Positions 1 through 64,000 of a DNA stretch of 64,000 bases are shown piece after piece; the stretch's first letter is position 1; every line of letters starts with the position of its first letter. The notes under the pieces were generated by a model. The model worked only from the letters and a program-made list of their open reading frames with translations, searched no databases and had not been told where the DNA came from. The stretch is from Anoxybacteroides tepidamans (GTDB lineage: Bacteria > Bacillota > Bacilli > Bacillales > Anoxybacillaceae). The stretch is from assembly GCF_014201465.1 (NCBI RefSeq), contig NZ_JACHEP010000016.1, positions 1 to 64,000 on the forward strand, in the 5' to 3' direction. Made by a program: the position numbers and the translations under genes.

Positions 1-200
1 CGCGATCCTTTTCCGTCGACGACTAAAACCGTCCCTGCTGGAACCGTTTCAAGCGCCTCGCGGACGAGCACATTATCTTCAAATACATCGACCGTCGCAA
101 TCGGTCCGGTAAACTCTTTTTTCCCTCCGTAAGAATAGAGAGACAATTGACAAACTTGTAACTTTTCTAAATACTGATCACATAAATCCGCCGTTTTCAC
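1..200 (-). CDS. rraA: RraA family protein, 5' part only (runs off the window)
   Basis: The N-terminal ~66 residues are present; the rest lies beyond position 1. The start is GTG at 200, with an AGGGGA Shine-Dalgarno about 6 bases before it. The visible part has the RraA/HMG-aldolase N-terminus: a KTADLCD opening, a GPIATVDVFEDN stretch and a VLVVDGKGSR run near the cut. Family members are either regulators of RNase E or 4-hydroxy-4-methyl-2-oxoglutarate aldolases. In Firmicutes without RNase E the aldolase-type or an unknown role is more likely, so only the family name is secure. Confidence 0.85.
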   Translation of the reverse strand, partial: MKTADLCDQYLEKLQVCQLSLYSYGGKKEFTGPIATVDVFEDNVLVREALETVPAGTVLVVDGKGS

Positions 201-310
201 AAAAATCCCCTTCCCCTATTTTCTTTTCTTTGTTACTATTTGACACGGATCGGCAAAATCCTGCTAAAATGTACGATTTTTTAAGTTTACATAACATTAT
301 TATGATATAG

Positions 311-345
311 AACTAACGTTACCCTACAAAGAAGCAACGTTAGTT
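311..345 (+). terminator. Hairpin with T-run on the plus strand, overlapping the topB stop
   Basis: The arms AACTAACGTT (311-320) and AACGTTAGTT (336-345) enclose a 15-base loop and run into TTTTT only on the plus strand. The 3' arm contains the topB stop codon. The long loop makes it moderate, and on the minus strand no T-run follows, so its value for topB is doubtful. Confidence 0.4.
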
Positions 346-2493
346 TTTCGGAAATGAGAAGGTAATCTTTTTCTCGTTGTCATCCCATACAAGATACGCA
401 TCAAACGTTTTTTCGCCTTTTTTAAATCCTTTGATTAAATCGGTCTTGCCGTGTTGCAACAGCTTTTTTACGTTCGTTTGCGAGATTTTTTTGCCGAGAA
501 TCGTTTTCGAAATTGTGAACGTACATTTCGTTTTGCCGTAGTTCGCACACCCGTAAAACTCGCCTTTATCGATCATCGTGCCGCCGCAATATTTGCATGT
601 GCCGACCGGTTTTCCGAGCGTTGCTTTTGACGTCGTCCGCTGAATCGATGCCGTATCAAGACCGGAAAAGTTCCAGTCTTTCGACATTTCCAGCGCATCG
701 GCAACGATTTTCGCCGATAATTTTTTGACTTGTTCCATAAACACGGAAGCCGACGCCTTCCCTTCGCCAATTTCGCTTAAACGCTGTTCCCATTTCGCCG
801 TCATTTCCGGTGACGCTAAAATTTTATCGCCGATCGCCTCGATCAATACTTTCGCCTTGTCGGTCGCATATACTTGATTTTTCTTGACCTCGATATACTT
901 TCGTTCTTTCAGCATCGTAATAATGCCGGCCCGCGTTGCTTCCGTGCCGAGCCCTTCCGTTTTCGCCAACACTTTTTCCAATTCTTCGTTTTCTAAAAAT
1001 TTTCCGGCCGTTTTCATCAGCGTAATGAGCTGCCCTTCTGTATATCGCTTCGGCGGCTGTGTTTTTCCCTCTTTCACATGAACGTTTACGACATGTCCGT
1101 GCTCCCCTTCGGCAAGAGGCGGAAGAATCGCGGCATCGTCTTCATCACGCTGAACAATAATTTTTCGCCACCCTTCTTGAATTTGCTGTTTTCCTTTTGA
1201 AATAAATGTCGCCCGTCCATCCACAAGCGTCGTCACCGTCGTGTAATCAAAAATAGCATCTTCATGATGCGCCGCAAGTAAACGCTTGACGACTAAGTCA
1301 TAAATGTTTCGCTCTTCTGCTGATAATTTCGCTGGATCAGTCACTTGCTCGGTCGGAATGATCGCGTAATGGTCCGTTACTTTCTTTTCGTTAACATAAC
1401 GTTTATTATGTAAAATGGTTGCGTTAGGTAACGGAAAAAACGATTGGTATTCCGCAAACTGGCTTAATTTTTGCAAAATCTCAGGAAACGTTTCCGCTTC
1501 TCCCTTTGTCACATAGTTCGAATCCGACCGCGGGTACGATACGATTCCTTTTTGGTATAACTTTTGCAAAATATCCAACGTCTTTTTCGGCGAAAATTGG
1601 TACAGCTTGTTCGCCGTTGCTTGAAGCGAAGATAAATTAAATAAAAGCGGCGGCTGAAATACTTTTCGCTCTGTTTTCACTTCGCTCACTTCTGCCTGCT
1701 TTTGTTCACAGAACGCGGCGATTTTTTTCGCCAATTCTGGATCGCTCACCCGCGACTCATCATCTTTTACCCATTTGCCCTCATAGCGCTTGCCCCCGAT
1801 ATCGAACGTGGCGATGACTTCCCAAAACGGCTCCGGCTGAAATCGTTCAATTTCCTTTTCCCGTTTCACAATCAACGCCAATGTTGGCGTTTGCACCCGT
1901 CCGGCGGAAAAAACGTCGTTCATGCCTTTTTGTTTTAATAAAATGCTGTAAATGCGCGAGGCGTTCATGCCGACGAGCCAATCAGCGCAGGCGCGCGCAT
2001 ACGCTTCCTCGTATAACGGGCGCGTAGCTTTCTCCTCTAAAAGGGCGCGAAATCCCGCTTCGATCGCCTTTGGTGTCAACGACGAAATCCAAAGCCGTTT
2101 CATTGGCTTTTTCACGCCGCACATATGGATAATGTTGCGGACGATTAGCTCCCCTTCACGCCCAGCGTCACCCGCATGAATAATTTCCGTCACTTCAGGC
2201 TTTCGCAACAATTCTTTCACAATCTGAAACTGTTTGGCTTTCGCTTTTTCGACTTCATATTGAAAGCGATCAGGAATAATCGGCAACGTTTCAAGCTTCC
2301 ACTGCTTCCATTCCGGACGGTACCGTTCAGGAGGCGCAAGCTGCAAAAGATGCCCGACCGCCCATGTCATGTACGCCCCTTTTGGAAAAAGCTCATTCGG
2401 AAAAATTTCGATATAACCTTGATGCTTTTTTGTTTGAAAAATCGACGCCAACGTCGCGCCTTGATCCGGCTTTTCCGCGATAATGACTTTCAT
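340..2493 (-). CDS. topB: DNA topoisomerase III (type IA)
   Basis: This 717-residue protein is close to the usual Bacillus TopB length (about 727). It cuts and passes single DNA strands to relax or decatenate DNA. The N-terminal TOPRIM domain opens with VIIAEKPDQG and carries HAGDAGREGEL, the acidic metal-binding motif, around residue 107. The active-site tyrosine is in GIVSYPRSDSNYV near residue 320. A C-terminal zinc-binding segment with a CKYCGG start and further cysteines sits near residues 632-660. The ATG at 2493 follows AAGGAAG. It is divergent from the peptidase gene at 2575, so the 80-bp gap must hold both promoters. Confidence 0.97.
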   Translation of the reverse strand: MKVIIAEKPDQGATLASIFQTKKHQGYIEIFPNELFPKGAYMTWAVGHLLQLAPPERYRPEWKQWKLETLPIIPDRFQYEVEKAKAKQFQIVKELLRKPEVTEIIHAGDAGREGELIVRNIIHMCGVKKPMKRLWISSLTPKAIEAGFRALLEEKATRPLYEEAYARACADWLVGMNASRIYSILLKQKGMNDVFSAGRVQTPTLALIVKREKEIERFQPEPFWEVIATFDIGGKRYEGKWVKDDESRVSDPELAKKIAAFCEQKQAEVSEVKTERKVFQPPLLFNLSSLQATANKLYQFSPKKTLDILQKLYQKGIVSYPRSDSNYVTKGEAETFPEILQKLSQFAEYQSFFPLPNATILHNKRYVNEKKVTDHYAIIPTEQVTDPAKLSAEERNIYDLVVKRLLAAHHEDAIFDYTTVTTLVDGRATFISKGKQQIQEGWRKIIVQRDEDDAAILPPLAEGEHGHVVNVHVKEGKTQPPKRYTEGQLITLMKTAGKFLENEELEKVLAKTEGLGTEATRAGIITMLKERKYIEVKKNQVYATDKAKVLIEAIGDKILASPEMTAKWEQRLSEIGEGKASASVFMEQVKKLSAKIVADALEMSKDWNFSGLDTASIQRTTSKATLGKPVGTCKYCGGTMIDKGEFYGCANYGKTKCTFTISKTILGKKISQTNVKKLLQHGKTDLIKGFKKGEKTFDAYLVWDDNEKKITFSFPKN

Positions 2494-2574
2494 CTATTTT
2501 TTCTTCCTTTCATAAACATGATCATTTTGTGCATACTACCTGTACAATAGAAAAATAAGGAAAGGAGCTGCCAC

Positions 2575-4440
2575 ATGAAACGATTATGTTCCATCGCTCT
2601 TGCGCTATCGATCATCTTGCCTAGCGAAACGAAAGCGGCAGAAATAAAAAACGATTCGGCATACACATGGAATCTTGCTGACATTTACCGTTCCGAACGC
2701 GAATTTACAAAAGATTATACATTCGTTGCCGACACGCTTCCACTACTATCATCGTATCAAGGAAAGCTAAAGAAAGAAAGCACTGTCGCTCAACTATTTG
2801 CAGCACATGAAAAAGTAGCGCGCACGCTCGATAAATTATCTCTGTACGCCCAGCTGCAACAAGATTTGAACATCGAAGACAAGCAAGCGGCTCATTTAAA
2901 AGCAAAAGTCGAAACGCTCGCTGCCGATTACGCCACAGCGACCGCCTTTATCGAACCAGAACTTTTATCGCTTCCAAAAGAAACGCTAGTGAAATGGCAA
3001 AAAAGCAATCGGTTAAAGCCATATGCACGCTATTTTGCCGAACTACTTGAACGAAAGCGGCATACATTATCGAAAAAAGAAGAACAACTACTCGCTAAGC
3101 TTTCACCGCTCGCTGATGAGGCAGAAAACATTTATAACCATGCTGCGCGCGGCGATTACACTCCGCCAACGATGAAAGGTGCGGATGGAAAAGCGGTATC
3201 TTTGACCGGAGGAAACTTTTTAAAAGCGTTGGAACATCCTAACCGCGCGTATCGCAAACAAGCGTTTCAAACATTTTTTAACAGCTTTGAAAGGATACAA
3301 AACACGGCGGCCGCCACATTATACGCCTCTGTAAAAGCAGACGAACTATACGCAAAAGCGCGGCGGTACAAATCGGGGCTCGATGCGGCGTTATCCGCTG
3401 ATGACGTGCCAAAGCAAGTGTTTGACAATTTGCTTTCCACCGTCAACGATCGATTGCCGTCGCTGCACCGCTATATCGAACTGAGAAAAAAGGCGTTACA
3501 ATTGGAACAAGTTCATAACTACGATTTATATGTTCCGCTTGTGTCGCCATCTGTCGCTAACAAAATGAAATTTCCGATCGAAAAAGCGCAGGCGCTTATT
3601 CTGGAAGGATTAAAACCGCTAGGAAACGAATATGTAAAACAAGTCCAATATGCTTTTCACCATCGCTGGCTTGACGTTTATCCGCGGCCAAAAAAATATA
3701 CAGGCGGGTATAATACAGGCGCGTATGATACGCACCCGTTCGTTTTATTAAACTACGATCAATCGCTAGATGAGGTACTGACGATCGCCCATGAAATCGG
3801 CCATGCGATGAACTCCGTCTTTACAAATAAAACGCAGCCGTACCATTATTCCGGCCAGTCGATCTTTACGGCCGAAGTCGCGTCAACAGCGAACGAATGG
3901 CTCATGATGGATTACTTACTAAAACAGGCGAAAACAGATGAAGAAAAACTGTACTTACTGAACCAACAAATCGACCAAATTCGTGGCGCATTATATACGC
4001 AAGTGATGTATTCCGAATTTGAACAGGCCATTCACGAGAAAGTGCGCAACGGGGAAAGTTTAACCGCTGAAGAACTGAATAAGATGTGGCTTCGCTTGCT
4101 GAAAAAATATTACGGACCTGCGTATGCCGCCGATTCGGAAACAGCGCTCGGCTGGCTGCGCATTCCGCATTTTTACGACGCATTTTATGTTTACAAATAC
4201 GCCACATCACTTGCTGCGTCGTTTGAGCTCGTCAAACAAATCAAAGAAGACCAAACAGGCATGGCGACAAAGCGTTATTTGCAGTTTTTACGCGCGGGTA
4301 CATCCGATGATCCGATTCCATTATTAAAAAAAGCCGGAGTCGATATGATGTCACCGAAGCCGCTCAACAACCTTCTCACCTACTTCGACTCACTCGTCAA
4401 CGAAATGGAACAACTTTTGCACAAACAAGGGAAATTATAA
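2575..4440 (+). CDS. pepF: Oligoendopeptidase F family zinc peptidase with signal peptide
   Basis: M3-family zinc metallopeptidase of 621 residues. The zinc-binding HEIGH motif lies near residue 406 and is followed by AMNSVF, as in PepF enzymes. Unlike the cytoplasmic PepF/YjbG, this one begins with a cleavable signal: two basic residues, a hydrophobic stretch (CSIALALSIILP) and a likely AKA|AE cleavage near residue 22. It therefore probably acts on oligopeptides outside the membrane. The ATG at 2575 follows GGAAAGGAG. A bidirectional hairpin follows directly, shared with the convergent yidC gene. Confidence 0.93.
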   Translation: MKRLCSIALALSIILPSETKAAEIKNDSAYTWNLADIYRSEREFTKDYTFVADTLPLLSSYQGKLKKESTVAQLFAAHEKVARTLDKLSLYAQLQQDLNIEDKQAAHLKAKVETLAADYATATAFIEPELLSLPKETLVKWQKSNRLKPYARYFAELLERKRHTLSKKEEQLLAKLSPLADEAENIYNHAARGDYTPPTMKGADGKAVSLTGGNFLKALEHPNRAYRKQAFQTFFNSFERIQNTAAATLYASVKADELYAKARRYKSGLDAALSADDVPKQVFDNLLSTVNDRLPSLHRYIELRKKALQLEQVHNYDLYVPLVSPSVANKMKFPIEKAQALILEGLKPLGNEYVKQVQYAFHHRWLDVYPRPKKYTGGYNTGAYDTHPFVLLNYDQSLDEVLTIAHEIGHAMNSVFTNKTQPYHYSGQSIFTAEVASTANEWLMMDYLLKQAKTDEEKLYLLNQQIDQIRGALYTQVMYSEFEQAIHEKVRNGESLTAEELNKMWLRLLKKYYGPAYAADSETALGWLRIPHFYDAFYVYKYATSLAASFELVKQIKEDQTGMATKRYLQFLRAGTSDDPIPLLKKAGVDMMSPKPLNNLLTYFDSLVNEMEQLLHKQGKL

Positions 4441-4446
4441 AAGCGA

Positions 4447-4482
4447 AATAAGCCGCTTCCATTATACGGAAGCGGCTTATTT
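4447..4482. terminator. Bidirectional terminator between pepF and yidC
   Basis: A 14-bp perfect stem (AATAAGCCGCTTCC with its complement, 4447-4460 and 4468-4481) encloses a 7-base loop. T-rich sequence follows on the plus strand and A/T-rich sequence on the other side, fitting two converging genes. Confidence 0.9.
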
Positions 4483-4483
4483 T

Positions 4484-5245
4484 TTACGACACCTGTTCGT
4501 TTTCTACTCCCTTTACCGATTTCAACTGCATTCGCAAAATCAATGATTGAATGATCGAAAAGCACCCGCCGACGACCCAATAGAGCGATAAAGCGGACGG
4601 AACAGAGCTTGCCCCCATAAAAATCATAATTGGCATAATATACATCATCATCGCCATTTGCGGCATTTGCTGCTCCGTCATCGACGGCGACAGCTTCATT
4701 GAAATAAACGTCGTCACCGCCGCTAAAACCGGCAAAATAAAATACGGATCACGATGGCCAAGCTCCACCCATAAAAACGAATGCGTCGTAATTTCTTCCG
4801 TACGCCGAATGGCGTAATAAAGCGCCATAAAAATCGGCATTTGAATGAGCGCCGGTAAGCAGCCGCTCATCGGATTGACCCCATGCTTCTGATACAGCTG
4901 CATCATTTCTTGCTGTAGCTTTTGTTGTGTTTCCATATCTTTTCCTTTATACTTTTCTTGCAACTTTTGCATTTCTGGACGAAGTTTTTGCATCGCCAGC
5001 GACGCTTTGAACTGCTTTAACATTAACGGCAATAACGCAAAGCGAACGATTAGCGTCACAGCAATAATCGCTAACCCGTAGTTTCCGCCAAATCCGCTTC
5101 CGAGCATCAAAAGCAATTTTGACATCGGATAAACAAAATAATGATCCCATATTCCTTGGCTATGTTCATTAATCGGTGCATTGTTACTGCAACCGCTTAA
5201 CAGCGCTGCCAGCGTCAGTAAAACGAAAACCCATTTTTTCTTCAT
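4484..5245 (-). CDS. yidC: Membrane protein insertase YidC/OxaA (lipoprotein type)
   Basis: This 253-residue protein starts with a lipoprotein signal (lipobox LSGC, cysteine near residue 19). It carries the 60KD_IMP/YidC core: a first membrane helix with LAIIAVTLIVRFALLPL, a coiled-coil loop rich in K/Q/E (about residues 75-110), and the NPMSGCLPALIQMPIFMALY segment. It inserts proteins into the membrane with or without SecYEG. It is not beside rnpA-rpmH, so it is more likely the second paralogue (YqjG/OxaA2 type) than SpoIIIJ. It lies 21 bp after a small membrane-protein gene and is probably co-transcribed with it. Confidence 0.95.
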   Translation of the reverse strand: MKKKWVFVLLTLAALLSGCSNNAPINEHSQGIWDHYFVYPMSKLLLMLGSGFGGNYGLAIIAVTLIVRFALLPLMLKQFKASLAMQKLRPEMQKLQEKYKGKDMETQQKLQQEMMQLYQKHGVNPMSGCLPALIQMPIFMALYYAIRRTEEITTHSFLWVELGHRDPYFILPVLAAVTTFISMKLSPSMTEQQMPQMAMMMYIMPIMIFMGASSVPSALSLYWVVGGCFSIIQSLILRMQLKSVKGVENEQVS

Positions 5246-5266
5246 ATTTTGATCCTCCTTGTTTGT

Positions 5267-5548
5267 TCAATGACTGATGAAACGAACAAGGAGTGGCCTT
5301 CCTTCTTCATCGGAAACGTTCGATCGTTCCCGCACAGGGATTTTCCGTTGTTGCGATGTAAACAAGCGATGAATTGGAAACAATACAACGCAATCGTATT
5401 GATGATGATCAAATCGTTTAACATCATAAAACGTAACGTGGCCAAGAAATGCTTTATTTTTTCTATATTGATTCATGTAGCATTTCATCGCTACGAAAAA
5501 CGCACTAAACAAAAATAAATACGGCAATAAATCGAAGGGCGTTTCCAT
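5267..5548 (-). CDS. Small membrane-anchored protein of unknown function upstream of yidC
   Basis: This 93-residue protein has one N-terminal hydrophobic helix (FDLLPYLFLFSAFFVAM) followed by a basic, probably cytoplasmic tail. I do not recognise the family. The ATG at 5548 is preferred over an in-frame GTG at 5557 because the AGAGGTGG Shine-Dalgarno is correctly spaced only for the ATG. It is 21 bp upstream of yidC on the same strand. An overlapping plus-strand reading frame has no comparable start and was judged a shadow. Confidence 0.65.
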   Translation of the reverse strand: METPFDLLPYLFLFSAFFVAMKCYMNQYRKNKAFLGHVTFYDVKRFDHHQYDCVVLFPIHRLFTSQQRKIPVRERSNVSDEEGRPLLVRFISH

Positions 5549-5627
5549 CAGCCCCACCTCTCTTCATTCAACTTACATACATAAACATAACAGATTCCAT
5601 CAGCAAAGAAAAGAAGAATCTATCCAC

Positions 5628-6146
5628 TCACATCCATTGGCGCAGCAGTAATAGAAACGATCGCCACCATTCATAAAACAAATGATATTGGCTTCCTATG
5701 TAAATCAACAGCGCAAACGCTCCGTAAAACAACACGGTTTCTAACGCACTTCCCGTTCGATAGAGCGGAATTTTATAACGTTTTGTTTGAAACGGCCATA
5801 AAAGCGGCACCCCTTGAACCGACAAAAAGTCCGCGATAATATGAAACAAATATCCTAACACAAATCCGATCGAAAATGTAGAAGACGATTCAACCATCAC
5901 AATGAAAGCAATGACTGCCCATACAAACAGCGAATGCGTCATGCCCCGATGCCCAAACGCTTCCTTCACTTTATGAGACATTCCGAGCGAACGCCGTCCG
6001 ACATACGACTTCGGCTCATCAATATCTGGAAGCAAACTCCCTATGATGATTCCCGCCGTATAGCTCGCGGTAAACGGCAAGGGCGTGTATGCTGCCGTTA
6101 CCGCTCCAATACAGAGCGACGTCATAATATGTGAATGATAACGCAA
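5628..6146 (-). CDS. YdjM/DUF457 family membrane-bound metal-dependent hydrolase
   Basis: This 172-residue protein matches the YdjM (LexA-binding, DUF457) family. The conserved elements visible are SLLPDIDEPKS near residue 40, FGHRGMTHSLF near residue 65 and a GYLFHIIADFLS segment, all rich in His and Asp as for a metal site. Several hydrophobic helices separate them. The biochemical role of the family is unsettled. The gene is divergent from narG, with the narG promoter region between them. The ATG at 6146 is the first in-frame start that keeps all family motifs. Confidence 0.85.
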   Translation of the reverse strand: MRYHSHIMTSLCIGAVTAAYTPLPFTASYTAGIIIGSLLPDIDEPKSYVGRRSLGMSHKVKEAFGHRGMTHSLFVWAVIAFIVMVESSSTFSIGFVLGYLFHIIADFLSVQGVPLLWPFQTKRYKIPLYRTGSALETVLFYGAFALLIYIGSQYHLFYEWWRSFLLLLRQWM

Positions 6147-6264
6147 TTTTCATCACCTGCAACATACTTTTGTTTATTATATCACAAAAAGAATATTTGT
6201 TCGTTTTTTTAACATTGTTTAATTTTTCGTCACCTTTTGACAGATTTGTGACAATCACGCAAAG

Positions 6265-6307
6265 TGTGATGAAGTTAACATCGATTCGTTTTCAATATGT
6301 TTATAGT
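6265..6307 (+). promoter_or_regulatory. narG promoter with FNR-type box at -41.5
   Basis: The dyad TGTGA-N6-TAACA (6265-6280) differs by one base from the FNR/CRP-type consensus TGTGA-N6-TCACA. A -10 element TATAGT lies at 6302-6307, giving an inferred start at 6314 and placing the dyad centre (6272.5) exactly 41.5 bp upstream, the class II activator position. No good -35 hexamer is visible, as expected for an activator-dependent promoter. Confidence 0.7.
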
Positions 6308-6344
6308 AAAATTATACAAATTGATTTTCAAGGAGTGAAACGAT

Positions 6345-9300
6345 GTGAACAAGAAAAAATCTCCGTTTTTCAACCGTTTCAAATATATTCAGCCAATTGA
6401 ACGGTATGCGAACAACCATAGTGAAGTGACGTATGGCGACCGTGATTGGGAAAACGCTTACCGTCGCAGATGGCAGCACGATAAAGTCGTTCGTTCGACA
6501 CATGGGGTCAACTGTACAGGATCTTGCAGCTGGAATATTTACGTGAAAGACGGCATCGTTACGTGGGAAGGCCAACAGCTCGACTATCCGTCGACAGGAC
6601 CTGACATGCCGGATTTTGAACCGCGCGGCTGTCCTCGCGGCGCAAGCTTTTCATGGTACATTTACAGTCCTCTCCGCGTCAAATATCCATATGTACGCGG
6701 CGTGTTGATGGATATGTGGAAAGAAGCATTAAAAGAGCATAAAAATCCGCTTGATGCATGGAAAAGCATTGTCGAAAATCCGGAAAAAGCAAAGCGTTAT
6801 AAACAAGCGCGCGGAAAAGGCGGATTCGTTCGCGCCGAATGGGACGAAGCATTAAAGCTTGTCGCAACTTCTCTTTTATATACGGTCATGAAGTACGGTC
6901 CTGACCGCAACGTTGGGTTTTCGCCGATTCCGGCGATGTCGATGGTCAGCCATGCAGCTGGGGCACGCTTTATGTCATTGATGGGCGGGCCGATTTTAAG
7001 TTTTTACGATTGGTATGCCGACTTGCCTCCTGCTTCGCCGCAAATATGGGGCGATCAAACCGATGTTCCTGAATCGAGCGACTGGTACAACTCCGGCTAC
7101 ATTATTACATGGGGCTCAAACGTTCCGATGACGCGCACACCAGATGCCCACTTCTTAGCGGAAGTGCGCTACAAAGGCACAAAAGTCGTTTCGATCAGCC
7201 CTGATTTCGCAGAATCGACTAAATTTGCGGATGACTGGATGAGCGTTAAACAAGGAACAGACGGTGCCCTCGCGATGGCAATGGGACACGTCATCTTAAA
7301 AGAATTTTACGTTGACCGTCAAGTCGACTACTTTATCCGTTACGCAAAACAATATACCGACTTCCCGTTCCTTGTCACATTGCAAAAGCAAGAAAACGGC
7401 CAATTCGTTGCCGACCGTTTCTTAAACGCGAACGATATCGGCCGCCAAACAACAAACGGCGAATGGAAACCGGCGCTTTGGAACGATGCCACGAATACAT
7501 TTGCGGTTCCAAACGGCACGATAGGTTCTCGCTGGGAAGATAAAGGAAAATGGAACTTGCATTTAGTCGACGAACAAACAGAAGAACCGATCGATCCTCG
7601 CCTTTCGTTGTTAGGAATCGAAGACGAAATTGCAACGGTGCAAATTCCGTACTTCTCTCATGACGGAAATAAAATTCTCGAACGGGCTGTTCCGATGAAA
7701 AAAGTGCAGACAGAAACAGGTGAATTATATGTCACAACCGTCTATGACTTAATTCTTGCCAACTACGGTGTTGACCGTGGCATCGGCGGAACGGTCGCCA
7801 AAACGTTCGACGACCCGATTCCGTTCACTCCGGCATGGCAAGAAGCGATCACCGGCGTCAAACGCAAACTCGCCATCAAAATCGCCCGTGAATTTGCGCA
7901 AAACGCCATCGACACAAACGGTCGGTCGATGATTATCGTCGGAGCTGGAATTAACCACTGGTTTAACTCCGATACAATTTACCGCGCCGTACTGAACCTT
8001 GTCTTATTCGTCGGAGCGCAAGGAGTCAACGGCGGCGGCTGGGCTCACTACGTCGGCCAAGAAAAACTAAGACCAGCAGAAGGATGGCAAAACATCGCCA
8101 CTGCCCGCGACTGGCAAATGCCACCGAAACTGCAAAACGGAACGTCGTTCTTCTATTTCGCAACCGATCAATGGCGCTATGAAGAAACGCCGGTAGGCGA
8201 ACTTGTATCGCCAGTTGTAAAAGAAGCTCGCTACCAACATTATGCGGACTATAACGTGCTTGCTGCTCGCCTTGGCTGGCTGCCGTCTTACCCGACGTTT
8301 GAAAAGAGCGGCATTGACCTTTACAACGAAGCAGTGCAAGCGGGAGCGAAAACACCGGAAGAAGTCGGTAAATATATCGCCACCCAATTGAAAGAGAAAA
8401 AATTGCACTTTGCGATTGAAGACCCAGATAACGAGAAAAACTTCCCGAGAAACTTAATCGTTTGGCGGGCCAACTTAATCTCAAGCTCGGGTAAAGGTCA
8501 CGAATATTTCTTAAAACATTTGCTTGGCACGACAAACGGTCTTATGAACGATGACTACGACAGCTTGCGCCCGGAAGAAATTACATGGCGCGACCAAGCA
8601 CCGGAAGGAAAACTCGATTTACTTATTAACTTAGATTTCCGCATGGCTGGAACGGCTCTTTATTCAGATGTCGTTTTACCTGCTGCTACATGGTATGAAA
8701 AACACGACTTAAGCAGCACAGACATGCATCCGTTTATTCATCCGTTTAATCCGGCGATTTCGGTGCCATGGGAAGCGCGGTCTGACTGGGAAATTTTCAA
8801 ATCGCTCGCCAAAGCGGTGTCGGAGCTGGCGAAAGAACTAAATATGAAACCGATTAAAGAAGTCGTCGCAACGCCGATTCTCCACGATACACCGCAAGAA
8901 TTGGCGCAACCGCTCGGAAAAGTAAAAGATTGGAGCAAAGGCGAATGCGAACCGATTCCAGGAAAGACAATGCCGCAAATCCACGTCGTCGAACGCGATT
9001 ATACGCAGCTGTTCGACAAAATGACAGCACTTGGCCCGAACATCGCCAAACTGCCATACGGCATTAAAGGCATTAACTGGTCGGCGCAAGAAGAATATGA
9101 AAAGTTGAAAAAAGTGTTAGGAACTGTCCAAAAAGCGAGCATCGCCGATGGCTGCCCGGATATGAGCGAAGCGAAAAAAGTCGCAGAAGCAATTTTAACA
9201 TTGTCATCTACCACAAACGGAAAAGTCGCGGTGAAAGCATGGGAAGCACTAGAGAAGAAAACAAGTCTTGAATTAAAAGACTTAGCAAGCGAGCGCGAAG

Positions 9301-10031
9301 AAGAATGCTTCACGTTTGAACAAATTACAGCACAGCCAAAGCCCGTCATCACCTCCCCTGCTTTCAGCGGTTCGGAAAAAGGAGGTAGACGTTATTCACC
9401 GTTTACAACGAACGTCGAGCGGCTCATTCCGTGGCGGACGTTAACAGGACGGCAATCGTTCTATGTCGATCATGAATTAATGCAAGAGTTTGGCGAAACG
9501 ATGGCAACGTTTAAACCGATTTTACAGCATAAGCCGTTCAAAAAAGGCCGTCCGCAAGTAGAAGGAAAAGAAATTACGTTGAACTATTTAACACCGCATA
9601 ATAAATGGTCTGTCCATAGCATGTATTTCGATTCGCAGCCAATGCTTACCCTATTTCGCGGCGGACCGACGATTTGGTTGAACAAAGACGATGCGGAAGA
9701 AGCGGGCATCAAAGATAACGATTGGATCGAATGTTTCAACCGAAACGGTGTCGTCGTGGCACGCGCAGTCGTTTCACATCGGATGCCAAGAGGAATGGCG
9801 TTTATGCACCATGCACAAGATCGTCATATTAACGTGCCTGGTACGAAATTAACAAACAACCGCGGCGGTACGCATAACAGCCCGACACGCATCCATGTCA
9901 AACCGACCCATATGATCGGCGGCTACGCGCAGCTAAGCTACGGCTTTAACTATTACGGCCCGACCGGCAACCAGCGCGACTTGAACGTCATTATCCGCAA
10001 ATTGAAGGAGGTTGATTGGCTTGAAGATTAA
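6345..10031 (+). CDS. narG: Respiratory nitrate reductase alpha subunit NarG
   Basis: This 1228-residue molybdenum catalytic subunit reduces nitrate to nitrite on the inner face of the membrane. The unusual His/Cys ligand set of its Fe-S cluster FS0 is present as H53, C57, C61 and C96. The conserved YNSGYIITWGSNVPMTRTPD stretch follows near residue 247. The start is GTG at 6345 with AAGGAGTG before it; the overlapping ATG at 6343 is followed at once by TGA and cannot be used. It heads narGHJI; the narH start lies inside its 3' end. Confidence 0.97.
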   Translation: MNKKKSPFFNRFKYIQPIERYANNHSEVTYGDRDWENAYRRRWQHDKVVRSTHGVNCTGSCSWNIYVKDGIVTWEGQQLDYPSTGPDMPDFEPRGCPRGASFSWYIYSPLRVKYPYVRGVLMDMWKEALKEHKNPLDAWKSIVENPEKAKRYKQARGKGGFVRAEWDEALKLVATSLLYTVMKYGPDRNVGFSPIPAMSMVSHAAGARFMSLMGGPILSFYDWYADLPPASPQIWGDQTDVPESSDWYNSGYIITWGSNVPMTRTPDAHFLAEVRYKGTKVVSISPDFAESTKFADDWMSVKQGTDGALAMAMGHVILKEFYVDRQVDYFIRYAKQYTDFPFLVTLQKQENGQFVADRFLNANDIGRQTTNGEWKPALWNDATNTFAVPNGTIGSRWEDKGKWNLHLVDEQTEEPIDPRLSLLGIEDEIATVQIPYFSHDGNKILERAVPMKKVQTETGELYVTTVYDLILANYGVDRGIGGTVAKTFDDPIPFTPAWQEAITGVKRKLAIKIAREFAQNAIDTNGRSMIIVGAGINHWFNSDTIYRAVLNLVLFVGAQGVNGGGWAHYVGQEKLRPAEGWQNIATARDWQMPPKLQNGTSFFYFATDQWRYEETPVGELVSPVVKEARYQHYADYNVLAARLGWLPSYPTFEKSGIDLYNEAVQAGAKTPEEVGKYIATQLKEKKLHFAIEDPDNEKNFPRNLIVWRANLISSSGKGHEYFLKHLLGTTNGLMNDDYDSLRPEEITWRDQAPEGKLDLLINLDFRMAGTALYSDVVLPAATWYEKHDLSSTDMHPFIHPFNPAISVPWEARSDWEIFKSLAKAVSELAKELNMKPIKEVVATPILHDTPQELAQPLGKVKDWSKGECEPIPGKTMPQIHVVERDYTQLFDKMTALGPNIAKLPYGIKGINWSAQEEYEKLKKVLGTVQKASIADGCPDMSEAKKVAEAILTLSSTTNGKVAVKAWEALEKKTSLELKDLASEREEECFTFEQITAQPKPVITSPAFSGSEKGGRRYSPFTTNVERLIPWRTLTGRQSFYVDHELMQEFGETMATFKPILQHKPFKKGRPQVEGKEITLNYLTPHNKWSVHSMYFDSQPMLTLFRGGPTIWLNKDDAEEAGIKDNDWIECFNRNGVVVARAVVSHRMPRGMAFMHHAQDRHINVPGTKLTNNRGGTHNSPTRIHVKPTHMIGGYAQLSYGFNYYGPTGNQRDLNVIIRKLKEVDWLED

Positions 10032-11493
10032 AGCGCAAGTCGGCATGGTCATGAATTTAGATAAATGCATCGGCTGCCATACGTGCAGCGTCACATGCAA
10101 AAACACGTGGACGAACCGTCCAGGTGCCGAGTATATGTACTTCAACAACGTCGAAACAAAACCTGGCATCGGCTATCCAAAACAATGGGAAGACCAAGAA
10201 AAATATAAAGGCGGCTGGGAATTAAGAAACGGCGAACTTCATTTAAAATCCGGTTCAAAAGTCAACCGCCTGCTCAACTTGTTTTATAACCCGTACCAAC
10301 CGACGATCGATGATTACTATGAGCCATGGAATTACGATTATGAAACATTAACGAACAGCCCTCAGAAAAAATATCAGCCCGTCGCTCGGCCAAAATCAGC
10401 GATTACCGGCGAATTTATGGAGCTTTCGTGGGGGCCAAACTGGGAAGACGATTTAGCCGGCGCTCACACTACCGGTCTTCAAGACCCGAACGTATTGAAA
10501 ATGGAAGAATCGATTAAAACGGAATTTGAACATGTATTTATGATGTATTTGCCGCGCATTTGCGAACATTGCATCAACCCTCCATGCGTGTCTAGCTGTC
10601 CATCCGGAGCCATGTATAAACGAGACGAAGACGGTATCGTATTAGTGGACCAAAACGCATGCCGCGCATGGCGTTATTGCGTCACGAGCTGTCCGTACAA
10701 AAAAGTGTATTTTAACTGGCAAACAAATAAAGCAGAAAAATGTACGCTCTGCTTCCCGCGCATTGAAGCCGGCATGCCGACGATTTGCTCGGAAACGTGC
10801 GTTGGCCGCATCCGTTATATCGGCGTCATGTTATACGACGCAGACAAAGTAAAAGAAGCGGCTAGCGTAGAAAATGAAAAAGACTTGTATCATGCACAAC
10901 TTGACATTTTCTTAGACCCGCATGACCCAGAAGTGATTGCGAAAGCAAAAGAAGCGGGCATTCCACAAGAGTGGATCGAAGCAGCGCAAAAATCGCCGAT
11001 TTACAAAATGATTATCGATTGGAAAATCGCCCTTCCGTTGCATCCTGAATATCGCACGATGCCAATGGTATGGTATATTCCACCGCTCAGCCCGATCATG
11101 AACATGATCGAAGGCAAAGGAAGCGATGCAACGGAAGATGACATCTTCCCTGCCATCGAGCAAATGCGCATCCCGATCGAATATTTAGCGAACTTATTAA
11201 CCGCGGGCGATCAAACACATATTCGCACAACGTTGAAAAAAATGGCGGTGATGCGCCAATATATGCGCGCGGTGCAAACGAATAAACAACCAAATGTGAA
11301 AGTCATGGAAGAACTCGGTTTAAGCGAGCAAGCTATTCAAGAGATGTATCGTTTACTCGCGATTGCCAAATATCATGACCGTTTCGTCATTCCGGCATCG
11401 CACCGTGAAGAAGTCGCGAATTTATCCGCAGAACAAGGCAGCTGCGGCTTGTCGTTTGCCGGCGGCCCTGGTTCTTGCGGAACACTCTCATAA
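10021..11493 (+). CDS. narH: Respiratory nitrate reductase beta subunit NarH
   Basis: This 490-residue Fe-S subunit carries electrons from NarI to NarG. Four cysteine clusters are visible: CIGCHTCSVTC at residues 16-26, CEHCINPPCVSSC, CRAWRYCVTSC and CTLCFPRIEAGMPTIC. The tryptophan in CRAWRYC replaces a cysteine and marks the [3Fe-4S] site typical of NarH. The start is TTG at 10021, nine bases after AAGGAGG inside the narG end. A TTG at 10012 abuts the Shine-Dalgarno and is unlikely. The C-terminus is Gly/Ser/Cys-rich. Confidence 0.97.
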   Translation: MKIKAQVGMVMNLDKCIGCHTCSVTCKNTWTNRPGAEYMYFNNVETKPGIGYPKQWEDQEKYKGGWELRNGELHLKSGSKVNRLLNLFYNPYQPTIDDYYEPWNYDYETLTNSPQKKYQPVARPKSAITGEFMELSWGPNWEDDLAGAHTTGLQDPNVLKMEESIKTEFEHVFMMYLPRICEHCINPPCVSSCPSGAMYKRDEDGIVLVDQNACRAWRYCVTSCPYKKVYFNWQTNKAEKCTLCFPRIEAGMPTICSETCVGRIRYIGVMLYDADKVKEAASVENEKDLYHAQLDIFLDPHDPEVIAKAKEAGIPQEWIEAAQKSPIYKMIIDWKIALPLHPEYRTMPMVWYIPPLSPIMNMIEGKGSDATEDDIFPAIEQMRIPIEYLANLLTAGDQTHIRTTLKKMAVMRQYMRAVQTNKQPNVKVMEELGLSEQAIQEMYRLLAIAKYHDRFVIPASHREEVANLSAEQGSCGLSFAGGPGSCGTLS

Positions 11494-11505
11494 CGGGGGA
11501 TTGTT

Positions 11506-12054
11506 ATGAACTACGAACAAGCACAAACCGTTTTCCAATGCGCTTCGTATTTGTTATCTTATCCAGATGACGAATGGTATCGCGAGTTAGACGGTTGTTT
11601 ACAAGTGATCGACGATTTGCCACATCGGCAAATCGTCCAAAATATAAAAAAGTTTATTGAATATATTCAAACATTGCCGGCACGTGAACGAATCGAAACA
11701 TACGTCTATACGTTTGATTTCGGCAAAAAAACGAATTTATACGTCACGTATATGAATACAGGCGAACAACGGGAACGCGGGTTAGAGCTGCTTGCGTTGA
11801 AACAACAATATAAAGCCGCAGGATTCGATGTTACGGACAAAGAGTTGCCGGACTATTTGCCATTAATGCTTGAATTCGCTTCACAAGCAGAGCAGCAATA
11901 TGTCGTGCCTATTTTTCAAAAATATTGGCGGAACATCGAAGAAATTCGCAACCAACTGATCGCCAGCGAAAATTACTATACTGCCGTCTTTAACATCATT
12001 TTCATGGCGTTAGAAGAAATCGGTGTGAAACCATTGCCGAAAGGAAGTGTGTGA
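11506..12054 (+). CDS. narJ: Nitrate reductase assembly chaperone NarJ
   Basis: This 182-residue TorD/NarJ-family chaperone holds NarG during molybdenum cofactor insertion and is not part of the final enzyme. The family signs are an ASYLLSYPDDEWY start and an LPDYLPLMLEFAS segment near residue 115. The ATG at 11506 follows GGGGG by six bases and is 12 bp after narH. Its stop overlaps or nearly touches the narI start, which suggests translational coupling. Confidence 0.95.
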   Translation: MNYEQAQTVFQCASYLLSYPDDEWYRELDGCLQVIDDLPHRQIVQNIKKFIEYIQTLPARERIETYVYTFDFGKKTNLYVTYMNTGEQRERGLELLALKQQYKAAGFDVTDKELPDYLPLMLEFASQAEQQYVVPIFQKYWRNIEEIRNQLIASENYYTAVFNIIFMALEEIGVKPLPKGSV

Positions 12055-12056
12055 GC

Positions 12057-12761
12057 ATGTTGAATCAATTTCTTTGGGGCACTCTCCCCTACATCATTTT
12101 GACCATTTTTATCGGCGGTCACATTTATCGCTACAACCATGACCAGTTCGGCTGGACGTCGAAATCAAGCGAAATGTTGGAGAAAAAAGAGTTGCGGCTT
12201 GGTAGCTTGCTGTTTCACTGGGGGATTATTTTCGTGTTCATCGGCCACGTTATGGGCATTTTAATCCCGGGAGGAGTTTATGAAGCGATTGGCATCTCAG
12301 AAGAAACGTATCATTTCATTGCTCTTATCTTTGGGATTCCAGCAGGCATTGCAGCAGCAATCGGTTTACTTATTTTAATTCACCGCCGTCTAACAATTAA
12401 ACGAATCATCATGACGAGCAGCCGTGGTGACTTTCTTGCACTGTTTTTCCTTGCAGTAGTTGTGTTAACTGGATTATCCTCTACATTTTTAAACATTGAT
12501 TCAGATGGATTTGATTATCGTACAACGATTGGTCCATGGTTTAGAAGTTTATTCATGTTCCAACCGGACCCGGCGTATATGGAAAATGTGCCGGTATGGT
12601 TTAAAATTCACATTTTAGCGGCGTTCGGCATTTTTGCGGTATGGCCGTTTACAAGATTAGTTCACGTATTTAGCCTTCCGCTTCGCTACCTCAACCGCAG
12701 CTATGTCGTGTATAGAAAACGAATGCCGAAACAAGCCAACACTTCTAACCAAATTCGATAA
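12057..12761 (+). CDS. narI: Respiratory nitrate reductase gamma subunit NarI (cytochrome b)
   Basis: This 234-residue membrane cytochrome b takes electrons from menaquinol and anchors NarGH. Five hydrophobic helices are visible. Histidines in GGHIYRY, HWGIIFVFIGHVMG and the C-terminal KIHILAAFG/LVHVFS segments fit the two haem b sites. The ATG at 12057, nine bases after AAAGGAAG, is preferred; a GTG at 12051 overlapping the narJ stop is the alternative. A strong terminator follows. Confidence 0.95.
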   Translation: MLNQFLWGTLPYIILTIFIGGHIYRYNHDQFGWTSKSSEMLEKKELRLGSLLFHWGIIFVFIGHVMGILIPGGVYEAIGISEETYHFIALIFGIPAGIAAAIGLLILIHRRLTIKRIIMTSSRGDFLALFFLAVVVLTGLSSTFLNIDSDGFDYRTTIGPWFRSLFMFQPDPAYMENVPVWFKIHILAAFGIFAVWPFTRLVHVFSLPLRYLNRSYVVYRKRMPKQANTSNQIR

Positions 12762-12763
12762 TA

Positions 12764-12811
12764 AAGAAAACGACTCTCCTCATTCCAAGTGAGGAAAGTC
12801 GTTTTCTTTTT
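12764..12811. terminator. Bidirectional terminator between narI and the hemerythrin gene
   Basis: A long stem pairs AAAGAAAACGACT (12764 on) with AGTCGTTTTCTTT and extends through CTCCTCA/TGAGGA, with one internal mismatch and a T-run on the plus side. It serves two converging genes. Confidence 0.9.
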
Positions 12812-13346
12812 AAATCGCCTGAATTTTTTGAGCGAGTTCCTCTTTTTCATCGTTTGACAATAGTTTTTCCGCCATCGGAAATAAGACGTGTTCTTCTTTC
12901 ATAAAATGTTCCGTCAAAATGTGGTACGCATTGATGACGTAAAACGCTAGTTGCTTCGCCGCTTCACGATTGACTGTGCCGGAAAGGTGAGCGGTTTGCT
13001 CTAAAAACGTTGCGATGTTCCGCTTTGCTTGGTCGTGTTCGTATTCCATGACCGCAATCGGTCCTGACGTTCGGCCGATATATTGCGCCATCATCGGAAA
13101 CAATACGCCTTCTTCCCGTTGCGAATGCGGATCTAATTGCTCCAAAAACGATTGGACGTTTTCGCGCAAGGTGAGCAACGCTTCTTTCCAATCCGCTGTT
13201 TCGTCGTTTTGGCCAATTTGTTGCGCCATGTCCACTAATTGTTGTTTTTGTTCGTTTAACGGTCCGTGTTCGTCTTTTAATTGTTGCAGCGCTGGGCATA
13301 GTTGCACATCGCCGTCATGCGCCATCATACAAGGTGACAATTCCAT
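12810..13346 (-). CDS. Hemerythrin-like protein, probable FNR target
   Basis: This 178-residue cytoplasmic protein has the four-helix hemerythrin pattern. Histidine/glutamate ligands sit in LKDEHGPL, DPHSQREEGVLFP, EYEHDQAK and TEHFMKEEHVLFP, the last three being HxxxE-type iron sites. Hemerythrins bind O2 or NO at a di-iron centre. Relatives are linked to Fe-S repair (RIC/YtfE) or NO handling, but this protein has no RIC-type N-terminal domain. The ATG at 13346 follows GGAGGG. It converges on narGHJI and has its own FNR box, so a role in protecting or sensing during nitrate respiration is inferred, not shown. Confidence 0.9.
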   Translation of the reverse strand: MELSPCMMAHDGDVQLCPALQQLKDEHGPLNEQKQQLVDMAQQIGQNDETADWKEALLTLRENVQSFLEQLDPHSQREEGVLFPMMAQYIGRTSGPIAVMEYEHDQAKRNIATFLEQTAHLSGTVNREAAKQLAFYVINAYHILTEHFMKEEHVLFPMAEKLLSNDEKEELAQKIQAI

Positions 13347-13376
13347 TTACTATCCCTCCTTCTCATTCCATCTCTT

Positions 13377-13419
13377 ATTTTACCGCTATGCGTCTACAAG
13401 CGTTGTGATATGAATCACT
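13377..13419 (-). promoter_or_regulatory. Consensus FNR box and -10 of the hemerythrin gene
   Basis: TGTGA-N6-TCACT at 13404-13419 fully matches the Bacillus FNR consensus. On the minus strand a TAAAAT -10 occupies 13382-13377, placing the start at about 13370 and the box centre (13411.5) at -41.5. On the plus strand TATAAT at 13452-13457 precedes the 122-residue gene, but the box would then sit near -52. Confidence 0.75.
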
Positions 13420-13493
13420 TGTTTACTTTTTTCTAAGAAAAGAAGGCTATTTATAATGCTGTTTCATATATATAAAACTAAAGGAGGGATCGT

Positions 13494-13862
13494 ATGTTGC
13501 CAAATTTCGAAGAGTTTTATCCAATCGCCGTTGTTCCAATGGGAGAAAACGATCATGCGACATTTATCGAAACGTTTTCTAATAATAAAGAAACGACCGC
13601 CACCCATTGGCTTATAGCGCTAGAAGGAACGTCGACGAACCTCGGAATATACCACTGGAACGTCATCGTATATCCAGCGAATGATACCACTGTTTTTTAT
13701 TTTGACTACTTGCGCTTTAGTTCCCCACCGCTTTGCTCGTTCCATGAAGCAGCATTGTTAGCGAACGATATTAAAACACAAATAAAAACCGATGAATTTT
13801 TAACAAAAAAACAACTTTTTCTCCCCTTTTTTGCCGCTGATTGTGAAAATACATACATATAA
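13494..13862 (+). CDS. Uncharacterised 122-residue protein
   Basis: I do not recognise this protein. It has no signal peptide or membrane helix and is rich in aromatic residues (HWLIALEGT, GIYHWNVIVYP, VFYFDYLRF). Alternating hydrophobic strands suggest a small beta-rich fold, and it contains two cysteines beyond residue 80. The ATG at 13494 follows AAGGAGGG. It is divergent from the hemerythrin gene across the intergenic region that contains the consensus FNR box, and it converges on the ferredoxin oxidoreductase operon. A link to anaerobic metabolism is suggested only by position. Confidence 0.75.
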   Translation: MLPNFEEFYPIAVVPMGENDHATFIETFSNNKETTATHWLIALEGTSTNLGIYHWNVIVYPANDTTVFYFDYLRFSSPPLCSFHEAALLANDIKTQIKTDEFLTKKQLFLPFFAADCENTYI

Positions 13863-13894
13863 GAAAAAGGCAGGCCCGCAAACGGACCTACCTC
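13862..13894 (-). terminator. Terminator of the 2-oxoacid:ferredoxin oxidoreductase operon
   Basis: On the minus strand AGGTAGGTCCG pairs with CGGGCCTGCCT around a TTTG loop, with two wobble-type pairs, and is followed by TTTTTC. It begins right at the end of the converging 122-residue gene. Confidence 0.85.
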
Positions 13895-13900
13895 TTCACA

Positions 13901-16189
13901 TTATAAATCCGGATGTTCATGTTTCGCTTTTAGACGGCGCCATCTCCGCTCAACTTCTTGTTCAAACTCGAGTAAAAGATCACGATTTTCTTCTTTTAGT
14001 AAATGTTTTGTTTTGCCCATGTATTTTAACCATTCACTTAACGGAATGCGTTTGTTTTTCTCTTCAGGGTCATACGTAATTGTCGTAATGCCGCGCTCGA
14101 CTTCATAGAGCGGGAAGAAGCAAGAGTTGACAGCCGCTTCCATAATTTTTTCCCCGTACCGTTCTTCTGATTTCCAGTTTAACGGGCATGTAATAAGCAA
14201 CTTTCCATACACCGTTCCGACGTTTTGCGCATACCATTGCGCTTTTGCCGCTTTTTTAATTAAATCTTGCGGGAACGCTTCGGTTGCGGTAAATACGTAT
14301 GGAATGTTTGTCGCCGCCATAATTTGCGCCGTATCTTTATGATGGAACGCTTTTCCTTTTTGCGTTTTCCCAACCCCTGTTGTGCTTGTCATATGCCCCA
14401 TTGGCGTCGAATAAGACATTTGCGAACCGGTATTCATATACCCTTCGTTGTCATATTCAAGCATAATCAGTTTATGGTTGCGAAGCGCTGTACCGATGGC
14501 TGACCCCATGCCGATATCCATTCCGCCGTCACCGGTAACCATCACAAATGTGACGTCATCGGATACTTGAATTTCCCCGCGGCGCTTCATCTCGAAAAAC
14601 GCTTCGACCGCTCCTGACAACGTCGCCGGCCCGTTTTGGAACAAGTTGTGAATCATCGTCTGTTTATGTGAACTGTACGGATAAGCAGTTGTCACGACAT
14701 ACGCGCAGCCTGTCTGGAATAACACGACAACATCGCCTTCAATGCCTTTAAAAAACAGCTCTAACCCTGGGAAAATACCGCACCCTGGACAAGCCCCATG
14801 ACCCGGCGCAAGCCGTTTCGGTTTCGCCGTTAATGCGCGCAACGGCGGAACTTTCACTTTTAACCGTTTCGTTTCTTCATCTTCGGTTACTTGAATGAGG
14901 CCTGTTTTAAAGGCATCGCCGTGCATCGGTTCGATCACTCGCTGTAACTTTTGCTCTGGACGGCCCGGCATATGGCCGAAATAGTCGAACGGTTTTTCGG
15001 CGTATCCTTTTTCCATCGCGTCGATCGCCATTTGGAAAAACGCTTCTGCTTCATCCGCATAAAAGTCTTTCCCACCGACACCGAAGACGCGGCTTAACAC
15101 GATCGTTTTGTTTTCCGGATCGCTTTGCAACGCCGATTTTACTTCATGCGTCATATTTGGCCCGTGCGCTCCGTAAGAATCGGCACGTTCCCCGATCAAC
15201 AGCGCTTTCACGTGTTTTAACGCTTGGCGAATTTCTTCCGCTGGGAACGGACGAATAATATTCGGGCTAATAACGCCTGCTTTAATGCCTTTCGCCCGCA
15301 ATTTATCGACTACGTCTTTTGCTGTTTCCGCAGCAGAATTTAATAAAAAGAGCGCTACTTCGGCATCGTCCATTTGATATAAATCAAGCACAGAATACTC
15401 GCGGCCCGATAAAGCGGCGTATTCGCGTGCCACTTGTTTAAATACTTCTCCTGCACGATACAGCGCTTCGGACTGCTGATAGTTGTTATTAATTAAATCG
15501 TCGCCGTTCATATGCGCTCCGATCGTAATCGGATTTTTCGGATCGGCCGCGTTCGGAAATTCCGTTGGGCGCTCGCCGACAAACGCTTGGACAACACTGC
15601 GGTCTTTAAAATATTGTACTTTTCGTTTTTGGTGAGACGTAAAGAAGCCATCGTAAGCAACGATAACCGGCAGACGGACGTCCGCATGCTCCGCGATTTT
15701 CAATGCCATAATGTTCATATCATAGACGGCTTGCGGTGTGCGTGCCAGCAAAATGACCCAACCGGTGTTTAGCGCAAAATAAAGATCGGAATGGTCTCCG
15801 CGAATATCAAGCGGCCCACTAATCGAGCGAGTGACTAAGTTCATGACCATCGGAAACCGCGTTCCTGATTGCACCGGCAGCTGCTCGAGCATATACATGA
15901 GCCCGTTGGCGCTTGTCGCATTAAACACGCGCGCGCCCATGACAGATGCTCCGTAACAAATGCCGGCCGAGCCGTGCTCGCCATCAGCGGCAATAAGTTG
16001 AATATGATGCTCGCCGCGCGTTTTCATTTGGTCCAACAGCTGGGCAATTTCAGTAGAAGGTGTAATTGGGAAATAGCCCATAATATGATAGTTAATTTGT
16101 GCAGCCGCCAATGCCGCCATTTCGTTTCCTGATTCAAATGTTGTGACTTGTTCGGCTTTTGTTGTCACTTTTTCTTCTAGCATCGCCAT
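13901..16189 (-). CDS. 2-oxoacid:ferredoxin oxidoreductase, fused alpha-beta subunit
   Basis: This 762-residue protein joins two subunits. Residues ~10-400 are the alpha (pyrimidine-binding and transketolase-C-like) part with MGYFPITPSTEIAQ and a GERADSYGAHGPNM segment. Residues ~480-700 are the beta, thiamine-diphosphate part with HGACPGCGIFPGLE and the TPP motif GDGGMDIGMGS...NEGYMNTG. It oxidatively decarboxylates a 2-oxoacid to its acyl-CoA with reduction of ferredoxin; pyruvate or a branched-chain acid is possible. The ATG at 16189 overlaps the stop of the gamma-delta gene (TGATG). A GGGGGG tract precedes it. An upstream extension has no Shine-Dalgarno and overlaps the neighbour out of frame. 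Confidence 0.9.
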   Translation of the reverse strand: MAMLEEKVTTKAEQVTTFESGNEMAALAAAQINYHIMGYFPITPSTEIAQLLDQMKTRGEHHIQLIAADGEHGSAGICYGASVMGARVFNATSANGLMYMLEQLPVQSGTRFPMVMNLVTRSISGPLDIRGDHSDLYFALNTGWVILLARTPQAVYDMNIMALKIAEHADVRLPVIVAYDGFFTSHQKRKVQYFKDRSVVQAFVGERPTEFPNAADPKNPITIGAHMNGDDLINNNYQQSEALYRAGEVFKQVAREYAALSGREYSVLDLYQMDDAEVALFLLNSAAETAKDVVDKLRAKGIKAGVISPNIIRPFPAEEIRQALKHVKALLIGERADSYGAHGPNMTHEVKSALQSDPENKTIVLSRVFGVGGKDFYADEAEAFFQMAIDAMEKGYAEKPFDYFGHMPGRPEQKLQRVIEPMHGDAFKTGLIQVTEDEETKRLKVKVPPLRALTAKPKRLAPGHGACPGCGIFPGLELFFKGIEGDVVVLFQTGCAYVVTTAYPYSSHKQTMIHNLFQNGPATLSGAVEAFFEMKRRGEIQVSDDVTFVMVTGDGGMDIGMGSAIGTALRNHKLIMLEYDNEGYMNTGSQMSYSTPMGHMTSTTGVGKTQKGKAFHHKDTAQIMAATNIPYVFTATEAFPQDLIKKAAKAQWYAQNVGTVYGKLLITCPLNWKSEERYGEKIMEAAVNSCFFPLYEVERGITTITYDPEEKNKRIPLSEWLKYMGKTKHLLKEENRDLLLEFEQEVERRWRRLKAKHEHPDL

Positions 16190-17202
16190 CAATATATCCC
16201 CCCTGCCACGAATGGGAATTTTTGTTTCACCCGATGTTGTTCCGCAAATCCGATTTGTTCTCTTTCCGCCGTTAGCGCGGAAGTTGGACAGGCTTCGACA
16301 CATTTTAAACAGCCTTTGCAATATTGATAGTCAATCCCTCGCAAAAACATTTGTTTGCGTCCCTTTTTGTCTTCCCCTTCTTCCCAAACAAAGCAAAAAT
16401 CTGGACAAACAGTATCACAGGCGACGCAATGAATGCATTTTTCCTCTTCCCATTTCGGCAAAAATCCTTGGCGCGAGCCGCTTAAATCTTTCAAAATGCT
16501 ATTGGCGTTAGCGGAGATGATACCGCCGATTTCTTGCGTTTCATAACCTAAAAGCGGCTCTGGGCGTGAAAACGTTTTTCCGCGCGCAGATTCAGGGGCT
16601 TCATACGTTTTAAAACGAACTTCGTGATAGCCTCTTTCAAACGTGCGAATATTTGATTCGACTAAGTGAGGGTATTTTTTTTCAAACGTTTTGCGAATGA
16701 CTTGTTTCATTGCTTCCGCATCTAGGAAATCACAGACGCGGAATAGCGCACCAAGCATCGCCGTATTGACTTTCGTTTTTTCTTCAACGGCAATACCAAG
16801 CGCATCAACAACGGCAAGCGTTCCGTATTCTAAACGCAAATCGCGCTTAATTTCATCAAACTCTCTTGTCGAGTTGACTAAAACAATGCCATCTGGTGCT
16901 AAACCGCTTACGACATCGACCATTTTATAAAGCGCTTCGTGAAATACGCCGATGACGTGCGGTTCTTCAATCGGGCTATGGGCGCGAATTTCTACGTCTG
17001 GGTCACAGAAACGGATAAAACTTTTCACTGGCGATCCTTTTTTCTCGGAACCATAAGAAGAAAAGTTAGAACCGTTCAAGCCAAGCCCTAATACACCTGC
17101 CTCCGTAAGCATTTTTCCTGCTAAATTCGCCCCGAGCCCCCCAATCGATTCAAGGCGAATTTCAAAAAAACCGAGTTCATTTTTTTTCGGTAAAATCGAC
17201 AT
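16189..17202 (-). CDS. 2-oxoacid:ferredoxin oxidoreductase, fused gamma-delta subunit
   Basis: This 337-residue partner combines the gamma domain (residues ~10-185, with RLESIGGLGANLAGKML and SYGSEKKGSPVKSFIRF) and a C-terminal delta ferredoxin domain with two [4Fe-4S] motifs, CIHCVACDTVCPDFC and CKGCLKCVEACP. It passes electrons from the thiamine site to external ferredoxin. The ATG at 17202 follows GGGGGG. A start at 17247 is rejected because it would precede the inferred transcription start at 17241. It is first in a two-gene operon with its stop overlapping the next start. Confidence 0.9.
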   Translation of the reverse strand: MSILPKKNELGFFEIRLESIGGLGANLAGKMLTEAGVLGLGLNGSNFSSYGSEKKGSPVKSFIRFCDPDVEIRAHSPIEEPHVIGVFHEALYKMVDVVSGLAPDGIVLVNSTREFDEIKRDLRLEYGTLAVVDALGIAVEEKTKVNTAMLGALFRVCDFLDAEAMKQVIRKTFEKKYPHLVESNIRTFERGYHEVRFKTYEAPESARGKTFSRPEPLLGYETQEIGGIISANANSILKDLSGSRQGFLPKWEEEKCIHCVACDTVCPDFCFVWEEGEDKKGRKQMFLRGIDYQYCKGCLKCVEACPTSALTAEREQIGFAEQHRVKQKFPFVAGGIY

Positions 17203-17247
17203 GTTATCCCCCCTATGGAATAGAACTTGTATGCCCCCCTTTTTCAC

Positions 17248-17290
17248 ATTTTAATAAAAAAACCGTAAAAAAGATGTGACAAAAATCAAA
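17248..17290 (-). promoter_or_regulatory. Candidate FNR-dependent promoter of the ferredoxin oxidoreductase operon
   Basis: Read on the minus strand, TTTGA-N6-TCACA (17290-17275) is one base from the FNR consensus, and TAAAAT at 17253-17248 is a -10 box. The inferred start is 17241 and the dyad centre (17282.5) again falls at -41.5. The match is weaker than at the hemerythrin gene; the shared geometry is the main support. Confidence 0.55.
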
Positions 17291-17387
17291 CATTTAGAAT
17301 TTTATTAATAGTACACTAGAAAAAATCTCTTCATTTTATAAGGATTTTGATTATATAACAGAGCTTTTGTTGTATTATAACAGATTT

Positions 17388-17428
17388 CAAAAATAAAAAA
17401 CTTAGAGAACAAAATGCTCTCTAAGTTT
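17388..17428 (-). terminator. Terminator of the HemD-like gene
   Basis: On the minus strand CTTAGAGA (17425-17418) pairs with TCTCTAAG (17408-17401) around a 9-base loop, followed by TTTTTTATTTTT. It starts at the stop codon of the HemD-like gene. Confidence 0.85.
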
Positions 17429-18555
17429 TATCGTTGTTCAAAATATTTTGCGAGCGTAACAATCATCGCTCCCATTCGTTCTAACTCTGGAGAAACGATA
17501 CGGTCGATTCCTTCTTCTGAAAGCGCTTCTGCGGTCACTTTTCCGACGGCGCAAGCGACTACTTTTTCGGAGAAAGCGCGGCGCAATCGTTCAACATCTT
17601 TTTTCTCCTTCGCAAACGAAAAGAAAAAGCGCACTTGCATCGCCGTTGTAAAACAAACGGCATCGACTTGTTGTTCAACAATTTCGTCATATAACGTTTC
17701 AAGAACATCATCATCCGGAGCAACATGCCGGTAAGGAAGCAGCTCTGTATATAGAGCGCCACATTCTAAAAGAAATTGTTTCAACGTTGGCGCTGTATCC
17801 CCGTGCAATTGGACGACAACGCGTTTACCTGTAAAAGAAAACGATTGAAGTGAACGAATCAGCCCTCTTGTCGTTCCGTCATCGCTTTCCGCAACAAACG
17901 ATACGCCGATTTTTTTTAGCGCCGCTACCGTTTTATATCCTCGGACAGCAATTTTAGCTTGCTGGATCGTTTCCAGCCATTGTTCTTTCACACCGCCTCG
18001 TTCTGCTGCCTCTAATAACGTTTCAACACCGATACCGGTCGTAAACATCATCCAATCCGGTTTCATACGGATGATGTCGCGAATTTCTTGTGTAAGCTCT
18101 TCTTCTTTAGAAAATACTGTCCCTTGCGCCGGACGTACAAGCGGAATCCCACCTTGCTTCTCAATAAGTGTTGTCATTTCGTCCAATTTTCTTGATGCGC
18201 ATAATACAATTCGTTTTCCTTTCAACGGATAAGCCCCCTTATCTTTTTGTTCCATTCTAAAATAGGAAGCAATCGTTCGGCAACTAAAAAAGAACGGCGA
18301 TGAAGCCGCTCTTTGTCGCTTATACTGTTCCCCTCTTCTATCAAACGAACCGTAAATGCGGGTAGGTTGAATGGATACAACTTCGTCTAAAGCAATGTTC
18401 ATTAACTGCATGTTCCGGTTATACACAAATAGTTTCTTCACATCTTTATATAGCTTCACTGGTAAAAATGTTGCTTCCCCTTGCTGCGTCTTAATCTTGA
18501 CAGGTTGTTTTTGTTGAATCCATTTAAGTAGCTGTCTGTATTGATCCCCCGTCAT
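17428..18555 (-). CDS. Uroporphyrinogen-III synthase-like (HemD family) protein with N-terminal extension
   Basis: This 375-residue protein has a HemD fold over residues ~115-370 (GKRIVLCASRKLDEM, FTTGIGVETLLEA, CFTTAMQVRFFF, CAVGKVTAEAL). About 110 extra N-terminal residues (MTGDQYRQLLKWIQQKQP onward) resemble a YolD-like or RNA/DNA-binding small beta domain, which ordinary HemD of ~260 residues lacks. It may make uroporphyrinogen III for siroheme or haem, or be a regulator built on that fold. The ATG at 18555 follows GGGGGAG; an ATG at 18576 has none. It stands apart from any hem operon in the window. Confidence 0.75.
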   Translation of the reverse strand: MTGDQYRQLLKWIQQKQPVKIKTQQGEATFLPVKLYKDVKKLFVYNRNMQLMNIALDEVVSIQPTRIYGSFDRRGEQYKRQRAASSPFFFSCRTIASYFRMEQKDKGAYPLKGKRIVLCASRKLDEMTTLIEKQGGIPLVRPAQGTVFSKEEELTQEIRDIIRMKPDWMMFTTGIGVETLLEAAERGGVKEQWLETIQQAKIAVRGYKTVAALKKIGVSFVAESDDGTTRGLIRSLQSFSFTGKRVVVQLHGDTAPTLKQFLLECGALYTELLPYRHVAPDDDVLETLYDEIVEQQVDAVCFTTAMQVRFFFSFAKEKKDVERLRRAFSEKVVACAVGKVTAEALSEEGIDRIVSPELERMGAMIVTLAKYFEQR

Positions 18556-18733
18556 TGTCGACTCCCCCTTTTCCATTTCGTTACACTAAAATTATAAAAA
18601 AACGGGCGTAAACAATAAATGAAAAAAAATCAACAAATTCCCATCAAAAAAAGGCGAATGGTGTCGTTAAGATGAATCGCGTTGAAAAAGTGAGGTTTAT
18701 GTCAAAACAACTCTAATGATTCCCGCTTAACAT

Positions 18734-18820
18734 TTGACAGCTTGTTTGTTTCCAATGACAATGGAATCAATTAGCAGAGGGGGAGTGAAAGGGATGATCG
18801 ACGGTTCATCCCTTTTTCAT
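18734..18820 (+). other. Promoter-like element and terminator-like hairpin without a gene between them
   Basis: TTGACA (18734-18739), a 17-base spacer and GACAAT (18757-18762) resemble a sigma-A promoter. About 20 bases past the inferred start, AAGGGATGA pairs with TCATCCCTT around a short loop and ends in TTTTT (18789-18817). A ~50-base plus-strand RNA is possible; the hairpin may instead only face the yjbQ 3' end. The rest of 18556-18820 shows nothing recognisable. Confidence 0.25.
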
Positions 18821-19222
18821 TTATCCATTCCATACTTTCACAAAAAACGTTCGTTGGCGCGGTCCGTCATACTCGCAAAAATAAATGCCTTGCCATGTTC
18901 CTAAAAGAAGTTTTCCATTTGTAATAATGATGTGCTGAGAAGCGCCGACCGTGCTCGCTTTCATATGTGCCGCTGTATTTCCTTCCGCATGGCGATCAAG
19001 CGGATGCTCCCACGGATACGTTTCATCAAAACGCCGCATCATATCCCGCTTCACATCTGGATCAGCATTTTCGTTAATCGTAATCCCCGCCGTTGTATGC
19101 GGGCAGTAAACGAGTGCGACACCTTCTTCTATTCCTGATTTTTGTACCACTTCTTCGACGAAATGCGTAATCTCAATCATTTCATCCCTTTTCGCTGTGC
19201 GCAATGAAAAAGCTTGCAACAT
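18821..19222 (-). CDS. YjbQ family (UPF0047) protein
   Basis: This 133-residue single-domain protein has the family signature: [19 protein letters not shown] near residue 40, [14 protein letters not shown] near residue 80, [16 protein letters not shown] near the C-terminus. Members show weak thiamine-phosphate synthase activity, but their main role is unsettled. Conserved His residues probably bind a metal. The ATG at 19222 follows GGAGGGAAG. It is divergent from the MBL-fold hydrolase at 19312, with about 90 bp shared for promoters. Confidence 0.93.
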
Positions 19223-19311
19223 ATTCTTCCCTCCGAATCAATCGTTTGTCAGAAAAAAGCGGTTTTTGTTACTCTTACATTATAACTCAAAGGAAAAAGG
19301 AAGGACGAGCA

Positions 19312-20262
19312 ATGAAACGATATGAAAATTTAGATCATGTTTCGACGAAAAAAACGTTTGCCGATTTTCGGCGCTGGCAACAGGAACGGAAACATAAGCA
19401 AAAAGATCTTTCATACCAAGTTCCGCACGTTGATCCGCCGGAATATAAACAACTTCATACGAATCGGTCACACCCGTTGTTGGCATGGATAGGCCATTCG
19501 ACATTTGTGATTCAACTAGGCGGTATCACGATCGTCACGGATCCCGTTTGGGCGATGCGAATGGGAACAGCTAAGAGACTGACTGCACCGGGGATTGCAA
19601 TCGACGATATGCCAAATGTAGATGTCGTGCTCATTTCCCACGGACATTACGATCATTTACATTTTGCGAGCATAAAAAAACTCAAAGGTAACCCCCGCTT
19701 TTTTGTTCCGGTTGGACTTGGCCGCTTATTCCGGCGAAGAAGATATAAAAATGTTACGGAATATTCATGGTGGGAAGAAAAGGAGTATAAAGGGGTGACA
19801 TTCACTTTTGTGCCTGCGCAGCATTGGACGAGACGGACGCTGTTTGATATGAACACGTCCCATTGGGGCGGATGGGTCATTGAAGCAGAAAGACAGCCGA
19901 CGTTTTATTTTGTGGGCGACAGCGGCTATTTTCGTGGCTTTCGCGAGATTGGCGAACGATTTTCCATTGATTATGCCCTTTTGCCGATTGGCGCTTACGA
20001 ACCGGAATGGTTTATGGGTCCGCAGCACGTCACTCCTGAAGAAGCGGTACAAGCTTTTCTTGATTGCAGGGCTAAAACATTCATTCCGATGCATTACGGC
20101 GCCTTTCGCCTTGCTGACGATACGCCGAAAGAAGCGCTTGTCCGCTTGATGGCGGAATGGCAACGCCGCCAACTCGAACCTGAGCGGTTAAAATGCTTAA
20201 AACTGGGCGAAGTGCTCGATTGTAGCTTTTCGTCTTTGCGTGAAAAAGTACCTATTTTTTAG
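19312..20262 (+). CDS. MBL-fold metal-dependent hydrolase (RomA/UlaG/NAPE-PLD-like)
   Basis: This 316-residue metallo-beta-lactamase-fold protein carries the metal motif SHGHYDHLH near residue 115, WIGHSTFVIQ near residue 60, FVGDSGYF near residue 205 and a C-terminal PMHYGAF histidine. The arrangement matches the RomA/YtnP-like and NAPE-PLD-like hydrolases, which cut lipid phosphodiester or lactone bonds; the substrate is unknown. The ATG at 19312 follows GGAAGGACG. Upstream in-frame codons reach into the divergent yjbQ 5' region and are rejected. Confidence 0.9.
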   Translation: MKRYENLDHVSTKKTFADFRRWQQERKHKQKDLSYQVPHVDPPEYKQLHTNRSHPLLAWIGHSTFVIQLGGITIVTDPVWAMRMGTAKRLTAPGIAIDDMPNVDVVLISHGHYDHLHFASIKKLKGNPRFFVPVGLGRLFRRRRYKNVTEYSWWEEKEYKGVTFTFVPAQHWTRRTLFDMNTSHWGGWVIEAERQPTFYFVGDSGYFRGFREIGERFSIDYALLPIGAYEPEWFMGPQHVTPEEAVQAFLDCRAKTFIPMHYGAFRLADDTPKEALVRLMAEWQRRQLEPERLKCLKLGEVLDCSFSSLREKVPIF

Positions 20263-20272
20263 GTGCTTTTTC
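20242..20272 (+). terminator. Terminator overlapping the MBL-hydrolase stop
   Basis: GAAAAAGTACCTA pairs with TAGGTGCTTTTTC around a short T loop; the stop codon TAG is the first triplet of the 3' arm. The T-rich arm can act as the release tract. Confidence 0.75.
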
Positions 20273-20288
20273 ATAAGGTGATTTGCCT

Positions 20289-20830
20289 CTAGTTATCGTA
20301 ACCGCAAAAGACGTACGGTTCTTCTGGCTGTTTAATCGAATGCCACGACTCGACTTGCACGTACGGAATCATCGCGTTGTACGGTTGATAATAAATCGTT
20401 GACAATTTTCCTTTAATATGAATCCTATCATCGTTTTTTAGCTTCGCCGCTTCTGGAAATGGCATCAACAGCCCATATACCCCCGAATCAGCGATGCAAT
20501 GAATGTGCCGAACCGCAACAGAAACAACTCGTTTTTGCTCGTCGTTTCATCGTGATAAACGAAGCCGTCCATCTCAACTTCTTTATCGCTGAACTCGCCT
20601 AGAAATTGATAAATCGTTTCAATCCCTTTAAATCATTTCGATCGTTTAAAACAAGCCGAGATTGTTTGGAAAACCGCACCAATTCTTTTTGCATTAAATC
20701 ATCATATCCGTCTTTGCTACAATAAATGCTTGTATCTGGACGAAGAAATTGGCGCTGTACAAACGGATTGTTCACTTTTCGCATCGAATCCGGGTATATG
20801 AAATCCTTTCGCCTTCACAATATCCGAGTC
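20289..20830 (-). pseudogene. ycgQ: Broken ycgQ-like gene (TIGR03943 family)
   Basis: Pieces of a YcgQ-type (UPF0703) protein appear in different frames on the minus strand: LLFPITTLDSDIVKAKGF, then QRQFLRPDTSIYCSKDGYDD, and finally a C-terminal PYVQVESWHSI...EPYVFCGYDN ending at the stop at 20289. Several frameshifts separate them and the membrane N-terminus is missing. In Bacillus ycgR-ycgQ form a pair of a permease and a membrane partner. Because segments are missing, this decay is real and not a single-base artefact. Confidence 0.75.
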
Positions 20831-21032
20831 AAGCGTCGTAATCGGAAACAATAGCGCCGATACAATGGAAAAGATAAATACGACATTTTATTTTTCGGCA
20901 CCACTTTTGCACCATTTCTTCCGTCACGAACATTTGAATGATTCCTGAAATAAATACACCGATTAATACAAAAGGCATCGATTCTATCAAAATACTAACA
21001 AAAATCGTGTTCAGCTGCAGAAAGGACTTCAT
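20831..21032 (-). pseudogene. ycgR: N-terminal remnant of a ycgR-like permease (UPF0718)
   Basis: From an ATG at 21032 about 45 residues match the start of UPF0718 permeases (FLQLNTIFVSILIESMPFVLIGVFISGIIQMF then VTEEMV). After that the frame runs straight into YcgQ-like sequence near position 20880, so roughly 250 residues of the permease and the ycgQ start have been deleted. The remnant is not expected to function. Confidence 0.7.
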
Positions 21033-21134
21033 CTTGCCCACATTCTCCTTTAAGTGATGAAAATAGGAGCTACAACCGTTCATGTTATCATGAATTATCA
21101 TTTGTTTTCATGAGAAATTGATGAAATTTTGCCA

Positions 21135-21166
21135 TAAAAAAACGGAGCATTCTCTGCCCCGTTTTT
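21135..21166 (-). terminator. Terminator of the fructose operon
   Basis: On the minus strand ACGGGGCA pairs with TGCTCCGT (one G-T pair) around a 5-base loop, followed by seven T. Confidence 0.9.
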
Positions 21167-21178
21167 TCTCTTCATCTA

Positions 21179-23044
21179 TTATTCTTTCACTTCTTTTTTC
21201 CATAATCCGACCATAAGTGCTGTGACAACCGAACCGATTAAAATCGCAAGCACGTATAACCATGCACTTCCTTTGACGATCGGGATGACGAAAATGCCGC
21301 CGTGCGGTGCTGGGAGACCGATGCCAAACAACATCGTTAACGCTCCGGCAATGGCAGAACCGACAATGATCGAAGGAATGACACGTACTGGGTCGGCTGC
21401 TGCGAATGGAATCGCCCCTTCGGTAATAAACGACGCTCCCATAATGTAGCACGTTTTTCCTGCTTCACGCTCTGCTTTTGTAAATTTATTTTTGAAGAAT
21501 GTCGTCGCTAGCGCTAACCCTAACGGCGGCACCATTCCGCCCGCCATAATCGCTGCATGCGGCGCATAGTTTCCGGCATCAATCATCGCAAGACCGAATG
21601 TAAAGGCTGCTTTATTAATTGGACCGCCCATATCGACCGCCATCATTCCGCCAAGAATTAAGCCTAATAATACGAGGTTTCCTGTCCCCATATTGGAAAG
21701 CCACTGTTTCATTCCGTCGTTTAATGCTTTGACCGGGTCAATGACGACATACATCATCACAAGACCTGTCAATAACACACCGAATAACGGATAAATAAGT
21801 ACCGGTTTAATTCCTTCAAGCGATTGCGGCAACCCGCTAAACGCTTTCTTTAACCCAACGACTAAATAACCTGCTAGGAATCCGGCAATTAACCCTCCTA
21901 AAAAGCCGGCGCCACCATTCGCTGCCATAAATCCGCCAACCATCCCCGGTGCAAATCCCGGCCGGTCCGCAATGCTCATCGCAATAAACCCTGCAAGCAC
22001 AGGAACCATTAATGCAAACGCGCTGCCACCGCCAATGTCCATCAACGCTTTTGCAATTGGATTAAACGACGGATCTTTCGGGTCAAACGCTTTAATACCG
22101 AAAATGAACGAAATTGCAATTAAAATCCCGCCACCAACAACGAACGGAAGCATGTTCGATACGCCGTTCATCAAATGTTTATAAAACCCGGTGCGCCCTT
22201 TCGCTTGCGGTGTTTCGATTTTCGTCCCGCTTCCTTGATAAATTGGTGCCTCTTGCTTTAACGCTTGTTCAATCAGCTGGTCTGGTTTACGAATCGCTTG
22301 CGCCACCGGCACTTGAATGACATGTTTCCCACGGAAACGTTCCATTTCCACTTGTTTGTCGGCCGCCACAATGACCGCAACCGCTTCTTCAATATCTTTG
22401 GCAGTTAATTCATTTTTCACACCGCTTGAACCGTTCGTTTCAACTTTAATGTCGACGTTCATTTCGTTTGCTTTTGCTTTTAGTGCATCAGCAGCCATAT
22501 ACGTATGTGCAATTCCGGTCGGGCAAGCTGTCACCGCGACGATTTTCTTTTTCGCCGAAGAAACTGTTTCGTTATTTTCATTTTGTACTTCCGCTTCTTT
22601 TTGGCGAATCATATCAAGCAGCTCCTTTTCGGTTGAAGCGCTTTCAATCCGTGCACGAAACGACGCATCCATCAACATCGATGATAGGCGAGCGAGCGCT
22701 TCTAAATGCGTATTATCTGCTCCCGTAGGCGCTGCGATCATAAAAAACAAGTGGCTCGGTTTTCCGTCTAGCGCATCATAATCAATTCCGCTTTTGGAGC
22801 GGCCGAACGCCACAGCCGGCCGTTTCACCGCTGCTGTTTTCGCGTGCGGAATCGCAATCCCATCGCCAACTCCTGTCGTACTTTGCGCTTCGCGGGCAAA
22901 AATCGCCTCTTTAAACGCTTTCAAATCATTCAATACGCCCGCTTGCTCAAACTTTTGGGCAAGTTCATCAATCACTTCTTCTTTCGTTCTCGCTTTAATA
23001 TCGAGAACGATCGTTTCTTTGGTTAATAAATCCGTTATTTTCAT
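21179..23044 (-). CDS. fruA: PTS fructose-specific transporter IIABC
   Basis: This 621-residue membrane transporter phosphorylates fructose to fructose 1-phosphate on uptake. Domains in order: IIA (residues ~1-145, GIAIPHAKT with the phospho-histidine), IIB (~165-265, VTACPTGIAHTYMAADAL with the catalytic cysteine), and IIC (~280-620) with about nine membrane helices and GGPINKAAFTFG. The ATG at 23044 is correctly spaced from AAGGAGGG; the ATG at 23050 is only two bases from it. It is the last gene of fruR-fruK-fruA. Confidence 0.97.
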   Translation of the reverse strand: MKITDLLTKETIVLDIKARTKEEVIDELAQKFEQAGVLNDLKAFKEAIFAREAQSTTGVGDGIAIPHAKTAAVKRPAVAFGRSKSGIDYDALDGKPSHLFFMIAAPTGADNTHLEALARLSSMLMDASFRARIESASTEKELLDMIRQKEAEVQNENNETVSSAKKKIVAVTACPTGIAHTYMAADALKAKANEMNVDIKVETNGSSGVKNELTAKDIEEAVAVIVAADKQVEMERFRGKHVIQVPVAQAIRKPDQLIEQALKQEAPIYQGSGTKIETPQAKGRTGFYKHLMNGVSNMLPFVVGGGILIAISFIFGIKAFDPKDPSFNPIAKALMDIGGGSAFALMVPVLAGFIAMSIADRPGFAPGMVGGFMAANGGAGFLGGLIAGFLAGYLVVGLKKAFSGLPQSLEGIKPVLIYPLFGVLLTGLVMMYVVIDPVKALNDGMKQWLSNMGTGNLVLLGLILGGMMAVDMGGPINKAAFTFGLAMIDAGNYAPHAAIMAGGMVPPLGLALATTFFKNKFTKAEREAGKTCYIMGASFITEGAIPFAAADPVRVIPSIIVGSAIAGALTMLFGIGLPAPHGGIFVIPIVKGSAWLYVLAILIGSVVTALMVGLWKKEVKE

Positions 23045-23058
23045 ATGCATGGCCCTCC

Positions 23059-23970
23059 TTATACGCGAGTGACTTTGACTTCATGAAGCAATTGCTCTAC
23101 GTTTTCTTTCGTGCATAAATCTTCAGAAAATGCGGTAGCACTGCCTGTAGCGACGCTATAAGCAAATGCCTTTTCAACGCTTTTGCCGCTTGTATACGCC
23201 GCTAAAAATCCTGCAACCATCGAATCGCCTGCACCGACCGAATTTCTGACCACTCCTTTTGGCGCTTCGGCAAACAACGTGACTTCTTTGTTAAAAAAGA
23301 AGGCGCCGTCACCTGCCATCGAAACAATCACGTTTTCTACGCCTAACTCGACGAGCCGGCGTCCGTATACAATCGCGTCCGCTTTTGAATGAAGAACTGT
23401 ATCAAACAATTCCCCCAGCTCTTTATGATTCGGTTTAACTAAAAACGGTTTTGCTTCGATCAATTGTTTTAAAGCCGGACCGCTCGTATCCACTACCACT
23501 TTGACATTTGCTTCTTTCGCTGTTTTGACGATTTTACCGTAAAAACCGCTTGGAAGCGATGAAGGAATGCTTCCTGCTAAGACAAGAACATCATCGGGCT
23601 GCAAAGACTGAATCTTTCCCATTAATTCGTCGGCAAACTCCGGAGAAATCGTCGGCCCTTGCCCATTAATTTCCGTTTCTTCCCCAGATTTCAATTTAAT
23701 ATTAATTCGCGTATCTCCAAGTACTTTGACAAAATCAAACCGAATGTTTTCCCGGCTTAATTCCTGTTCAATAAACGCCCCTGTAAACCCGCCGACAAAT
23801 CCGAAAGCGGTGTTGTCGACTCCGAGTCGCTTCAGCACACGGGATACGTTAATTCCTTTTCCTCCAGGAAATATAACGGTATGAGTTGCTCGATTCAATT
23901 CGCCAATTCGAAAATCATCGACTTTCATCACATAATCAACAGAAGGATTGAGTGTACATGTATAAATCAT
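23059..23970 (-). CDS. fruK: 1-phosphofructokinase
   Basis: This 303-residue PfkB-family kinase converts fructose 1-phosphate to fructose 1,6-bisphosphate with ATP. The substrate-end motif FPGGKGINVSRVLKRLG is near residue 35, and the catalytic anion-hole motif NSVGAGDSMVAGF, with the base Asp, is near residue 250. LAGSIPSSLP is typical of FruK. Its ATG overlaps the fruR stop (4-base overlap), so translation is probably coupled. Confidence 0.97.
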   Translation of the reverse strand: MIYTCTLNPSVDYVMKVDDFRIGELNRATHTVIFPGGKGINVSRVLKRLGVDNTAFGFVGGFTGAFIEQELSRENIRFDFVKVLGDTRINIKLKSGEETEINGQGPTISPEFADELMGKIQSLQPDDVLVLAGSIPSSLPSGFYGKIVKTAKEANVKVVVDTSGPALKQLIEAKPFLVKPNHKELGELFDTVLHSKADAIVYGRRLVELGVENVIVSMAGDGAFFFNKEVTLFAEAPKGVVRNSVGAGDSMVAGFLAAYTSGKSVEKAFAYSVATGSATAFSEDLCTKENVEQLLHEVKVTRV

Positions 23971-24719
23971 TTTTTCACAACCTCGATTGCTGTTTTGGCT
24001 TCATATAGTTCTAATAGTTCATTATCTAATTCGTCCGTAATAATCGTCGCATCTTGCAAATCCGCAATTTTGGCAAACGTGCTTTCATTCATTTTCGAAT
24101 GATCAGCTAACACATATGCTTGCCGCGAAAGTTTAATGGCTAAACTTTTGACCATCGCTTCTTCTGGATCTGGCGTCGTGTATCCATATTCAAGATGAAT
24201 GCCGTTAACACCGATAAAACATTTATCAAAACTATAATTTTCTAATGAATTCAATGCTCCACGGCCAATTAACGCTTTCGTTTTCTTTTTAATAAATCCG
24301 CCAAGCAAATATGTCGGAATATCTTTTTCCAACAACGCTTCTAAATGGGTAACTCCGTTTGTAACGACAACAATATCTTTGGCATTCAAATACGGAATCA
24401 TTTCAAGCGTCGTCGTTCCTGCATCTAAATAAATGCAATCGCCATTTTGAACGAAACGAGCTGCATACTGCGCAATCATTCGTTTTTCTTGAATGTTTTT
24501 CGTTGATTTTTCAAGAACGCTTAACTCTTCCCTTTTTTGATGTAATAAAGCGGCACCACCGTGAACGCGACGCAGCTTTTTCTCTTTCTCCAGCTGGCTT
24601 AAATCACGACGAATCGTCGATTCCGAAGAAGAAGTTGCCTCGACTAATTCCTGCAATTTCACCACTTTTTTTTCCGCCAATAAGTCTAAAATGAGGCGAT
24701 GCCGTTCCTCCGTCAGCAC
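23967..24719 (-). CDS. fruR: DeoR-family repressor of the fructose operon
   Basis: This 250-residue regulator has an N-terminal DeoR winged helix (EERHRLILDLLAEKKVVKLQEL, then STIRRDLSQLEKEKKLRRVHGG, residues ~5-57) and a C-terminal sugar-phosphate sensor (DAGTTTLEMIPYL, VVTNGVTH, ADHSKMNESTFAKI). Fructose 1-phosphate or a related phosphate is the expected inducer. The start is GTG at 24719 after GGGGGTG. It is first in its operon and has phased TCAAAAA repeats upstream, the likely operator. Confidence 0.93.
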   Translation of the reverse strand: MLTEERHRLILDLLAEKKVVKLQELVEATSSSESTIRRDLSQLEKEKKLRRVHGGAALLHQKREELSVLEKSTKNIQEKRMIAQYAARFVQNGDCIYLDAGTTTLEMIPYLNAKDIVVVTNGVTHLEALLEKDIPTYLLGGFIKKKTKALIGRGALNSLENYSFDKCFIGVNGIHLEYGYTTPDPEEAMVKSLAIKLSRQAYVLADHSKMNESTFAKIADLQDATIITDELDNELLELYEAKTAIEVVKK

Positions 24720-24742
24720 CTTGTCACCCCCTCATCCAATAG

Positions 24743-24791
24743 AGTGAACCGTTTACATCCTTATCATATCGTAATAGTTTTCAAAAATCAA
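24743..24791 (-). promoter_or_regulatory. fruR promoter with a cre-like element
   Basis: On the minus strand TTGATT (24791-24786), a 17-base spacer and TATGAT (24768-24763) give a start near 24756. TGTAAACGGTTCA over the start resembles a catabolite-responsive element, but its second half is one base out of register, so CcpA control is only possible. Confidence 0.55.
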
Positions 24792-24849
24792 TCAAAAACA
24801 TTCATTTACAATCAAAAAATATCACTTTTATTAAAAAAACGTTCAAAAA
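24781..24849. repeat. Helically phased TCAAAAA repeats, probable FruR operator
   Basis: TCAAAAA occurs at 24781, 24792, 24812 and 24843, all in the same orientation. The spacings of 11, 20 and 31 bp are close to whole DNA turns, so all copies face the same side of the helix. They flank and overlap the -35 region of fruR. Confidence 0.55.
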
Positions 24850-24861
24850 CGATCGTTTTCT

Positions 24862-24894
24862 ATAAAAATAAAAACACCTGCCATCGGCAAGTGC
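24862..24894 (-). terminator. Terminator of the GGDEF/HD-GYP gene
   Basis: On the minus strand CACTTGCC pairs with GGCAGGTG around a 3-base loop (one G-T pair), then TTTTTATTTTT. Confidence 0.88.
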
Positions 24895-24902
24895 TTCACC
24901 GT

Positions 24903-26711
24903 TTAACCGAACATTTGCTCCTTTATACGCGGCAAATATCTCGATTCAATCAATTCAATAAACTTTTCCGCATAGACAGGGTCAAACTGCGTGCCTGCGC
25001 AGCGCCGCAATTCAACGACCGCTTCTTCGAACGTTTTCGTGCGCTGGTACGGCCGTTCGGTCGTCATCGCATCAAACGAGTCGATGACACATAACACGCG
25101 GGCTAATTTCGGAATCTCTTCACCTTTTAGTCCGTACGGATAGCCTTTCCCATCATAACGTTCATGGTGCAATTCAACAAGCGGGAGTACATCTTCAAAT
25201 CGCTTTTCTGTCGATAAAATTTCCTTTCCCCAAATCACATGCTTTTTAATAATCTCCCATTCATGTTGCTCTAATTTTCCTTTTTTATTCAAAATATCAC
25301 GCGGGATTTCCAACTTTCCGATATCGTGAATAAGCGCTCCTAAAATTAATGTTTGTTTTTCATGATCGGTTAAATCGAGCCGTTCACTCATTTCAAGCGC
25401 ATACGTAAACACGCGCTTGCTATGGCGATACGTATAGACATCTTTGGATAAAAAAATTTTGACTTGTTGTTCCAGCGCATCTAAATCTTCTTTAAATTCT
25501 AGTACGCTTAACGAAATGTTATGTTCATCAAAAATTTGCACGTTGTTTTTCCCTTGTGCTTTCGCATAATAAAGCGCTTGGTCTGCTTTATGAATTAACT
25601 CACCGCTATCATACATTCCCCTTTCCGCTTCAACAATCCCGCATGAAAAGGAAAGACAACGGTAAGGAATATATTCAACGCCAGTAAAATATGTATCATT
25701 CACTTGCTTACGCAATCGGTTCAAGAACAAAAACGCTTCTTCTTTCGTTGTGTTTGGCATTAAAATGGCAAATTCTTCGCCACCGTACCGCGCCACCACA
25801 TAGTTCGTCCCTTTCGTTTCCGCCTGCAGCAAATCACCAAAAAATTTCAACAACTCATCGCCTTGAAGATGGCCGTTGCAATCGTTATATTTTTTAAAAT
25901 CGTCCAAATCTAACATAGCAAGGGAGAGGGAAAGATTTGACAACTTAGAATTTCGAAAATAATCAATTAATAATTCCTTGAAATATCCATGGTTATATAA
26001 CCCTGTAAGATAATCTTTGTTCGCTCGCTCTGATGCCTCTTGATACAAATAAAGAAACTTTCGCAATATGATAGATAAAATCACTACCAAAACTGTAAAT
26101 AAAAATAATCCAAAATATCTTTGCTCATATAATAAAATCGCTAAAACAAGCGATAACAATAAAGTAACTAAATACCCAACAAATGATTCCAGAAGAACTC
26201 CCATGTTAAATGTTTCAAATTTACTACCTAAAAAAACAAAAAGTAAAAACATTAATCCAATATTTATCAAAAAGTATGCAACTAAGCTTACCATATAAGG
26301 AAACAAATTATAGACATCCACTTCCCCTATACGACCACCAAAAAATACAAATGAGTAATAGGCACCTACAATCATAATAGAATACATGGAAAAATTAAAA
26401 AGATGTTTCCACCATAGCATCTTTCGCTTATAAACAAATTCAACAAAACAACTAATAAATAAAACATTTAGTGCCAAATCGATATCATATAAAAATAAAA
26501 TAGCTAAAAAAATTGCTGAGTCCATTGAAAATGAATTATCCTTCGGAGGAAGAGTAATCAAAAATTTGTTCAGTAGAATAACAGATCCAGACATAATATA
26601 AATGAAAACCCAATCCTCAAGGGATTGAGTTCTGAAGTTACTTTTAATAAAAAAAACCGTTAATCCGATGGATGATATGGCTGTTAAATACAATTTTAAA
26701 TTAGTTTTCAT
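24903..26711 (-). CDS. Membrane GGDEF plus HD-GYP protein (c-di-GMP synthesis and breakdown)
   Basis: This 602-residue protein has about seven N-terminal membrane helices (residues ~10-215), a GGDEF domain (~235-395) with an intact active site RYGGEEFAIL, and a C-terminal HD-GYP domain (~415-595) with HDIGK, an HHERYDGKGYPYGL motif and VIDSFDAMTT. The GGDEF site looks competent and the HD-GYP metal ligands are present, so both making and degrading c-di-GMP are possible; the net activity cannot be read from sequence. The ATG at 26711 is preferred to a TTG at 26717. It has its own terminator and faces no partner gene. Confidence 0.93.
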   Translation of the reverse strand: MKTNLKLYLTAISSIGLTVFFIKSNFRTQSLEDWVFIYIMSGSVILLNKFLITLPPKDNSFSMDSAIFLAILFLYDIDLALNVLFISCFVEFVYKRKMLWWKHLFNFSMYSIMIVGAYYSFVFFGGRIGEVDVYNLFPYMVSLVAYFLINIGLMFLLFVFLGSKFETFNMGVLLESFVGYLVTLLLSLVLAILLYEQRYFGLFLFTVLVVILSIILRKFLYLYQEASERANKDYLTGLYNHGYFKELLIDYFRNSKLSNLSLSLAMLDLDDFKKYNDCNGHLQGDELLKFFGDLLQAETKGTNYVVARYGGEEFAILMPNTTKEEAFLFLNRLRKQVNDTYFTGVEYIPYRCLSFSCGIVEAERGMYDSGELIHKADQALYYAKAQGKNNVQIFDEHNISLSVLEFKEDLDALEQQVKIFLSKDVYTYRHSKRVFTYALEMSERLDLTDHEKQTLILGALIHDIGKLEIPRDILNKKGKLEQHEWEIIKKHVIWGKEILSTEKRFEDVLPLVELHHERYDGKGYPYGLKGEEIPKLARVLCVIDSFDAMTTERPYQRTKTFEEAVVELRRCAGTQFDPVYAEKFIELIESRYLPRIKEQMFG

Positions 26712-26795
26712 TATCAAATCACTCTCAGTCTAAAATCGTACCAATAACCAATACATAAAGGAATCTTTTTTCACACTTTATATCGGTTAAGTTGA

Positions 26796-26885
26796 TTATT
26801 GGATTTTATATCCCGACGTCAATGCCACAATCACCGAACCGATAATAAACAGATTGATCAATACTTGTTTCATTTTTACTTTCAT
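26796..26885 (-). CDS. 29-residue single-helix membrane peptide
   Basis: A small gene with AGGAGGAAAAAGAA directly before its ATG at 26885. The product starts with four basic residues in its first six and has one hydrophobic helix (VLINLFIIGSVIVALTSG), ending at TAA (26796-26798). I do not know the family. It lies 30 bp downstream of the DUF5317 gene on the same strand, so the two are probably co-transcribed. Confidence 0.55.
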   Translation of the reverse strand: MKVKMKQVLINLFIIGSVIVALTSGYKIQ

Positions 26886-26915
26886 TTCTTTTTCCTCCTC
26901 ATATTATCATAATTT

Positions 26916-27491
26916 TTATTGATTCGCAGGAACAGCCTTTGTTTCATCTTTTGTTGCGCCTACCATTAGATGCTGCACAAAGAGGAATGCTCCTACGTTC
27001 ATCACAACATCGCCAATGCTGATGACTTGTTGGCGCGGGTATGGTGGCGATAGTGGAATGATGTCGCCTAAAAACGGAAGCCATGTCGATGATGTAATCG
27101 CTTCATGTTTTCCGTATACCCCTGCCTTGAGCGCTTCTATATACTCACGGCCAAGAAATTGCGCTGCTTCGACCGAAACAGGCATTCTTCCACCGTTAAG
27201 TACCATAACGATAAAGTTTAGTAACACGCCGGCAAAGATGACCATAAACCCTGGTTGATGGCGATTCAACCATAGAAAAACGAGCCCAGTTGCATAAATC
27301 GCTATAAACATGCCATTGCTTAATTTTGCAACGATCTCTATTTTATTTTGCAATATAAAAATGAAAATTTCAATCACTAATAAGATCGGAAACAGCCAGC
27401 CGCCGCGCAGCTTCATCTCCGCGATTCCTTTTAAATTTCCGCCGCGAAAAAAGCCGATTAATAATGATAAAATAATGCCATCATAGACCAT
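26916..27491 (-). CDS. DUF5317 family membrane protein
   Basis: This 191-residue protein has about five hydrophobic helices and the DUF5317 pattern: a start with LSLLIGFFRGGN, LNRHQPGFMVIFAGVLLNFIVM, NGGRMPVSVEAA and GDVVMNVGAFLFVQ. Its function is unknown. The ATG at 27491 follows GGGAGAACGACAA; codons further upstream lack a Shine-Dalgarno. It is followed by the 29-residue peptide gene. Confidence 0.85.
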   Translation of the reverse strand: MVYDGIILSLLIGFFRGGNLKGIAEMKLRGGWLFPILLVIEIFIFILQNKIEIVAKLSNGMFIAIYATGLVFLWLNRHQPGFMVIFAGVLLNFIVMVLNGGRMPVSVEAAQFLGREYIEALKAGVYGKHEAITSSTWLPFLGDIIPLSPPYPRQQVISIGDVVMNVGAFLFVQHLMVGATKDETKAVPANQ

Positions 27492-27633
27492 TTGTCGTTC
27501 TCCCTTGGTCGTCCATAACCTAGATTGTTCGTGAAATTTAATGTTTTCTATATATACCAAAAATTATGTCATTCACGTTTATTAAATCTATTTTTCTACT
27601 ATTTTGTAAATAGGTCTTTATACCTAATTCAAC

Positions 27634-27670
27634 AAAAAAGGGCAAACACCTTGCATGCTTGACCTTTTTT
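27634..27670 (-). terminator. Terminator after the FeoB-associated gene
   Basis: AAAAAAGG...CAA on one side pairs with TTG.CCTTTTTT on the other (27634-27670). It is symmetrical enough to work in both directions. Confidence 0.75.
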
Positions 27671-27690
27671 CTTCATGTGCTAAAGATGGT

Positions 27691-27843
27691 TCATCGGTCC
27701 TGATTGTGCATGTCACAAGAAGAGCAGACATCTGCTACCGAGCAACTTGCACATTTTCCTTTCGAGCTTTTTTTCGCATATCGAACGAGCGTCCAACCTG
27801 CATAAACGAAAATCGCACCACCGATAATGATATTGGCAATCAT
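27691..27843 (-). CDS. FeoB-associated Cys-rich membrane protein
   Basis: This 50-residue protein has one N-terminal membrane helix (IIIGGAIFVYAGWTLV), then a basic stretch and a cysteine cluster CASCSVADVCSSC near the C-terminus. That layout defines the small partner found after feoB, thought to aid ferrous iron transport. The reading frame is intact from ATG 27843. Its usual partner feoB, directly upstream, is reduced to a C-terminal stub. Confidence 0.88.
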   Translation of the reverse strand: MIANIIIGGAIFVYAGWTLVRYAKKSSKGKCASCSVADVCSSCDMHNQDR

Positions 27844-27861
27844 GCTTTCCCAGCCTTCTTT

Positions 27862-28026
27862 CTATGAAAATCCTAATAATTTTCCGCCTTCATAAATCGA
27901 AAACGCAACTAAATAAGCGATGCATAACGCGTATCCAATCGAGAAAAACGTCCATTTATTAGAACTGGTTTCCTTTCGAATCGTCGCGACCGTTGCCAAG
28001 CATGGAACATAAAGAAGAAATTTCAT
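27862..28026 (-). pseudogene. feoB: C-terminal remnant of feoB
   Basis: About 54 residues match the very end of ferrous iron transporter B (KFLLYVPCLATVATIRKE, then FFSIGYALCIAYLVAFSIYEGG). The GTPase domain and most membrane helices, some 600 residues, and feoA are absent. The remnant starts right where the terminator of the endonuclease gene ends, which marks a deletion or insertion junction near 28027. Confidence 0.8.
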
Positions 28027-28052
28027 AAAAAAACCGGCTGAAACAGCCAGTT
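28027..28052 (-). terminator. Terminator of the endonuclease I-like gene
   Basis: On the minus strand ACTGGCTG pairs with CAGCCGGT around TTT, then seven T. The T-run touches the feoB remnant. Confidence 0.9.
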
Positions 28053-29000
28053 TTATTCTTTCGATTTAATAGAAAATGCCATTTGCTCTGCCAGTTTCGG
28101 AAAATCGATGAACGGGTTTCGGTTTCCTTGAATCAGAAAAATCGCTTGGTTTCGGTGCTTCTCATAAATTGTCGCGGGAAACTGCTTATGCCAGCGAACT
28201 AATAGCGGAATGTCGATTTTTCTGCGAAACGATTTGGCGATTTCGGTTGGATAGCGCAATAAAAAATACAGCATCGCCCGCGCAACCGTTCCTTTTCCGT
28301 GCTCCGGTTCAAACCAGCCGTTATCGGCCACGCCGCAATGATTTTGAATTCGCTCGTCCGGCGATTCCGGTTCATAAAACGGAAAATCGGCATACGGAAA
28401 ATTCGAACGAACAGTATTGCATTCAGGCTGGCAAACGAACAGATGGTGCAAATCTCCTTTCATCGGCTCCCTTGCCCCGAACCACGACTGTGGAACGACG
28501 TGCTCTGTATTAAATTTCAGCTGCTGCTCAATTCCCCGCAACTTTTGCTCGACGTTAAATTCCTTTTTTCTCGCTTTTTTCAACAATTGCCGGAACTCTT
28601 CATATCGTTTTTTTACAATCTCATAATCTTGCACAATTAATGTTTCCGGGTCTTTCCGTTCTCCAGAATAAATGCTTCTTACTGAACCATCCGGATAAAG
28701 ATCAACCCACGTATACAAATATTCATCTTTGCTGAAAAAATAAGGGAGCCGCCGCTTATGCGTCCGCTTCACCAGTTCATGATATTTTATAAAAAGAGCT
28801 AGCCCGTCTTGCTCGTTGATGACATGTCGATAATATCGTTCAATCACCTTTCGATCTTCTTGTTCGTTGTAATATACATCTAAATTTGTTTGGATTTTTT
28901 GCTGGTTTTCTCTTAATATCATTAATTGTGTATCGCAATCTTCACACTGCCATTGTTCAAGCTCTTGAACATTTTTTAACAAGTTCATTTCAGCTGCCAT
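28053..29000 (-). CDS. Endonuclease I (EndA/Bsn) family nuclease
   Basis: This 315-residue protein carries the endonuclease I beta-beta-metal motif over residues ~165-215: NTEHVVPQSWF, MKGDLHHLFVCQ and an asparagine/RSN pair (NTVRSNFPY). Relatives are secreted nucleases, but no signal peptide is visible here; instead a charged N-terminal region with a CEDCD pair of cysteines precedes the domain. It may act inside the cell or be released another way. The ATG at 29000 follows GGTGGGGAG. It sits at the junction that removed feoB. Confidence 0.85.
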   Translation of the reverse strand: MAAEMNLLKNVQELEQWQCEDCDTQLMILRENQQKIQTNLDVYYNEQEDRKVIERYYRHVINEQDGLALFIKYHELVKRTHKRRLPYFFSKDEYLYTWVDLYPDGSVRSIYSGERKDPETLIVQDYEIVKKRYEEFRQLLKKARKKEFNVEQKLRGIEQQLKFNTEHVVPQSWFGAREPMKGDLHHLFVCQPECNTVRSNFPYADFPFYEPESPDERIQNHCGVADNGWFEPEHGKGTVARAMLYFLLRYPTEIAKSFRRKIDIPLLVRWHKQFPATIYEKHRNQAIFLIQGNRNPFIDFPKLAEQMAFSIKSKE

Positions 29001-29065
29001 ATGTCTCCCCACCGCCCTTTAGGAGCTCTATCCACTATTTATGCAGTGGATATACCATTATTATA

Positions 29066-29336
29066 TCAAAAAGAGTTTCTTTTTACTTCCTCTAAAAAAT
29101 GCGCTATAGACGATTGACGTTTTATGCGAAGTTGTTTGCCAAAAAAAACGAGCAAGCTAATCAGAGGCAAGCTCCATAAAAATACGGCATATGGGACATA
29201 CGAAATAACCGAAACCCGTGTAGGTACTATAATCGCAAGAATGCTCCAAGGAATCATGACGGGAAACAGCATTGTCGAATATGCGATCACTCTTGCTAAT
29301 TCTTCACGGGAATAATGTTTTTGCCAATTTATTCAT
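29066..29336 (-). pseudogene. Small membrane protein gene with a single-base frameshift
   Basis: An ATG at 29336 with GTGGGAG seven bases before it opens a frame that stops after ten codons. Removing one A from the five-A run at 29318-29322 restores a continuous ~89-residue protein: KHYSREELARVIAYSTM, then two hydrophobic helices (VMIPWSILAIIVP and VFLWSLPLISLLVFFG) and a basic tail. The total length of 271 bases is one more than a whole number of codons. It is either a true frameshift or a sequencing error. I do not recognise the family. Confidence 0.6.
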
Positions 29337-29363
29337 AATAAAACTCCCACTTATTAGCGGGAG
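29336..29363 (-). terminator. Hairpin terminator that also covers the next gene's Shine-Dalgarno
   Basis: On the minus strand CTCCCGC (29363-29357) pairs with GTGGGAG (29350-29344) around a 6-base loop, followed by TTTTATT and the ATG of the small membrane gene. The 3' arm is that gene's Shine-Dalgarno. Confidence 0.7.
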
Positions 29364-29381
29364 GTATATCGGCAATTATAC

Positions 29382-30107
29382 TTAATGCAGGTGTATAATC
29401 TTTTTTTGAACATCATTGATTTTTAATTTGGAAATATAGGCGACTTTATCGCTGTTAGAAAAGCGCGCCCAATACGTTTCTCCGACTGCTTCGATTTTAA
29501 TCACTTTTTTTAAATTGACGATATATGAGCGATGAGTCTTTAAAAAATAATGATCCAGCCGAGTTTCTAACTCATTTAACGGTTCATTCGTTTCATATTT
29601 TTCAGCTTGTGTATGAATAACGGTTTTTCTGCTTTCTTTTTCAATAAATAAAATGTCTTCCATCGGAATAAAAAGAATCGAATTTTGCAATTTTATATCT
29701 AATCTTTTGCTTTTCCTTTTTTCAGGCTGATCGTATAGTTGAATAAATTTTCTCGCTTTTTCTAAGGCGTTAAACAGGCGGGTCGGTTCAATTGGCTTTA
29801 CGATATAATCAACAGCAGCAATTTTAAACGCTTCCACCGCGAACTCATCACAGCCGGTTGTAAATATCACTTGTAAGGAAGGAAGCAGTTCTTTACAAGA
29901 TTTTACTGCTTCCATTCCGTCTAAATTCGGCATATTAATATCAACTAAAGCAATGTCAGGCTTTTCTTTTAATACGAGCTGAACCAACTCTTCGCCAGTT
30001 GCTGCTTCCCCAACAATGCAATAGTGAGGCAGCAAACTAACAAAATGGCGCAAAAGAGTTCTTGACGAATCATGATCATCGGCAATCACAATTTTTAACG
30101 GTTCCAT
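29382..30107 (-). CDS. LytTR-family response regulator
   Basis: This 241-residue regulator has a receiver domain (residues ~5-120; IVIADDHDS, VDINMPNLDG with the phospho-acceptor Asp, and the VKPIEP lysine) and a C-terminal LytTR DNA-binding domain (~140-240; FIEKESRKTVIHT, FLKTHRSYIVNLKKV). No sensor kinase is adjacent; the nearest is the hybrid kinase at 32990. The ATG at 30107 follows AAGGGA. An in-frame extension to 30245 lacks a Shine-Dalgarno and domain similarity. Confidence 0.92.
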   Translation of the reverse strand: MEPLKIVIADDHDSSRTLLRHFVSLLPHYCIVGEAATGEELVQLVLKEKPDIALVDINMPNLDGMEAVKSCKELLPSLQVIFTTGCDEFAVEAFKIAAVDYIVKPIEPTRLFNALEKARKFIQLYDQPEKRKSKRLDIKLQNSILFIPMEDILFIEKESRKTVIHTQAEKYETNEPLNELETRLDHYFLKTHRSYIVNLKKVIKIEAVGETYWARFSNSDKVAYISKLKINDVQKKIIHLH

Positions 30108-30712
30108 TTGTTTTCCCTTCTTTGTTGTCCATTTATTAAGCAAAGTAACTTTCCCTTGCTCCTCTAACGCTGCTTTCACCCATCGTTGTTCTTTTTGGAA
30201 ACAGCATCTTGCTTTTCCTAATTTTGAATGATTTTTCCTTCCCAATCATGTGCTTTTGAATCATTGGTCATGCAGAACTATAGACGCAATGCAATATGGA
30301 CAAGCCCCTCTGCTTCACGTGTGGCTCGTACTCGTAAAAGAGCGAATCCGATATAAACGGTTTCTTCGACATTCCGGCTCTATATAGATGCCATTTGGAA
30401 CTTTAACGTTTTCGTCTTTTATGGAGTAATCGGTATGTTTCGACTGTCGGGTGACCGAACAACACCGCTTCCAGACAAATACATTTGTCGGTGAAGCGGT
30501 TGGTTGTTCGGTCCTCTGTCACGCGAGGCGTGACGGAAGCAAGTCACAGACTTGCCTCCGACAGTCGAAAAAATAGGAAGTCTGCTTTTTCCTTATCCAT
30601 AAGTTAAACCTTCCAGTTGTATTTATATAGAACTGATCCAACGTCTTTGAATGAGCGAATCATCGAGAAGTCAACGATCCTGTCATGTTTACACAAAATT
30701 TTAGCAAATAAG
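30108..30712. other. 605-bp gene-free stretch with a structured element
   Basis: I see no supported gene here. The right-hand half contains the 133-base multi-helix element at 30438-30570. The flanks (30108-30437 and 30571-30712) show only scattered short direct and inverted words and no clear promoter. It separates the LytTR regulator from the AMP-binding pseudogene, both on the minus strand. Confidence 0.5.
30438..30570. repeat. 133-base cloverleaf-like inverted-repeat element
   Basis: A perfect 13-bp terminal stem TTTCGACTGTCGG (30438-30450) with CCGACAGTCGAAA (30558-30570) encloses three further hairpins. Arm 2 is 11 bp (30453-30463 with 30503-30513) plus 8 bp plus 6 bp with a 4-base tip. 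Arm 3 is GTCACGC/GCGTGAC (30518-30534). Arm 4 is GCAAGTC/GACTTGC (30539-30555). Nearly every base is paired. It could be a small mobile repeat (MITE or REP-like) or a folded RNA. I cannot assign it to a known family. Confidence 0.8.
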
Positions 30713-31752
30713 CTACCTATTTTCTTTCGGTAATATTAACCATCTATTTTCTCGCCATGCTAACATCCATTTCATTTTTATTTTTTCATGAGCATTTACA
30801 TGAAACATGGTTATTCCGTCCTCTGACAAACAGTATATACTTGTCATTTTTGGCATAATCGCAGCTGATGATGATGTGGATTTTATTTTGAACAAATCGG
30901 ATTGTGCCATACGATCTATGAATCCAATGAATTCTAGTTTCTCTAAGTCTAGATTTTGGTCGTGTTTTGCAAATACCTTCAACTTTTTAAATAAAGAAAG
31001 AGTAGTAAGTAATTTGTTGCAACGATTTTTCTTAATGAACGATATAACCTCTTGCCAATTACGTGATTCCACCACTACAAACTGCAGTTGTTTTTTGAGC
31101 AACGTCAACAATAAACAAGCTCCTAGCCCATCACTCATCAGCGATGCCAGTCCAAACACTTTGTCATCCTTTGATAGTGCCATCACTGTTGACAATGACT
31201 CATCCATATGTTTGATAAGCGCCATATCCATCACGGCTGTTTTCAAAACACCTTCATCGTCATACGCACAGTCGATGATATCGGCGTCGTACTCTCCCAC
31301 AGCTTTCGGAGAGCCTTTAATCACTAACGTACTCCAATGGCAATAATCTTCCGTTTCAAAAATCACCGTCTCCTCTCGAATCGAGTGCGCCCATTCATAT
31401 ACAGCTTTGAAACATTTACAACGATCATATTTTTTAACCGCAAAAATGATATGCGGATCCACCAATGATAAAATGTTCTTTAGTTCCTCTTTTTCTAAAA
31501 ACGGGTTAATAGGTACTACCGTTCCGCCAAGTCGATTGACAGCTAACAATAAACTTAAAAAGTTAAAAACATTCGGGACAAGTAATGCCACTTTTTTCCA
31601 TAAATATCTCCAACTTGTCTTAACAGAGTTGTGTAGGATTCTATGCTTTTTTGAATATCGTACAATGAATAGCTTCCCGTTTCTGTTTTTAAAATTTTCT
31701 TATTCCTGTCTAATTTTTCATTTTCAAAAATCCAGCGGTACAATCCTCGCAT
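30713..31752 (-). pseudogene. AMP-binding (acyl-CoA synthetase-like) gene, frameshifted and degenerate
   Basis: An ATG at 31752 after GGGAGAG opens the frame. After ~53 codons an A6 run at about 31595 breaks it; one more A restores GKKVALLVPNVFNF, the N-terminal core of adenylate-forming enzymes (VALLVPN...GGTVVPINPFLEKEEL). The repaired protein is only ~346 residues, against more than 500 for the family. The ATP-binding Ser/Thr/Gly-rich loop expected near residue 150 is replaced by unrelated sequence, and the C-terminal lid is missing. Even if the frameshift is an error, adenylation activity is unlikely. Confidence 0.65.
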
Positions 31753-32054
31753 GGTTCTCTCTCCCCTACTAAAAATTCGTAACCCACCTCCCACCCCCCA
31801 TGCGTTTTTTTTTGAGAACTAAAACTTAAGAACTAATTTTAATAAGTCTATATTCCTATTTACCTCTAATTAAATTTTCCAAAAACTCTGTAAAAACCTT
31901 GCTTTCGTACTATTGAATATGAGTTTGCAGAATGATAATTTGAATTTGTACATTTTTAGAAGATTTTCTAATTCTTTTTCTTCGCCGTGTGCAGTGAAAA
32001 AAAACGGTATGACCGTATCGTCATTCATTAACGGCGAAGAAACGCTCTCTACTT
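31753..32054. other. 302-bp gap with the EAL-gene terminator inside a larger inverted repeat
   Basis: On the minus strand ACGGT-CAT-ACCGT followed by eight T (32016-31997) is a compact terminator for the EAL gene. It lies inside a wider perfect repeat, TTCTTCGCCGT (31978-31988) and ACGGCGAAGAA (32031-32041). The remaining A/T-rich part up to 31753 shows nothing but the likely promoter area of the AMP-binding pseudogene. Confidence 0.6.
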
Positions 32055-32771
32055 TTATAATTTTTCCGGTTCACCTAAAAGATACCCTTGCGCGATGGAC
32101 ACTTGAAGGAGCTTCGCTTGCGCTAAATCTATTTCTTTTTCAATCCCTTCAAGCACTAATACTTTTTTTGGTTGACAATAACTTACAAACAAAGAAATAA
32201 GTTTTTGTTTATCTCGATCCATTGCCAGCTCTTTCGCAAACTGTCGATCAAGCTTAATATAATCTGGTTGAATTTCTATCATTTTTTCGAAGGTAAACGC
32301 GCCTTCCCCGACATCATCGATTGCAACATAAAATCCGTGCGTTTTTATTGTTTGTAATTTCTCTTTGAAAGCATCGGTTGCCCAAATCTCTTTCTCGTCG
32401 TCCGTTTCGCTTATTTCAAAGACTACACGCTGCTTTATCGCCGGGTATTTTGTAAGCAACTGATCTAAAAAGCTGGCAAACCGCTCATCTAAAATGGTGG
32501 AAGGGTAAATGTTTACAAACAGCAATCGTTGATGAAAGTGCGAAAATGGAAAATGATCGATAGAATTTTCGATTGCTTTCGTATCCAATTCGTATAAACA
32601 CCCTTCTTGTCTCGCTTGTTGAAACAATTGCTCTATGTTTTCAATTTCTGAATTCGACACGCGCATTAACGCTTCGTATCCGAATGGAACCCAATTCACT
32701 AAATCCCATATTGGTTGGTAAACGTGTCCAAATCTTTTTTCCTCCAACAATTCCCGCACACACACTTTCAT
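32055..32771 (-). CDS. EAL-domain protein, probable c-di-GMP phosphodiesterase
   Basis: This 238-residue protein is essentially one EAL domain without a sensor. The active-site elements are present: YQPIWDL with GYEALMR, LFVNIYP, VFEISETD, AIDDVGEG, DYIKLDR, VLEGIE and QGYLLGEP. The full set of acidic ligands suggests real phosphodiesterase activity, giving pGpG from c-di-GMP. The ATG at 32771 follows GAGGGA; upstream TTG codons are also possible. It is near a GGDEF/HD-GYP gene and a hybrid kinase, suggesting a local signalling neighbourhood. Confidence 0.92.
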   Translation of the reverse strand: MKVCVRELLEEKRFGHVYQPIWDLVNWVPFGYEALMRVSNSEIENIEQLFQQARQEGCLYELDTKAIENSIDHFPFSHFHQRLLFVNIYPSTILDERFASFLDQLLTKYPAIKQRVVFEISETDDEKEIWATDAFKEKLQTIKTHGFYVAIDDVGEGAFTFEKMIEIQPDYIKLDRQFAKELAMDRDKQKLISLFVSYCQPKKVLVLEGIEKEIDLAQAKLLQVSIAQGYLLGEPEKL

Positions 32772-32989
32772 CAACAATCCCTCGATCGATCTAAAATTTT
32801 TATTCTCGTTGTTTCCTTAATAACAAAAGTTGTTGTGTAAAAATATACCTGTTTTGTGGTAGTTTGTCTAACTCTTTACAAACATTTCGGACATTTTTCG
32901 ACACCAATCAGAACAAAAAAGGGACATGTTGTGTATAAATTACGACTTTTTATGTTATTTGTGCATAAAAGTTGTCAAAATCTATCGTT

Positions 32990-34444
32990 TTAAGCTTTTT
33001 TATTCCGCGTCAAAACTTGTTGAATTTTCTCGAAACATCGTTTCAAATCTAGCGGTTTTGCCAAATACCCTTCAAATCCTTTGCTCAACGCCTTTTCAAT
33101 GTCTGTAGGCATCACATTCGCACTTAAAGCGATGACAGGAATGGAACTTGTTCTCTCATTTCTTTTTAGCTGTTCTAGCACCTCATATCCATTCATATCT
33201 GGAAGATTCATATCAAGAAAAATTAAATCAATCTGCTCAGCTGAAGCGATATCTAATCCTTCTTTCCCACATGTAGCAGAAAAAAGCAATAGCTCAGGAA
33301 ATGGCGCTAATATTTTTTCCATTAACTTTATGTTCGACAAGCGATCCTCAATATATAAAATCTTTTTCGGTCCTATTTGCTTTACTTTTTCGATATAAGG
33401 GGCGATATCGTCACGCTGCAAATGATCATGGCGAGCCCTTTGCACAATCGGAAGACTAAACCAAAAATCACTTCCTGCTCCTATTTTGCTATTAACTCCA
33501 ACCGTACCACCCATCGATTGAACAAATTGTTTGACAAGCGACAAACCAATCCCTGTTCCGTCGGCATTTGTTCCTTTGATTCGATAAAACGGCTTGAAAA
33601 TGTTTTCAAATTCCTCATCCGGAATCCCAATCCCTGTATCTTGTACGTGTATATTAATCTTTTCTTCGTCATATGTATTCATAATTTTCACCACACCGTT
33701 TTCTTTGTTATATTTTACTGCATTTTCTAATAAATTGAATAAAATTTGCCTTATCCTCGTCGGATCGACTAATACATAACAACTGCTATTCATTTCGTTC
33801 ACGATTCGAATCTTTTTTCGCTCGGCTAGCGGTTGTACAAGTTTTATACTTTCCTCTACGATCGAATCGATCTTTACAACATCGCACGTTACGTTTAGCC
33901 TCCCTGCTTCAGCCCGAGCAAGATCTGACATTCCATTGACCAAATTTAACAAATGTCGAGCGCCGCTCAATATTTCGCGAACAAACTCACGCTGCTGGCT
34001 GCTTAACGTGCTGTCCATATCCAGTAATTGTGCAAATCCTAATATTCCGTTAAGCGGCGTTCGAAGTTCGTGGCTCATTTTAGAAATTAACTCTGAATAG
34101 GATTGGGCCGCTTTTTCTGTTTCTCCTTTTACGCCAGACGGTTCTGTATTTTGGGGCGTTGTAATATTCGAAAAAACCCACAAACTCCCTCGATTATTCC
34201 CTATATAACAAGGAATATGTTTTCTCTCGAACATTTTTCCGTTCGATATTATCACTTTATCGGCCGCTTCAGCCGACACTCCTAAATGCTGCAAATACGA
34301 ATCATACTCTTCACAATTTTTTCCGATCAGCAAGTGAGGAGGTTCGTGAATGCCTGCTATATCACAAAATGACTGGTTGATCGCAACGATTTTTTGTTCA
34401 TAATCCACGATTAAAACTCCTGTCAAAAGTTCTTCGTTCCCCAC
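32990..34444 (-). CDS. Hybrid sensor histidine kinase (PAS-HisKA-HATPase-receiver)
   Basis: This 484-residue cytoplasmic kinase has an N-terminal PAS-like domain (residues ~5-100), a dimerisation/phosphoacceptor helix with SHELRTPLNGILGFAQLL near residue 125, an ATPase domain with NLLENAVKY, DTGIGIP and GTGIGLSLV (~230-345), and a C-terminal receiver with FLDMNLPDMNGYEVL (~360-480). No membrane helices are present, so the signal is probably internal. Hybrid kinases are unusual in Bacillaceae. No phosphotransfer protein or output regulator is adjacent. The start is GTG at 34444 after GGGGGATC. Confidence 0.93.
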   Translation of the reverse strand: MGNEELLTGVLIVDYEQKIVAINQSFCDIAGIHEPPHLLIGKNCEEYDSYLQHLGVSAEAADKVIISNGKMFERKHIPCYIGNNRGSLWVFSNITTPQNTEPSGVKGETEKAAQSYSELISKMSHELRTPLNGILGFAQLLDMDSTLSSQQREFVREILSGARHLLNLVNGMSDLARAEAGRLNVTCDVVKIDSIVEESIKLVQPLAERKKIRIVNEMNSSCYVLVDPTRIRQILFNLLENAVKYNKENGVVKIMNTYDEEKINIHVQDTGIGIPDEEFENIFKPFYRIKGTNADGTGIGLSLVKQFVQSMGGTVGVNSKIGAGSDFWFSLPIVQRARHDHLQRDDIAPYIEKVKQIGPKKILYIEDRLSNIKLMEKILAPFPELLLFSATCGKEGLDIASAEQIDLIFLDMNLPDMNGYEVLEQLKRNERTSSIPVIALSANVMPTDIEKALSKGFEGYLAKPLDLKRCFEKIQQVLTRNKKA

Positions 34445-34614
34445 TATGATCCCCCTTTCATAAATCGGATGTTTTTTATTTTCTGCCTACTAGTCTAATT
34501 ATACAATTTTAATTTGTATATACAGTTTTTATTGTGATTTATTGGTAAAAAATTTGCTTCAAACAGTGTACAATATACCAATTTTTGCAAATATTCTGCG
34601 CGTATATAAAATAA

Positions 34615-34720
34615 ACATCGATGAGCAAGGCTTGCTCCCCGTCGATGTATGAAAATAACCGTTCATGGAGCCGTTATTTTCACAGAAAAAAAAGGGTGCC
34701 CGATTAGGGATACCCTTTTT
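34615..34720 (-). terminator. Three tandem hairpins after the nhaC-type gene
   Basis: In minus-strand order: AAAGGGT...ACCCTTT plus a T-run (34720-34686), a clear terminator; then TGAAAATAAC/GTTATTTTCA (34682-34650); then ACATCGA/TCGATGT with an inner GAGCAA/TTGCTC (34648-34615), followed by TTTATTTT. The first alone would suffice to end the antiporter transcript. Confidence 0.75.
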
Positions 34721-34722
34721 CC

Positions 34723-36207
34723 TTATCTCATCACAAATGACATCACACTGAACAAAACGACCGCCAGTCCAGCAGCAATCAGCGACGGCAACAGTTTCGT
34801 CCGAGCATATTCGATAACCGGCAAATCTAAAATGGTGCATAATGTAACCGTATTATCGCTCAGCGGCGAGGCGAACGCTCCAAATGTCCCACTGGCGAAT
34901 ACGGCGCCAATGACTAATAAGATGTTCGTTCCTGACTCTTGGGCAAGCGTTACACCAAGAGGCATCAACAATCCCCATGTCCCCCACGATGAGCCAATAA
35001 AATATGAAATAAGAGCGCCTAACAAAAATAATGCAGGAGCAACAAAGTAGTGAGGAATCCACCCTTTCACATGATCGGTAATGTATGCGGAAAACCCTAA
35101 ATCTTCCGAGATTGCCGACACCGCCCAAATCAGCGCCAGCATTAAGATGACGGACATGAGCTCATTTCCACCTTTGACAAAATGCGTCAACAGATCGGCC
35201 AACTTAAATTTTTGAAGCAAAAAATAGACAACCGCTAAAATGACGGTAATCATTAACGCTTCTAACATAACACCGAGCGCATCGCTGCGGAGAAACGCAT
35301 CGAAAAAGCTAGTCGCTCCTTGATGACCGTCCCACCAGCTAAGAAACAGCGTTAACACTAACACAAACGAAAGCGGAACGATCAAATTCCACGGCTTAAC
35401 CGGCGTCTCTTGTTCAAACGCTTCTGGACACGACTCCAATCCTTCTTCCCCTTGCTGTTTGTTTGGGCTCTCTAATGCTTCACTCGCCGCTTCGACCATC
35501 ACAGCCCGATTTTGTTTTCTTATATTCCATTCAGATTGCATGCTGCCTGCACGAGCCTTTTTAGAATACTTAAAAAAACTATAATACAGACCGACCAAAA
35601 GAATCGTAAACGAAAAAAAATTAAACGGAATACTTTTGACATAAACCGTGTACGCTTTCTCGTGAATGCCCGCTGTTTTGAGCGCTTTATCAATCACCGA
35701 TACCATATACCCGACGAATGCTGTCGCCAGTGGAATAAGCGCTACAACAGGATTGGATGTCACTTCAATCGTAAATCCGATTTGCTGGGATGATAAATGC
35801 AACCGTTTTTTTAACGCTTTCATAATCGGTGCAACGGTCACAATCCGAAAATCCGGATCGCTAAACGTCACCATCGTCGAAATCCATGTTAACAATAAGG
35901 CGCTTCTTGCAGTTTTTATCTTTTTGCTGACGAGATGAACAAATCCTTTAATTCCCCCTGTGTATTTGACAATGCTGATAAGGCCGGCAAACACATAAAG
36001 AAAAATAATAATCCGGATATTGTTTGTTTGCATAAGATTATGAACGAGGTAGGAAAGCATCGTTTTTAAACCACCAAGCAACGTAGGCTCCGTTAAATAA
36101 CTGCCAAGCAACAATGCCACAAACAACCCCGGAATCACTTGCCTCGTCCATATTGATAACGGAATGACAACTAAAAATGGGAGAAGAGCTTTCCAAGAAG
36201 GTTCCAT
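34723..36207 (-). CDS. NhaC-family Na+/H+ antiporter-like membrane protein
   Basis: This 494-residue integral membrane protein has about 11-12 hydrophobic helices and the NhaC/TIGR-type antiporter signature: WISTMVTFSDPDFRIVTVAPI near residue 110, FIGSSWGTWGLLMPLGVTLA near residue 410, and FGAFASPLSDNTVTLCTILD near residue 445. It probably exchanges Na+ (or a small carboxylate) for H+. A hydrophilic loop of ~55 residues (~215-270) is longer than usual. The ATG at 36207 follows AAAGGAG. It stands alone with its own terminator. Confidence 0.85.
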   Translation of the reverse strand: MEPSWKALLPFLVVIPLSIWTRQVIPGLFVALLLGSYLTEPTLLGGLKTMLSYLVHNLMQTNNIRIIIFLYVFAGLISIVKYTGGIKGFVHLVSKKIKTARSALLLTWISTMVTFSDPDFRIVTVAPIMKALKKRLHLSSQQIGFTIEVTSNPVVALIPLATAFVGYMVSVIDKALKTAGIHEKAYTVYVKSIPFNFFSFTILLVGLYYSFFKYSKKARAGSMQSEWNIRKQNRAVMVEAASEALESPNKQQGEEGLESCPEAFEQETPVKPWNLIVPLSFVLVLTLFLSWWDGHQGATSFFDAFLRSDALGVMLEALMITVILAVVYFLLQKFKLADLLTHFVKGGNELMSVILMLALIWAVSAISEDLGFSAYITDHVKGWIPHYFVAPALFLLGALISYFIGSSWGTWGLLMPLGVTLAQESGTNILLVIGAVFASGTFGAFASPLSDNTVTLCTILDLPVIEYARTKLLPSLIAAGLAVVLFSVMSFVMR

Positions 36208-36299
36208 GTTTCAATCGCTCCTTTGTCAAAAATCATCGTCTAGCATGTAGTATGATTCACATGCATAAAATGTATTCTCTCTCCCATTTTTATTGTCCA

Positions 36300-36599
36300 T
36301 TAGCCCCGAAACCGAAAATGCGCATTCATCTGTCCTTTCAACATTTTTTCACGTAACTCTTTTGTCAACTCTCTGCGAATTTCTCGAGTCGTGACTCCTT
36401 CTTCCCGCTTATTCGCAATATCCATTAACCGTTCTACATCATCAAACGAATATTTTCGTGTTCCTTTGGAACGGTCAGGAAAAATCAACTTTCGCTCTTC
36501 ATAATAGCGAATTTGTCTTTGTGACAACCCAGTTAGCTCACTTACGACTCCAATTGAAATCACTTTTTTGAATTTGTACGAATCGTCCTTATGCTCCAT
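36300..36599 (-). CDS. tnrA: Nitrogen-limitation regulator TnrA (MerR family)
   Basis: This 99-residue protein is nearly superimposable on Bacillus TnrA (about 110 residues): [20 protein letters not shown] with [20 protein letters not shown], then [16 protein letters not shown], and the C-terminal [12 protein letters not shown] tail. That tail binds feedback-inhibited glutamine synthetase in TnrA; GlnR has a longer, different C-terminus. TnrA activates nitrate assimilation genes when nitrogen is short. The ATG at 36599 follows GAGGTGGAG. The nas genes with TnrA boxes lie 4-11 kb away in this window. Confidence 0.93.
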
Positions 36600-36614
36600 G
36601 CTACTCCACCTCTA

Positions 36615-36674
36615 TGGTAATTTTTCTAACATAAGTATAAAAAAATTAATCAAAATATGTTATATATTTGTAAA
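36615..36674. promoter_or_regulatory. Two weak TnrA-like boxes upstream of tnrA
   Basis: TGGTAATTTTTCTAACA (36615-36631) matches 15 of 17 positions of TGTNANAWWWTMTNACA, and TGTTATATATTTGTAAA (36658-36674) about 14 of 17. A minus-strand TATACT at 36639-36634 is a possible -10. Autoregulation is known for tnrA; these sites are weaker than the one at nasF. Confidence 0.4.
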
Positions 36675-36774
36675 AAAACATGACACAAAATCCGTTTTTA
36701 TGTAAGTGAATATAACAAAAATATTTGAAAATTTCAAAGGTCGAGTATAATGGAAATAAAAAGGAGTGGAAAAA

Positions 36775-36966
36775 ATGGGCAATCTTATGCGAAGAGCGAT
36801 ATTGAAACAAAAGCAATTTTATATTTACGAACTGATAAAAACAGGTTTTTTTGACTCCGATTCGCTTTACCAATGGACAATAAGCGAATTGCGACACGAG
36901 TATGAACGAAGTGTTGGGCGACGAAAAAGGAAACGGGGGGATCATTTTGAATCCGCAAGCTCTTGA
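36775..36966 (+). CDS. Fur-regulated basic protein A-like (FbpA family)
   Basis: This 63-residue basic protein resembles FbpA: a helix with YIYELIKTGFFDSDSLYQWTI that ends in SELRHEYER, and an Arg/Lys-rich tail. Bacillus FbpA is a small helper in the iron-sparing response under Fur. A perfect Fur box is not evident, only the dyad TTTGAAAATTTCAAA at about 36723 and TATAAT at 36747. The ATG at 36775 follows AAGGAG. The next small gene overlaps its end. Confidence 0.65.
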   Translation: MGNLMRRAILKQKQFYIYELIKTGFFDSDSLYQWTISELRHEYERSVGRRKRKRGDHFESASS

Positions 36967-37084
36967 ACTAGCGAAGCGAATTGTGGAATTAGATTTGCAG
37001 CGCGATGCCGTGTTCGAACAGCTCATCGTTCTCGTTGGTGAACGGGCTTACGAATTGCTGCGAGCTGTACAAAACCAAGGATAG
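36947..37084 (+). CDS. 45-residue protein translationally coupled to the FbpA-like gene
   Basis: It starts at TTG 36947, six bases after a GGGGGG tract, and overlaps the upstream gene by 20 bases in another frame. The product is one amphipathic helical stretch (ALELAKRIVELDLQRDAVFE then LIVLVGERAYELL). I do not recognise it. The strong hairpin at 37147 would end the two-gene transcript. Confidence 0.55.
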   Translation: MNPQALELAKRIVELDLQRDAVFEQLIVLVGERAYELLRAVQNQG

Positions 37085-37146
37085 TTTAGGAACAAAAGCC
37101 ATGGACATAGCGGTTTTCTCCATTAATTCTCTTATAAAAAAACAGT

Positions 37147-37180
37147 AAAAGGGGCTGTCCAAAAAGTACAGCCCCTTTTT
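37147..37180 (+). terminator. Strong hairpin after the fbpA-like pair
   Basis: AAAAGGGGCTGT pairs perfectly with ACAGCCCCTTTT around a 9-base loop, followed by T. It works as a terminator on both strands. The GGGGCTGTCC word also resembles the ends of Bacillaceae insertion sequences. Confidence 0.8.
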
Positions 37181-37196
37181 CGTCGTAAGTTAAATT

Positions 37197-37330
37197 CGGT
37201 TGACTTCATCCGGTGGCGGACGCTTTCCGCGGGCACGGCCTCAGCCTCCTCGACTCGCAAGCTCGTCTGTGGGGTCTTCGGCTCGTGCTGTTCCCGCAGG
37301 AGTCCCCGCCCCCTTCCCTTCAATCAACCG
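37197..37330. repeat. GC-rich Bacillaceae-type intergenic repeat
   Basis: A 134-base element bounded by CGGTTGA (37197-37203) and TCAACCG (37324-37330). Its core is far more GC-rich than the surroundings (GGTGGCGGACGCTTTCCGCG, then GGTCTTCGGCTCGTGCTG and CCCGCAGGAGTCCCCGCC) and folds on itself. I recall near-identical words between genes of many Bacillaceae, where they seem to be non-coding mobile repeats. Reading frames across it are not genes. Confidence 0.7.
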
Positions 37331-37365
37331 ATCTTCTCTGTGATTCGTTCAAAAAAAGAGCACAC

Positions 37366-37607
37366 AAAAATCGTCCAATCTATATAAGTTGCAATAAAGA
37401 ATTTCCGATTTTTCATTTCCGTTTTCATCTCAATACAAGCCGATATGGTATAACTGTGGAAGGTAATCAGCTGGATGTAAAACAAAATTTCAACTTATAT
37501 AGTAAAATGTAAGGTGACCAAACCAACCTTTACAGAAAGGACGATTTTTTTATGAGCAATCAAATGATTACTACTGAAAATTATAACACGCAAACAACAC
37601 TTCCTCT
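37366..37607 (+). mobile_element. Possible end of a decayed insertion sequence
   Basis: Two nested inverted-repeat pairs frame this A/T-rich stretch: AAAAATCGTCC (37366-37376) with GGACGATTTTT (37539-37549), and CTATATAAGTTG (37380-37391) with CAACTTATATAG (37491-37502). Directly after it an ATG at 37551 opens ~30 codons (MSNQMITTENYNTQTTLPLY then NSN) that run into the 3' end of lytT on the other strand. This resembles a transposase N-terminus cut off by a deletion, but I cannot name the IS family. Confidence 0.35.
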
Positions 37608-38333
37608 TTATAATTCTAATCGTTGCCGCAATGCTTTTACGTAATTGCGGCTGACAGGGATTTTTTCGAGCGTTCCCGCTAATGTCAACTGATAAGCACC
37701 GTTAAACCATGGGGTGAGCTGCTCGACTTTTTCCACATTCACAAGATAGCTTTTGTGCGGGCGGAAAAACAAATTCCCTTTTAGCTTTTGTTCTAGTTCT
37801 TTCAAAGGAATTTTTGTATAGTACGTTTTTTGTTTCGTCACGATTAGCGTATCTTTAATTTCCCGGCAACAATATAAAATATCATGCGGAGAGACATAAA
37901 CAATTCCGTCTTCTTCCTCAATCGCTAACTTGCGAACGGTGTCTTCAGAAGATGCAGGTCGTTCTTTTTCGAATTTGCGAACGAGGCGAAGAACCGTTTC
38001 TCCTACTTGAACCTCATCAAACGGTTTTAACAAATAATCGACCGCTTCATAACGAAACGCCTCTACCGCATAATTCGGATATGCCGTAGCAAACACAATG
38101 CTTGGCGGCTGTTTCAATCGTTGTAGCATCTTTGCGAGGCTGAGCCCGGACATTTCTGCCATTTCAATATCTAAAAACACCACATCCGGCTGAAGTGTGA
38201 CAACTTTTTCTAAAGCGCTTTCTCCGCAGTCTGCTTCCCCGATGATCTCAATCTGTTCATATACGCACAATAAATGCTTCAGCTCTTCGCGGCTTAACGG
38301 CTCGTCATCCACGACCATGACTCGCATACGCAA
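37608..38333 (-). CDS. lytT: LytT/LytR-type response regulator (LytTR domain)
   Basis: This 241-residue regulator has a receiver domain (residues ~3-118; VMVVDDEPLSREEL, VVFLDIEMAEMSG, LLKPFDEVQ) and a LytTR DNA-binding domain (~140-238; ILYCCREIKDTLIVT, FFRPHKSYLVNVEKV). It is the partner of LytS just upstream, with a 29-base overlap. The start is probably TTG at 38333, nine bases after AAGGAGG; an ATG at 38327 is the alternative. LytST in Bacillus controls pyruvate uptake or murein-hydrolase genes, none of which is in the window. Confidence 0.93.
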   Translation of the reverse strand: MRMRVMVVDDEPLSREELKHLLCVYEQIEIIGEADCGESALEKVVTLQPDVVFLDIEMAEMSGLSLAKMLQRLKQPPSIVFATAYPNYAVEAFRYEAVDYLLKPFDEVQVGETVLRLVRKFEKERPASSEDTVRKLAIEEEDGIVYVSPHDILYCCREIKDTLIVTKQKTYYTKIPLKELEQKLKGNLFFRPHKSYLVNVEKVEQLTPWFNGAYQLTLAGTLEKIPVSRNYVKALRQRLEL

Positions 38334-40092
38334 CCGTATACCCCTCCTTCTCTTCCTTTTTATACGGAACTATTAATTGGACCGTCGTTCCTTTTCCTTT
38401 TGCCGATACAATCGCAAACCTCACTTCGTCTCCAAGCAATGACTTCATTCGCTCGTACACATTATATAAACCGATTCCAGCTCCTTGCTGTGAAGTAACT
38501 GGCGTGCGTAGTAGTTGCGATACTTGCTCTTCCGTCATTCCTTTGCCGTTATCCGAAACTGTAATTTTCACCATATCCCCGTCTGCTTTGACCGAGATGA
38601 CAATTTCGCTACCTTTTTTCATATATTTCAAGCCATGCTTAACGGCATTTTCCACCAGCGGCTGCAACGTCATTGTTGGTAACGTCACTTGTTCAAACCC
38701 TTCCTCAATCTCATACCGCACGCGTAATTTATCTTGAAATCGCGCTTCTTCGATCGTTAAATACGCCTTCACATGTCTAATCTCTTCCTCTAACGTCGAC
38801 AACATTTCCGTTGCACTCGCTAAATTTTTTCGAAAATAATACGCTAACGAAACGAGTAGCTGTCTTGCCCGATTCGGATCAATACGAACACAAGAAACGA
38901 TCGTATTGAGTGCATTAAATAAAAAATGTGGATGCACTTGGGCGTGAAGCGCTTTAATTTGTGCTTCTTTCATTAATTGATAATATTTTTCCGCTTCTGC
39001 GATTTCTAACTGCAAACTTAAAAGAGACGATAACCCTTTGACAAATTCAAACGTAATCGACGATAAATCCGCCTCTGATTGAAAATAAAACTTGAGCGTA
39101 CCAATCGTTTCATCTTTTCGCTTCAATGGAGCGATAATCGCTTTATGCAGCGGACAATGCGGATCGTGACAAATGACCCGGTCGCGCACAATCAGCATTT
39201 CTCCTGTTTCCACTACTTGCCGCGTCGTTTCGGTTTGAATCGGTTCATTCGCCAAATGATGGTCGCTTCCAGCCCCGACATGAGCAAGAATACGAGTTCG
39301 ATCAGTCACTGCTACTGCTACTGATGGAACTTCTTTGATAAAAAGCTCGCATATCGCTTTAGCGGATTGCGGCGTTAGTCCGTTCCGCAAATGATGAACG
39401 GTCGCTTCTGCCAGTCGCATCGCTTTTTCCGCTTGCACAGCCCCCGCTTTTTCTTCCTCTTGAAACACGTTGCGAATCACTAAAATAAAAATCGCACTTC
39501 CTAACCCGTTTGCCACAATCATTGGTATACCGATTTCTTCCACTAATAACCACGCGCGGCCAAACGGTTTGGCCACCAACAAAATGACTAACATTTGTAA
39601 CGCTTCCGCTGCCATTCCTACAACAAGCGCCACCTTAGGAGAAAGGGCGAACGCTCTTTTTTTGCGATGGTGAACGATCCCAGCAATCCCGCCGGCAATG
39701 ATCGTTGACACCCCGCAAGCCACCGCTGTAAATCCGCCGAGAAACAAGCGATGAACCCCTGCGATCAATCCTGCCCCAAGCCCGACTTGCCATCCGCCAA
39801 GGAGACCAGCGATCACCACTCCGATGACTCGTGAATTTGCAAGCGCTTCCCCTTCTTTCAATGACCATGCCCATTTTGATACTTCAAATGTTTCGACGCG
39901 AACCGTTAAACCAGTATACGTTCCAACAATGCCGAAAATTCCGAAAATAACCATAATAATCAACCGCTGCATCCAATTTACTTCTTGATGATAAATCAGC
40001 CGCCGAAAATAAGGCAGACGAGTAAATAAAAACGCTACCATCACAATGATTCCAAGCCTCTCAAGCATCGAAAGACAAAGCTCCCACATCAT
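38305..40092 (-). CDS. lytS: LytS-type sensor histidine kinase
   Basis: This ~595-residue kinase has a 5TM-5TMR_LYT membrane sensor (residues ~5-210; IFGIVGTYTGLTVR, RVIGVVIAGLLGG), a GAF-like segment (~230-360), a His_kinase domain with HPHFLFNALNTI (phospho-His near residue 395), and an ATPase with PLVENAVKHGLKY and GKGMTEEQVS. Bacillus LytS senses extracellular pyruvate or membrane energy state. The ATG at 40092 or 40089 follows GAGAGGTGAGG. It lies between lytT and nasA but with its own reading direction and a terminator in front. Confidence 0.94.
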   Translation of the reverse strand: MMWELCLSMLERLGIIVMVAFLFTRLPYFRRLIYHQEVNWMQRLIIMVIFGIFGIVGTYTGLTVRVETFEVSKWAWSLKEGEALANSRVIGVVIAGLLGGWQVGLGAGLIAGVHRLFLGGFTAVACGVSTIIAGGIAGIVHHRKKRAFALSPKVALVVGMAAEALQMLVILLVAKPFGRAWLLVEEIGIPMIVANGLGSAIFILVIRNVFQEEEKAGAVQAEKAMRLAEATVHHLRNGLTPQSAKAICELFIKEVPSVAVAVTDRTRILAHVGAGSDHHLANEPIQTETTRQVVETGEMLIVRDRVICHDPHCPLHKAIIAPLKRKDETIGTLKFYFQSEADLSSITFEFVKGLSSLLSLQLEIAEAEKYYQLMKEAQIKALHAQVHPHFLFNALNTIVSCVRIDPNRARQLLVSLAYYFRKNLASATEMLSTLEEEIRHVKAYLTIEEARFQDKLRVRYEIEEGFEQVTLPTMTLQPLVENAVKHGLKYMKKGSEIVISVKADGDMVKITVSDNGKGMTEEQVSQLLRTPVTSQQGAGIGLYNVYERMKSLLGDEVRFAIVSAKGKGTTVQLIVPYKKEEKEGYTVAYASHGRG

Positions 40093-40154
40093 CCTCACCT
40101 CTCATTTATCTTACCATGATCGGACAAATGGCTCACTTATTTTTTACTCTTTAA

Positions 40155-40186
40155 CAAAAAAAGGATGACCTAAAAAAGGCCATCCT
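40155..40186 (-). terminator. nasA terminator
   Basis: On the minus strand AGGATGGCC pairs with GGTCATCCT around a T loop, then seven T. Confidence 0.9.
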
Positions 40187-40205
40187 GATGATCGGATTTT
40201 TGTTT

Positions 40206-41423
40206 TTAAACATGTTCTGCTCTCGCTTTTCCGCCAGCGCCGATCCATGATTTTTTCCATTGTCTTTGCACCATCGTAATGAGTAACATACATAAAATGG
40301 CAATGCCACTTAGAATAAGAAACCCAGCAGTAAACGAACCTGTCGCTAATTTTATATTTCCTAAGATTTTTGGCAGAAAATAACCTCCAAGCCCTCCTGC
40401 AGCTCCGACGATTCCCGTAATGACACCAATCTCTTTTTGGAAGCGTTGAGGAACTAATTGAAACACCGAACCGTTCCCCATTCCTAAACTCATCATTGCG
40501 ACAAATAATAACAAAGTAGCGATCGTTAAACTCGGAAGAGAAGAAAGAAGCGCCATCATGATTGCGACAATACTGTATAAAATGATTAGCATACGAATTC
40601 CGCCAAGTTTATCCGCTAACCAACCACCAACCGGCCGGAAAAAGCTTCCTGCAATGACGCAAATCGTCGTGAAATCAGCCGCTTTTACGGGATCAAGCCC
40701 GTACTGGGTATTGAAAAAAATCGTCAAATAGCTCGACATGCCGACAAAACCGCCAAATGTCACGCTGTAAAAGATACAAAACAGCCACGCATCCCGTTGT
40801 TTTAACACGTTCATATAGTCGATAAGTTTTTGCGGTGCCGGCTGATTCGGACTGTCTTTCGCTAATATGGAAAAGAGGATAAACGTCACGAGAACCGGAA
40901 TAAGAGCCAATCCGAACACAATATGCCAGTCTCCGTAATATTGGGCAATCCGGTTGGCAAAAAGGGTCGTAAGCACCGTCCCACTGTTTCCTGCCCCCGC
41001 AATTCCCATCGCAAGACCTTGGTATTGCGGAGGATACCAGCGGCTCGCAAGCGGCAAAGCGGCCGCAAAACTCGCTCCAGCAATTCCTAACAGCAACGCA
41101 ACCACGTAAAGTTCCGACAACTGATCTGCAAACTTCCAGCCCCAGATTAACGGAACAAGCGTGATGATCATGCCAATTTGCGCTGTCTTTTTCGGTCCTA
41201 TATGGTCAGTTAACAATCCGAGAACGATTCGGAGAATAGAACCACCTAAAATCGGCAAAGCGACGAGATTTGCTTTTTGCGCTGCATTCATCTGAAAATC
41301 GTTCATAATAATAACCGAAAGCGGTCCAAGCAACACCCATATCATGAAACTGACATCAAAATATAAAAACGCGCTAAACAGCGTAGGAATATGACCACTT
41401 TTCAAGAAACTTTTTTGATTCAC
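40206..41423 (-). CDS. nasA: Nitrate transporter NasA/NarK (MFS, NNP family)
   Basis: This 405-residue, 12-helix major facilitator has the nitrate signature [19 protein letters not shown] near residue 140 and a second glycine-rich [13 protein letters not shown] near residue 335. The arginines that bind nitrate lie in helices 2 and 8 ([12 protein letters not shown] and [13 protein letters not shown]). It closely resembles Bacillus NasA. The start is GTG at 41423 after AAAGGAG. It follows nasC by 140 bp with a hairpin between, so it may have its own promoter. It may also feed the Nar respiratory enzyme, as no narK is in the window. Confidence 0.93.
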
Positions 41424-41513
41424 GACATATTCTCCTTTCTTTTATTTCATAAAATGTTGCAAATAATCCGAAAAATGATATACACTGAATGTCTCATATG
41501 TGTTATGATGACA

Positions 41514-41566
41514 ATGAAAGTATTTTCATTTGGCACTTTCTATACTGAATAGGAAGTGCTTTTTTA
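41514..41566 (+). terminator. Tandem hairpins in the nasC-nasA gap, T-run on the antisense side
   Basis: ATGAAA-GTAT-TTTCAT (41514-41529) is followed by an 11-bp stem GCACTTTCTAT/ATAGGAAGTGC (41533-41559) and six T on the plus strand. Both genes here are on the minus strand, where no T-run follows, so the terminator points against them. Confidence 0.6.
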
Positions 41567-43705
41567 ATTTTTCTCTAAATCTACGATCGAACTGATTCGT
41601 GCAGCACAAATTTTAAATCCCGGCATTTTGCAATGAGGATCTAGTGCATCGTCTGTAATTTGGTTAATATTTTGTTTTCCACTCCAATGAAACGGAACAA
41701 ATACAGTATCTTCCCGAATTTTATAGGAGTATTTGCTTCTTACAACCGCAGCTCCTCGTTTTGTTTCAAGCTTCACTAATGCGTTGTTTTCGATTTTATA
41801 TTTTTTCGCTGTATTCGGATGAATTTCCATAAATGCTTCAATTTGTCGAGACGCAAGCGCTGGGCTTCTTCTCGTCTGCGTTCCGCTTAAATAGTGAGAC
41901 AACACTCGTCCTGTCGTCACATAAATCGGATATTGTTCCGTCGTTTGTTCTTTTTGATATTCATTGTCTACAACCGCTAAACGTGCTTTGCCGTCTGGGT
42001 GAGCAAACGATTGTTCAAACAGTCTTGCGGTGCCGGGATGGTCGGGCGAAGGACAAGGCCAATACACACGCTCGTTTCGCAAACGTTCGTACGTAATGCC
42101 ATAATAATCTGCCAAACCGCCGCGGCTGGCAACTCGCAGTTCATGAAAAATCTCTTCCGCTGACGAAAAACGGAAATAGTCGCCTTTTCCTAGCACTCGG
42201 GCAATCTCACAAAGAATTTCCCAGTCATGCTTCACCTCCCCCGGACGTTTCCGCGAAGCCGGACGCCACGTCACGCGGCCCTCTAGGTTCGTCATCGTTC
42301 CTTCATCTTCTAAATAAGACGAGGTTGGTAATACTAAATCAGCGAGTTCCGCTGTTTCCGATAAAAATAGATCGACGACGACTAAACATTGCAATTTTTT
42401 TAACGCTCTTTTTACAAAGCGAGCGTTCGGACTGGATACAACGGGGTTGGAACCCATCACAAACAAGCCCTTAATTTCCCCTTCATCTATTTTTTGCATC
42501 ATTTCATAGGCGGAAACCCCCTTTCTCGGCAGTTCTTCTTCAGGAACTCCCCAAACGCTTGCAATATATTTCCTGTGCTCCGGATTTTCGATCGAACGGT
42601 AGCCAGGAAGCTGGTCAGCCTTTTGCCCGTGTTCCCGTCCCCCCTGTCCGTTGCCTTGCCCAGTAATCGCCCCATAGCCGCAGCCAATTTTCCCAATTTT
42701 TCCTGTTACAAGCGCCAAATTTAGAAAATTACGGACAGTCATATATCCGTTTGTTTGCTGCTCAACGCCTCTTGCGGTAAAGATCATACCTGTTGGTGCC
42801 GTGGCATACTGCCTTGCCGCAAACTGAATCACTTCCGGAGCAATTCCTGTCATCTCCGCCATTTCATCTAGCTGAATTTGCTCAATATGTTTCTTTAACT
42901 CGTCGTATCCTTCTGTTCTTTCTTTAACAAATTGTTCATCAACATACCCTTCAGCAAAAATGACTTTCAGCATGCCGTTCACAAATGCCGCATCTGTCCC
43001 CGGTTTGATTTTAATATGCAAATCAGCTAGCCCACATGTAGCCGTTTCCCGCGGATCAATGACAATGAAAAACGTCCCATTTTTCTTTGCTTGATGAAAA
43101 TATGGCATAATCGTCGGCTGACATTCCGCAATATTCGTACCTGCTAATATGATGCAGCGAGCATGGGGGATTTCTGACAGTTTATTCGTCAACCCGCGAT
43201 CAAGGCCAAATGTAGCATTCATCGCCGCCGCTGCAGCGGACATGCAGTAGCGGCCGTTATAATCGATATATTTCGTTTTCAAAGCAACGCGAGCAAATTT
43301 TCCTAATAAATACGCCTCTTCGTTCGTTAGCGAGCCGCCTCCATATACTCCAATAGCATCATTTCCGAATTCTTTTTGAATATTCTTAAAATTTACTTGG
43401 ATAAAAGAGAGCGCCTCCTCCCAGCTCACTCGGACAAACCGACCATTTCTTTTCAGCAACGGAAATTGCAATCGCTCGGTATGCAATGCATGCTGATGCG
43501 CATGAAGCCCTTTGATGCAAAGCCGTCCGTTTGAAGTGGGATTGTCTTTCGGGACCACTTTATAACGATTTCTTCCGACCACGCGTTCTTCAATGAGCTG
43601 CATCGCACATTGAACGCTGCAAAACGGGCATTGTGTATCAAATAACGTTTCCGACGCATGATCTTTTTGCTTTTGTCGAAAATAACGCAACAATTCTTTT
43701 GTCAT
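41564..43705 (-). CDS. nasC: Assimilatory nitrate reductase catalytic subunit NasC
   Basis: This 713-residue molybdopterin (bis-MGD) enzyme reduces nitrate to nitrite in the cytoplasm. The N-terminal [4Fe-4S] motif is CPFCSVQCAMQL with the last cysteine in GRLCIKGLH. The cofactor-binding segments IDYNGRYCMSAAAAAM, GTNIAECQP and GSNPVVSSPN follow, and the C-terminal molydop-binding domain ends at YVTTGRVLSHYLSGTQTRRS. The size fits Bacillus NasC. The electron-transfer partner NasB is not encoded nearby. The ATG at 43705 follows AAGGTG, 15 bp after nasE. Confidence 0.95.
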   Translation of the reverse strand: MTKELLRYFRQKQKDHASETLFDTQCPFCSVQCAMQLIEERVVGRNRYKVVPKDNPTSNGRLCIKGLHAHQHALHTERLQFPLLKRNGRFVRVSWEEALSFIQVNFKNIQKEFGNDAIGVYGGGSLTNEEAYLLGKFARVALKTKYIDYNGRYCMSAAAAAMNATFGLDRGLTNKLSEIPHARCIILAGTNIAECQPTIMPYFHQAKKNGTFFIVIDPRETATCGLADLHIKIKPGTDAAFVNGMLKVIFAEGYVDEQFVKERTEGYDELKKHIEQIQLDEMAEMTGIAPEVIQFAARQYATAPTGMIFTARGVEQQTNGYMTVRNFLNLALVTGKIGKIGCGYGAITGQGNGQGGREHGQKADQLPGYRSIENPEHRKYIASVWGVPEEELPRKGVSAYEMMQKIDEGEIKGLFVMGSNPVVSSPNARFVKRALKKLQCLVVVDLFLSETAELADLVLPTSSYLEDEGTMTNLEGRVTWRPASRKRPGEVKHDWEILCEIARVLGKGDYFRFSSAEEIFHELRVASRGGLADYYGITYERLRNERVYWPCPSPDHPGTARLFEQSFAHPDGKARLAVVDNEYQKEQTTEQYPIYVTTGRVLSHYLSGTQTRRSPALASRQIEAFMEIHPNTAKKYKIENNALVKLETKRGAAVVRSKYSYKIREDTVFVPFHWSGKQNINQITDDALDPHCKMPGFKICAARISSIVDLEKN

Positions 43706-43720
43706 ATTCGTTCACCTTAT

Positions 43721-44026
43721 TTACAGTTGTATATATATTTTTCCATTTTCAATTTCTACTTTATATGTTTTCACACAACCGTGATCAGGCGCTTGCACTT
43801 TCCCATCTTTTATGGAAATTTTCCAATCATGAAGAGGACAAAACACAAACTCCCCGCTGACAATTCCTTGAGACAAATCTCCTCCTTTGTGCGGACAGCG
43901 GTTTTCAAGCGCATAAATACGGCCGTCTGACAACCGAAATAACGCCAGCTCCATTTGTCCCACTTTTACGCATTTTCCTAATCTTTCAGAAAGGCGTTGT
44001 ACTGTTCCGATCTCCATTCGTGTCAT
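43721..44026 (-). CDS. nasE: Nitrite reductase small subunit NasE (Rieske type)
   Basis: This 101-residue protein is a NirD/NasE Rieske-like domain with the two [2Fe-2S] ligand pairs CPHKGGDL and CPLHDW (residues ~43-65), the full Cys-His, Cys-His set. It supports assimilatory nitrite reduction with NasD. The ATG at 44026 follows AGGAGGAG. It sits 12 bp after nasD and 15 bp before nasC, so the three form one operon. Confidence 0.95.
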
Positions 44027-44038
44027 CTAACTCTCCTC

Positions 44039-46468
44039 CTACCGATTCACTGGCACTTTGACTTGTAGACTTGTGAACAGCTTTTCTTGCATCTCTTTAT
44101 TTTCAACTATCTCTTTCCATGGATCTTTCGTGGCTGCTAGCGCTTCTTCCAAACGATCCAGCAATTGCCGGCGAGTTTCCTGATCAAAAATCACTTCACG
44201 AATATGCTCAAGCCCGACTCTCTCGACCCATTTGGATGTGCGTTCTAAATAGTTAGCAGACTCACGGTAATATTGGAGAAACGCCCCTGTCATTTCAATC
44301 ACTTCTTCTTCCGTCCTTACAGTGCATAGCAAATCTCCTGCACGCAAATGCGTACCGCCATTTCCGCCGACGTAAATTTCCCAGCCGCCATCGACACCGA
44401 CGATGCCGACGTCTTTAATTCCTGATTCTGCACAGTTGCGCGGACAAGCAGAAACGGCCATTTTTACTTTATGCGGCGTATTCAACCGTTCAAATTTCTT
44501 TTCCATGTCGATGCCAAGTTTCGTGGAGTCTTGCGTTCCGAAACGGCAAAACTGTTTGCCGACACACGTTTTGACTGTGCGAAGCGCTTTTGCGTATGCG
44601 TATCCAGATGGCATGTCTAATTCGGCCCAAATGCGCGGCAAGTCTTCTTTTTTCACTCCTAATAAATCAATGCGTTGTCCACCTGTTAACTTAATCATTG
44701 GCACGTTGTACTTTTCAGCGACATCAGCAATTTTCCGCAATTGCTCCGCCGTTGTGACCCCTCCATACATTCTCGGAACAACCGAATACGTTCCATCTGC
44801 TTGAATATTGGCGTGAAGCCGTTCATTCACAAAACGTGACTCCGCTTCATCGACGTATTCACTTGGATACAACATGCTTAAATAATAGTTCAACGCCGGG
44901 CGGCATTTCGAACAACCTTCTTCATTTTTCCAACCGAGGACGTTCATCACTTCTCTCACATATTTCAAATTTTTCGCTTTAATTTCGGCAATCACTTCAT
45001 CGCGGCTTAATGTTGTACACCCGCAAACCGTTTCTTTCATCGCATGTTTGTCAAATTCCTCGCCAAGCGTATACTCTAATAACTCGGCTACTAACCCTTT
45101 GCATCCTCCGCATGAACGTGAGGCGTTCGTGCAATCACGCACTTCTTCAACCGTCTTTAACCCATGCTCGACAATTGCCTTACAAATCGTTCCTTTTGTT
45201 ACCCCGTTACAACCGCAAACGACATCCGTATCTGCCATTGCAGCCACCATGCTTTTATTGGATGAATTCGCAGTTGATTGGAAAAACGATAATTGGAACG
45301 AGTTAGAAATGCTTTCATTCTTATTAATCATGTCCAGCAGTTTCCGCCCTTCGCTTGTGTCACCAAACAAAACCGCACCAACGATTTTTCCGTCACGAAT
45401 GACAACTTTTTTATAAATTCCACGGAATTCGTCATATACTTTAATCGATGCCGTTCCTTCCCCATCCATAAATTCTCCGGCAGAAAACACATCGACGCCA
45501 GAAACTTTTAATTGCGTAGAAACAACCGAACCTTCGTATGGACGTCCCTTAATACCGCAAACCGCTTCGGCTAATACTTTCCCTTGTTCGTAAAGCGGCG
45601 CTACAAGACCGTACACAATTCCCCGATGTTCCGCACATTCACCGACCGCATAAATATGAGGAACGCTCGTTTCTAAGTAATCATTCACGACAATCCCTCG
45701 GTTTACTGCGATTCCGCTTTCCCGCGCTAAATCAACGTTCGGACGAATCCCTACGGCCATGACGACTAAATCCGCTGCAATTTCTGTTCCGTCTTTAAAG
45801 CGAACCCCTTCGACGCGGCCATCTCCAAAAATCTCTGCTGTTTCCTTTTTAAGCAGGAAATTCATTCCTTGTTTTTCTAATTCACGCTGCAACAGTTTCG
45901 ACGCAGTTGGGTCTAATTGGCGTTCCATTAAATAGTCAAAAATATGAATGACATCAACTTCCATCCCTAAATTCAAAAGACCTCTCGCAGCCTCTAAACC
46001 TAACAATCCACCGCCAATCACTGCGGCTTTTTTATACGTTTTTGCATATTCCATCATCATTTCGCAGTCTTTAATATCGCGAAACGCGGTGACCCCTTTT
46101 TTGTTCGCTCCTGGTATCGGAAGAATGAAAGGCTTAGAGCCTGTGGCGATGATTAACTCGTCATATGGAACGGTTCGCCCCTGGTCTGTCCGTACGAGCT
46201 GCTGCTCTTTGTCGATATCCACAACCGTTTCGCCAACGAAAAGGCGAATATTGTTTTTCCGGTACCATTCCCAATCATTCATCGTAATATCATCAATTGA
46301 CGTATCCCCTTGCAACACGGTTGATAGTAAAATGCGGTTGTAGTTTGGATAAGGCTCGCTTCCGAAAATCGTAATATCAAACGCATCGCGATCAATTTTC
46401 AAAATTTCCTCAATGCAGCGCACTCCTGCCATGCCATTACCAATCAACACTAATTGTTTTCTTTTCAT
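44039..46468 (-). CDS. nasD: NAD(P)H nitrite reductase large subunit NasD
   Basis: This 809-residue enzyme reduces nitrite to ammonium. Domains: an FAD/NAD(P)H oxidoreductase (residues 1-~400; LIGNGMAGVRCIEE, AAVIGGGLLGLEAARGL), a BFD-like [2Fe-2S] region with CGCNG and CTNASRSCGGCKG (~420-475), then the ferredoxin-like and sirohaem/[4Fe-4S] part with CVGKQFCRFG and ACPRNCAESG (~640-690). The sirohaem it needs would come from nasF upstream. The ATG at 46468 follows GGAGGGATGGG. Confidence 0.96.
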   Translation of the reverse strand: MKRKQLVLIGNGMAGVRCIEEILKIDRDAFDITIFGSEPYPNYNRILLSTVLQGDTSIDDITMNDWEWYRKNNIRLFVGETVVDIDKEQQLVRTDQGRTVPYDELIIATGSKPFILPIPGANKKGVTAFRDIKDCEMMMEYAKTYKKAAVIGGGLLGLEAARGLLNLGMEVDVIHIFDYLMERQLDPTASKLLQRELEKQGMNFLLKKETAEIFGDGRVEGVRFKDGTEIAADLVVMAVGIRPNVDLARESGIAVNRGIVVNDYLETSVPHIYAVGECAEHRGIVYGLVAPLYEQGKVLAEAVCGIKGRPYEGSVVSTQLKVSGVDVFSAGEFMDGEGTASIKVYDEFRGIYKKVVIRDGKIVGAVLFGDTSEGRKLLDMINKNESISNSFQLSFFQSTANSSNKSMVAAMADTDVVCGCNGVTKGTICKAIVEHGLKTVEEVRDCTNASRSCGGCKGLVAELLEYTLGEEFDKHAMKETVCGCTTLSRDEVIAEIKAKNLKYVREVMNVLGWKNEEGCSKCRPALNYYLSMLYPSEYVDEAESRFVNERLHANIQADGTYSVVPRMYGGVTTAEQLRKIADVAEKYNVPMIKLTGGQRIDLLGVKKEDLPRIWAELDMPSGYAYAKALRTVKTCVGKQFCRFGTQDSTKLGIDMEKKFERLNTPHKVKMAVSACPRNCAESGIKDVGIVGVDGGWEIYVGGNGGTHLRAGDLLCTVRTEEEVIEMTGAFLQYYRESANYLERTSKWVERVGLEHIREVIFDQETRRQLLDRLEEALAATKDPWKEIVENKEMQEKLFTSLQVKVPVNR

Positions 46469-46501
46469 CTACCCATCCCTCCATGACGTAACCATTTCAT
46501 T

Positions 46502-46579
46502 TCAACGCTGAAACCACATCTTGCATACTAAAAAGATAAACATTAACATTCCGACTTCTTTGCTTTTCTGCTCGATCAT
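46502..46579 (-). CDS. 25-residue peptide in the nasF-nasD gap
   Basis: An ATG at 46579 directly after GAGGAGGAGAGGA, an exceptionally strong Shine-Dalgarno, opens 25 codons ending in TGA at 46504-46502. The product is charged at the start (MIEQKSKEVG) and hydrophobic afterwards (MLMFIFLVCKMW). It lies 33 bp before nasD and downstream of two TnrA-like boxes. It could be a leader peptide or a tiny membrane protein; no family is known to me. Confidence 0.5.
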   Translation of the reverse strand: MIEQKSKEVGMLMFIFLVCKMWFQR

Positions 46580-46622
46580 TCCTCTCCTCCTCGTTGCGGT
46601 GTTATCACCATCTTACCATTTT

Positions 46623-46685
46623 TGTTAGTTTATATCACCTATAATGTAAAAAAATATAATATTGTTTTTGTGTAAAAATCACACA
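46623..46685. promoter_or_regulatory. Two TnrA-like boxes upstream of nasD
   Basis: TGTTAGTTTATATCACC (46623-46639) and TGTGTAAAAATCACACA (46669-46685) each match 15 of the 17 positions of TGTNANAWWWTMTNACA. The second is a near-perfect dyad overlapping the nasF stop. Possible -10 boxes on the minus strand (CATTAT at 46646, TAAGAT at 46615) do not give the classical -50 spacing, so the exact promoter is unclear. Confidence 0.5.
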
Positions 46686-47422
46686 ACTAATGAGGAAGTA
46701 AACCATGAAATCGTATTGTGCAAACGAACTACATGCCCAATAACGACAATGCTCGGATTTTCTATTCCTTCTTTTTGAGCAATTGAGGTTAAATTTTCTA
46801 ACGTATTAGTCACTACCCGCTGTTTTGCTGTCGTCCCTTGATAAACAATCGCTACCGGTGTTTGCGGGGAACGACCGAAACGAAGAAGCTGCTGTTGAAT
46901 ATGCGCCAAACGGCTAATCCCCATATAAATGACTACCGTATCGATTTTCGCAAGATGTTCCCACGGCAACTCTTTTTCTTTGCATAAATGACCTGTTATA
47001 AACGCGACGGTCGAGCCGTACTGGCGATGAGTTAAAGGGATTCCCGCATAAGCCGGGGCAGCAATCCCCGATGTAATTCCGGGAACAATCTCAAATTCAA
47101 TTTGTTGTTTCGCCAGTACTTCCGCCTCTTCTGCCCCCCGCCCATAAACAAAAGGATCTCCTCCTTTTAAGCGGGTCACTACTTTTCCGCTTTTTGCATA
47201 CCGCACAAGCAGTTGATGAATCGTTTCCTGATCACACGAATGATGATGCGGTTCTTTTCCGCAATAAATGAGTTCCGCTCCATTTTTAGCATAATTTAGT
47301 AGCGACGGGTTAACAAGCCGATCATATAAAATCACGTCCGCTTCTCGAATGCATCGTAATCCTTTCAACGTTAATAATTCCGGATCCCCAGGACCCGCTC
47401 CGACGATATATACTTTTCCCAT
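46679..47422 (-). CDS. nasF: Uroporphyrinogen-III C-methyltransferase NasF (SUMT)
   Basis: This 247-residue enzyme methylates uroporphyrinogen III twice with S-adenosylmethionine to make precorrin-2 for sirohaem, the cofactor of NasD. The SUMT signatures are GAGPGDPELLTLKGLRCI at the N-terminus, VTRLKGGDPFVYGRGAEEA near residue 80 and VPGITSGIAAPAYAGIPLTHR near residue 115. The ATG at 47422 follows GGAGGGGAGGGAG. It is the promoter-proximal gene of the nas region under a full TnrA box. No sirohaem ferrochelatase or dehydrogenase gene is nearby. Confidence 0.95.
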   Translation of the reverse strand: MGKVYIVGAGPGDPELLTLKGLRCIREADVILYDRLVNPSLLNYAKNGAELIYCGKEPHHHSCDQETIHQLLVRYAKSGKVVTRLKGGDPFVYGRGAEEAEVLAKQQIEFEIVPGITSGIAAPAYAGIPLTHRQYGSTVAFITGHLCKEKELPWEHLAKIDTVVIYMGISRLAHIQQQLLRFGRSPQTPVAIVYQGTTAKQRVVTNTLENLTSIAQKEGIENPSIVVIGHVVRLHNTISWFTSSLVV

Positions 47423-47449
47423 CAGCTCCCTCCCCTCCTTTCACGTCAA

Positions 47450-47501
47450 ATTATCTCACATAAAAATAAAACAGAAATCTATTATGTTATATTTTCTTAC
47501 A
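47450..47501 (-). promoter_or_regulatory. nasF promoter with full-consensus TnrA box
   Basis: TGTTATATTTTCTTACA (47485-47501) matches all 17 positions of the TnrA consensus TGTNANAWWWTMTNACA. On the minus strand GATAAT at 47455-47450, with an upstream TG, is an extended -10; the inferred start is 47443 and the box centre lies at -50, the usual TnrA activation site. Confidence 0.8.
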
Positions 47502-47514
47502 TGTTTTTTTTTAA

Positions 47515-47556
47515 AAAACAAAGGCTCATCCATTATAAACGGACGAGCCTTTGTTT
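47515..47556 (-). terminator. Terminator of the DnaA-domain protein gene
   Basis: On the minus strand AAACAAAGGCTCGTCC pairs with GGATGAGCCTTTGTTT (one wobble pair) around a 9-base loop, followed by a T-run. Confidence 0.9.
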
Positions 47557-47561
47557 AGACA

Positions 47562-47957
47562 TTAATGAAACAGATTTGGTTCCTGCAGCTGATCAATGAG
47601 TTGTTCACAACGCTGAACTCTCTCTTCCAGTTGTTGCATTCGTTTCTCTAATGCCAATATATATTCCCTTAAACTCATCGGTTCATATCGTTTGGCGAGC
47701 CGTTCATACTCTTCGTCGACAGCCAGCACAACCGTCATCGATGCGCCGAACAGTGCTTGGACAGCTTCCATAATGAGCGAGCCGTATTTCGTTTGCAAAA
47801 CATTCCGCTGGAGTTCGTCGGCGCATTTCACCACAATCCAGTCATGGTCGATGATCGCTGTTGTATCTTGGATCCATCGTTCGAATGAGTGAGCCGATAA
47901 TTCTGCCGCAAGCAGTTTTTTTATTTCATCCCAATATGATCTCGCTTGAAATTCCAT
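47562..47957 (-). CDS. Stand-alone DnaA domain I-like protein
   Basis: This 131-residue protein matches the N-terminal domain of DnaA over residues ~5-80: SYWDEIKKLLAAELSAHSFE, then WIQDTTAI, DWIVVKCADELQRNVLQTKY. It has no AAA+ or DNA-binding domain; instead the C-terminal third is a coiled coil (ALEKRMQQLEERVQRCEQLI). Domain I of DnaA binds partners such as SirA and DnaB, so this could be an interaction module or DnaA modulator; that is inference. The ATG at 47957 follows AAAGGGG. Upstream in-frame sequence to 48254 lacks a Shine-Dalgarno. Confidence 0.8.
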   Translation of the reverse strand: MEFQARSYWDEIKKLLAAELSAHSFERWIQDTTAIIDHDWIVVKCADELQRNVLQTKYGSLIMEAVQALFGASMTVVLAVDEEYERLAKRYEPMSLREYILALEKRMQQLEERVQRCEQLIDQLQEPNLFH

Positions 47958-48001
47958 CGTAACATACCCCTTTCTTATCATTTCTATTATTCTATCATAT
48001 C

Positions 48002-48063
48002 GCATTTTCTCGGAAAATGCTGTCGAATGAAAGTTGTCTATGTTTTTAAAAAAATTGTATAAT
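48002..48063 (+). promoter_or_regulatory. MaoC-gene promoter and adjacent dyad
   Basis: TTGTCT (48034-48039), an 18-base spacer and TATAAT (48058-48063) form a sigma-A promoter. Just upstream GCATTTT-CTCGG-AAAATGC (48002-48020) is a perfect dyad lying between the two divergent genes, a possible operator. Confidence 0.6.
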
Positions 48064-48116
48064 AATTTTGTTAGAATATATAGAAAATTCATATTTTTCG
48101 GGAGGGAGAGGCCGCT

Positions 48117-48494
48117 GTGAATCTTAACGTAGGCGATGTATTCACATGGACGCGAACGTTTACCGATGAAGAAACGCTGCAATTTGCTCAGCTTTCTGGC
48201 GATATGGGAAGACATCATATGGAACGGGATGAAAAAGACAGACTGATGGTTCACGGGTTATTTACGGCTAGCATCGGCACAAAAATCGGCGGGGATTTAA
48301 ACTACATCGCTAGAGAAATGAATTGTGAATTTATTCGCCCTGTATTTACCGGTGATACAATTACGTGCGAATTAACTATTATCGAAGTTGTTCCGATGGA
48401 AGGATACAAAAAGGTAGCGATGAAATCGGTCTATCGCAACCAATACGGAAAAGAAGTATTAATCGGAACGAGCCGAGGAATTATTAAAGATTAG
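48117..48494 (+). CDS. MaoC-like hot-dog dehydratase
   Basis: This 125-residue single hot-dog domain belongs to the MaoC/FabZ-like group. The catalytic-type segment lies around FAQLSGDMGRHHM and VHGLFTASIGT (residues ~25-60), with Asp and His where (R)-specific enoyl-CoA hydratases have theirs. It probably hydrates or dehydrates acyl thioesters; the substrate is unknown. The start is GTG at 48117 after GGGAGGGAGAGG. It is divergent from the DnaA-domain gene and converges on xylB. Confidence 0.85.
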   Translation: MNLNVGDVFTWTRTFTDEETLQFAQLSGDMGRHHMERDEKDRLMVHGLFTASIGTKIGGDLNYIAREMNCEFIRPVFTGDTITCELTIIEVVPMEGYKKVAMKSVYRNQYGKEVLIGTSRGIIKD

Positions 48495-48656
48495 GTTCGA
48501 TTCGTTTCAAACACGAAACAAAGGCCTGCCTCTAACAAAAAAGCAGACCTTCTTTCCATCGTTTCGTTTCAATCTCCCTTGGCAAACATATATTGTAACA
48601 GCAACAAACGGCATACCCAGCTGCCAAAAATACGAAAAAACGAGAATAAACATGCT

Positions 48657-50162
48657 TCATTTCCGAAATTTCTTCAGTTTGCTTGTCAGCTCTTTTGTGT
48701 GTGGGTAAATATCACGATATAAGGAGAAAATTTCACGGTATCGGTCAGCTGCCTCTTTGCTCGGTTCGACGATCCGTTCCACTTCTTTAAACGCACGAGC
48801 GCATTGTTCTAATGATTCGAACCAGCCGCAGCCGCACGCGGCAATCATCGCCGCTCCCATTCCAGGACCTTGCTCATTTTTTAGTTTTTCGATTGGCGTA
48901 TCGAATATGTCCGCTTGGATTTGCAGCCACTCTTCGCTCTTTGCGCCTCCCCCGATCGATACAATCGTTTCGACACGTTTTCCGCTCGCTTTTATGATAT
49001 CGATTGATTCGTTTAAAGAAAACGTAATCCCTTCGATGACAGCGCGGGCAAAGTCCCATTTTGTGTGCGACGAATCGATCCCGATAAACGAGGCGCGGAC
49101 ATCCGCATCGGCATAAGGCGTTCGCTCTCCGACTAAATACGGCGTAAACAACAATCCGTTTGCGCCAATCGGAGACTCATACGCCCGTTTGACGATTTCC
49201 GAAAAAGATGTTTCCGCCAAAAACGTTCGCTTCAACCAATCGAAGCTGTACCCAGCTGCTAATGTCACACCCATAATATAGTACGAGTTCGGCTTCGCAT
49301 GGTTAAAATAATGCACTTTCCCAGCAAAATTTTTATTTCCTGTTTGCTCATACGCTAAAACGACGCCAGATGTGCCGATGCTGCACATCGTTTGCCCTTC
49401 CGCCAAAATTCCGGCGCCAATCGCCCCGCAGGCGTTGTCTGCTCCACCCGCAAACACTTTCACGTTTACAGGTAGTCCTGTCTGTTCTGCTATTTCCGGA
49501 AGAAGCGTTCCGACATATTCCGTCGATTCGACTAACGGAGGACATAAGCGAATATCTACATCAAGCGCTTTACAAATTTCTTCGCTCCATGTTTTATTCC
49601 GTATATCAAGCAATAATGTCCCCGCCGCATCGGAATATTCCATCGCGACATGGCCGGTGAGCCGCAGCCGCACATAGTCTTTTGGCAATAAAAACGTACG
49701 CGCTTGTTTGTAAAGATGCGGTTCGTGTTTTTTGACCCATAATAATTTTGGCAGTGTGAAACCTTCCAAGGCGCGGTTTTGGGTAATAGATAGCAATGTT
49801 CCTTTCCCGACCCGTTCCTCAATTTCCCGGCATTCTTCCGTCGTTCTTGTGTCGTTCCAAAGAATCGCGTTGCGCAACATTTCATTTTTTTCATTCAATA
49901 ATACTAATCCGTGCATTTGCCCGGAAAAGCTTAACCCGACGACCGAGCGAGCGTCAATTTTTGATGCTTCCAACACTTTTCGTAATGCCACAATCGTTTT
50001 TTCGACCCAATCTTCTGGATTTTGTTCGCTATATCCAGAATGCGGCTGATAAAGCGGATACATTTCCGTCCATTCCGCTTTTACCTTTCCGGTCCAATCA
50101 ACAAGTAATACTTTGACCGCGCTCGTTCCTAAATCGACACCGATGACGTGTTCCAAGTCCAT
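48657..50162 (-). CDS. xylB: Xylulokinase
   Basis: This 501-residue FGGY kinase phosphorylates D-xylulose to xylulose 5-phosphate. It opens with VIGVDLGTSAVKVLLVD (phosphate-binding), has GLSFSGQMHGLVLL near residue 75, the catalytic Asp in FAGGADNACGAIGAG near residue 235, and SIGGGAKSEEWLQIQADI near residue 395. The size matches Bacillus XylB. The ATG at 50162 follows AAGAGGG; codons further upstream fall in the xylA gap. It is 10 bp after xylA and co-transcribed with it. Confidence 0.97.
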   Translation of the reverse strand: MDLEHVIGVDLGTSAVKVLLVDWTGKVKAEWTEMYPLYQPHSGYSEQNPEDWVEKTIVALRKVLEASKIDARSVVGLSFSGQMHGLVLLNEKNEMLRNAILWNDTRTTEECREIEERVGKGTLLSITQNRALEGFTLPKLLWVKKHEPHLYKQARTFLLPKDYVRLRLTGHVAMEYSDAAGTLLLDIRNKTWSEEICKALDVDIRLCPPLVESTEYVGTLLPEIAEQTGLPVNVKVFAGGADNACGAIGAGILAEGQTMCSIGTSGVVLAYEQTGNKNFAGKVHYFNHAKPNSYYIMGVTLAAGYSFDWLKRTFLAETSFSEIVKRAYESPIGANGLLFTPYLVGERTPYADADVRASFIGIDSSHTKWDFARAVIEGITFSLNESIDIIKASGKRVETIVSIGGGAKSEEWLQIQADIFDTPIEKLKNEQGPGMGAAMIAACGCGWFESLEQCARAFKEVERIVEPSKEAADRYREIFSLYRDIYPHTKELTSKLKKFRK

Positions 50163-50172
50163 CCCTCTTTTC

Positions 50173-51498
50173 TTATCGCGCTGCGCAAACGTCAAGCAAA
50201 TATTGGTTAAGCAACGTTTTCAACCGCTCTTGCCGTCCTGATTGATTGCGAATGTCGCCTAACTGTAACGCATATTCCTCCAATTTATGGAAATCAGCTG
50301 CTCCTTCCACAATTTCCCGTCCGATTCCTTCCGTATAGCTTTTGTACCGTTCTTCAATAAATGCATCAAAAACGCGATCTTCAATTAAACGGTGCGCGAC
50401 TTTTAAGCCAATCGCAAAGCTATCCATGCCGGCAATATGGGCGTAGAATAAGTCTTCTGGTTCAAACGATCCTCTTCTTACTTTTGCGTCAAAATTCAAT
50501 CCGCCTTTGCCAAGACCGCCGTTTTGCAAAATTTCATACATAGCAAGAGTAGTAGAGTACAAGTCTGTTGGGAATTCATCAGTATCCCAACCAAGCAGCG
50601 TATCGCCTTGATTCGCATCGACAGAGCCTAACATTCCGTGAATGCGCGCCACCCGAAGTTCATGTTCGAACGTATGGCCTGCCAATGTCGCATGGTTCGC
50701 TTCAATATTGAATTTAAAGTGATCCTGTAGCCCGTATGTTTGAAGAAACGCCAACGCAGTCGCGACATCAAAATCGTATTGGTGTTTTGTCGGCTCTTTC
50801 GGCTTCGGCTCGATTAAAAATTGCCCGTCAAAGCCGATTTCTTTTGCATAGTCCACCGCCATATGCAAGAAACGGGCCAAGTTATCTAACTCCAACTTCA
50901 TATCGGTGTTCAATAACGTTTCGTATCCTTCGCGTCCGCCCCAAAACACATAGTTTTCCGCACCGAGCCGTTTCGCGATTTCCAACCCTTTTTTCACTTT
51001 TGCCGCCGCATAAGCGAACACATCGGCATTGCACGAAGTAGCCGCACCGTGAACAAAGCGTGGATGCGTAAACAAGTTGGCCGTATTCCAAAGCAGTTTC
51101 GTTTTGCTTGTTTTCATATATTCTTCAATCATATCCACGATCGTATCTAAGTTTTGATACGTTTCTTTTAACGTATCTCCCTCCGGGGCAATGTCAACAT
51201 CATGGAAGCAGAAAAACGGAACGTTTAATTTTTCAAACAGCTCAAAAGCCGCCTCTACACGCGCTTTTGCTGAATCCATTTCACTGTACTGCTTCCAAGG
51301 GCGAATCATCGTTCCAACTCCAAACTGATCAGACCCGTCCCCGACAAACGTATGCCAATACGCCACCGAAAAGCGCAAATGCTCCTCCATTGTCTTATCC
51401 CCGACTTTTTCTTCCGGATTGTAAAACTTAAACGCAAGCGGGTTTTTCGATGTTGGGCCTTCATACGCGATTGTCTCGATATTTGGGAAATAAGCCAT
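50173..51498 (-). CDS. xylA: Xylose isomerase
   Basis: This 441-residue class II xylose isomerase converts D-xylose to D-xylulose. The metal and catalytic residues lie in [13 protein letters not shown] (catalytic His near residue 100), [26 protein letters not shown] (near residue 230) and SVDANQGD. The ATG at 51498 follows AAGGAGGATTTAGAT. The promoter in front carries a XylR-like dyad and a cre site. No xylR or xylose transporter gene is in the window. Confidence 0.98.
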
Positions 51499-51558
51499 AT
51501 CTAAATCCTCCTTAACTTTTAGTAGATTGTCAAAAAAAGAATACTTGCTTTTGATTTA

Positions 51559-51601
51559 ATTATAACGCTTTCATCTTTGTTTGTCTATCATATAAACAAA
51601 G
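51559..51601 (-). promoter_or_regulatory. xylAB promoter with XylR-like operator and cre site
   Basis: On the minus strand TAGACA (51587-51582), 17 bases and TATAAT (51564-51559) form a strong promoter. CTTTGTTT-N11-AAACAAAG (51575-51601) covers the -35 and resembles the xyl operator dyad. TGAAAGCGTTATAA (51573-51560) matches the catabolite-responsive element at 13 of 14 positions and overlaps the -10. Induction by xylose and repression by CcpA are both expected. Confidence 0.75.
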
Positions 51602-51605
51602 TATT

Positions 51606-53213
51606 TTACAACTCTTTATACAAAAAATAATCGAAATCGGCATAGTTATTTTGCCCAGAACCGTCGCGGCAATGCATTCCGACAAACGCGCCGGTAAAAG
51701 CGGCTCTGCTTTTGATATAATCATCCGATAGTTTATATGATTCGAAGGTGATAGGAAAATCAACCCAATGAATCCCGTCGAATGAATACGCATATTTGTA
51801 CGTTGTCGTCTGTACGTTTACCCGCAAGTACACATATTCGACGTCATCAGGGACAACAATTTCCTGTCCCCGCAGCGGCTGGTCAACAACTAAATGATCG
51901 CACGCCATTAACTCAAGAACTCTCCCTTTTTCCTCATGCCATGTGAGTTGCAGCGTCGTCCAGTTTTGCGTATTGTAATAATTCACTAATCCAGCCGTTT
52001 GTTGAAAGGTCGTTGGACGAAAAGCGACTTTTGTTTCCGCAATAAAATTAAAATGCTGCCATCGTCTCGCGACAAACGCCTGTGTAAACCTAGAAGTGAG
52101 CGATTCTCTCCCATACAGACGCAAATGTCCGAGTCGAGCTTTTAATGTAGCGATATCTTCTCCTAATGGGATTCTCAATGTTTGAAAATGATGGTTTAAC
52201 ACTTCACCGTCAAAATCATCTTTTTCATCATAATCTTTTTCCCATTTGACTTCCTCGACATTCGGTCCGTCAATTTCTAAAGAAGGTTGATTTCCCCCGA
52301 CTACGTAAGGCCAGCCGTTTTTCCATTCGAGCCGCTGGATCGCCGTTTCGCGCCCGAGCGGACAATAACCGCGATGTTCTAACAAAGGCTGACCCTTTTT
52401 CGGAAGCGGTCTCCCTGTCAAATGCACTAAAAACCATTCGTCCGTATGAGTATGCACAATCGATGCATGTCCAGCCTTTTGCAACGGGTTGCGCGGATAT
52501 AGCCAAGACGTAATCAATGGATTGTCCGGATGCACTTCATATGGTCCACGGAGAGATGTCGACCGCGCGATCGTCGCAGCATGGTTATACCGTGTTCCCC
52601 CTTCCGCTGTCAATAAATAATAATAGCCATTGATTTTATACAAATGAGGGCCTTCGGTAATTTTCAAATCCGTTCCTTTGAAGATAATCTCCGGCTTCCC
52701 GATTAATTTTTGTTGTTCAACACTATACTCCTGAAGCACGATGCCATAAAAAGAATGATTGCCGACACGATGATCCCAATACATATTCACCAAATACTTT
52801 CTTCCGTCATCATCGTGAAACAATGACGGATCAAACCCAGAGCTATTTAAATAAATCGGGTCGGACCAGTCACCGTCAATCGTTTCACAAGTAACAAGAT
52901 AGTTATAGCAATCTTTCCACTGTCCCTCGACGACTTTGACATCGGTATAGATCAACCAAAATTTCCCGTCGCTATATGACAGGTGAGGAGCCCAAATCCC
53001 TCCTGAATCAGGGTTGCCCAACATGTTCAATTGGCTCAGCCGATTTAATGGCCTTGAAATTAGCCGCCAGTTTTTTAAATCTTTTGAATGATAAATCCTC
53101 ACCCCTGGAAACCATTCGAACGTAGAAACGGCAATATAGTAATCGTCTCCTACCCGGCAGATGGATGGATCGGGGTGGAAACCGGTTAAAATGGGATTTC
53201 TTATCTTTACCAT
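51606..53213 (-). CDS. xynB: Beta-xylosidase, GH43 family
   Basis: This 535-residue intracellular enzyme removes xylose from xylo-oligosaccharide ends with inversion. The N-terminal five-blade propeller has the catalytic set: Asp in GFHPDPSI (residue ~15), Asp in SSGFDPSLF (~128) and Glu in [10 protein letters not shown] (~187). The C-terminal half is the beta-sandwich usual for this subgroup (residues ~335-535). No signal peptide is present. The ATG at 53213 follows AGGAGGAG. It is in front of xylAB, with its own promoter and an XylR-controlled one after it. Confidence 0.96.
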
Positions 53214-53297
53214 TTTGTCTCCTCCTGTTTATTTTCCATTTTTTTAAATGTTCAAGCTCTTCACCAAAAGTTGTGTTTGATTTTTTATAAAAGTTTG

Positions 53298-53326
53298 ATT
53301 ATGCTCTACTGACACCTTAAAGTCAA
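53298..53326 (-). promoter_or_regulatory. Promoter of the GH43 xylosidase gene
   Basis: On the minus strand TTGACT (53326-53321), 17 bases and CATAAT (53303-53298) give a good sigma-A promoter about 85 bp before the ATG. Confidence 0.65.
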
Positions 53327-53363
53327 TAAAAATAAAATGCTTATTGATGCATAATCCTAATTT

Positions 53364-53397
53364 CACAAAGTCTAATACTTGTCAAGTACACTTTGTG
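53364..53397. promoter_or_regulatory. Nested dyad upstream of the GH43 promoter
   Basis: CACAAAGT (53364-53371) and ACTTTGTG (53390-53397) form an 8-bp dyad with a second one inside it, ACTTG-T-CAAGT (53377-53387). It lies between the uxuB stop and the xylosidase promoter. No T-run follows, so an operator is more likely than a terminator. Confidence 0.4.
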
Positions 53398-53416
53398 GTG
53401 ATGACCAATGTTCAGG

Positions 53417-54262
53417 TCAAATCCCAGCATATGCCAAAAACCCCCCGTCAATGGGCACGACCACCCCTGTAACAAATCCGCTTGTTTGTTCATCCACAAG
53501 CCAAAGCAACGTCCCTAATAAATCTTTCGGATCTCCCAGCCGCCTCATCGGTGTATGCGCCAAAATTTTCTCTGTTCGTTCGGTATACGATCCGTCCACA
53601 TGTTTAAGAAGATGCTCGTTTTGCTTCGTCAAAAAAAATCCTGGGGCAATGGCATTAACGCGAATCCCGACTTCAGCTACATGTACCGCCAGCCATTTTG
53701 TAAAATTTTCAATCCCCGCTTTCGCCGCACTGTATGCTGGAACTTTCGTCATTGGCCGTGGCGCACTCATCGATGAAATATTAATGATCGTTCCACCCTT
53801 TCCAACCATTCGCTTTAGGAAAATTTGTGTTGGAATGATCGTTCCTATTATATTTAAATCGAATACGTATTTAAACCCGTCGGCAGTGAGATCAAAAAAT
53901 GTCGTAATATCAGGGTTCTCAAGATCTTGATACTCCAGTATTTCTTTTGTAGTAATCCCTTGTGGGTGGTTGCCGCCAGCACCGTTAATTAATACATCGC
54001 AGGAACCATACGTATGTAACACTGTTTCTCGCGCTTTTTTGACACTATCTACATCCAACACATCGCACTGAACGGCAATAGCCTCCCCTCCTTTCCTCAC
54101 AATTTCTTCTTTGACTTTCTCTGCTTTTTCCAACGTCCGGTTCAAAAGAGCCACTTTCATGCCTTGTCTCGCCAGCTCTTTGGCCATGCAACTGCACAGC
54201 ACCCCGCCGCCGCCAGTCACAACCGCTACTTTCCCTTCTAAATTTGGATGGATTGGCAGCAT
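53417..54262 (-). CDS. uxuB: D-mannonate oxidoreductase (SDR type)
   Basis: This 281-residue short-chain dehydrogenase resembles Bacillus UxuB/YjmF and interconverts D-fructuronate and D-mannonate with NAD. The cofactor loop is [17 protein letters not shown], and the catalytic Ser-Tyr-Lys set is in [10 protein letters not shown] and [21 protein letters not shown] and a long insert before residue 130 are typical of the group. The ATG at 54262 follows GGGAGGGGGAG and lies 25 bases inside the end of uxuA, so translation is coupled. Confidence 0.92.
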
Positions 54263-55353
54263 GCACTCTCCCCCTCCCGTTTTTTCTTTTCATTTTCCAA
54301 ACTATCCCAAATGCCGAGTAGATACATAATGCCAAGCGCTCGGTCGTACAATCCATACCCGGGGCGTGCTTTTTCATTCCAAATCATCCGACCATGATCA
54401 GGTCTTATATATCCTTGGAAGTTGGCATCATGCAATACTTTGATGATTTCGCATATATTGAGAGATCCGTCACAGCTACGGTGAGAAGTTTCTTCGAAAT
54501 CGCCATTTTCATAGATTTTGATATTTCGAACATGTACAAACGGAACCCGATCCATTTTCAAAAAGTATCGAAATATCTCTGGAATATCGTTATTCGGATT
54601 CGCCCCCAATGATCCAGAACATAACGTCAGCCCGTTTGCTGGGCTATCGACCATCTTGACAATTTTCTCTAAGTTCTCTTTATTGGTCACGATGCGCGAC
54701 AATCCAAACACGGACCAAGGCGGATCATCGGGATGAATCGCCATTTTGATCCCGCATTCTTCAGCCACTGGGATAATCTGTTGTAAAAAATAACGCAAAT
54801 GTTCAAATAAGTCGTCTGCCGTCACTCCTTTGTACAGATCAAAAAGCGTTTTAATCATTTTCAATCGCTCACGTTCCCATCCTGGCAATAAAAAGCCGTT
54901 AGACCCATTCTCAATGTTGCGCACCATTTTTTCCGGATCGATCTGTTCGATTTTATCGTTTTCATATGCTAAAACAGTAGAGCCGTCCGCCCGTTTTTTC
55001 GCCAAATCAGACCTCGTCCAGTCAAAAATCGGCATAAAATTATAGCAAATCACTTTCATGCCAGCCTTCGCTAAGTTGCGGATCGTTTGTTTATAATTTT
55101 CAATATACCGCTCCCTTGAAGGCAGCCCGAGTTTAATATCTTCGTGGACATTGACACTTTCAATAACCTCAAGGTGAAACCCTTTTTCGTTCACTTGTCT
55201 TTTCAGTTCTAATATATCTTCAAGCGGCCACACTTCCCCGACCGGAATGTGATATAAAGCCCCAACAATTCCTTCAACTCCGGGGATTTGCCTTACATCG
55301 TCCAGCGAGACCGTATCGTTATCCTTTCCGAACCAGCGAAACGTCATTTTCAT
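54238..55353 (-). CDS. uxuA: Mannonate dehydratase
   Basis: This 371-residue enzyme dehydrates D-mannonate to 2-keto-3-deoxygluconate (KDG). The family motifs are [12 protein letters not shown] at the start, [16 protein letters not shown] near residue 105, [14 protein letters not shown] near residue 207 with metal-binding His and Asp, and RPDHGRMIW near residue 317. It overlaps uxuB and follows uxaC by 18 bp, in pathway order. The ATG at 55353 is the first after a GGGGG tract; a second ATG two codons on is possible. Confidence 0.97.
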
Positions 55354-55371
55354 GATGTCCTATCCCCCCAT

Positions 55372-56775
55372 TTACGATAGATTAAAATACTGTTTTGCGT
55401 TAAAATAACATATATCTTGAACCATTTTTCCTAAAAAGACATAATCCGCAGGCGCCTCGCCGTCCTCCACCCACGTGCCGATTAAATTGCATAATATTCT
55501 GCGAAAATACTCATGCCGCACGTAGGACAAAAAACTTCTTGAGTCAGTCAACATACCAATAAACGCGCTCAATACCCCGATATTCGCTAAATCTTTCATT
55601 TGGGTGACGATGCCATCTCTATGGTCATTAAACCACCACGCTGCCCCAAATTGTATTTTTCCTTTGATCCCCACTTCATGAAAATTGCCGACTGCCGATG
55701 CCAACACGTAGTTGTAAGCCGGATTTAACGTATACACAATGACTTTCGGTAACTGATTTTCTTTTTCCAACGCATTGAAAAACGAGTTTAACGGCTTGGC
55801 AAGATGAAAATCATTAATCGAATCATAGCCAGCGTTCGAACCGAGCAACCGGAACATCTTCTCATTTGTATTTCGAACTGAACCGATATGGATCTGCATC
55901 ACCCATCCTAACGATCGGTACAACCGCCCTAGAAAACATAGTGTAAATGTTTTATACTTTTCTTCTTCCTCTCGGCTGACCATAAAGCCGTCTTTTCTTT
56001 TTTCGAAAATGGCGCATACTTCATGCCAATCGCATTCCGCGTAAGGCATATATTCCAGCCCATGATCGGAGATCCGGCATCCAGCTTCATGAAAATAGTG
56101 AACCCGGTTCTCAACCGCTTGTAACAGCTTCTCATAATCGGTAATACGGATGCCTGTCACCTCGCCTAACTTACCGAGATAGCCAAAAAACGTCGGACGA
56201 TTCACCTCTAATATCGCGTCCGGCCGAAACGAAGGCATCACCTTGACGTTGAACGTTCGGTCTTGTCGAATTTCCTTATGGTATGTCAAATCATCCAACG
56301 GATCGTCCGTCGTCCCGATCATTTCCACATTTGACTTGGAAATAAAGGAACGAGCCGAAAAACCTTCTCCTTTCAGCCGTTCATTGCAATGATTCCATAT
56401 ATATTGACATGTATTTTCATTTAACAGCGCAGCGACTTGAAAATACCGCTTTAACTCTAGATGAGTCCAATGATACAATGGGTTCCCGACGCAGTAGGGC
56501 ACCGTTTTCGCCCATGCTTGGAACTTTTCATAATCCGTCGCATCACCAGTAATATACTTTTCATCTATCCCTAATGTTCGCATCACCCGCCATTTATAAT
56601 GATCACCATCGAGCCAAAGATCCGTTAAGTTGTCAAACCGTCGATCTTCCGCGATCTCTTTGGCGCTTAAATGGCAGTGGTAATCGATAATAGGCAGCGA
56701 CTTGGCATATTCGTGATAAAGGATTTGTGCGTGCGTATTTTGCAACAAAAAATTCTCATGAATGAACGGCTGCAC
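55372..56775 (-). CDS. uxaC: Glucuronate isomerase
   Basis: This 467-residue enzyme isomerises D-glucuronate to D-fructuronate. Its amidohydrolase-like motifs are SLPIIDYHCHLSAKEIAEDR near residue 30, MIGTTDDPLDDL near residue 145 and MQIHIGSVRNTN near residue 275. The start is GTG at 56775, with GGAGGGAGGAAGG before it; an upstream in-frame ATG at 56838 would overlap the uxuR stop and lacks a site. It is the first catabolic gene after uxuR. Confidence 0.95.
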   Translation of the reverse strand: MQPFIHENFLLQNTHAQILYHEYAKSLPIIDYHCHLSAKEIAEDRRFDNLTDLWLDGDHYKWRVMRTLGIDEKYITGDATDYEKFQAWAKTVPYCVGNPLYHWTHLELKRYFQVAALLNENTCQYIWNHCNERLKGEGFSARSFISKSNVEMIGTTDDPLDDLTYHKEIRQDRTFNVKVMPSFRPDAILEVNRPTFFGYLGKLGEVTGIRITDYEKLLQAVENRVHYFHEAGCRISDHGLEYMPYAECDWHEVCAIFEKRKDGFMVSREEEEKYKTFTLCFLGRLYRSLGWVMQIHIGSVRNTNEKMFRLLGSNAGYDSINDFHLAKPLNSFFNALEKENQLPKVIVYTLNPAYNYVLASAVGNFHEVGIKGKIQFGAAWWFNDHRDGIVTQMKDLANIGVLSAFIGMLTDSRSFLSYVRHEYFRRILCNLIGTWVEDGEAPADYVFLGKMVQDICYFNAKQYFNLS

Positions 56776-56830
56776 GGCCTTCCTCCCTCCCTCGTCATAT
56801 TTTTCGATCCCCTCGAATCCGCCTGCCTGT

Positions 56831-57526
56831 TCAAACAAAGTAATGCGGATATTGTTTTTTCAATACGTCTTTTTCAATGACAACAAGCTGTAAATGTTCC
56901 TCCATCACTTGTCGCACCTTTTCCGCTTCCTTATTCGCAATTAAACGGTAAATTTGCTTATGATGGGAAATAATGATATCCCAATCTAAATCGGAAAATA
57001 AACGAAGCACGCGCAGACGATTAAAATGGCTGTTTAAGTTTTGCACCATCTTCCATGAACGCGACATGCGACAGCCGTCAAAAATTGCTTGATGGAACTT
57101 CTCATCAAGTTCAAAAAGCTCCAAAAAGTTGCGCTTTTCTACACACAACTCTTGCATCGTAATATTTTTTTCCAACTGAAATAAGTGTTCCTCACTAAAT
57201 TTCTTACATGCCAACGCGGCGACTTCCTTCTCAACGACTTCTCGGATAAATCGCCCTTCTTCCACATGTTCTAAATTAATTCGCGATACGATCGTACCGC
57301 TTTGCGGAATAATATCTAACAGTTCTTCTTGGGCCAATTTCAAAAATGCTTCGCGGACCGGAGTTCGGCTAATATGAAGCTGTTCGGCAATTTCTTTTTC
57401 CGAAATCTTCGTACCCGGTTCTAGCTCTAAGCGTAAAATTTTTTCCTTAAGCAAATCATACAATTGATCACGCGCCGATCCCCTAATTGAGCTTTTAATT
57501 TGCTGACTTTGTTGGGAAGTAAACAT
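56831..57526 (-). CDS. uxuR: GntR/FadR-family regulator (FCD domain), UxuR-like
   Basis: This 231-residue regulator has a GntR winged helix (residues ~15-80; KILRLELEPGTKISEKEIAE, then QLHISRTPVREAFLKL) and an FCD sensor domain (~90-220) with metal-type histidines in FHQAIF and ISHHKQIY. In Geobacillus glucuronic-acid clusters such a gene (uxuR) represses the hexuronate and aldouronate genes; the place here, between eda and uxaC, fits. The ATG at 57526 precedes a perfect ATACTAGTAT palindrome 33 bp upstream. Confidence 0.88.
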   Translation of the reverse strand: MFTSQQSQQIKSSIRGSARDQLYDLLKEKILRLELEPGTKISEKEIAEQLHISRTPVREAFLKLAQEELLDIIPQSGTIVSRINLEHVEEGRFIREVVEKEVAALACKKFSEEHLFQLEKNITMQELCVEKRNFLELFELDEKFHQAIFDGCRMSRSWKMVQNLNSHFNRLRVLRLFSDLDWDIIISHHKQIYRLIANKEAEKVRQVMEEHLQLVVIEKDVLKKQYPHYFV

Positions 57527-57558
57527 TGTCCTTCAATTCTCCTTTTCATCCGTCCGTT

Positions 57559-57568
57559 ATACTAGTAT
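57559..57568. promoter_or_regulatory. Palindrome upstream of uxuR
   Basis: ATACTAGTAT is a perfect 10-bp palindrome in the 5' region of uxuR, extended loosely by GGTA/TAAC on its sides. It could be an autoregulatory operator; no second full copy was found in the gaps I inspected. Confidence 0.35.
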
Positions 57569-57684
57569 GGTAGCAACATAACAAAAACAAGTGAAACAAT
57601 ATTCGCCTCCATATTTAATGTAATGAAGAAAATATTCCCTGTCAATCACATCGTCGATCGATGGGGCACACTTTCACTTTGGAT

Positions 57685-58321
57685 CTATTTTGCCCGTTCT
57701 CTTCTTACGATGTACACGAGCTTTGAAGCACGGTCAACAATGGTCGTTAACTCTTCATCCGTCCATTCTCGTTTTGTATTGACTAATGAATTTCCTACTC
57801 CGTCAGCCTCTCCACTGCTCTTATATAATCCCCTATGTTCTCTTCATTTATCCCTCCTGTGACAATCAAAGGGATACGGGGTAAAGGATCTTTTAAACTT
57901 TTAATATACTTTGGACCCAATACATGTGCTGGGAATACTTTCACCAAATCTGTCCCGTGTTGAAAAGCAGTGACAATTTCTGTCGGAGTTAACCCGCCGG
58001 CAATGCTTACAGCTCCATACTGTTTTGTCGTGTTGATCACCTCGATGGACATCGATGGGGAAACAATAAACCGTGCTCCAGCTGAAATCGCTTGTCGTGC
58101 CGTTTCTCCATCTAACACCGTCCCCGCGCCCACTAGTATATCCTTTAACTCACGGGCCACTTTTTCTAATGCCGCTAATGCACCGGGCGTTTCCATCGCA
58201 ATTTCTACAATCGGAATTCCCCCTCTTTGCAGGGCGCGGACATCGGAATAATATTTCCCAGTGTCACCCCACAAATAACAGGAACTACACCGATTTTTCT
58301 AATTACTGTCAAGATGTCCAT
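57685..58321 (-). pseudogene. eda: KDPG aldolase gene with two frameshifts
   Basis: The product would split 2-keto-3-deoxy-6-phosphogluconate into pyruvate and glyceraldehyde 3-phosphate. The frame opens at ATG 58321 (MDILTVIRKIGVVPVICG), shifts at a GGGG run near 58272, continues with ALQRGGIPIVEIAMETPG, VGAGTVLDGETARQAI and VKVFPAHVLGPKYIKSL (Schiff-base lysine), and shifts again near 57815 before VGNSLVNTKREWTDEE. The total of 637 bases is two short of a normal ~212-codon gene, so two single-G losses explain both breaks. Confidence 0.8.
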
Positions 58322-58343
58322 ACTGCTTTCTTCTCTCCTTCTA

Positions 58344-59297
58344 TTATCGGGTGACATCTTCCCCGTGTTGATGGATCAATCGTTCCACTTCATCCCGTTC
58401 CGGCATGCCATCCACATCTCCTTCAACCATGGTCACTAGCGCGCCGACCGCGTTCGCCCGTTCGACCACATCGTACAAGCTTAAGCCATCTAACAGCACC
58501 GAAATCAATCCGGCCGCAAATCCGTCGCCCTTTCCAACCGGATCGATGACTTGTTCCACCAAAAATCCGGGAACAGGCCGATTCTCTTGATCGTAAAGTA
58601 GTGCGCCCCCTTCGCACCCAACTTAAGAACGACGAGCGACGCTCCGTTATTCAGAAATAATTTCCCTAACTCTTCTAAAGGCTGGGCTCCAAATAAGAAT
58701 ACCGCTTCTGCGATTCCAAGAAGCGCGATATCGGCCTGTGTGGCGATGCGGAACATCACCTCCTTCGCTCTGTCTTCCTGCCATAGCTTCAACCGTAAAT
58801 TAGGATCAAAAACAATTTTCACCCCATGGCGGCAAGCCATAGCAATCGCTGAAAAAATAGTCTCTTGACAACTAACGCTTAATGCAGGCGTAATACCCAT
58901 AATATGCATATACTTCGCTTTGGTAATGTAGTCCTCATCCAAATCACTGGGCGTCAGCCGGCTCGCCGCCGATCCTTTGCGATAGTAATACACTCTCCTC
59001 GTATCATTTGGCCGTCTCTTTATCTTTAAAATAGATACCCGTCGGCGCCTCTTTATCTACTTTGACTTGACTGACGTCCACCCATTCTCCTTGGAGAAAG
59101 GCCACAATCGCCTTTCCGAATTCATCGTCTCCTACTCTGCTAATCCATCCAGCTCGATAACCTAATCGAACCAAACTAACGGCGACACTCGATTCCGCTC
59201 CGCCGATCCTTCTTGTAAAAGTGACGGCCTGCCTCATTAAGCCTGTACTTGCTGGGGTAAACACCGCCATGGATTCACCAATGGTAACAACGTCCAT
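58344..59297 (-). pseudogene. kdgK: 2-keto-3-deoxygluconate kinase gene with two frameshifts
   Basis: The product would phosphorylate KDG to KDPG. The frame starts at ATG 59297 (VVTIGESMAVFTPAS), breaks near 59006 after ETAK, resumes with VYYYRKGSAASRLTPSDL, breaks again near 58610 at a G run, and ends with EQVIDPVGKGDGFAAGLISV, which holds the catalytic Asp, and a stop at 58344. The length of 954 bases equals a whole ~317-codon gene, consistent with one base gained (AA to AAA) and one lost (GGGGGG to GGGGG). Confidence 0.82.
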
Positions 59298-59367
59298 ATC
59301 GATTCTCCGTGTTTATTGTAATTTGTCAAAAAAGAGTCTAGCCATCGAAATCATTCACATAAGACTT

Positions 59368-60876
59368 TCAAGAGTATGAAGTAATTTGGCTGTCATCTAT
59401 CCCCACATACGTATATGTTTCATCGTTGACCGGCTCTACCTCAATCAACGTCACTTCGTTTTTTGTTAAAACAACTGGCAAGCGAACTACACCGTCTTCC
59501 ACTTTCATCCGTTTGGTTGTCACCTTCGGCTGCGCGACTTGACGCAATGTCTCGATCGCCCTTTGGCTCGGAAAACGAGGTCTCCCCATTTGTTTCCATA
59601 CAACCCATGGATTACCGTTTTCTTCATCAATTGTTTGCCGCTTGATAAAGACATCGGCAAAGGAAAGAGGGATTTCGATCTCGATCTCTTTTGCAAAACC
59701 GTTCCCTTTTCTCATCACTAAATTCCATAGCACTAAGGCAATCGAACCGTCTTTTCGTCTCGTGACAATCATCTCTCGGTCGCGATAAAGCAACTCATCC
59801 CCCAATGCGTTAAAGAACGCAAATACATGAAACGTCGGTTTTGGAATCAAATGAAGCGCTACTAGACCAAAACCACCGTGAAACTGCGCTTTCGGGACAT
59901 CCATTTCCTCAAAGACATCGCTGAATGTCCAGTAAGAAAAAGAGTCAACATATTCTCCACCTTCACTTAAAATCCGGGCGATATACGCCGCATTCAATAC
60001 GGTATCGTGAACCGGGTTGATCGGACTATAGGACGTATTATATTCCGTAATGTGAAACGGCAAATGCGGAAACGGCGACTGGTTAATCAACTCACGGACC
60101 GTTTTAAATTGTTGCAGCATATCTTCTGGATCTTCTAATTCTTGATAATAATATTCGAATGTCTTTTTGTGCGGCGCTTTCGATGTATACGCATGTCTGC
60201 TCACAAAATCGACCGGTACATTTTCCTCAGCGCAAAAGTTTAGAAAATCGACAATCCACTCATCGCTTCCTCCACATATAGCTGGGCCGCCGACTTGAAT
60301 GCTTGGATGCACGCTTTTTACCGCTGTCGCCGTCACTTTATATAGTTTGAAGTACTCTTGTTTATCCGCATTCTTCCAAAAGTTGACCAAGTTCGGCTCA
60401 TTCCAAACTTCAAACGGCCATTTCTGTACTTCCTTGATTCCGTAGCGTTCGACAAAATGGGAGACGACCGCTACAATTAAATCACGCCATTGATTATAAT
60501 CCTTTGGAGGCGTCACATTCCCTTTCCAATAAAATATCGTTTGATCTCCAGAAGCTAACGCGCTCGGCATAAACCCTAGCTCAATAAACGGCCGAATGCC
60601 TAAATCCAAATACGAATCAATAATTCGGTCAATATACGTAAAGTTATAGAAAGGTTTTACTTCTCCGTTGATCTCAACTTCCCGATAAATCCCAACGTCA
60701 TCCGAAAGCAATCCGTGACCGCGAATATATTGAAATCCTATTTTCTCCTGAACAAGCTTCAAATGATCTAAATATTCTTTTTGTAAAGCAAGGCCTATCC
60801 TTCCGGTTCCGACGCAAAAATTCCAATTTTTCTTAAACGCTGTTCTTTCGTCATTCTGTACTTTAACGAACTTCAT
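59368..60876 (-). CDS. xynB: Beta-xylosidase, GH39 family
   Basis: This 502-residue retaining xylosidase closely resembles XynB1 of Geobacillus stearothermophilus (about 504 residues). The acid/base Glu is in [11 protein letters not shown] (residue ~160) and the nucleophile Glu in [12 protein letters not shown] (residue ~278). The N-terminal part is a TIM barrel and the C-terminal ~150 residues form beta domains. No signal peptide is present, so it works on imported oligosaccharides. The ATG at 60876 is 17 bp after aguA. In the T-6 cluster I recall a xylanase gene between these two; it is absent here. Confidence 0.96.
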
Positions 60877-60893
60877 CGTCCTTCTCTCCCATC

Positions 60894-62948
60894 CTATTTA
60901 TAAATCGTACGTCCGTATTGATCGTCGATCCCCGATTTACGATAAAAATACGTATTGATGACATCGCGCCATTCCTTGGCATGTTCAATCTGAATCGTCA
61001 GCCGTTCCAACACATCCATATACCGTTTTTCGTCAATTTTTCCTTTCAGCTGCTCCCACCGTTTTTTGAGCTGTTTTGCCTGCTCTACTCCGTCAAAATG
61101 ACTGTTATAAATATGCTGGATAACCGTTTCACCCGATTTTAAATGATAGGTATACGGGACATGATGGAAAAACAGCAACAACTCATCGGGACAAGTATCC
61201 AATGATTCATACATGGCCGCATTCTCCGGAAAATATTGAGCGGTATATCCGGTTCCGGTTGCGATCGTCCGATCTACTCCGATTCCGTCGCGGTCAGCAT
61301 AATGGTACGTTCCCCAATGGGAATATTCATATCCGTCCACATTCGGTCCATAATGATGGCCTGGATTCACCATCCAGCCGACACCAAGCGGAGCGGTATA
61401 GTTTTCGTAAATTCGCCATGAATCTAAAAGCATTCGGCTAATTTGCTCGACCACTTGCGGATCATCCCCAAATGTTTGCACGATCCATTCTTTTGCTATT
61501 TCCTCAGCAGATAAATCCGGAGCCCAAGCAAGTCGGCCAAATCCATACAAATTCGCTTGCGCTAGCGTATGACCAGTCCAGTTCGGGTCGTCGCCAATAT
61601 TGGATACACCTGTCATGCCACTATACAGGTAACCAAATAAAGAGCCATCGATCACTTTTTTCACTTCTGATCCTTTTCCTTTGGCATACGTATCAAACTC
61701 AAGCACTTCTTTCCATTGCGGGACTAAAAAACATAAATGCTTTTGCTGGCCCGTATATTCTTGCGTAATTTGTACTTCCAGCAATTGATTCGTTTTCGGC
61801 ATAGCGCCGAATAAAGGGGAAACCGGTTCCCTTACTTGGAAATCCATCGGGCCGTTTTTAATTTGTAAAATAACATTCGAATGGAATTGCCCATTCAATG
61901 GCTTAAAATGATCATAGGCGGCTTTTGCCCGATCGATTGTTCTGTCTCGCCAGTCTTGTTGGCAGTTATAGACAAAGCATCTCCAAATAACGATACCCCC
62001 GAACGGTTCCAGCGCCTCGGCCAACATATTCGCTCCATCCGCATGATTGCGTCCATACGTAAACGGACCGGGACGAAACTCCGAATCCGCCTTGACTACA
62101 AAACCACCAAAGTCAGGGATATAGCTGTAAATTTGGGCAACGGTTTTTTTCCACCACTGTTGCACGGACGGGTCAAGCGGATCAGCTGTCGAAAGCCCAC
62201 CGATTTCAATCGGACTCGCATAGTTAATGCTTAAAAACGTTTTAATACCGTACGCCCGAAAGATGCCAGCCACTTCTGCCACATCAGGCAAAAACTTCTC
62301 CGTAATCAATTTGGTCTCTGTTTCATGAACATTTACATTGTTGATCGAAACGGCATTGATGCCTACCGAAGCGAGCAGTCGCGCATAATCTTTCATACGT
62401 TGTCTCTTTTTGATAAACTGGCCGCTTTCAAAGAAAATCGAACGTCCCGCATATCCGCGTTCAATGCTTCCATCCATATTATCCCAATGATTGATCATCC
62501 GTAATTCGTTTTTAGGGTGCTCCACGATGGACAACCGTTCAATGTTCTCCTTCATTTGCAGTAGGCGGAGAAAATGAAAGACCGCATACAAAACCCCTTT
62601 ATCCGTTTTCCCGGCAATATATACACATAATCGCCCGTTCTTGACAAGCGATCGGATGACATATCCTTCTGAGCGAATCAATTCCTCTTCTTTTTTTCTA
62701 AGAAATGATCCGTTGACCTCTTCGTCCTCGAGCGTCCCGAGCCAAATAAACCCGGATTGTTCAGCATGTGGCACTATTTGTGGTCGAATACCAAACATGG
62801 ACGTGATGCCTATCTCCAATTCTACAGCAGCGGCACGAAACACAGGAGACGCCCCTTTGATCACGATCGTCGCAAATAACGACTCGTTTTCCTGATACGC
62901 TTCATTTTTGTCATATCTCAACCAACAACGTTCATATAATTCGGACAC
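60894..62948 (-). CDS. aguA: Alpha-glucuronidase, GH67 family
   Basis: This 684-residue intracellular enzyme removes 4-O-methylglucuronic acid from aldouronic acids. The catalytic residues known for the family are placed in [13 protein letters not shown] (acid Glu, ~287), [10 protein letters not shown] (Asp, ~366) and [10 protein letters not shown] (Glu, ~394). The three-domain layout and length match AguA of Geobacillus (about 679). The ATG at 62948 follows AAGGAGGAAG. It lies between the agu permeases and the GH39 xylosidase on one strand, probably as one operon. Confidence 0.97.
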
Positions 62949-62964
62949 GCCTGCTTCCTCCTTA

Positions 62965-63852
62965 TCATTCTTTTTCCGCCCCTAACACAATCCCTTTCAC
63001 AAAAAATTTTTGCACGAATGGATAAACGATTAACATCGGCAAGGCGGCGATAAAAATCTGCGCCGATTTGACTGTCCGTTCAGACAAATTTTTCAGCGTT
63101 TCCGCATCGACGCTCATTTTCGTGAAATCTTGCTGAACAATTATCGTTTGCAAAAATGTCGACAACGGATAATGTTTGACATCAGACATGTAAATCATCC
63201 CGTCAAACCATGAGTTCCAATGGAACACCATCGTAAAGAGCGAGATAGTCGCGATAGCCGGTACGGAAATAGGTAAATAAATTCTCAAAAAAATCGTGAA
63301 ATGGTTCGCTCCATCCATGAGCGCCGCTTCTTCTAGCGATTTCGGCACAGAAGTACGGAAAAAGTTTACAAGCAATATTAAATTAAAGGAACTGACAGCC
63401 GACGGCAAGACGAGTGCCCAAATCGTATCGGTTAAACCAAGTTTAGTGACGACCATATACGTGGGAACGAGCCCGCCATGAAATAACATCGTAAAAACGA
63501 AAAACCACATATAAATCTTTCGGCCACGGAACACTTGATCACTTTTCGATAAAGGATAGGCTGCACATAACATCAATCCCATCGAGATCGCCGTGCCTAA
63601 CACAACCCGAAAGAAGGAATTCCATAACGAACGCAAAAAGTTTTCATTGCCAATCGTCTTTTCATAGGCGTCAAGGGTGAAATCGACCGGCCAAAGCCCA
63701 ACAAGATTCGCCGTCGCTGCGGCACTGCCACTAAAGGAAACCGCTAAAATATGAATGAGAGGCAAAATACAAAGAAAGGCAGTTACGGTTAAAAGAACAT
63801 AATTCAAAATTGTAAATATTTTATAAGGCAAACTTTTCTGATAGTGGTACAT
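62965..63852 (-). CDS. aguG: ABC sugar transporter permease (AguG/LplC type)
   Basis: This 295-residue inner-membrane permease belongs to the MalG/LplC group. Six hydrophobic helices are visible, and the EAA loop reads [20 protein letters not shown] near residue 190, with [13 protein letters not shown] after it. It would take up aldotetraouronic acid together with AguE and AguF and a shared ATPase. The ATG at 63852 follows GGGGGAGG. It is between the partial aguF-like gene and aguA; the symbol rests on this context. Confidence 0.9.
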
Positions 63853-63863
63853 ATGCCTCCCCC

Positions 63864-64000
63864 TTAAAAAATTTTATAGTTGGCATACTTATATGCTAAG
63901 CGATATCCGGTGACAACGAGAATAAAGCTGATGACCGATTTGAATAGACCGACCGCTGTCGCATAACTGAAATCCCCGTTTAACAGACCAACGCGATAAA
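63864..64000 (-). CDS. aguF: ABC sugar transporter permease, C-terminal part (AguF/LplB type)
   Basis: Only the last ~44 residues are inside the window. They form the final transmembrane segment of a MalF/LplB permease (GLFKSVISFILVVTGYRLAY) and a short basic end, with the TAA at 63866-63864. The stop is 11 bp before aguG, as in paired sugar permeases. The start and the EAA loop lie beyond 64000. Confidence 0.8.
   Translation of the reverse strand, partial: YRVGLLNGDFSYATAVGLFKSVISFILVVTGYRLAYKYANYKIF

Follow-up and report, generated by a model that had tools for sequence, protein, structure and literature searches.

An 11-kb block of the stretch of Anoxybacteroides tepidamans DNA analysed here (64,000 nucleotides; hereafter the window), put at 12 kb in the initial annotation, carries a nitrate reductase operon, a gene for a hemerythrin HHE-domain protein and two genes for a 2-oxoacid:ferredoxin oxidoreductase (POR), each set with an Fnr-type dyad and a -10 element upstream (Table 1). 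The name narG was assigned from the position of the gene before narHJI and from a family search. For POR, the POR_N, PFOR_II, TPP_enzyme_C, POR gamma and 4Fe-4S domains that define a 2-oxoacid:ferredoxin oxidoreductase are all present, the alpha and beta regions match chains of 9bt4, 1b0p and 5c4i, and the alpha-beta protein scores under every listed NCBIfam cut-off. The domains are those of pyruvate:ferredoxin oxidoreductase (9bt4, 1b0p) and oxalate oxidoreductase (5c4i); unlike in those enzymes, alpha is here joined to beta and gamma to delta, giving two proteins, and the enzyme is best described as pyruvate-type with a putative substrate. Because POR_N begins so far into the listed alpha-beta frame, the true start probably lies inside that frame, and the stops counted in the alpha-beta matches of some genomes may precede it; gene decay, the first reading of these stops, was dropped. 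For gamma-delta, the frame as listed opens at 17247, ahead of the point where transcription is predicted to begin.

Table 1. Genes and control elements of the block, in window coordinates.
Feature	Positions	Strand	Remarks
ResD-like element of narG	6236..6256	+	upstream of narG Fnr-type site
Fnr-type dyad of narGHJI, TGTGATGAAGTTAACA	6265..6280	+	one mismatch; centre at inferred -41.5
-10 of narG, TATAGT	6302..6307	+	inferred start 6314
narG, nitrate reductase alpha	6345..10031	+	GTG start; narH, narJ, narI then to 12761
Hemerythrin HHE-domain protein, 178 aa	12810..13346	-	Pfam PF01814
-10 of hemerythrin gene, TAAAAT	13377..13382	-	inferred start 13370
Fnr-type dyad of hemerythrin gene, AGTGATTCATATCACA	13404..13419	-	one mismatch
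POR alpha-beta fusion	13901..16321	-	ORF as listed; POR_N from residue 72
POR gamma-delta fusion	16189..17202	-	ATG at 17202
-10 of POR, TAAAAT	17248..17253	-	inferred start 17241
Fnr-type dyad of POR, TTTGATTTTTGTCACA	17275..17290	-	one mismatch
Box B3, TGTACTA	17309..17315	-	beside POR Fnr-type site
Box B2, TGTTATATAATC	17349..17360	-	22 bp from B1
Box B1, TGTTATAATACA	17371..17382	-	pair partner of B2

Three promoters with one geometry

The three dyads lie where the initial annotation had placed them, and the identical geometry it described is present in the sequence: each -10 element follows its dyad by exactly 21 nt, and a transcription start set by a 6-nt gap after the -10 puts all three dyad centres at -41.5. 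Scored against TGTGA-N6-TCACA, the narG and POR dyads differ by one base, as had been described, and the hemerythrin site, described as a full match, also carries one mismatch. A divergent plus-strand promoter also fits on the POR dyad (17275-17317) and was rejected, the upstream gene being hemD on the same strand.

Dyads considered without a -10 element are too weak as evidence. The window contains 4 with at most one mismatch against a shuffle mean of 1.4, a count that 6 of 100 shuffles reach, and with at most two mismatches it contains 17 against 24 expected. Genome-wide there are 80 dyads vs 48 for the reversed control, a count that again concerns dyads alone and weighs little. Such counts would suit an origin by chance, in which dyads arise in AT-rich intergenic DNA and -10 elements are picked to fit. 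The composite of a dyad with a -10 at exactly +21 is, by contrast, strong evidence: there are 4 in the window, corresponding to three promoters because the POR dyad is counted in both directions, whereas simulations give a mean of 0.087 per window and none of 300 reaches 3. The argument that identical spacings speak against chance thus stands, both on this rate (4 vs about 0.09) and on conservation, which is the decisive test; with the spacing fixed in divergent genera, coincidence is scarcely credible. Elsewhere in the same genome there are three composites with zero mismatches, at an MFS gene, an fnr paralogue and moaA, and some of those with one mismatch do not precede an expected gene.

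Conservation was followed in upstream regions of relatives, the narG set comprising 28 distinct regions within the family. A dyad with at most one mismatch is present in 28/28 narG, 33/39 hemerythrin and 65/88 POR regions, whereas the best of 29 permuted half-site controls reaches 2 in each set and the counts with the next-best spacer are 4, 7 and 5, respectively. Where such a dyad is present, the -10 lies at exactly +21 in 28/28 narG and 65/65 POR regions, and among the 33 hemerythrin regions at +21 in 21 and at +22 in 11. With at most two mismatches the composite is found in 28/28 narG, 37/39 hemerythrin (spacing 21 or 22) and 86/88 POR regions, being absent from POR loci L180 and L181 and hemerythrin loci L082 and L093; 21 of the 23 POR regions lacking a site at one mismatch pass at this relaxed limit only. 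The distal POR half-site is mostly TTTGA, TTTAA or TATAA instead of TGTGA, which points to a weak or different half-site. Composites with at most one mismatch were not found at the POR paralogues of G079 and G067. The POR site occurs beside nar (gene map, L106, L110) as well as in other surroundings (L111, L118, L173), so the site appears to travel with the gene. While the narG and hemerythrin sites extend across the family, the POR dyad and -10 spacing spans many other Bacillaceae genera, and dozens of related species retain the POR switch, in most cases alongside a second set of control boxes.

Fnr as the probable reader of the dyads, and alternatives

We consider it probable, at roughly 85%, that the three sites are class II activator sites for narG, the hemerythrin gene and POR and that Fnr is their reader, with binding, activation and oxygen dependence all predicted from the DNA. 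The dyads are close to TGTGA-N6-TCACA and are centred at -41.5 on the inferred +1. Without oxygen, Fnr would bind each dyad 41.5 bp before the start and contact RNA polymerase, and nitrate reductase, the hemerythrin-like protein and POR would be switched on together. A single Fnr regulon that includes a ferredoxin-reducing enzyme, as proposed in the initial annotation, is favoured by the conserved dyad/-10 spacing, by the zero-mismatch composites listed above and by an intact Fnr. The genome encodes an Fe-S type Fnr, P0002 having a C-x2-C-x4-C tail; the Fnr at C17:61531-62211 was judged by its tail to be of the [4Fe-4S] type. This tail, which is the one described for Bacillus Fnr in PMC3520743, is present in 29 of the 30 Fnr loci read.

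Fnr also keeps company with the sites across genomes. A match is found in 37 of 41 family genomes, including all 28 with narG, and neither narG nor full-length POR is present in the four that lack one (G002, G005, G034, G039). The search of POR genomes covered 50 of the 80 loci; at 1e-20, an Fnr-like protein was matched in 49 of these 50 genomes, counted at match level. There are two irregular cases: G086 lacks an Fnr match despite its atypical POR site (L174), and in G030, which has narG with its site, the Fnr match is split in two and contains a stop. An unlikely alternative is that another Crp/Fnr paralogue, the Dnr- or ArcR-like P0001, which lacks the Cys tail, activates these promoters itself, with Fnr standing above it in a cascade. 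P0001 may recognise this motif too and has a one-mismatch composite in its own upstream region (C11:86546), and a Crp-like motif is the target of ArcR in S. aureus (PMC2883068); against it stands the co-occurrence of Fnr with every family narG, broken in G030.

Rex, an NADH-sensing repressor with a similar dyad, is a very improbable reader of the three sites. Its consensus, TTGTGAAW4TTCACAA, contains TGTGA-N6-TCACA, and the alpha subunit of pyruvate ferredoxin oxidoreductase appears in the protein table of the S. aureus Rex modulon (both from PMC2883068). However, this operator is not found at the three sites, where position 6 is other than A, and among unique sites in relatives the Rex base A after TGTGA occurs in 0% of 24 narG, 0% of 34 hemerythrin and 2% of 82 POR sites. 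The T before TCACA occurs in 0% of hemerythrin and 1% of POR sites, though in 75% of narG sites. The constant distance to the -10 suits an activator.

The arrangement resembles the Fnr regulon of Bacillus subtilis, reportedly described by Reents et al. in 2006, in its TGTGA-N6-TCACA dyads, its Fnr with a C-terminal Cys tail and the inclusion of narGHJI, an Fnr target in that species. It differs in adding the hemerythrin gene and a ferredoxin oxidoreductase, an enzyme that B. subtilis is not known to have, and in the conserved off-consensus distal half of the POR site. In E. coli, class II CRP/FNR-dependent promoters have the activator centred at -41.5 together with a good -10, as here, but the present half-sites are CRP-like rather than TTGAT, and the Fe-S ligands of E. 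coli FNR and those of the Bacillus type sit at opposite ends of the protein. The E. coli-type motif TTGAT-N4-ATCAA occurs in 20 places genome-wide; the window has two of these (5399, 15374), neither at the three promoters. Control of POR by Fnr would mean that many Bacillaceae which are usually seen as aerobes or nitrate respirers count a low-potential ferredoxin-reducing enzyme among their anaerobic functions, and it raises the question of which process uses the reduced ferredoxin. A link between POR, Fnr and Bacillaceae was not found in the titles or abstract openings of the literature searched.

Additional elements upstream of POR and narG

The POR second control element and the ResD-like element of narG are additions to the initial annotation. 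The B1-B2 tandem pattern has its sole exact match in the genome at POR. Among 66 non-redundant POR promoters, 51 have a box pair 22 bp apart (shuffle mean 0.09), 50 have a third box (TGTWHYA, at the place of B3) beside the Fnr-type site and 43 have both; the spacings from B2 to B3 cluster near 44, 55 and 66 bp, or about 4, 5 or 6 helical turns. Extended -10 promoters at B1 or B2 were considered and rejected, since POR promoters keep the ACA arm of B1 but differ at the two bases before it.

Away from POR, the box pair was found only between genes for an IclR-type regulator and a lactate permease (L285, L287, L288), where two TGTTATA-type boxes 22 bp apart form what we presume to be an IclR double operator. 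The POR pair resembles it, differing in lying far upstream and in being accompanied by a third box and the Fnr-type site. One IclR protein was found in the A. tepidamans genome (L289), 39% identical to that of L288 and in a different gene setting. The placement of three boxes on one helical face suggests, as a weaker inference, a second regulator, possibly IclR-type, that would answer an organic acid, for instance lactate or pyruvate, and POR may thereby integrate an oxygen signal with an organic-acid signal. Our more specific model is tentative, and we rate it at somewhat short of even odds: the Bacillaceae POR promoter would be a dedicated dual-input device in which Fnr at -41.5 reports anoxia and an IclR-family protein on B1-B3, probably looping onto the Fnr-RNA polymerase complex, reports the organic acid, so that ferredoxin reduction would require anoxia and substrate at the same time. 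The promoter is well bounded and conserved, its second input is probable, and the regulator behind that input is open to direct search. The surroundings of POR were examined for a conserved regulator gene in 80 loci and the window. Recurring neighbours, each typed on one or two examples, are a sensor kinase, a Spo0E-like gene and ETF or Fix-type genes; they were set aside as readers of the boxes and taken for shared gene order of the kind known from B. subtilis.

ResD was likewise rejected as reader of the boxes, its consensus being unlike TGTTATA. The ResD consensus used for scoring is from Table 1 of PMC8151001, which also gives the B. subtilis Fnr consensus. With at most two mismatches, ResD-like matches occur in 27/88 POR regions vs 20/440 shuffles, or 14/66 vs 24/330 in the non-redundant set; 10 of the matches in these 14 regions share one place, on the Fnr dyad itself, and are read as the same bases, though ResD may still act at POR. 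Hemerythrin regions have 4/39 vs 4/195 shuffles, and the narG upstream regions have 26/28 vs 4/140.

Promoter geometry in the narG-hemerythrin-POR block

The initial annotation had placed an Fnr-type dyad (TGTGA-N6-TCACA) and a -10 element before each of narG, a hemerythrin-domain gene and the genes of a 2-oxoacid:ferredoxin oxidoreductase (POR), and on re-reading of the sequence all lie exactly where claimed. The narG and POR dyads each carry one mismatch, as stated, whereas the hemerythrin dyad, described as a full match, also carries one, its plus-strand end reading TCACT, not TCACA. At all three promoters 21 nt precede the -10, so that the dyad is centred at -41.5 if the +1 lies 7 nt past the last -10 base.

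Features of the block and its promoters
Feature	Coordinates	Strand	Remark
ResD-like element	6236-6256		just upstream of narG dyad; conserved through the family (Anoxybacillaceae relatives); almost unchanged across 11 non-redundant narG promoters
narG dyad	6265-6280	plus
narGHJI	6345-12761	plus
hemerythrin-domain gene	12810-13346	minus
hemerythrin dyad	13404-13419	minus
POR, two genes	17202-13901	minus	gamma-delta fusion, then alpha-beta fusion
POR dyad	17275-17290	minus
hemD		minus	upstream of POR, same strand

The identical spacings had been held to argue against chance, and they do: a composite of dyad and TANNNT at the exact place has an expectation of 0.087 per window but occurs four times here, once at each of the three promoters and once more as the POR dyad in its opposite orientation, and none of 300 simulated windows reaches three. 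Genome-wide the dyad alone has 80 occurrences vs 48 for a reversed control pattern; within the window the dyad alone is weak, the four occurrences with up to one mismatch comparing with a shuffle mean of 1.4 (6 of 100 shuffles reach four) and the 17 with up to two falling below the 24 expected. Control of narG by Fnr is known biology; the literature searched did not yield hemerythrin as a conserved Bacillaceae Fnr target, nor, most notably, POR. A single Fnr regulon comprising narG, hemerythrin and POR, and hence a ferredoxin-reducing enzyme, as originally proposed, is well supported by the sequence evidence.

Over both strands of the genome, composites with up to two mismatches across site and -10 number 84, vs 46 for the reversed control, and 17 have at most one. 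Three of these are perfect: one at moaA, one at the fnr paralogue and one at an MFS gene that looks like narK from its context. The 14 with one mismatch comprise the four in the window, those at C7:10182 and C17:27578, and others whose gene context was read: these lie upstream of a gene for a Cys-less Crp/Fnr protein, near MobA-type and moeA genes, inside an FAD-enzyme ORF adjoining a class V aminotransferase gene, and at a COX2/COX1 pair, both about 330 bp upstream (L014:4043-4085) and within it. The oxidase of this pair may possibly be under Fnr control.

The window comes from an Anoxybacillus-type genome. Among the matches listed, from which own-genome records may have been omitted, the closest named record to the POR of the window is from A. 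voinovskiensis (94% identity). Near residue 605 the alpha-beta protein is split between two frames in one genome (G004:C114:16463-18890) and two contigs in another (G003). In many of the best 80 of 589 named POR loci (e.g. L111, L118), electron-transfer-flavoprotein and Fix-type genes lie within 10 kb, and lut-type lactate genes are nearby in 23, domains having been typed on examples. Two records titled Chryseobacterium and Pseudomonas (L125, L143) carry Bacillaceae-type POR loci and are probably mislabelled.

Conservation of the sites and the candidate binding protein

Upstream regions were drawn from 41 family genomes and, for POR, also from the best 80 of at least 589 named loci. Of 36 narG, 61 hemerythrin and 95 POR matches, 28, 39 and 88 regions remained once duplicates, regions of insufficient length and fragmentary matches (hemerythrin L021, L104, L105; POR L151) had been removed. 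The dyad with up to one mismatch is present in 28/28 narG, 33/39 hemerythrin and 65/88 POR regions; the top scorer among 29 permuted half-sites finds two per set, and the second-best spacer finds four, seven and five, respectively. The -10 begins at +21 in all 28 narG and all 65 POR cases, and at +21 (21/33) or +22 (11/33) for hemerythrin. Of the 23 POR regions lacking a one-mismatch dyad, 21 still show TANNNT at +21 together with a site of two mismatches or fewer (a TTTGA far half also being accepted), bringing composites to 86/88 POR and 37/39 hemerythrin regions, totals that lean towards the composite because they were counted by searching for it. In POR dyads the promoter-side TCACA is nearly invariant and the far half conserved but off-consensus (TTTGA, TTTAA, TATAA); narG dyads show the opposite pattern: TGTGA never varies, and the near half is frequently TAACA.

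Against the ResD consensus given in Table 1 of PMC8151001, the narG block matches with up to two mismatches in 26/28 regions (shuffles, 4/140). The excess is smaller at POR (27/88 vs 20/440 shuffles), where most of it in the non-redundant set coincides with the Fnr dyad (10 matches share a single position); hemerythrin regions give 4/39 vs 4/195.

The genome encodes three Crp/Fnr proteins. One (P0002) has the C-x2-C-x4-C tail described for Bacillus Fnr in PMC3520743; this tail is absent from the sequence of the second (P0001). The gene for the third, beside moaA (L011:15423-16220, contig C11), has an in-frame TAA in this assembly; stop-free copies exist in relatives. Fnr-like proteins (E 1e-30) occur in 37/41 family genomes, including all 28 that bear narG (in G030 as two pieces with a stop); the remaining four of the 41 searched likewise lack narG and full-length POR. 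The tail is present in 29 of 30 Fnr loci read, the exception (L190) being a shortened match. An Fnr-like match by similarity (1e-20) is present in 49 of the 50 POR genomes covered outside the family, which belong to the best 80 of 589 loci; the best match in genome G057 is only 41% identical. The base following TGTGA counts against Rex as reader of the dyads. Genome G040 and four members of genus g2 (G010, G011, G013, G014; e.g. G010:C1:212222-215170) have the fnr, hemerythrin and narG genes adjoining one another.

Additional boxes at POR promoters

Filtering at 80% identity left 66 POR promoters. In 50 of them a TGTWHYA box stands 25 to 20 bp before the Fnr dyad (mean of 300 shuffle rounds 2.6, maximum 9); 51 have, further upstream, two such boxes spaced 21-23 bp, mostly 22 (shuffle mean 0.09, maximum 2), and 43 have both features. 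For one row (L185) these counts took a tied weaker dyad as anchor. The pair is absent from 27 narG and 39 hemerythrin regions. Distances between pair and third box cluster at 43-45 (6), 54-57 (5) and 64-69 (32), in steps of about one helical turn. Because the pattern was chosen after these promoters had been seen, the counts describe it and test no prior hypothesis; genome searches with the pair are a more independent test. With these added upstream boxes, POR likely has a two-signal promoter.

A stricter form of the pair pattern turned up in 33 of 43 genomes with POR and in none of four without it, and its reversed control gave nothing in any of these 47; ten POR genomes thus lack the pair at one mismatch. 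It occurs at 37 places, and the 30 loci returned with the search all contain POR gamma. One of the other seven (G067:C2, L286) proved on reading to be at a POR paralogue, and three (G070, G044:C45, G064) lie 1.1-1.2 kb before a mapped POR match, judged by coordinates. At second POR copies outside the family (G079, locus L284; G067:C2) the pair is present and the one-mismatch Fnr composite absent.

The last three places (L285, L287, L288) lie between genes for an IclR-family regulator and an L-lactate permease, the pair there consisting of two palindromes of the TGTTATATAACA type spaced by 22 bp; these three places look like one orthologous locus and therefore constitute one independent hint. 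In the genome under study the exact pair is unique, and up to two mismatches give 17 places vs 21 for the reversed control. Its own IclR-family protein (L289), 39% identical to that of L288 and encoded among genes that by eye resemble sugar-acid metabolism, is at most a candidate reader of the pair.
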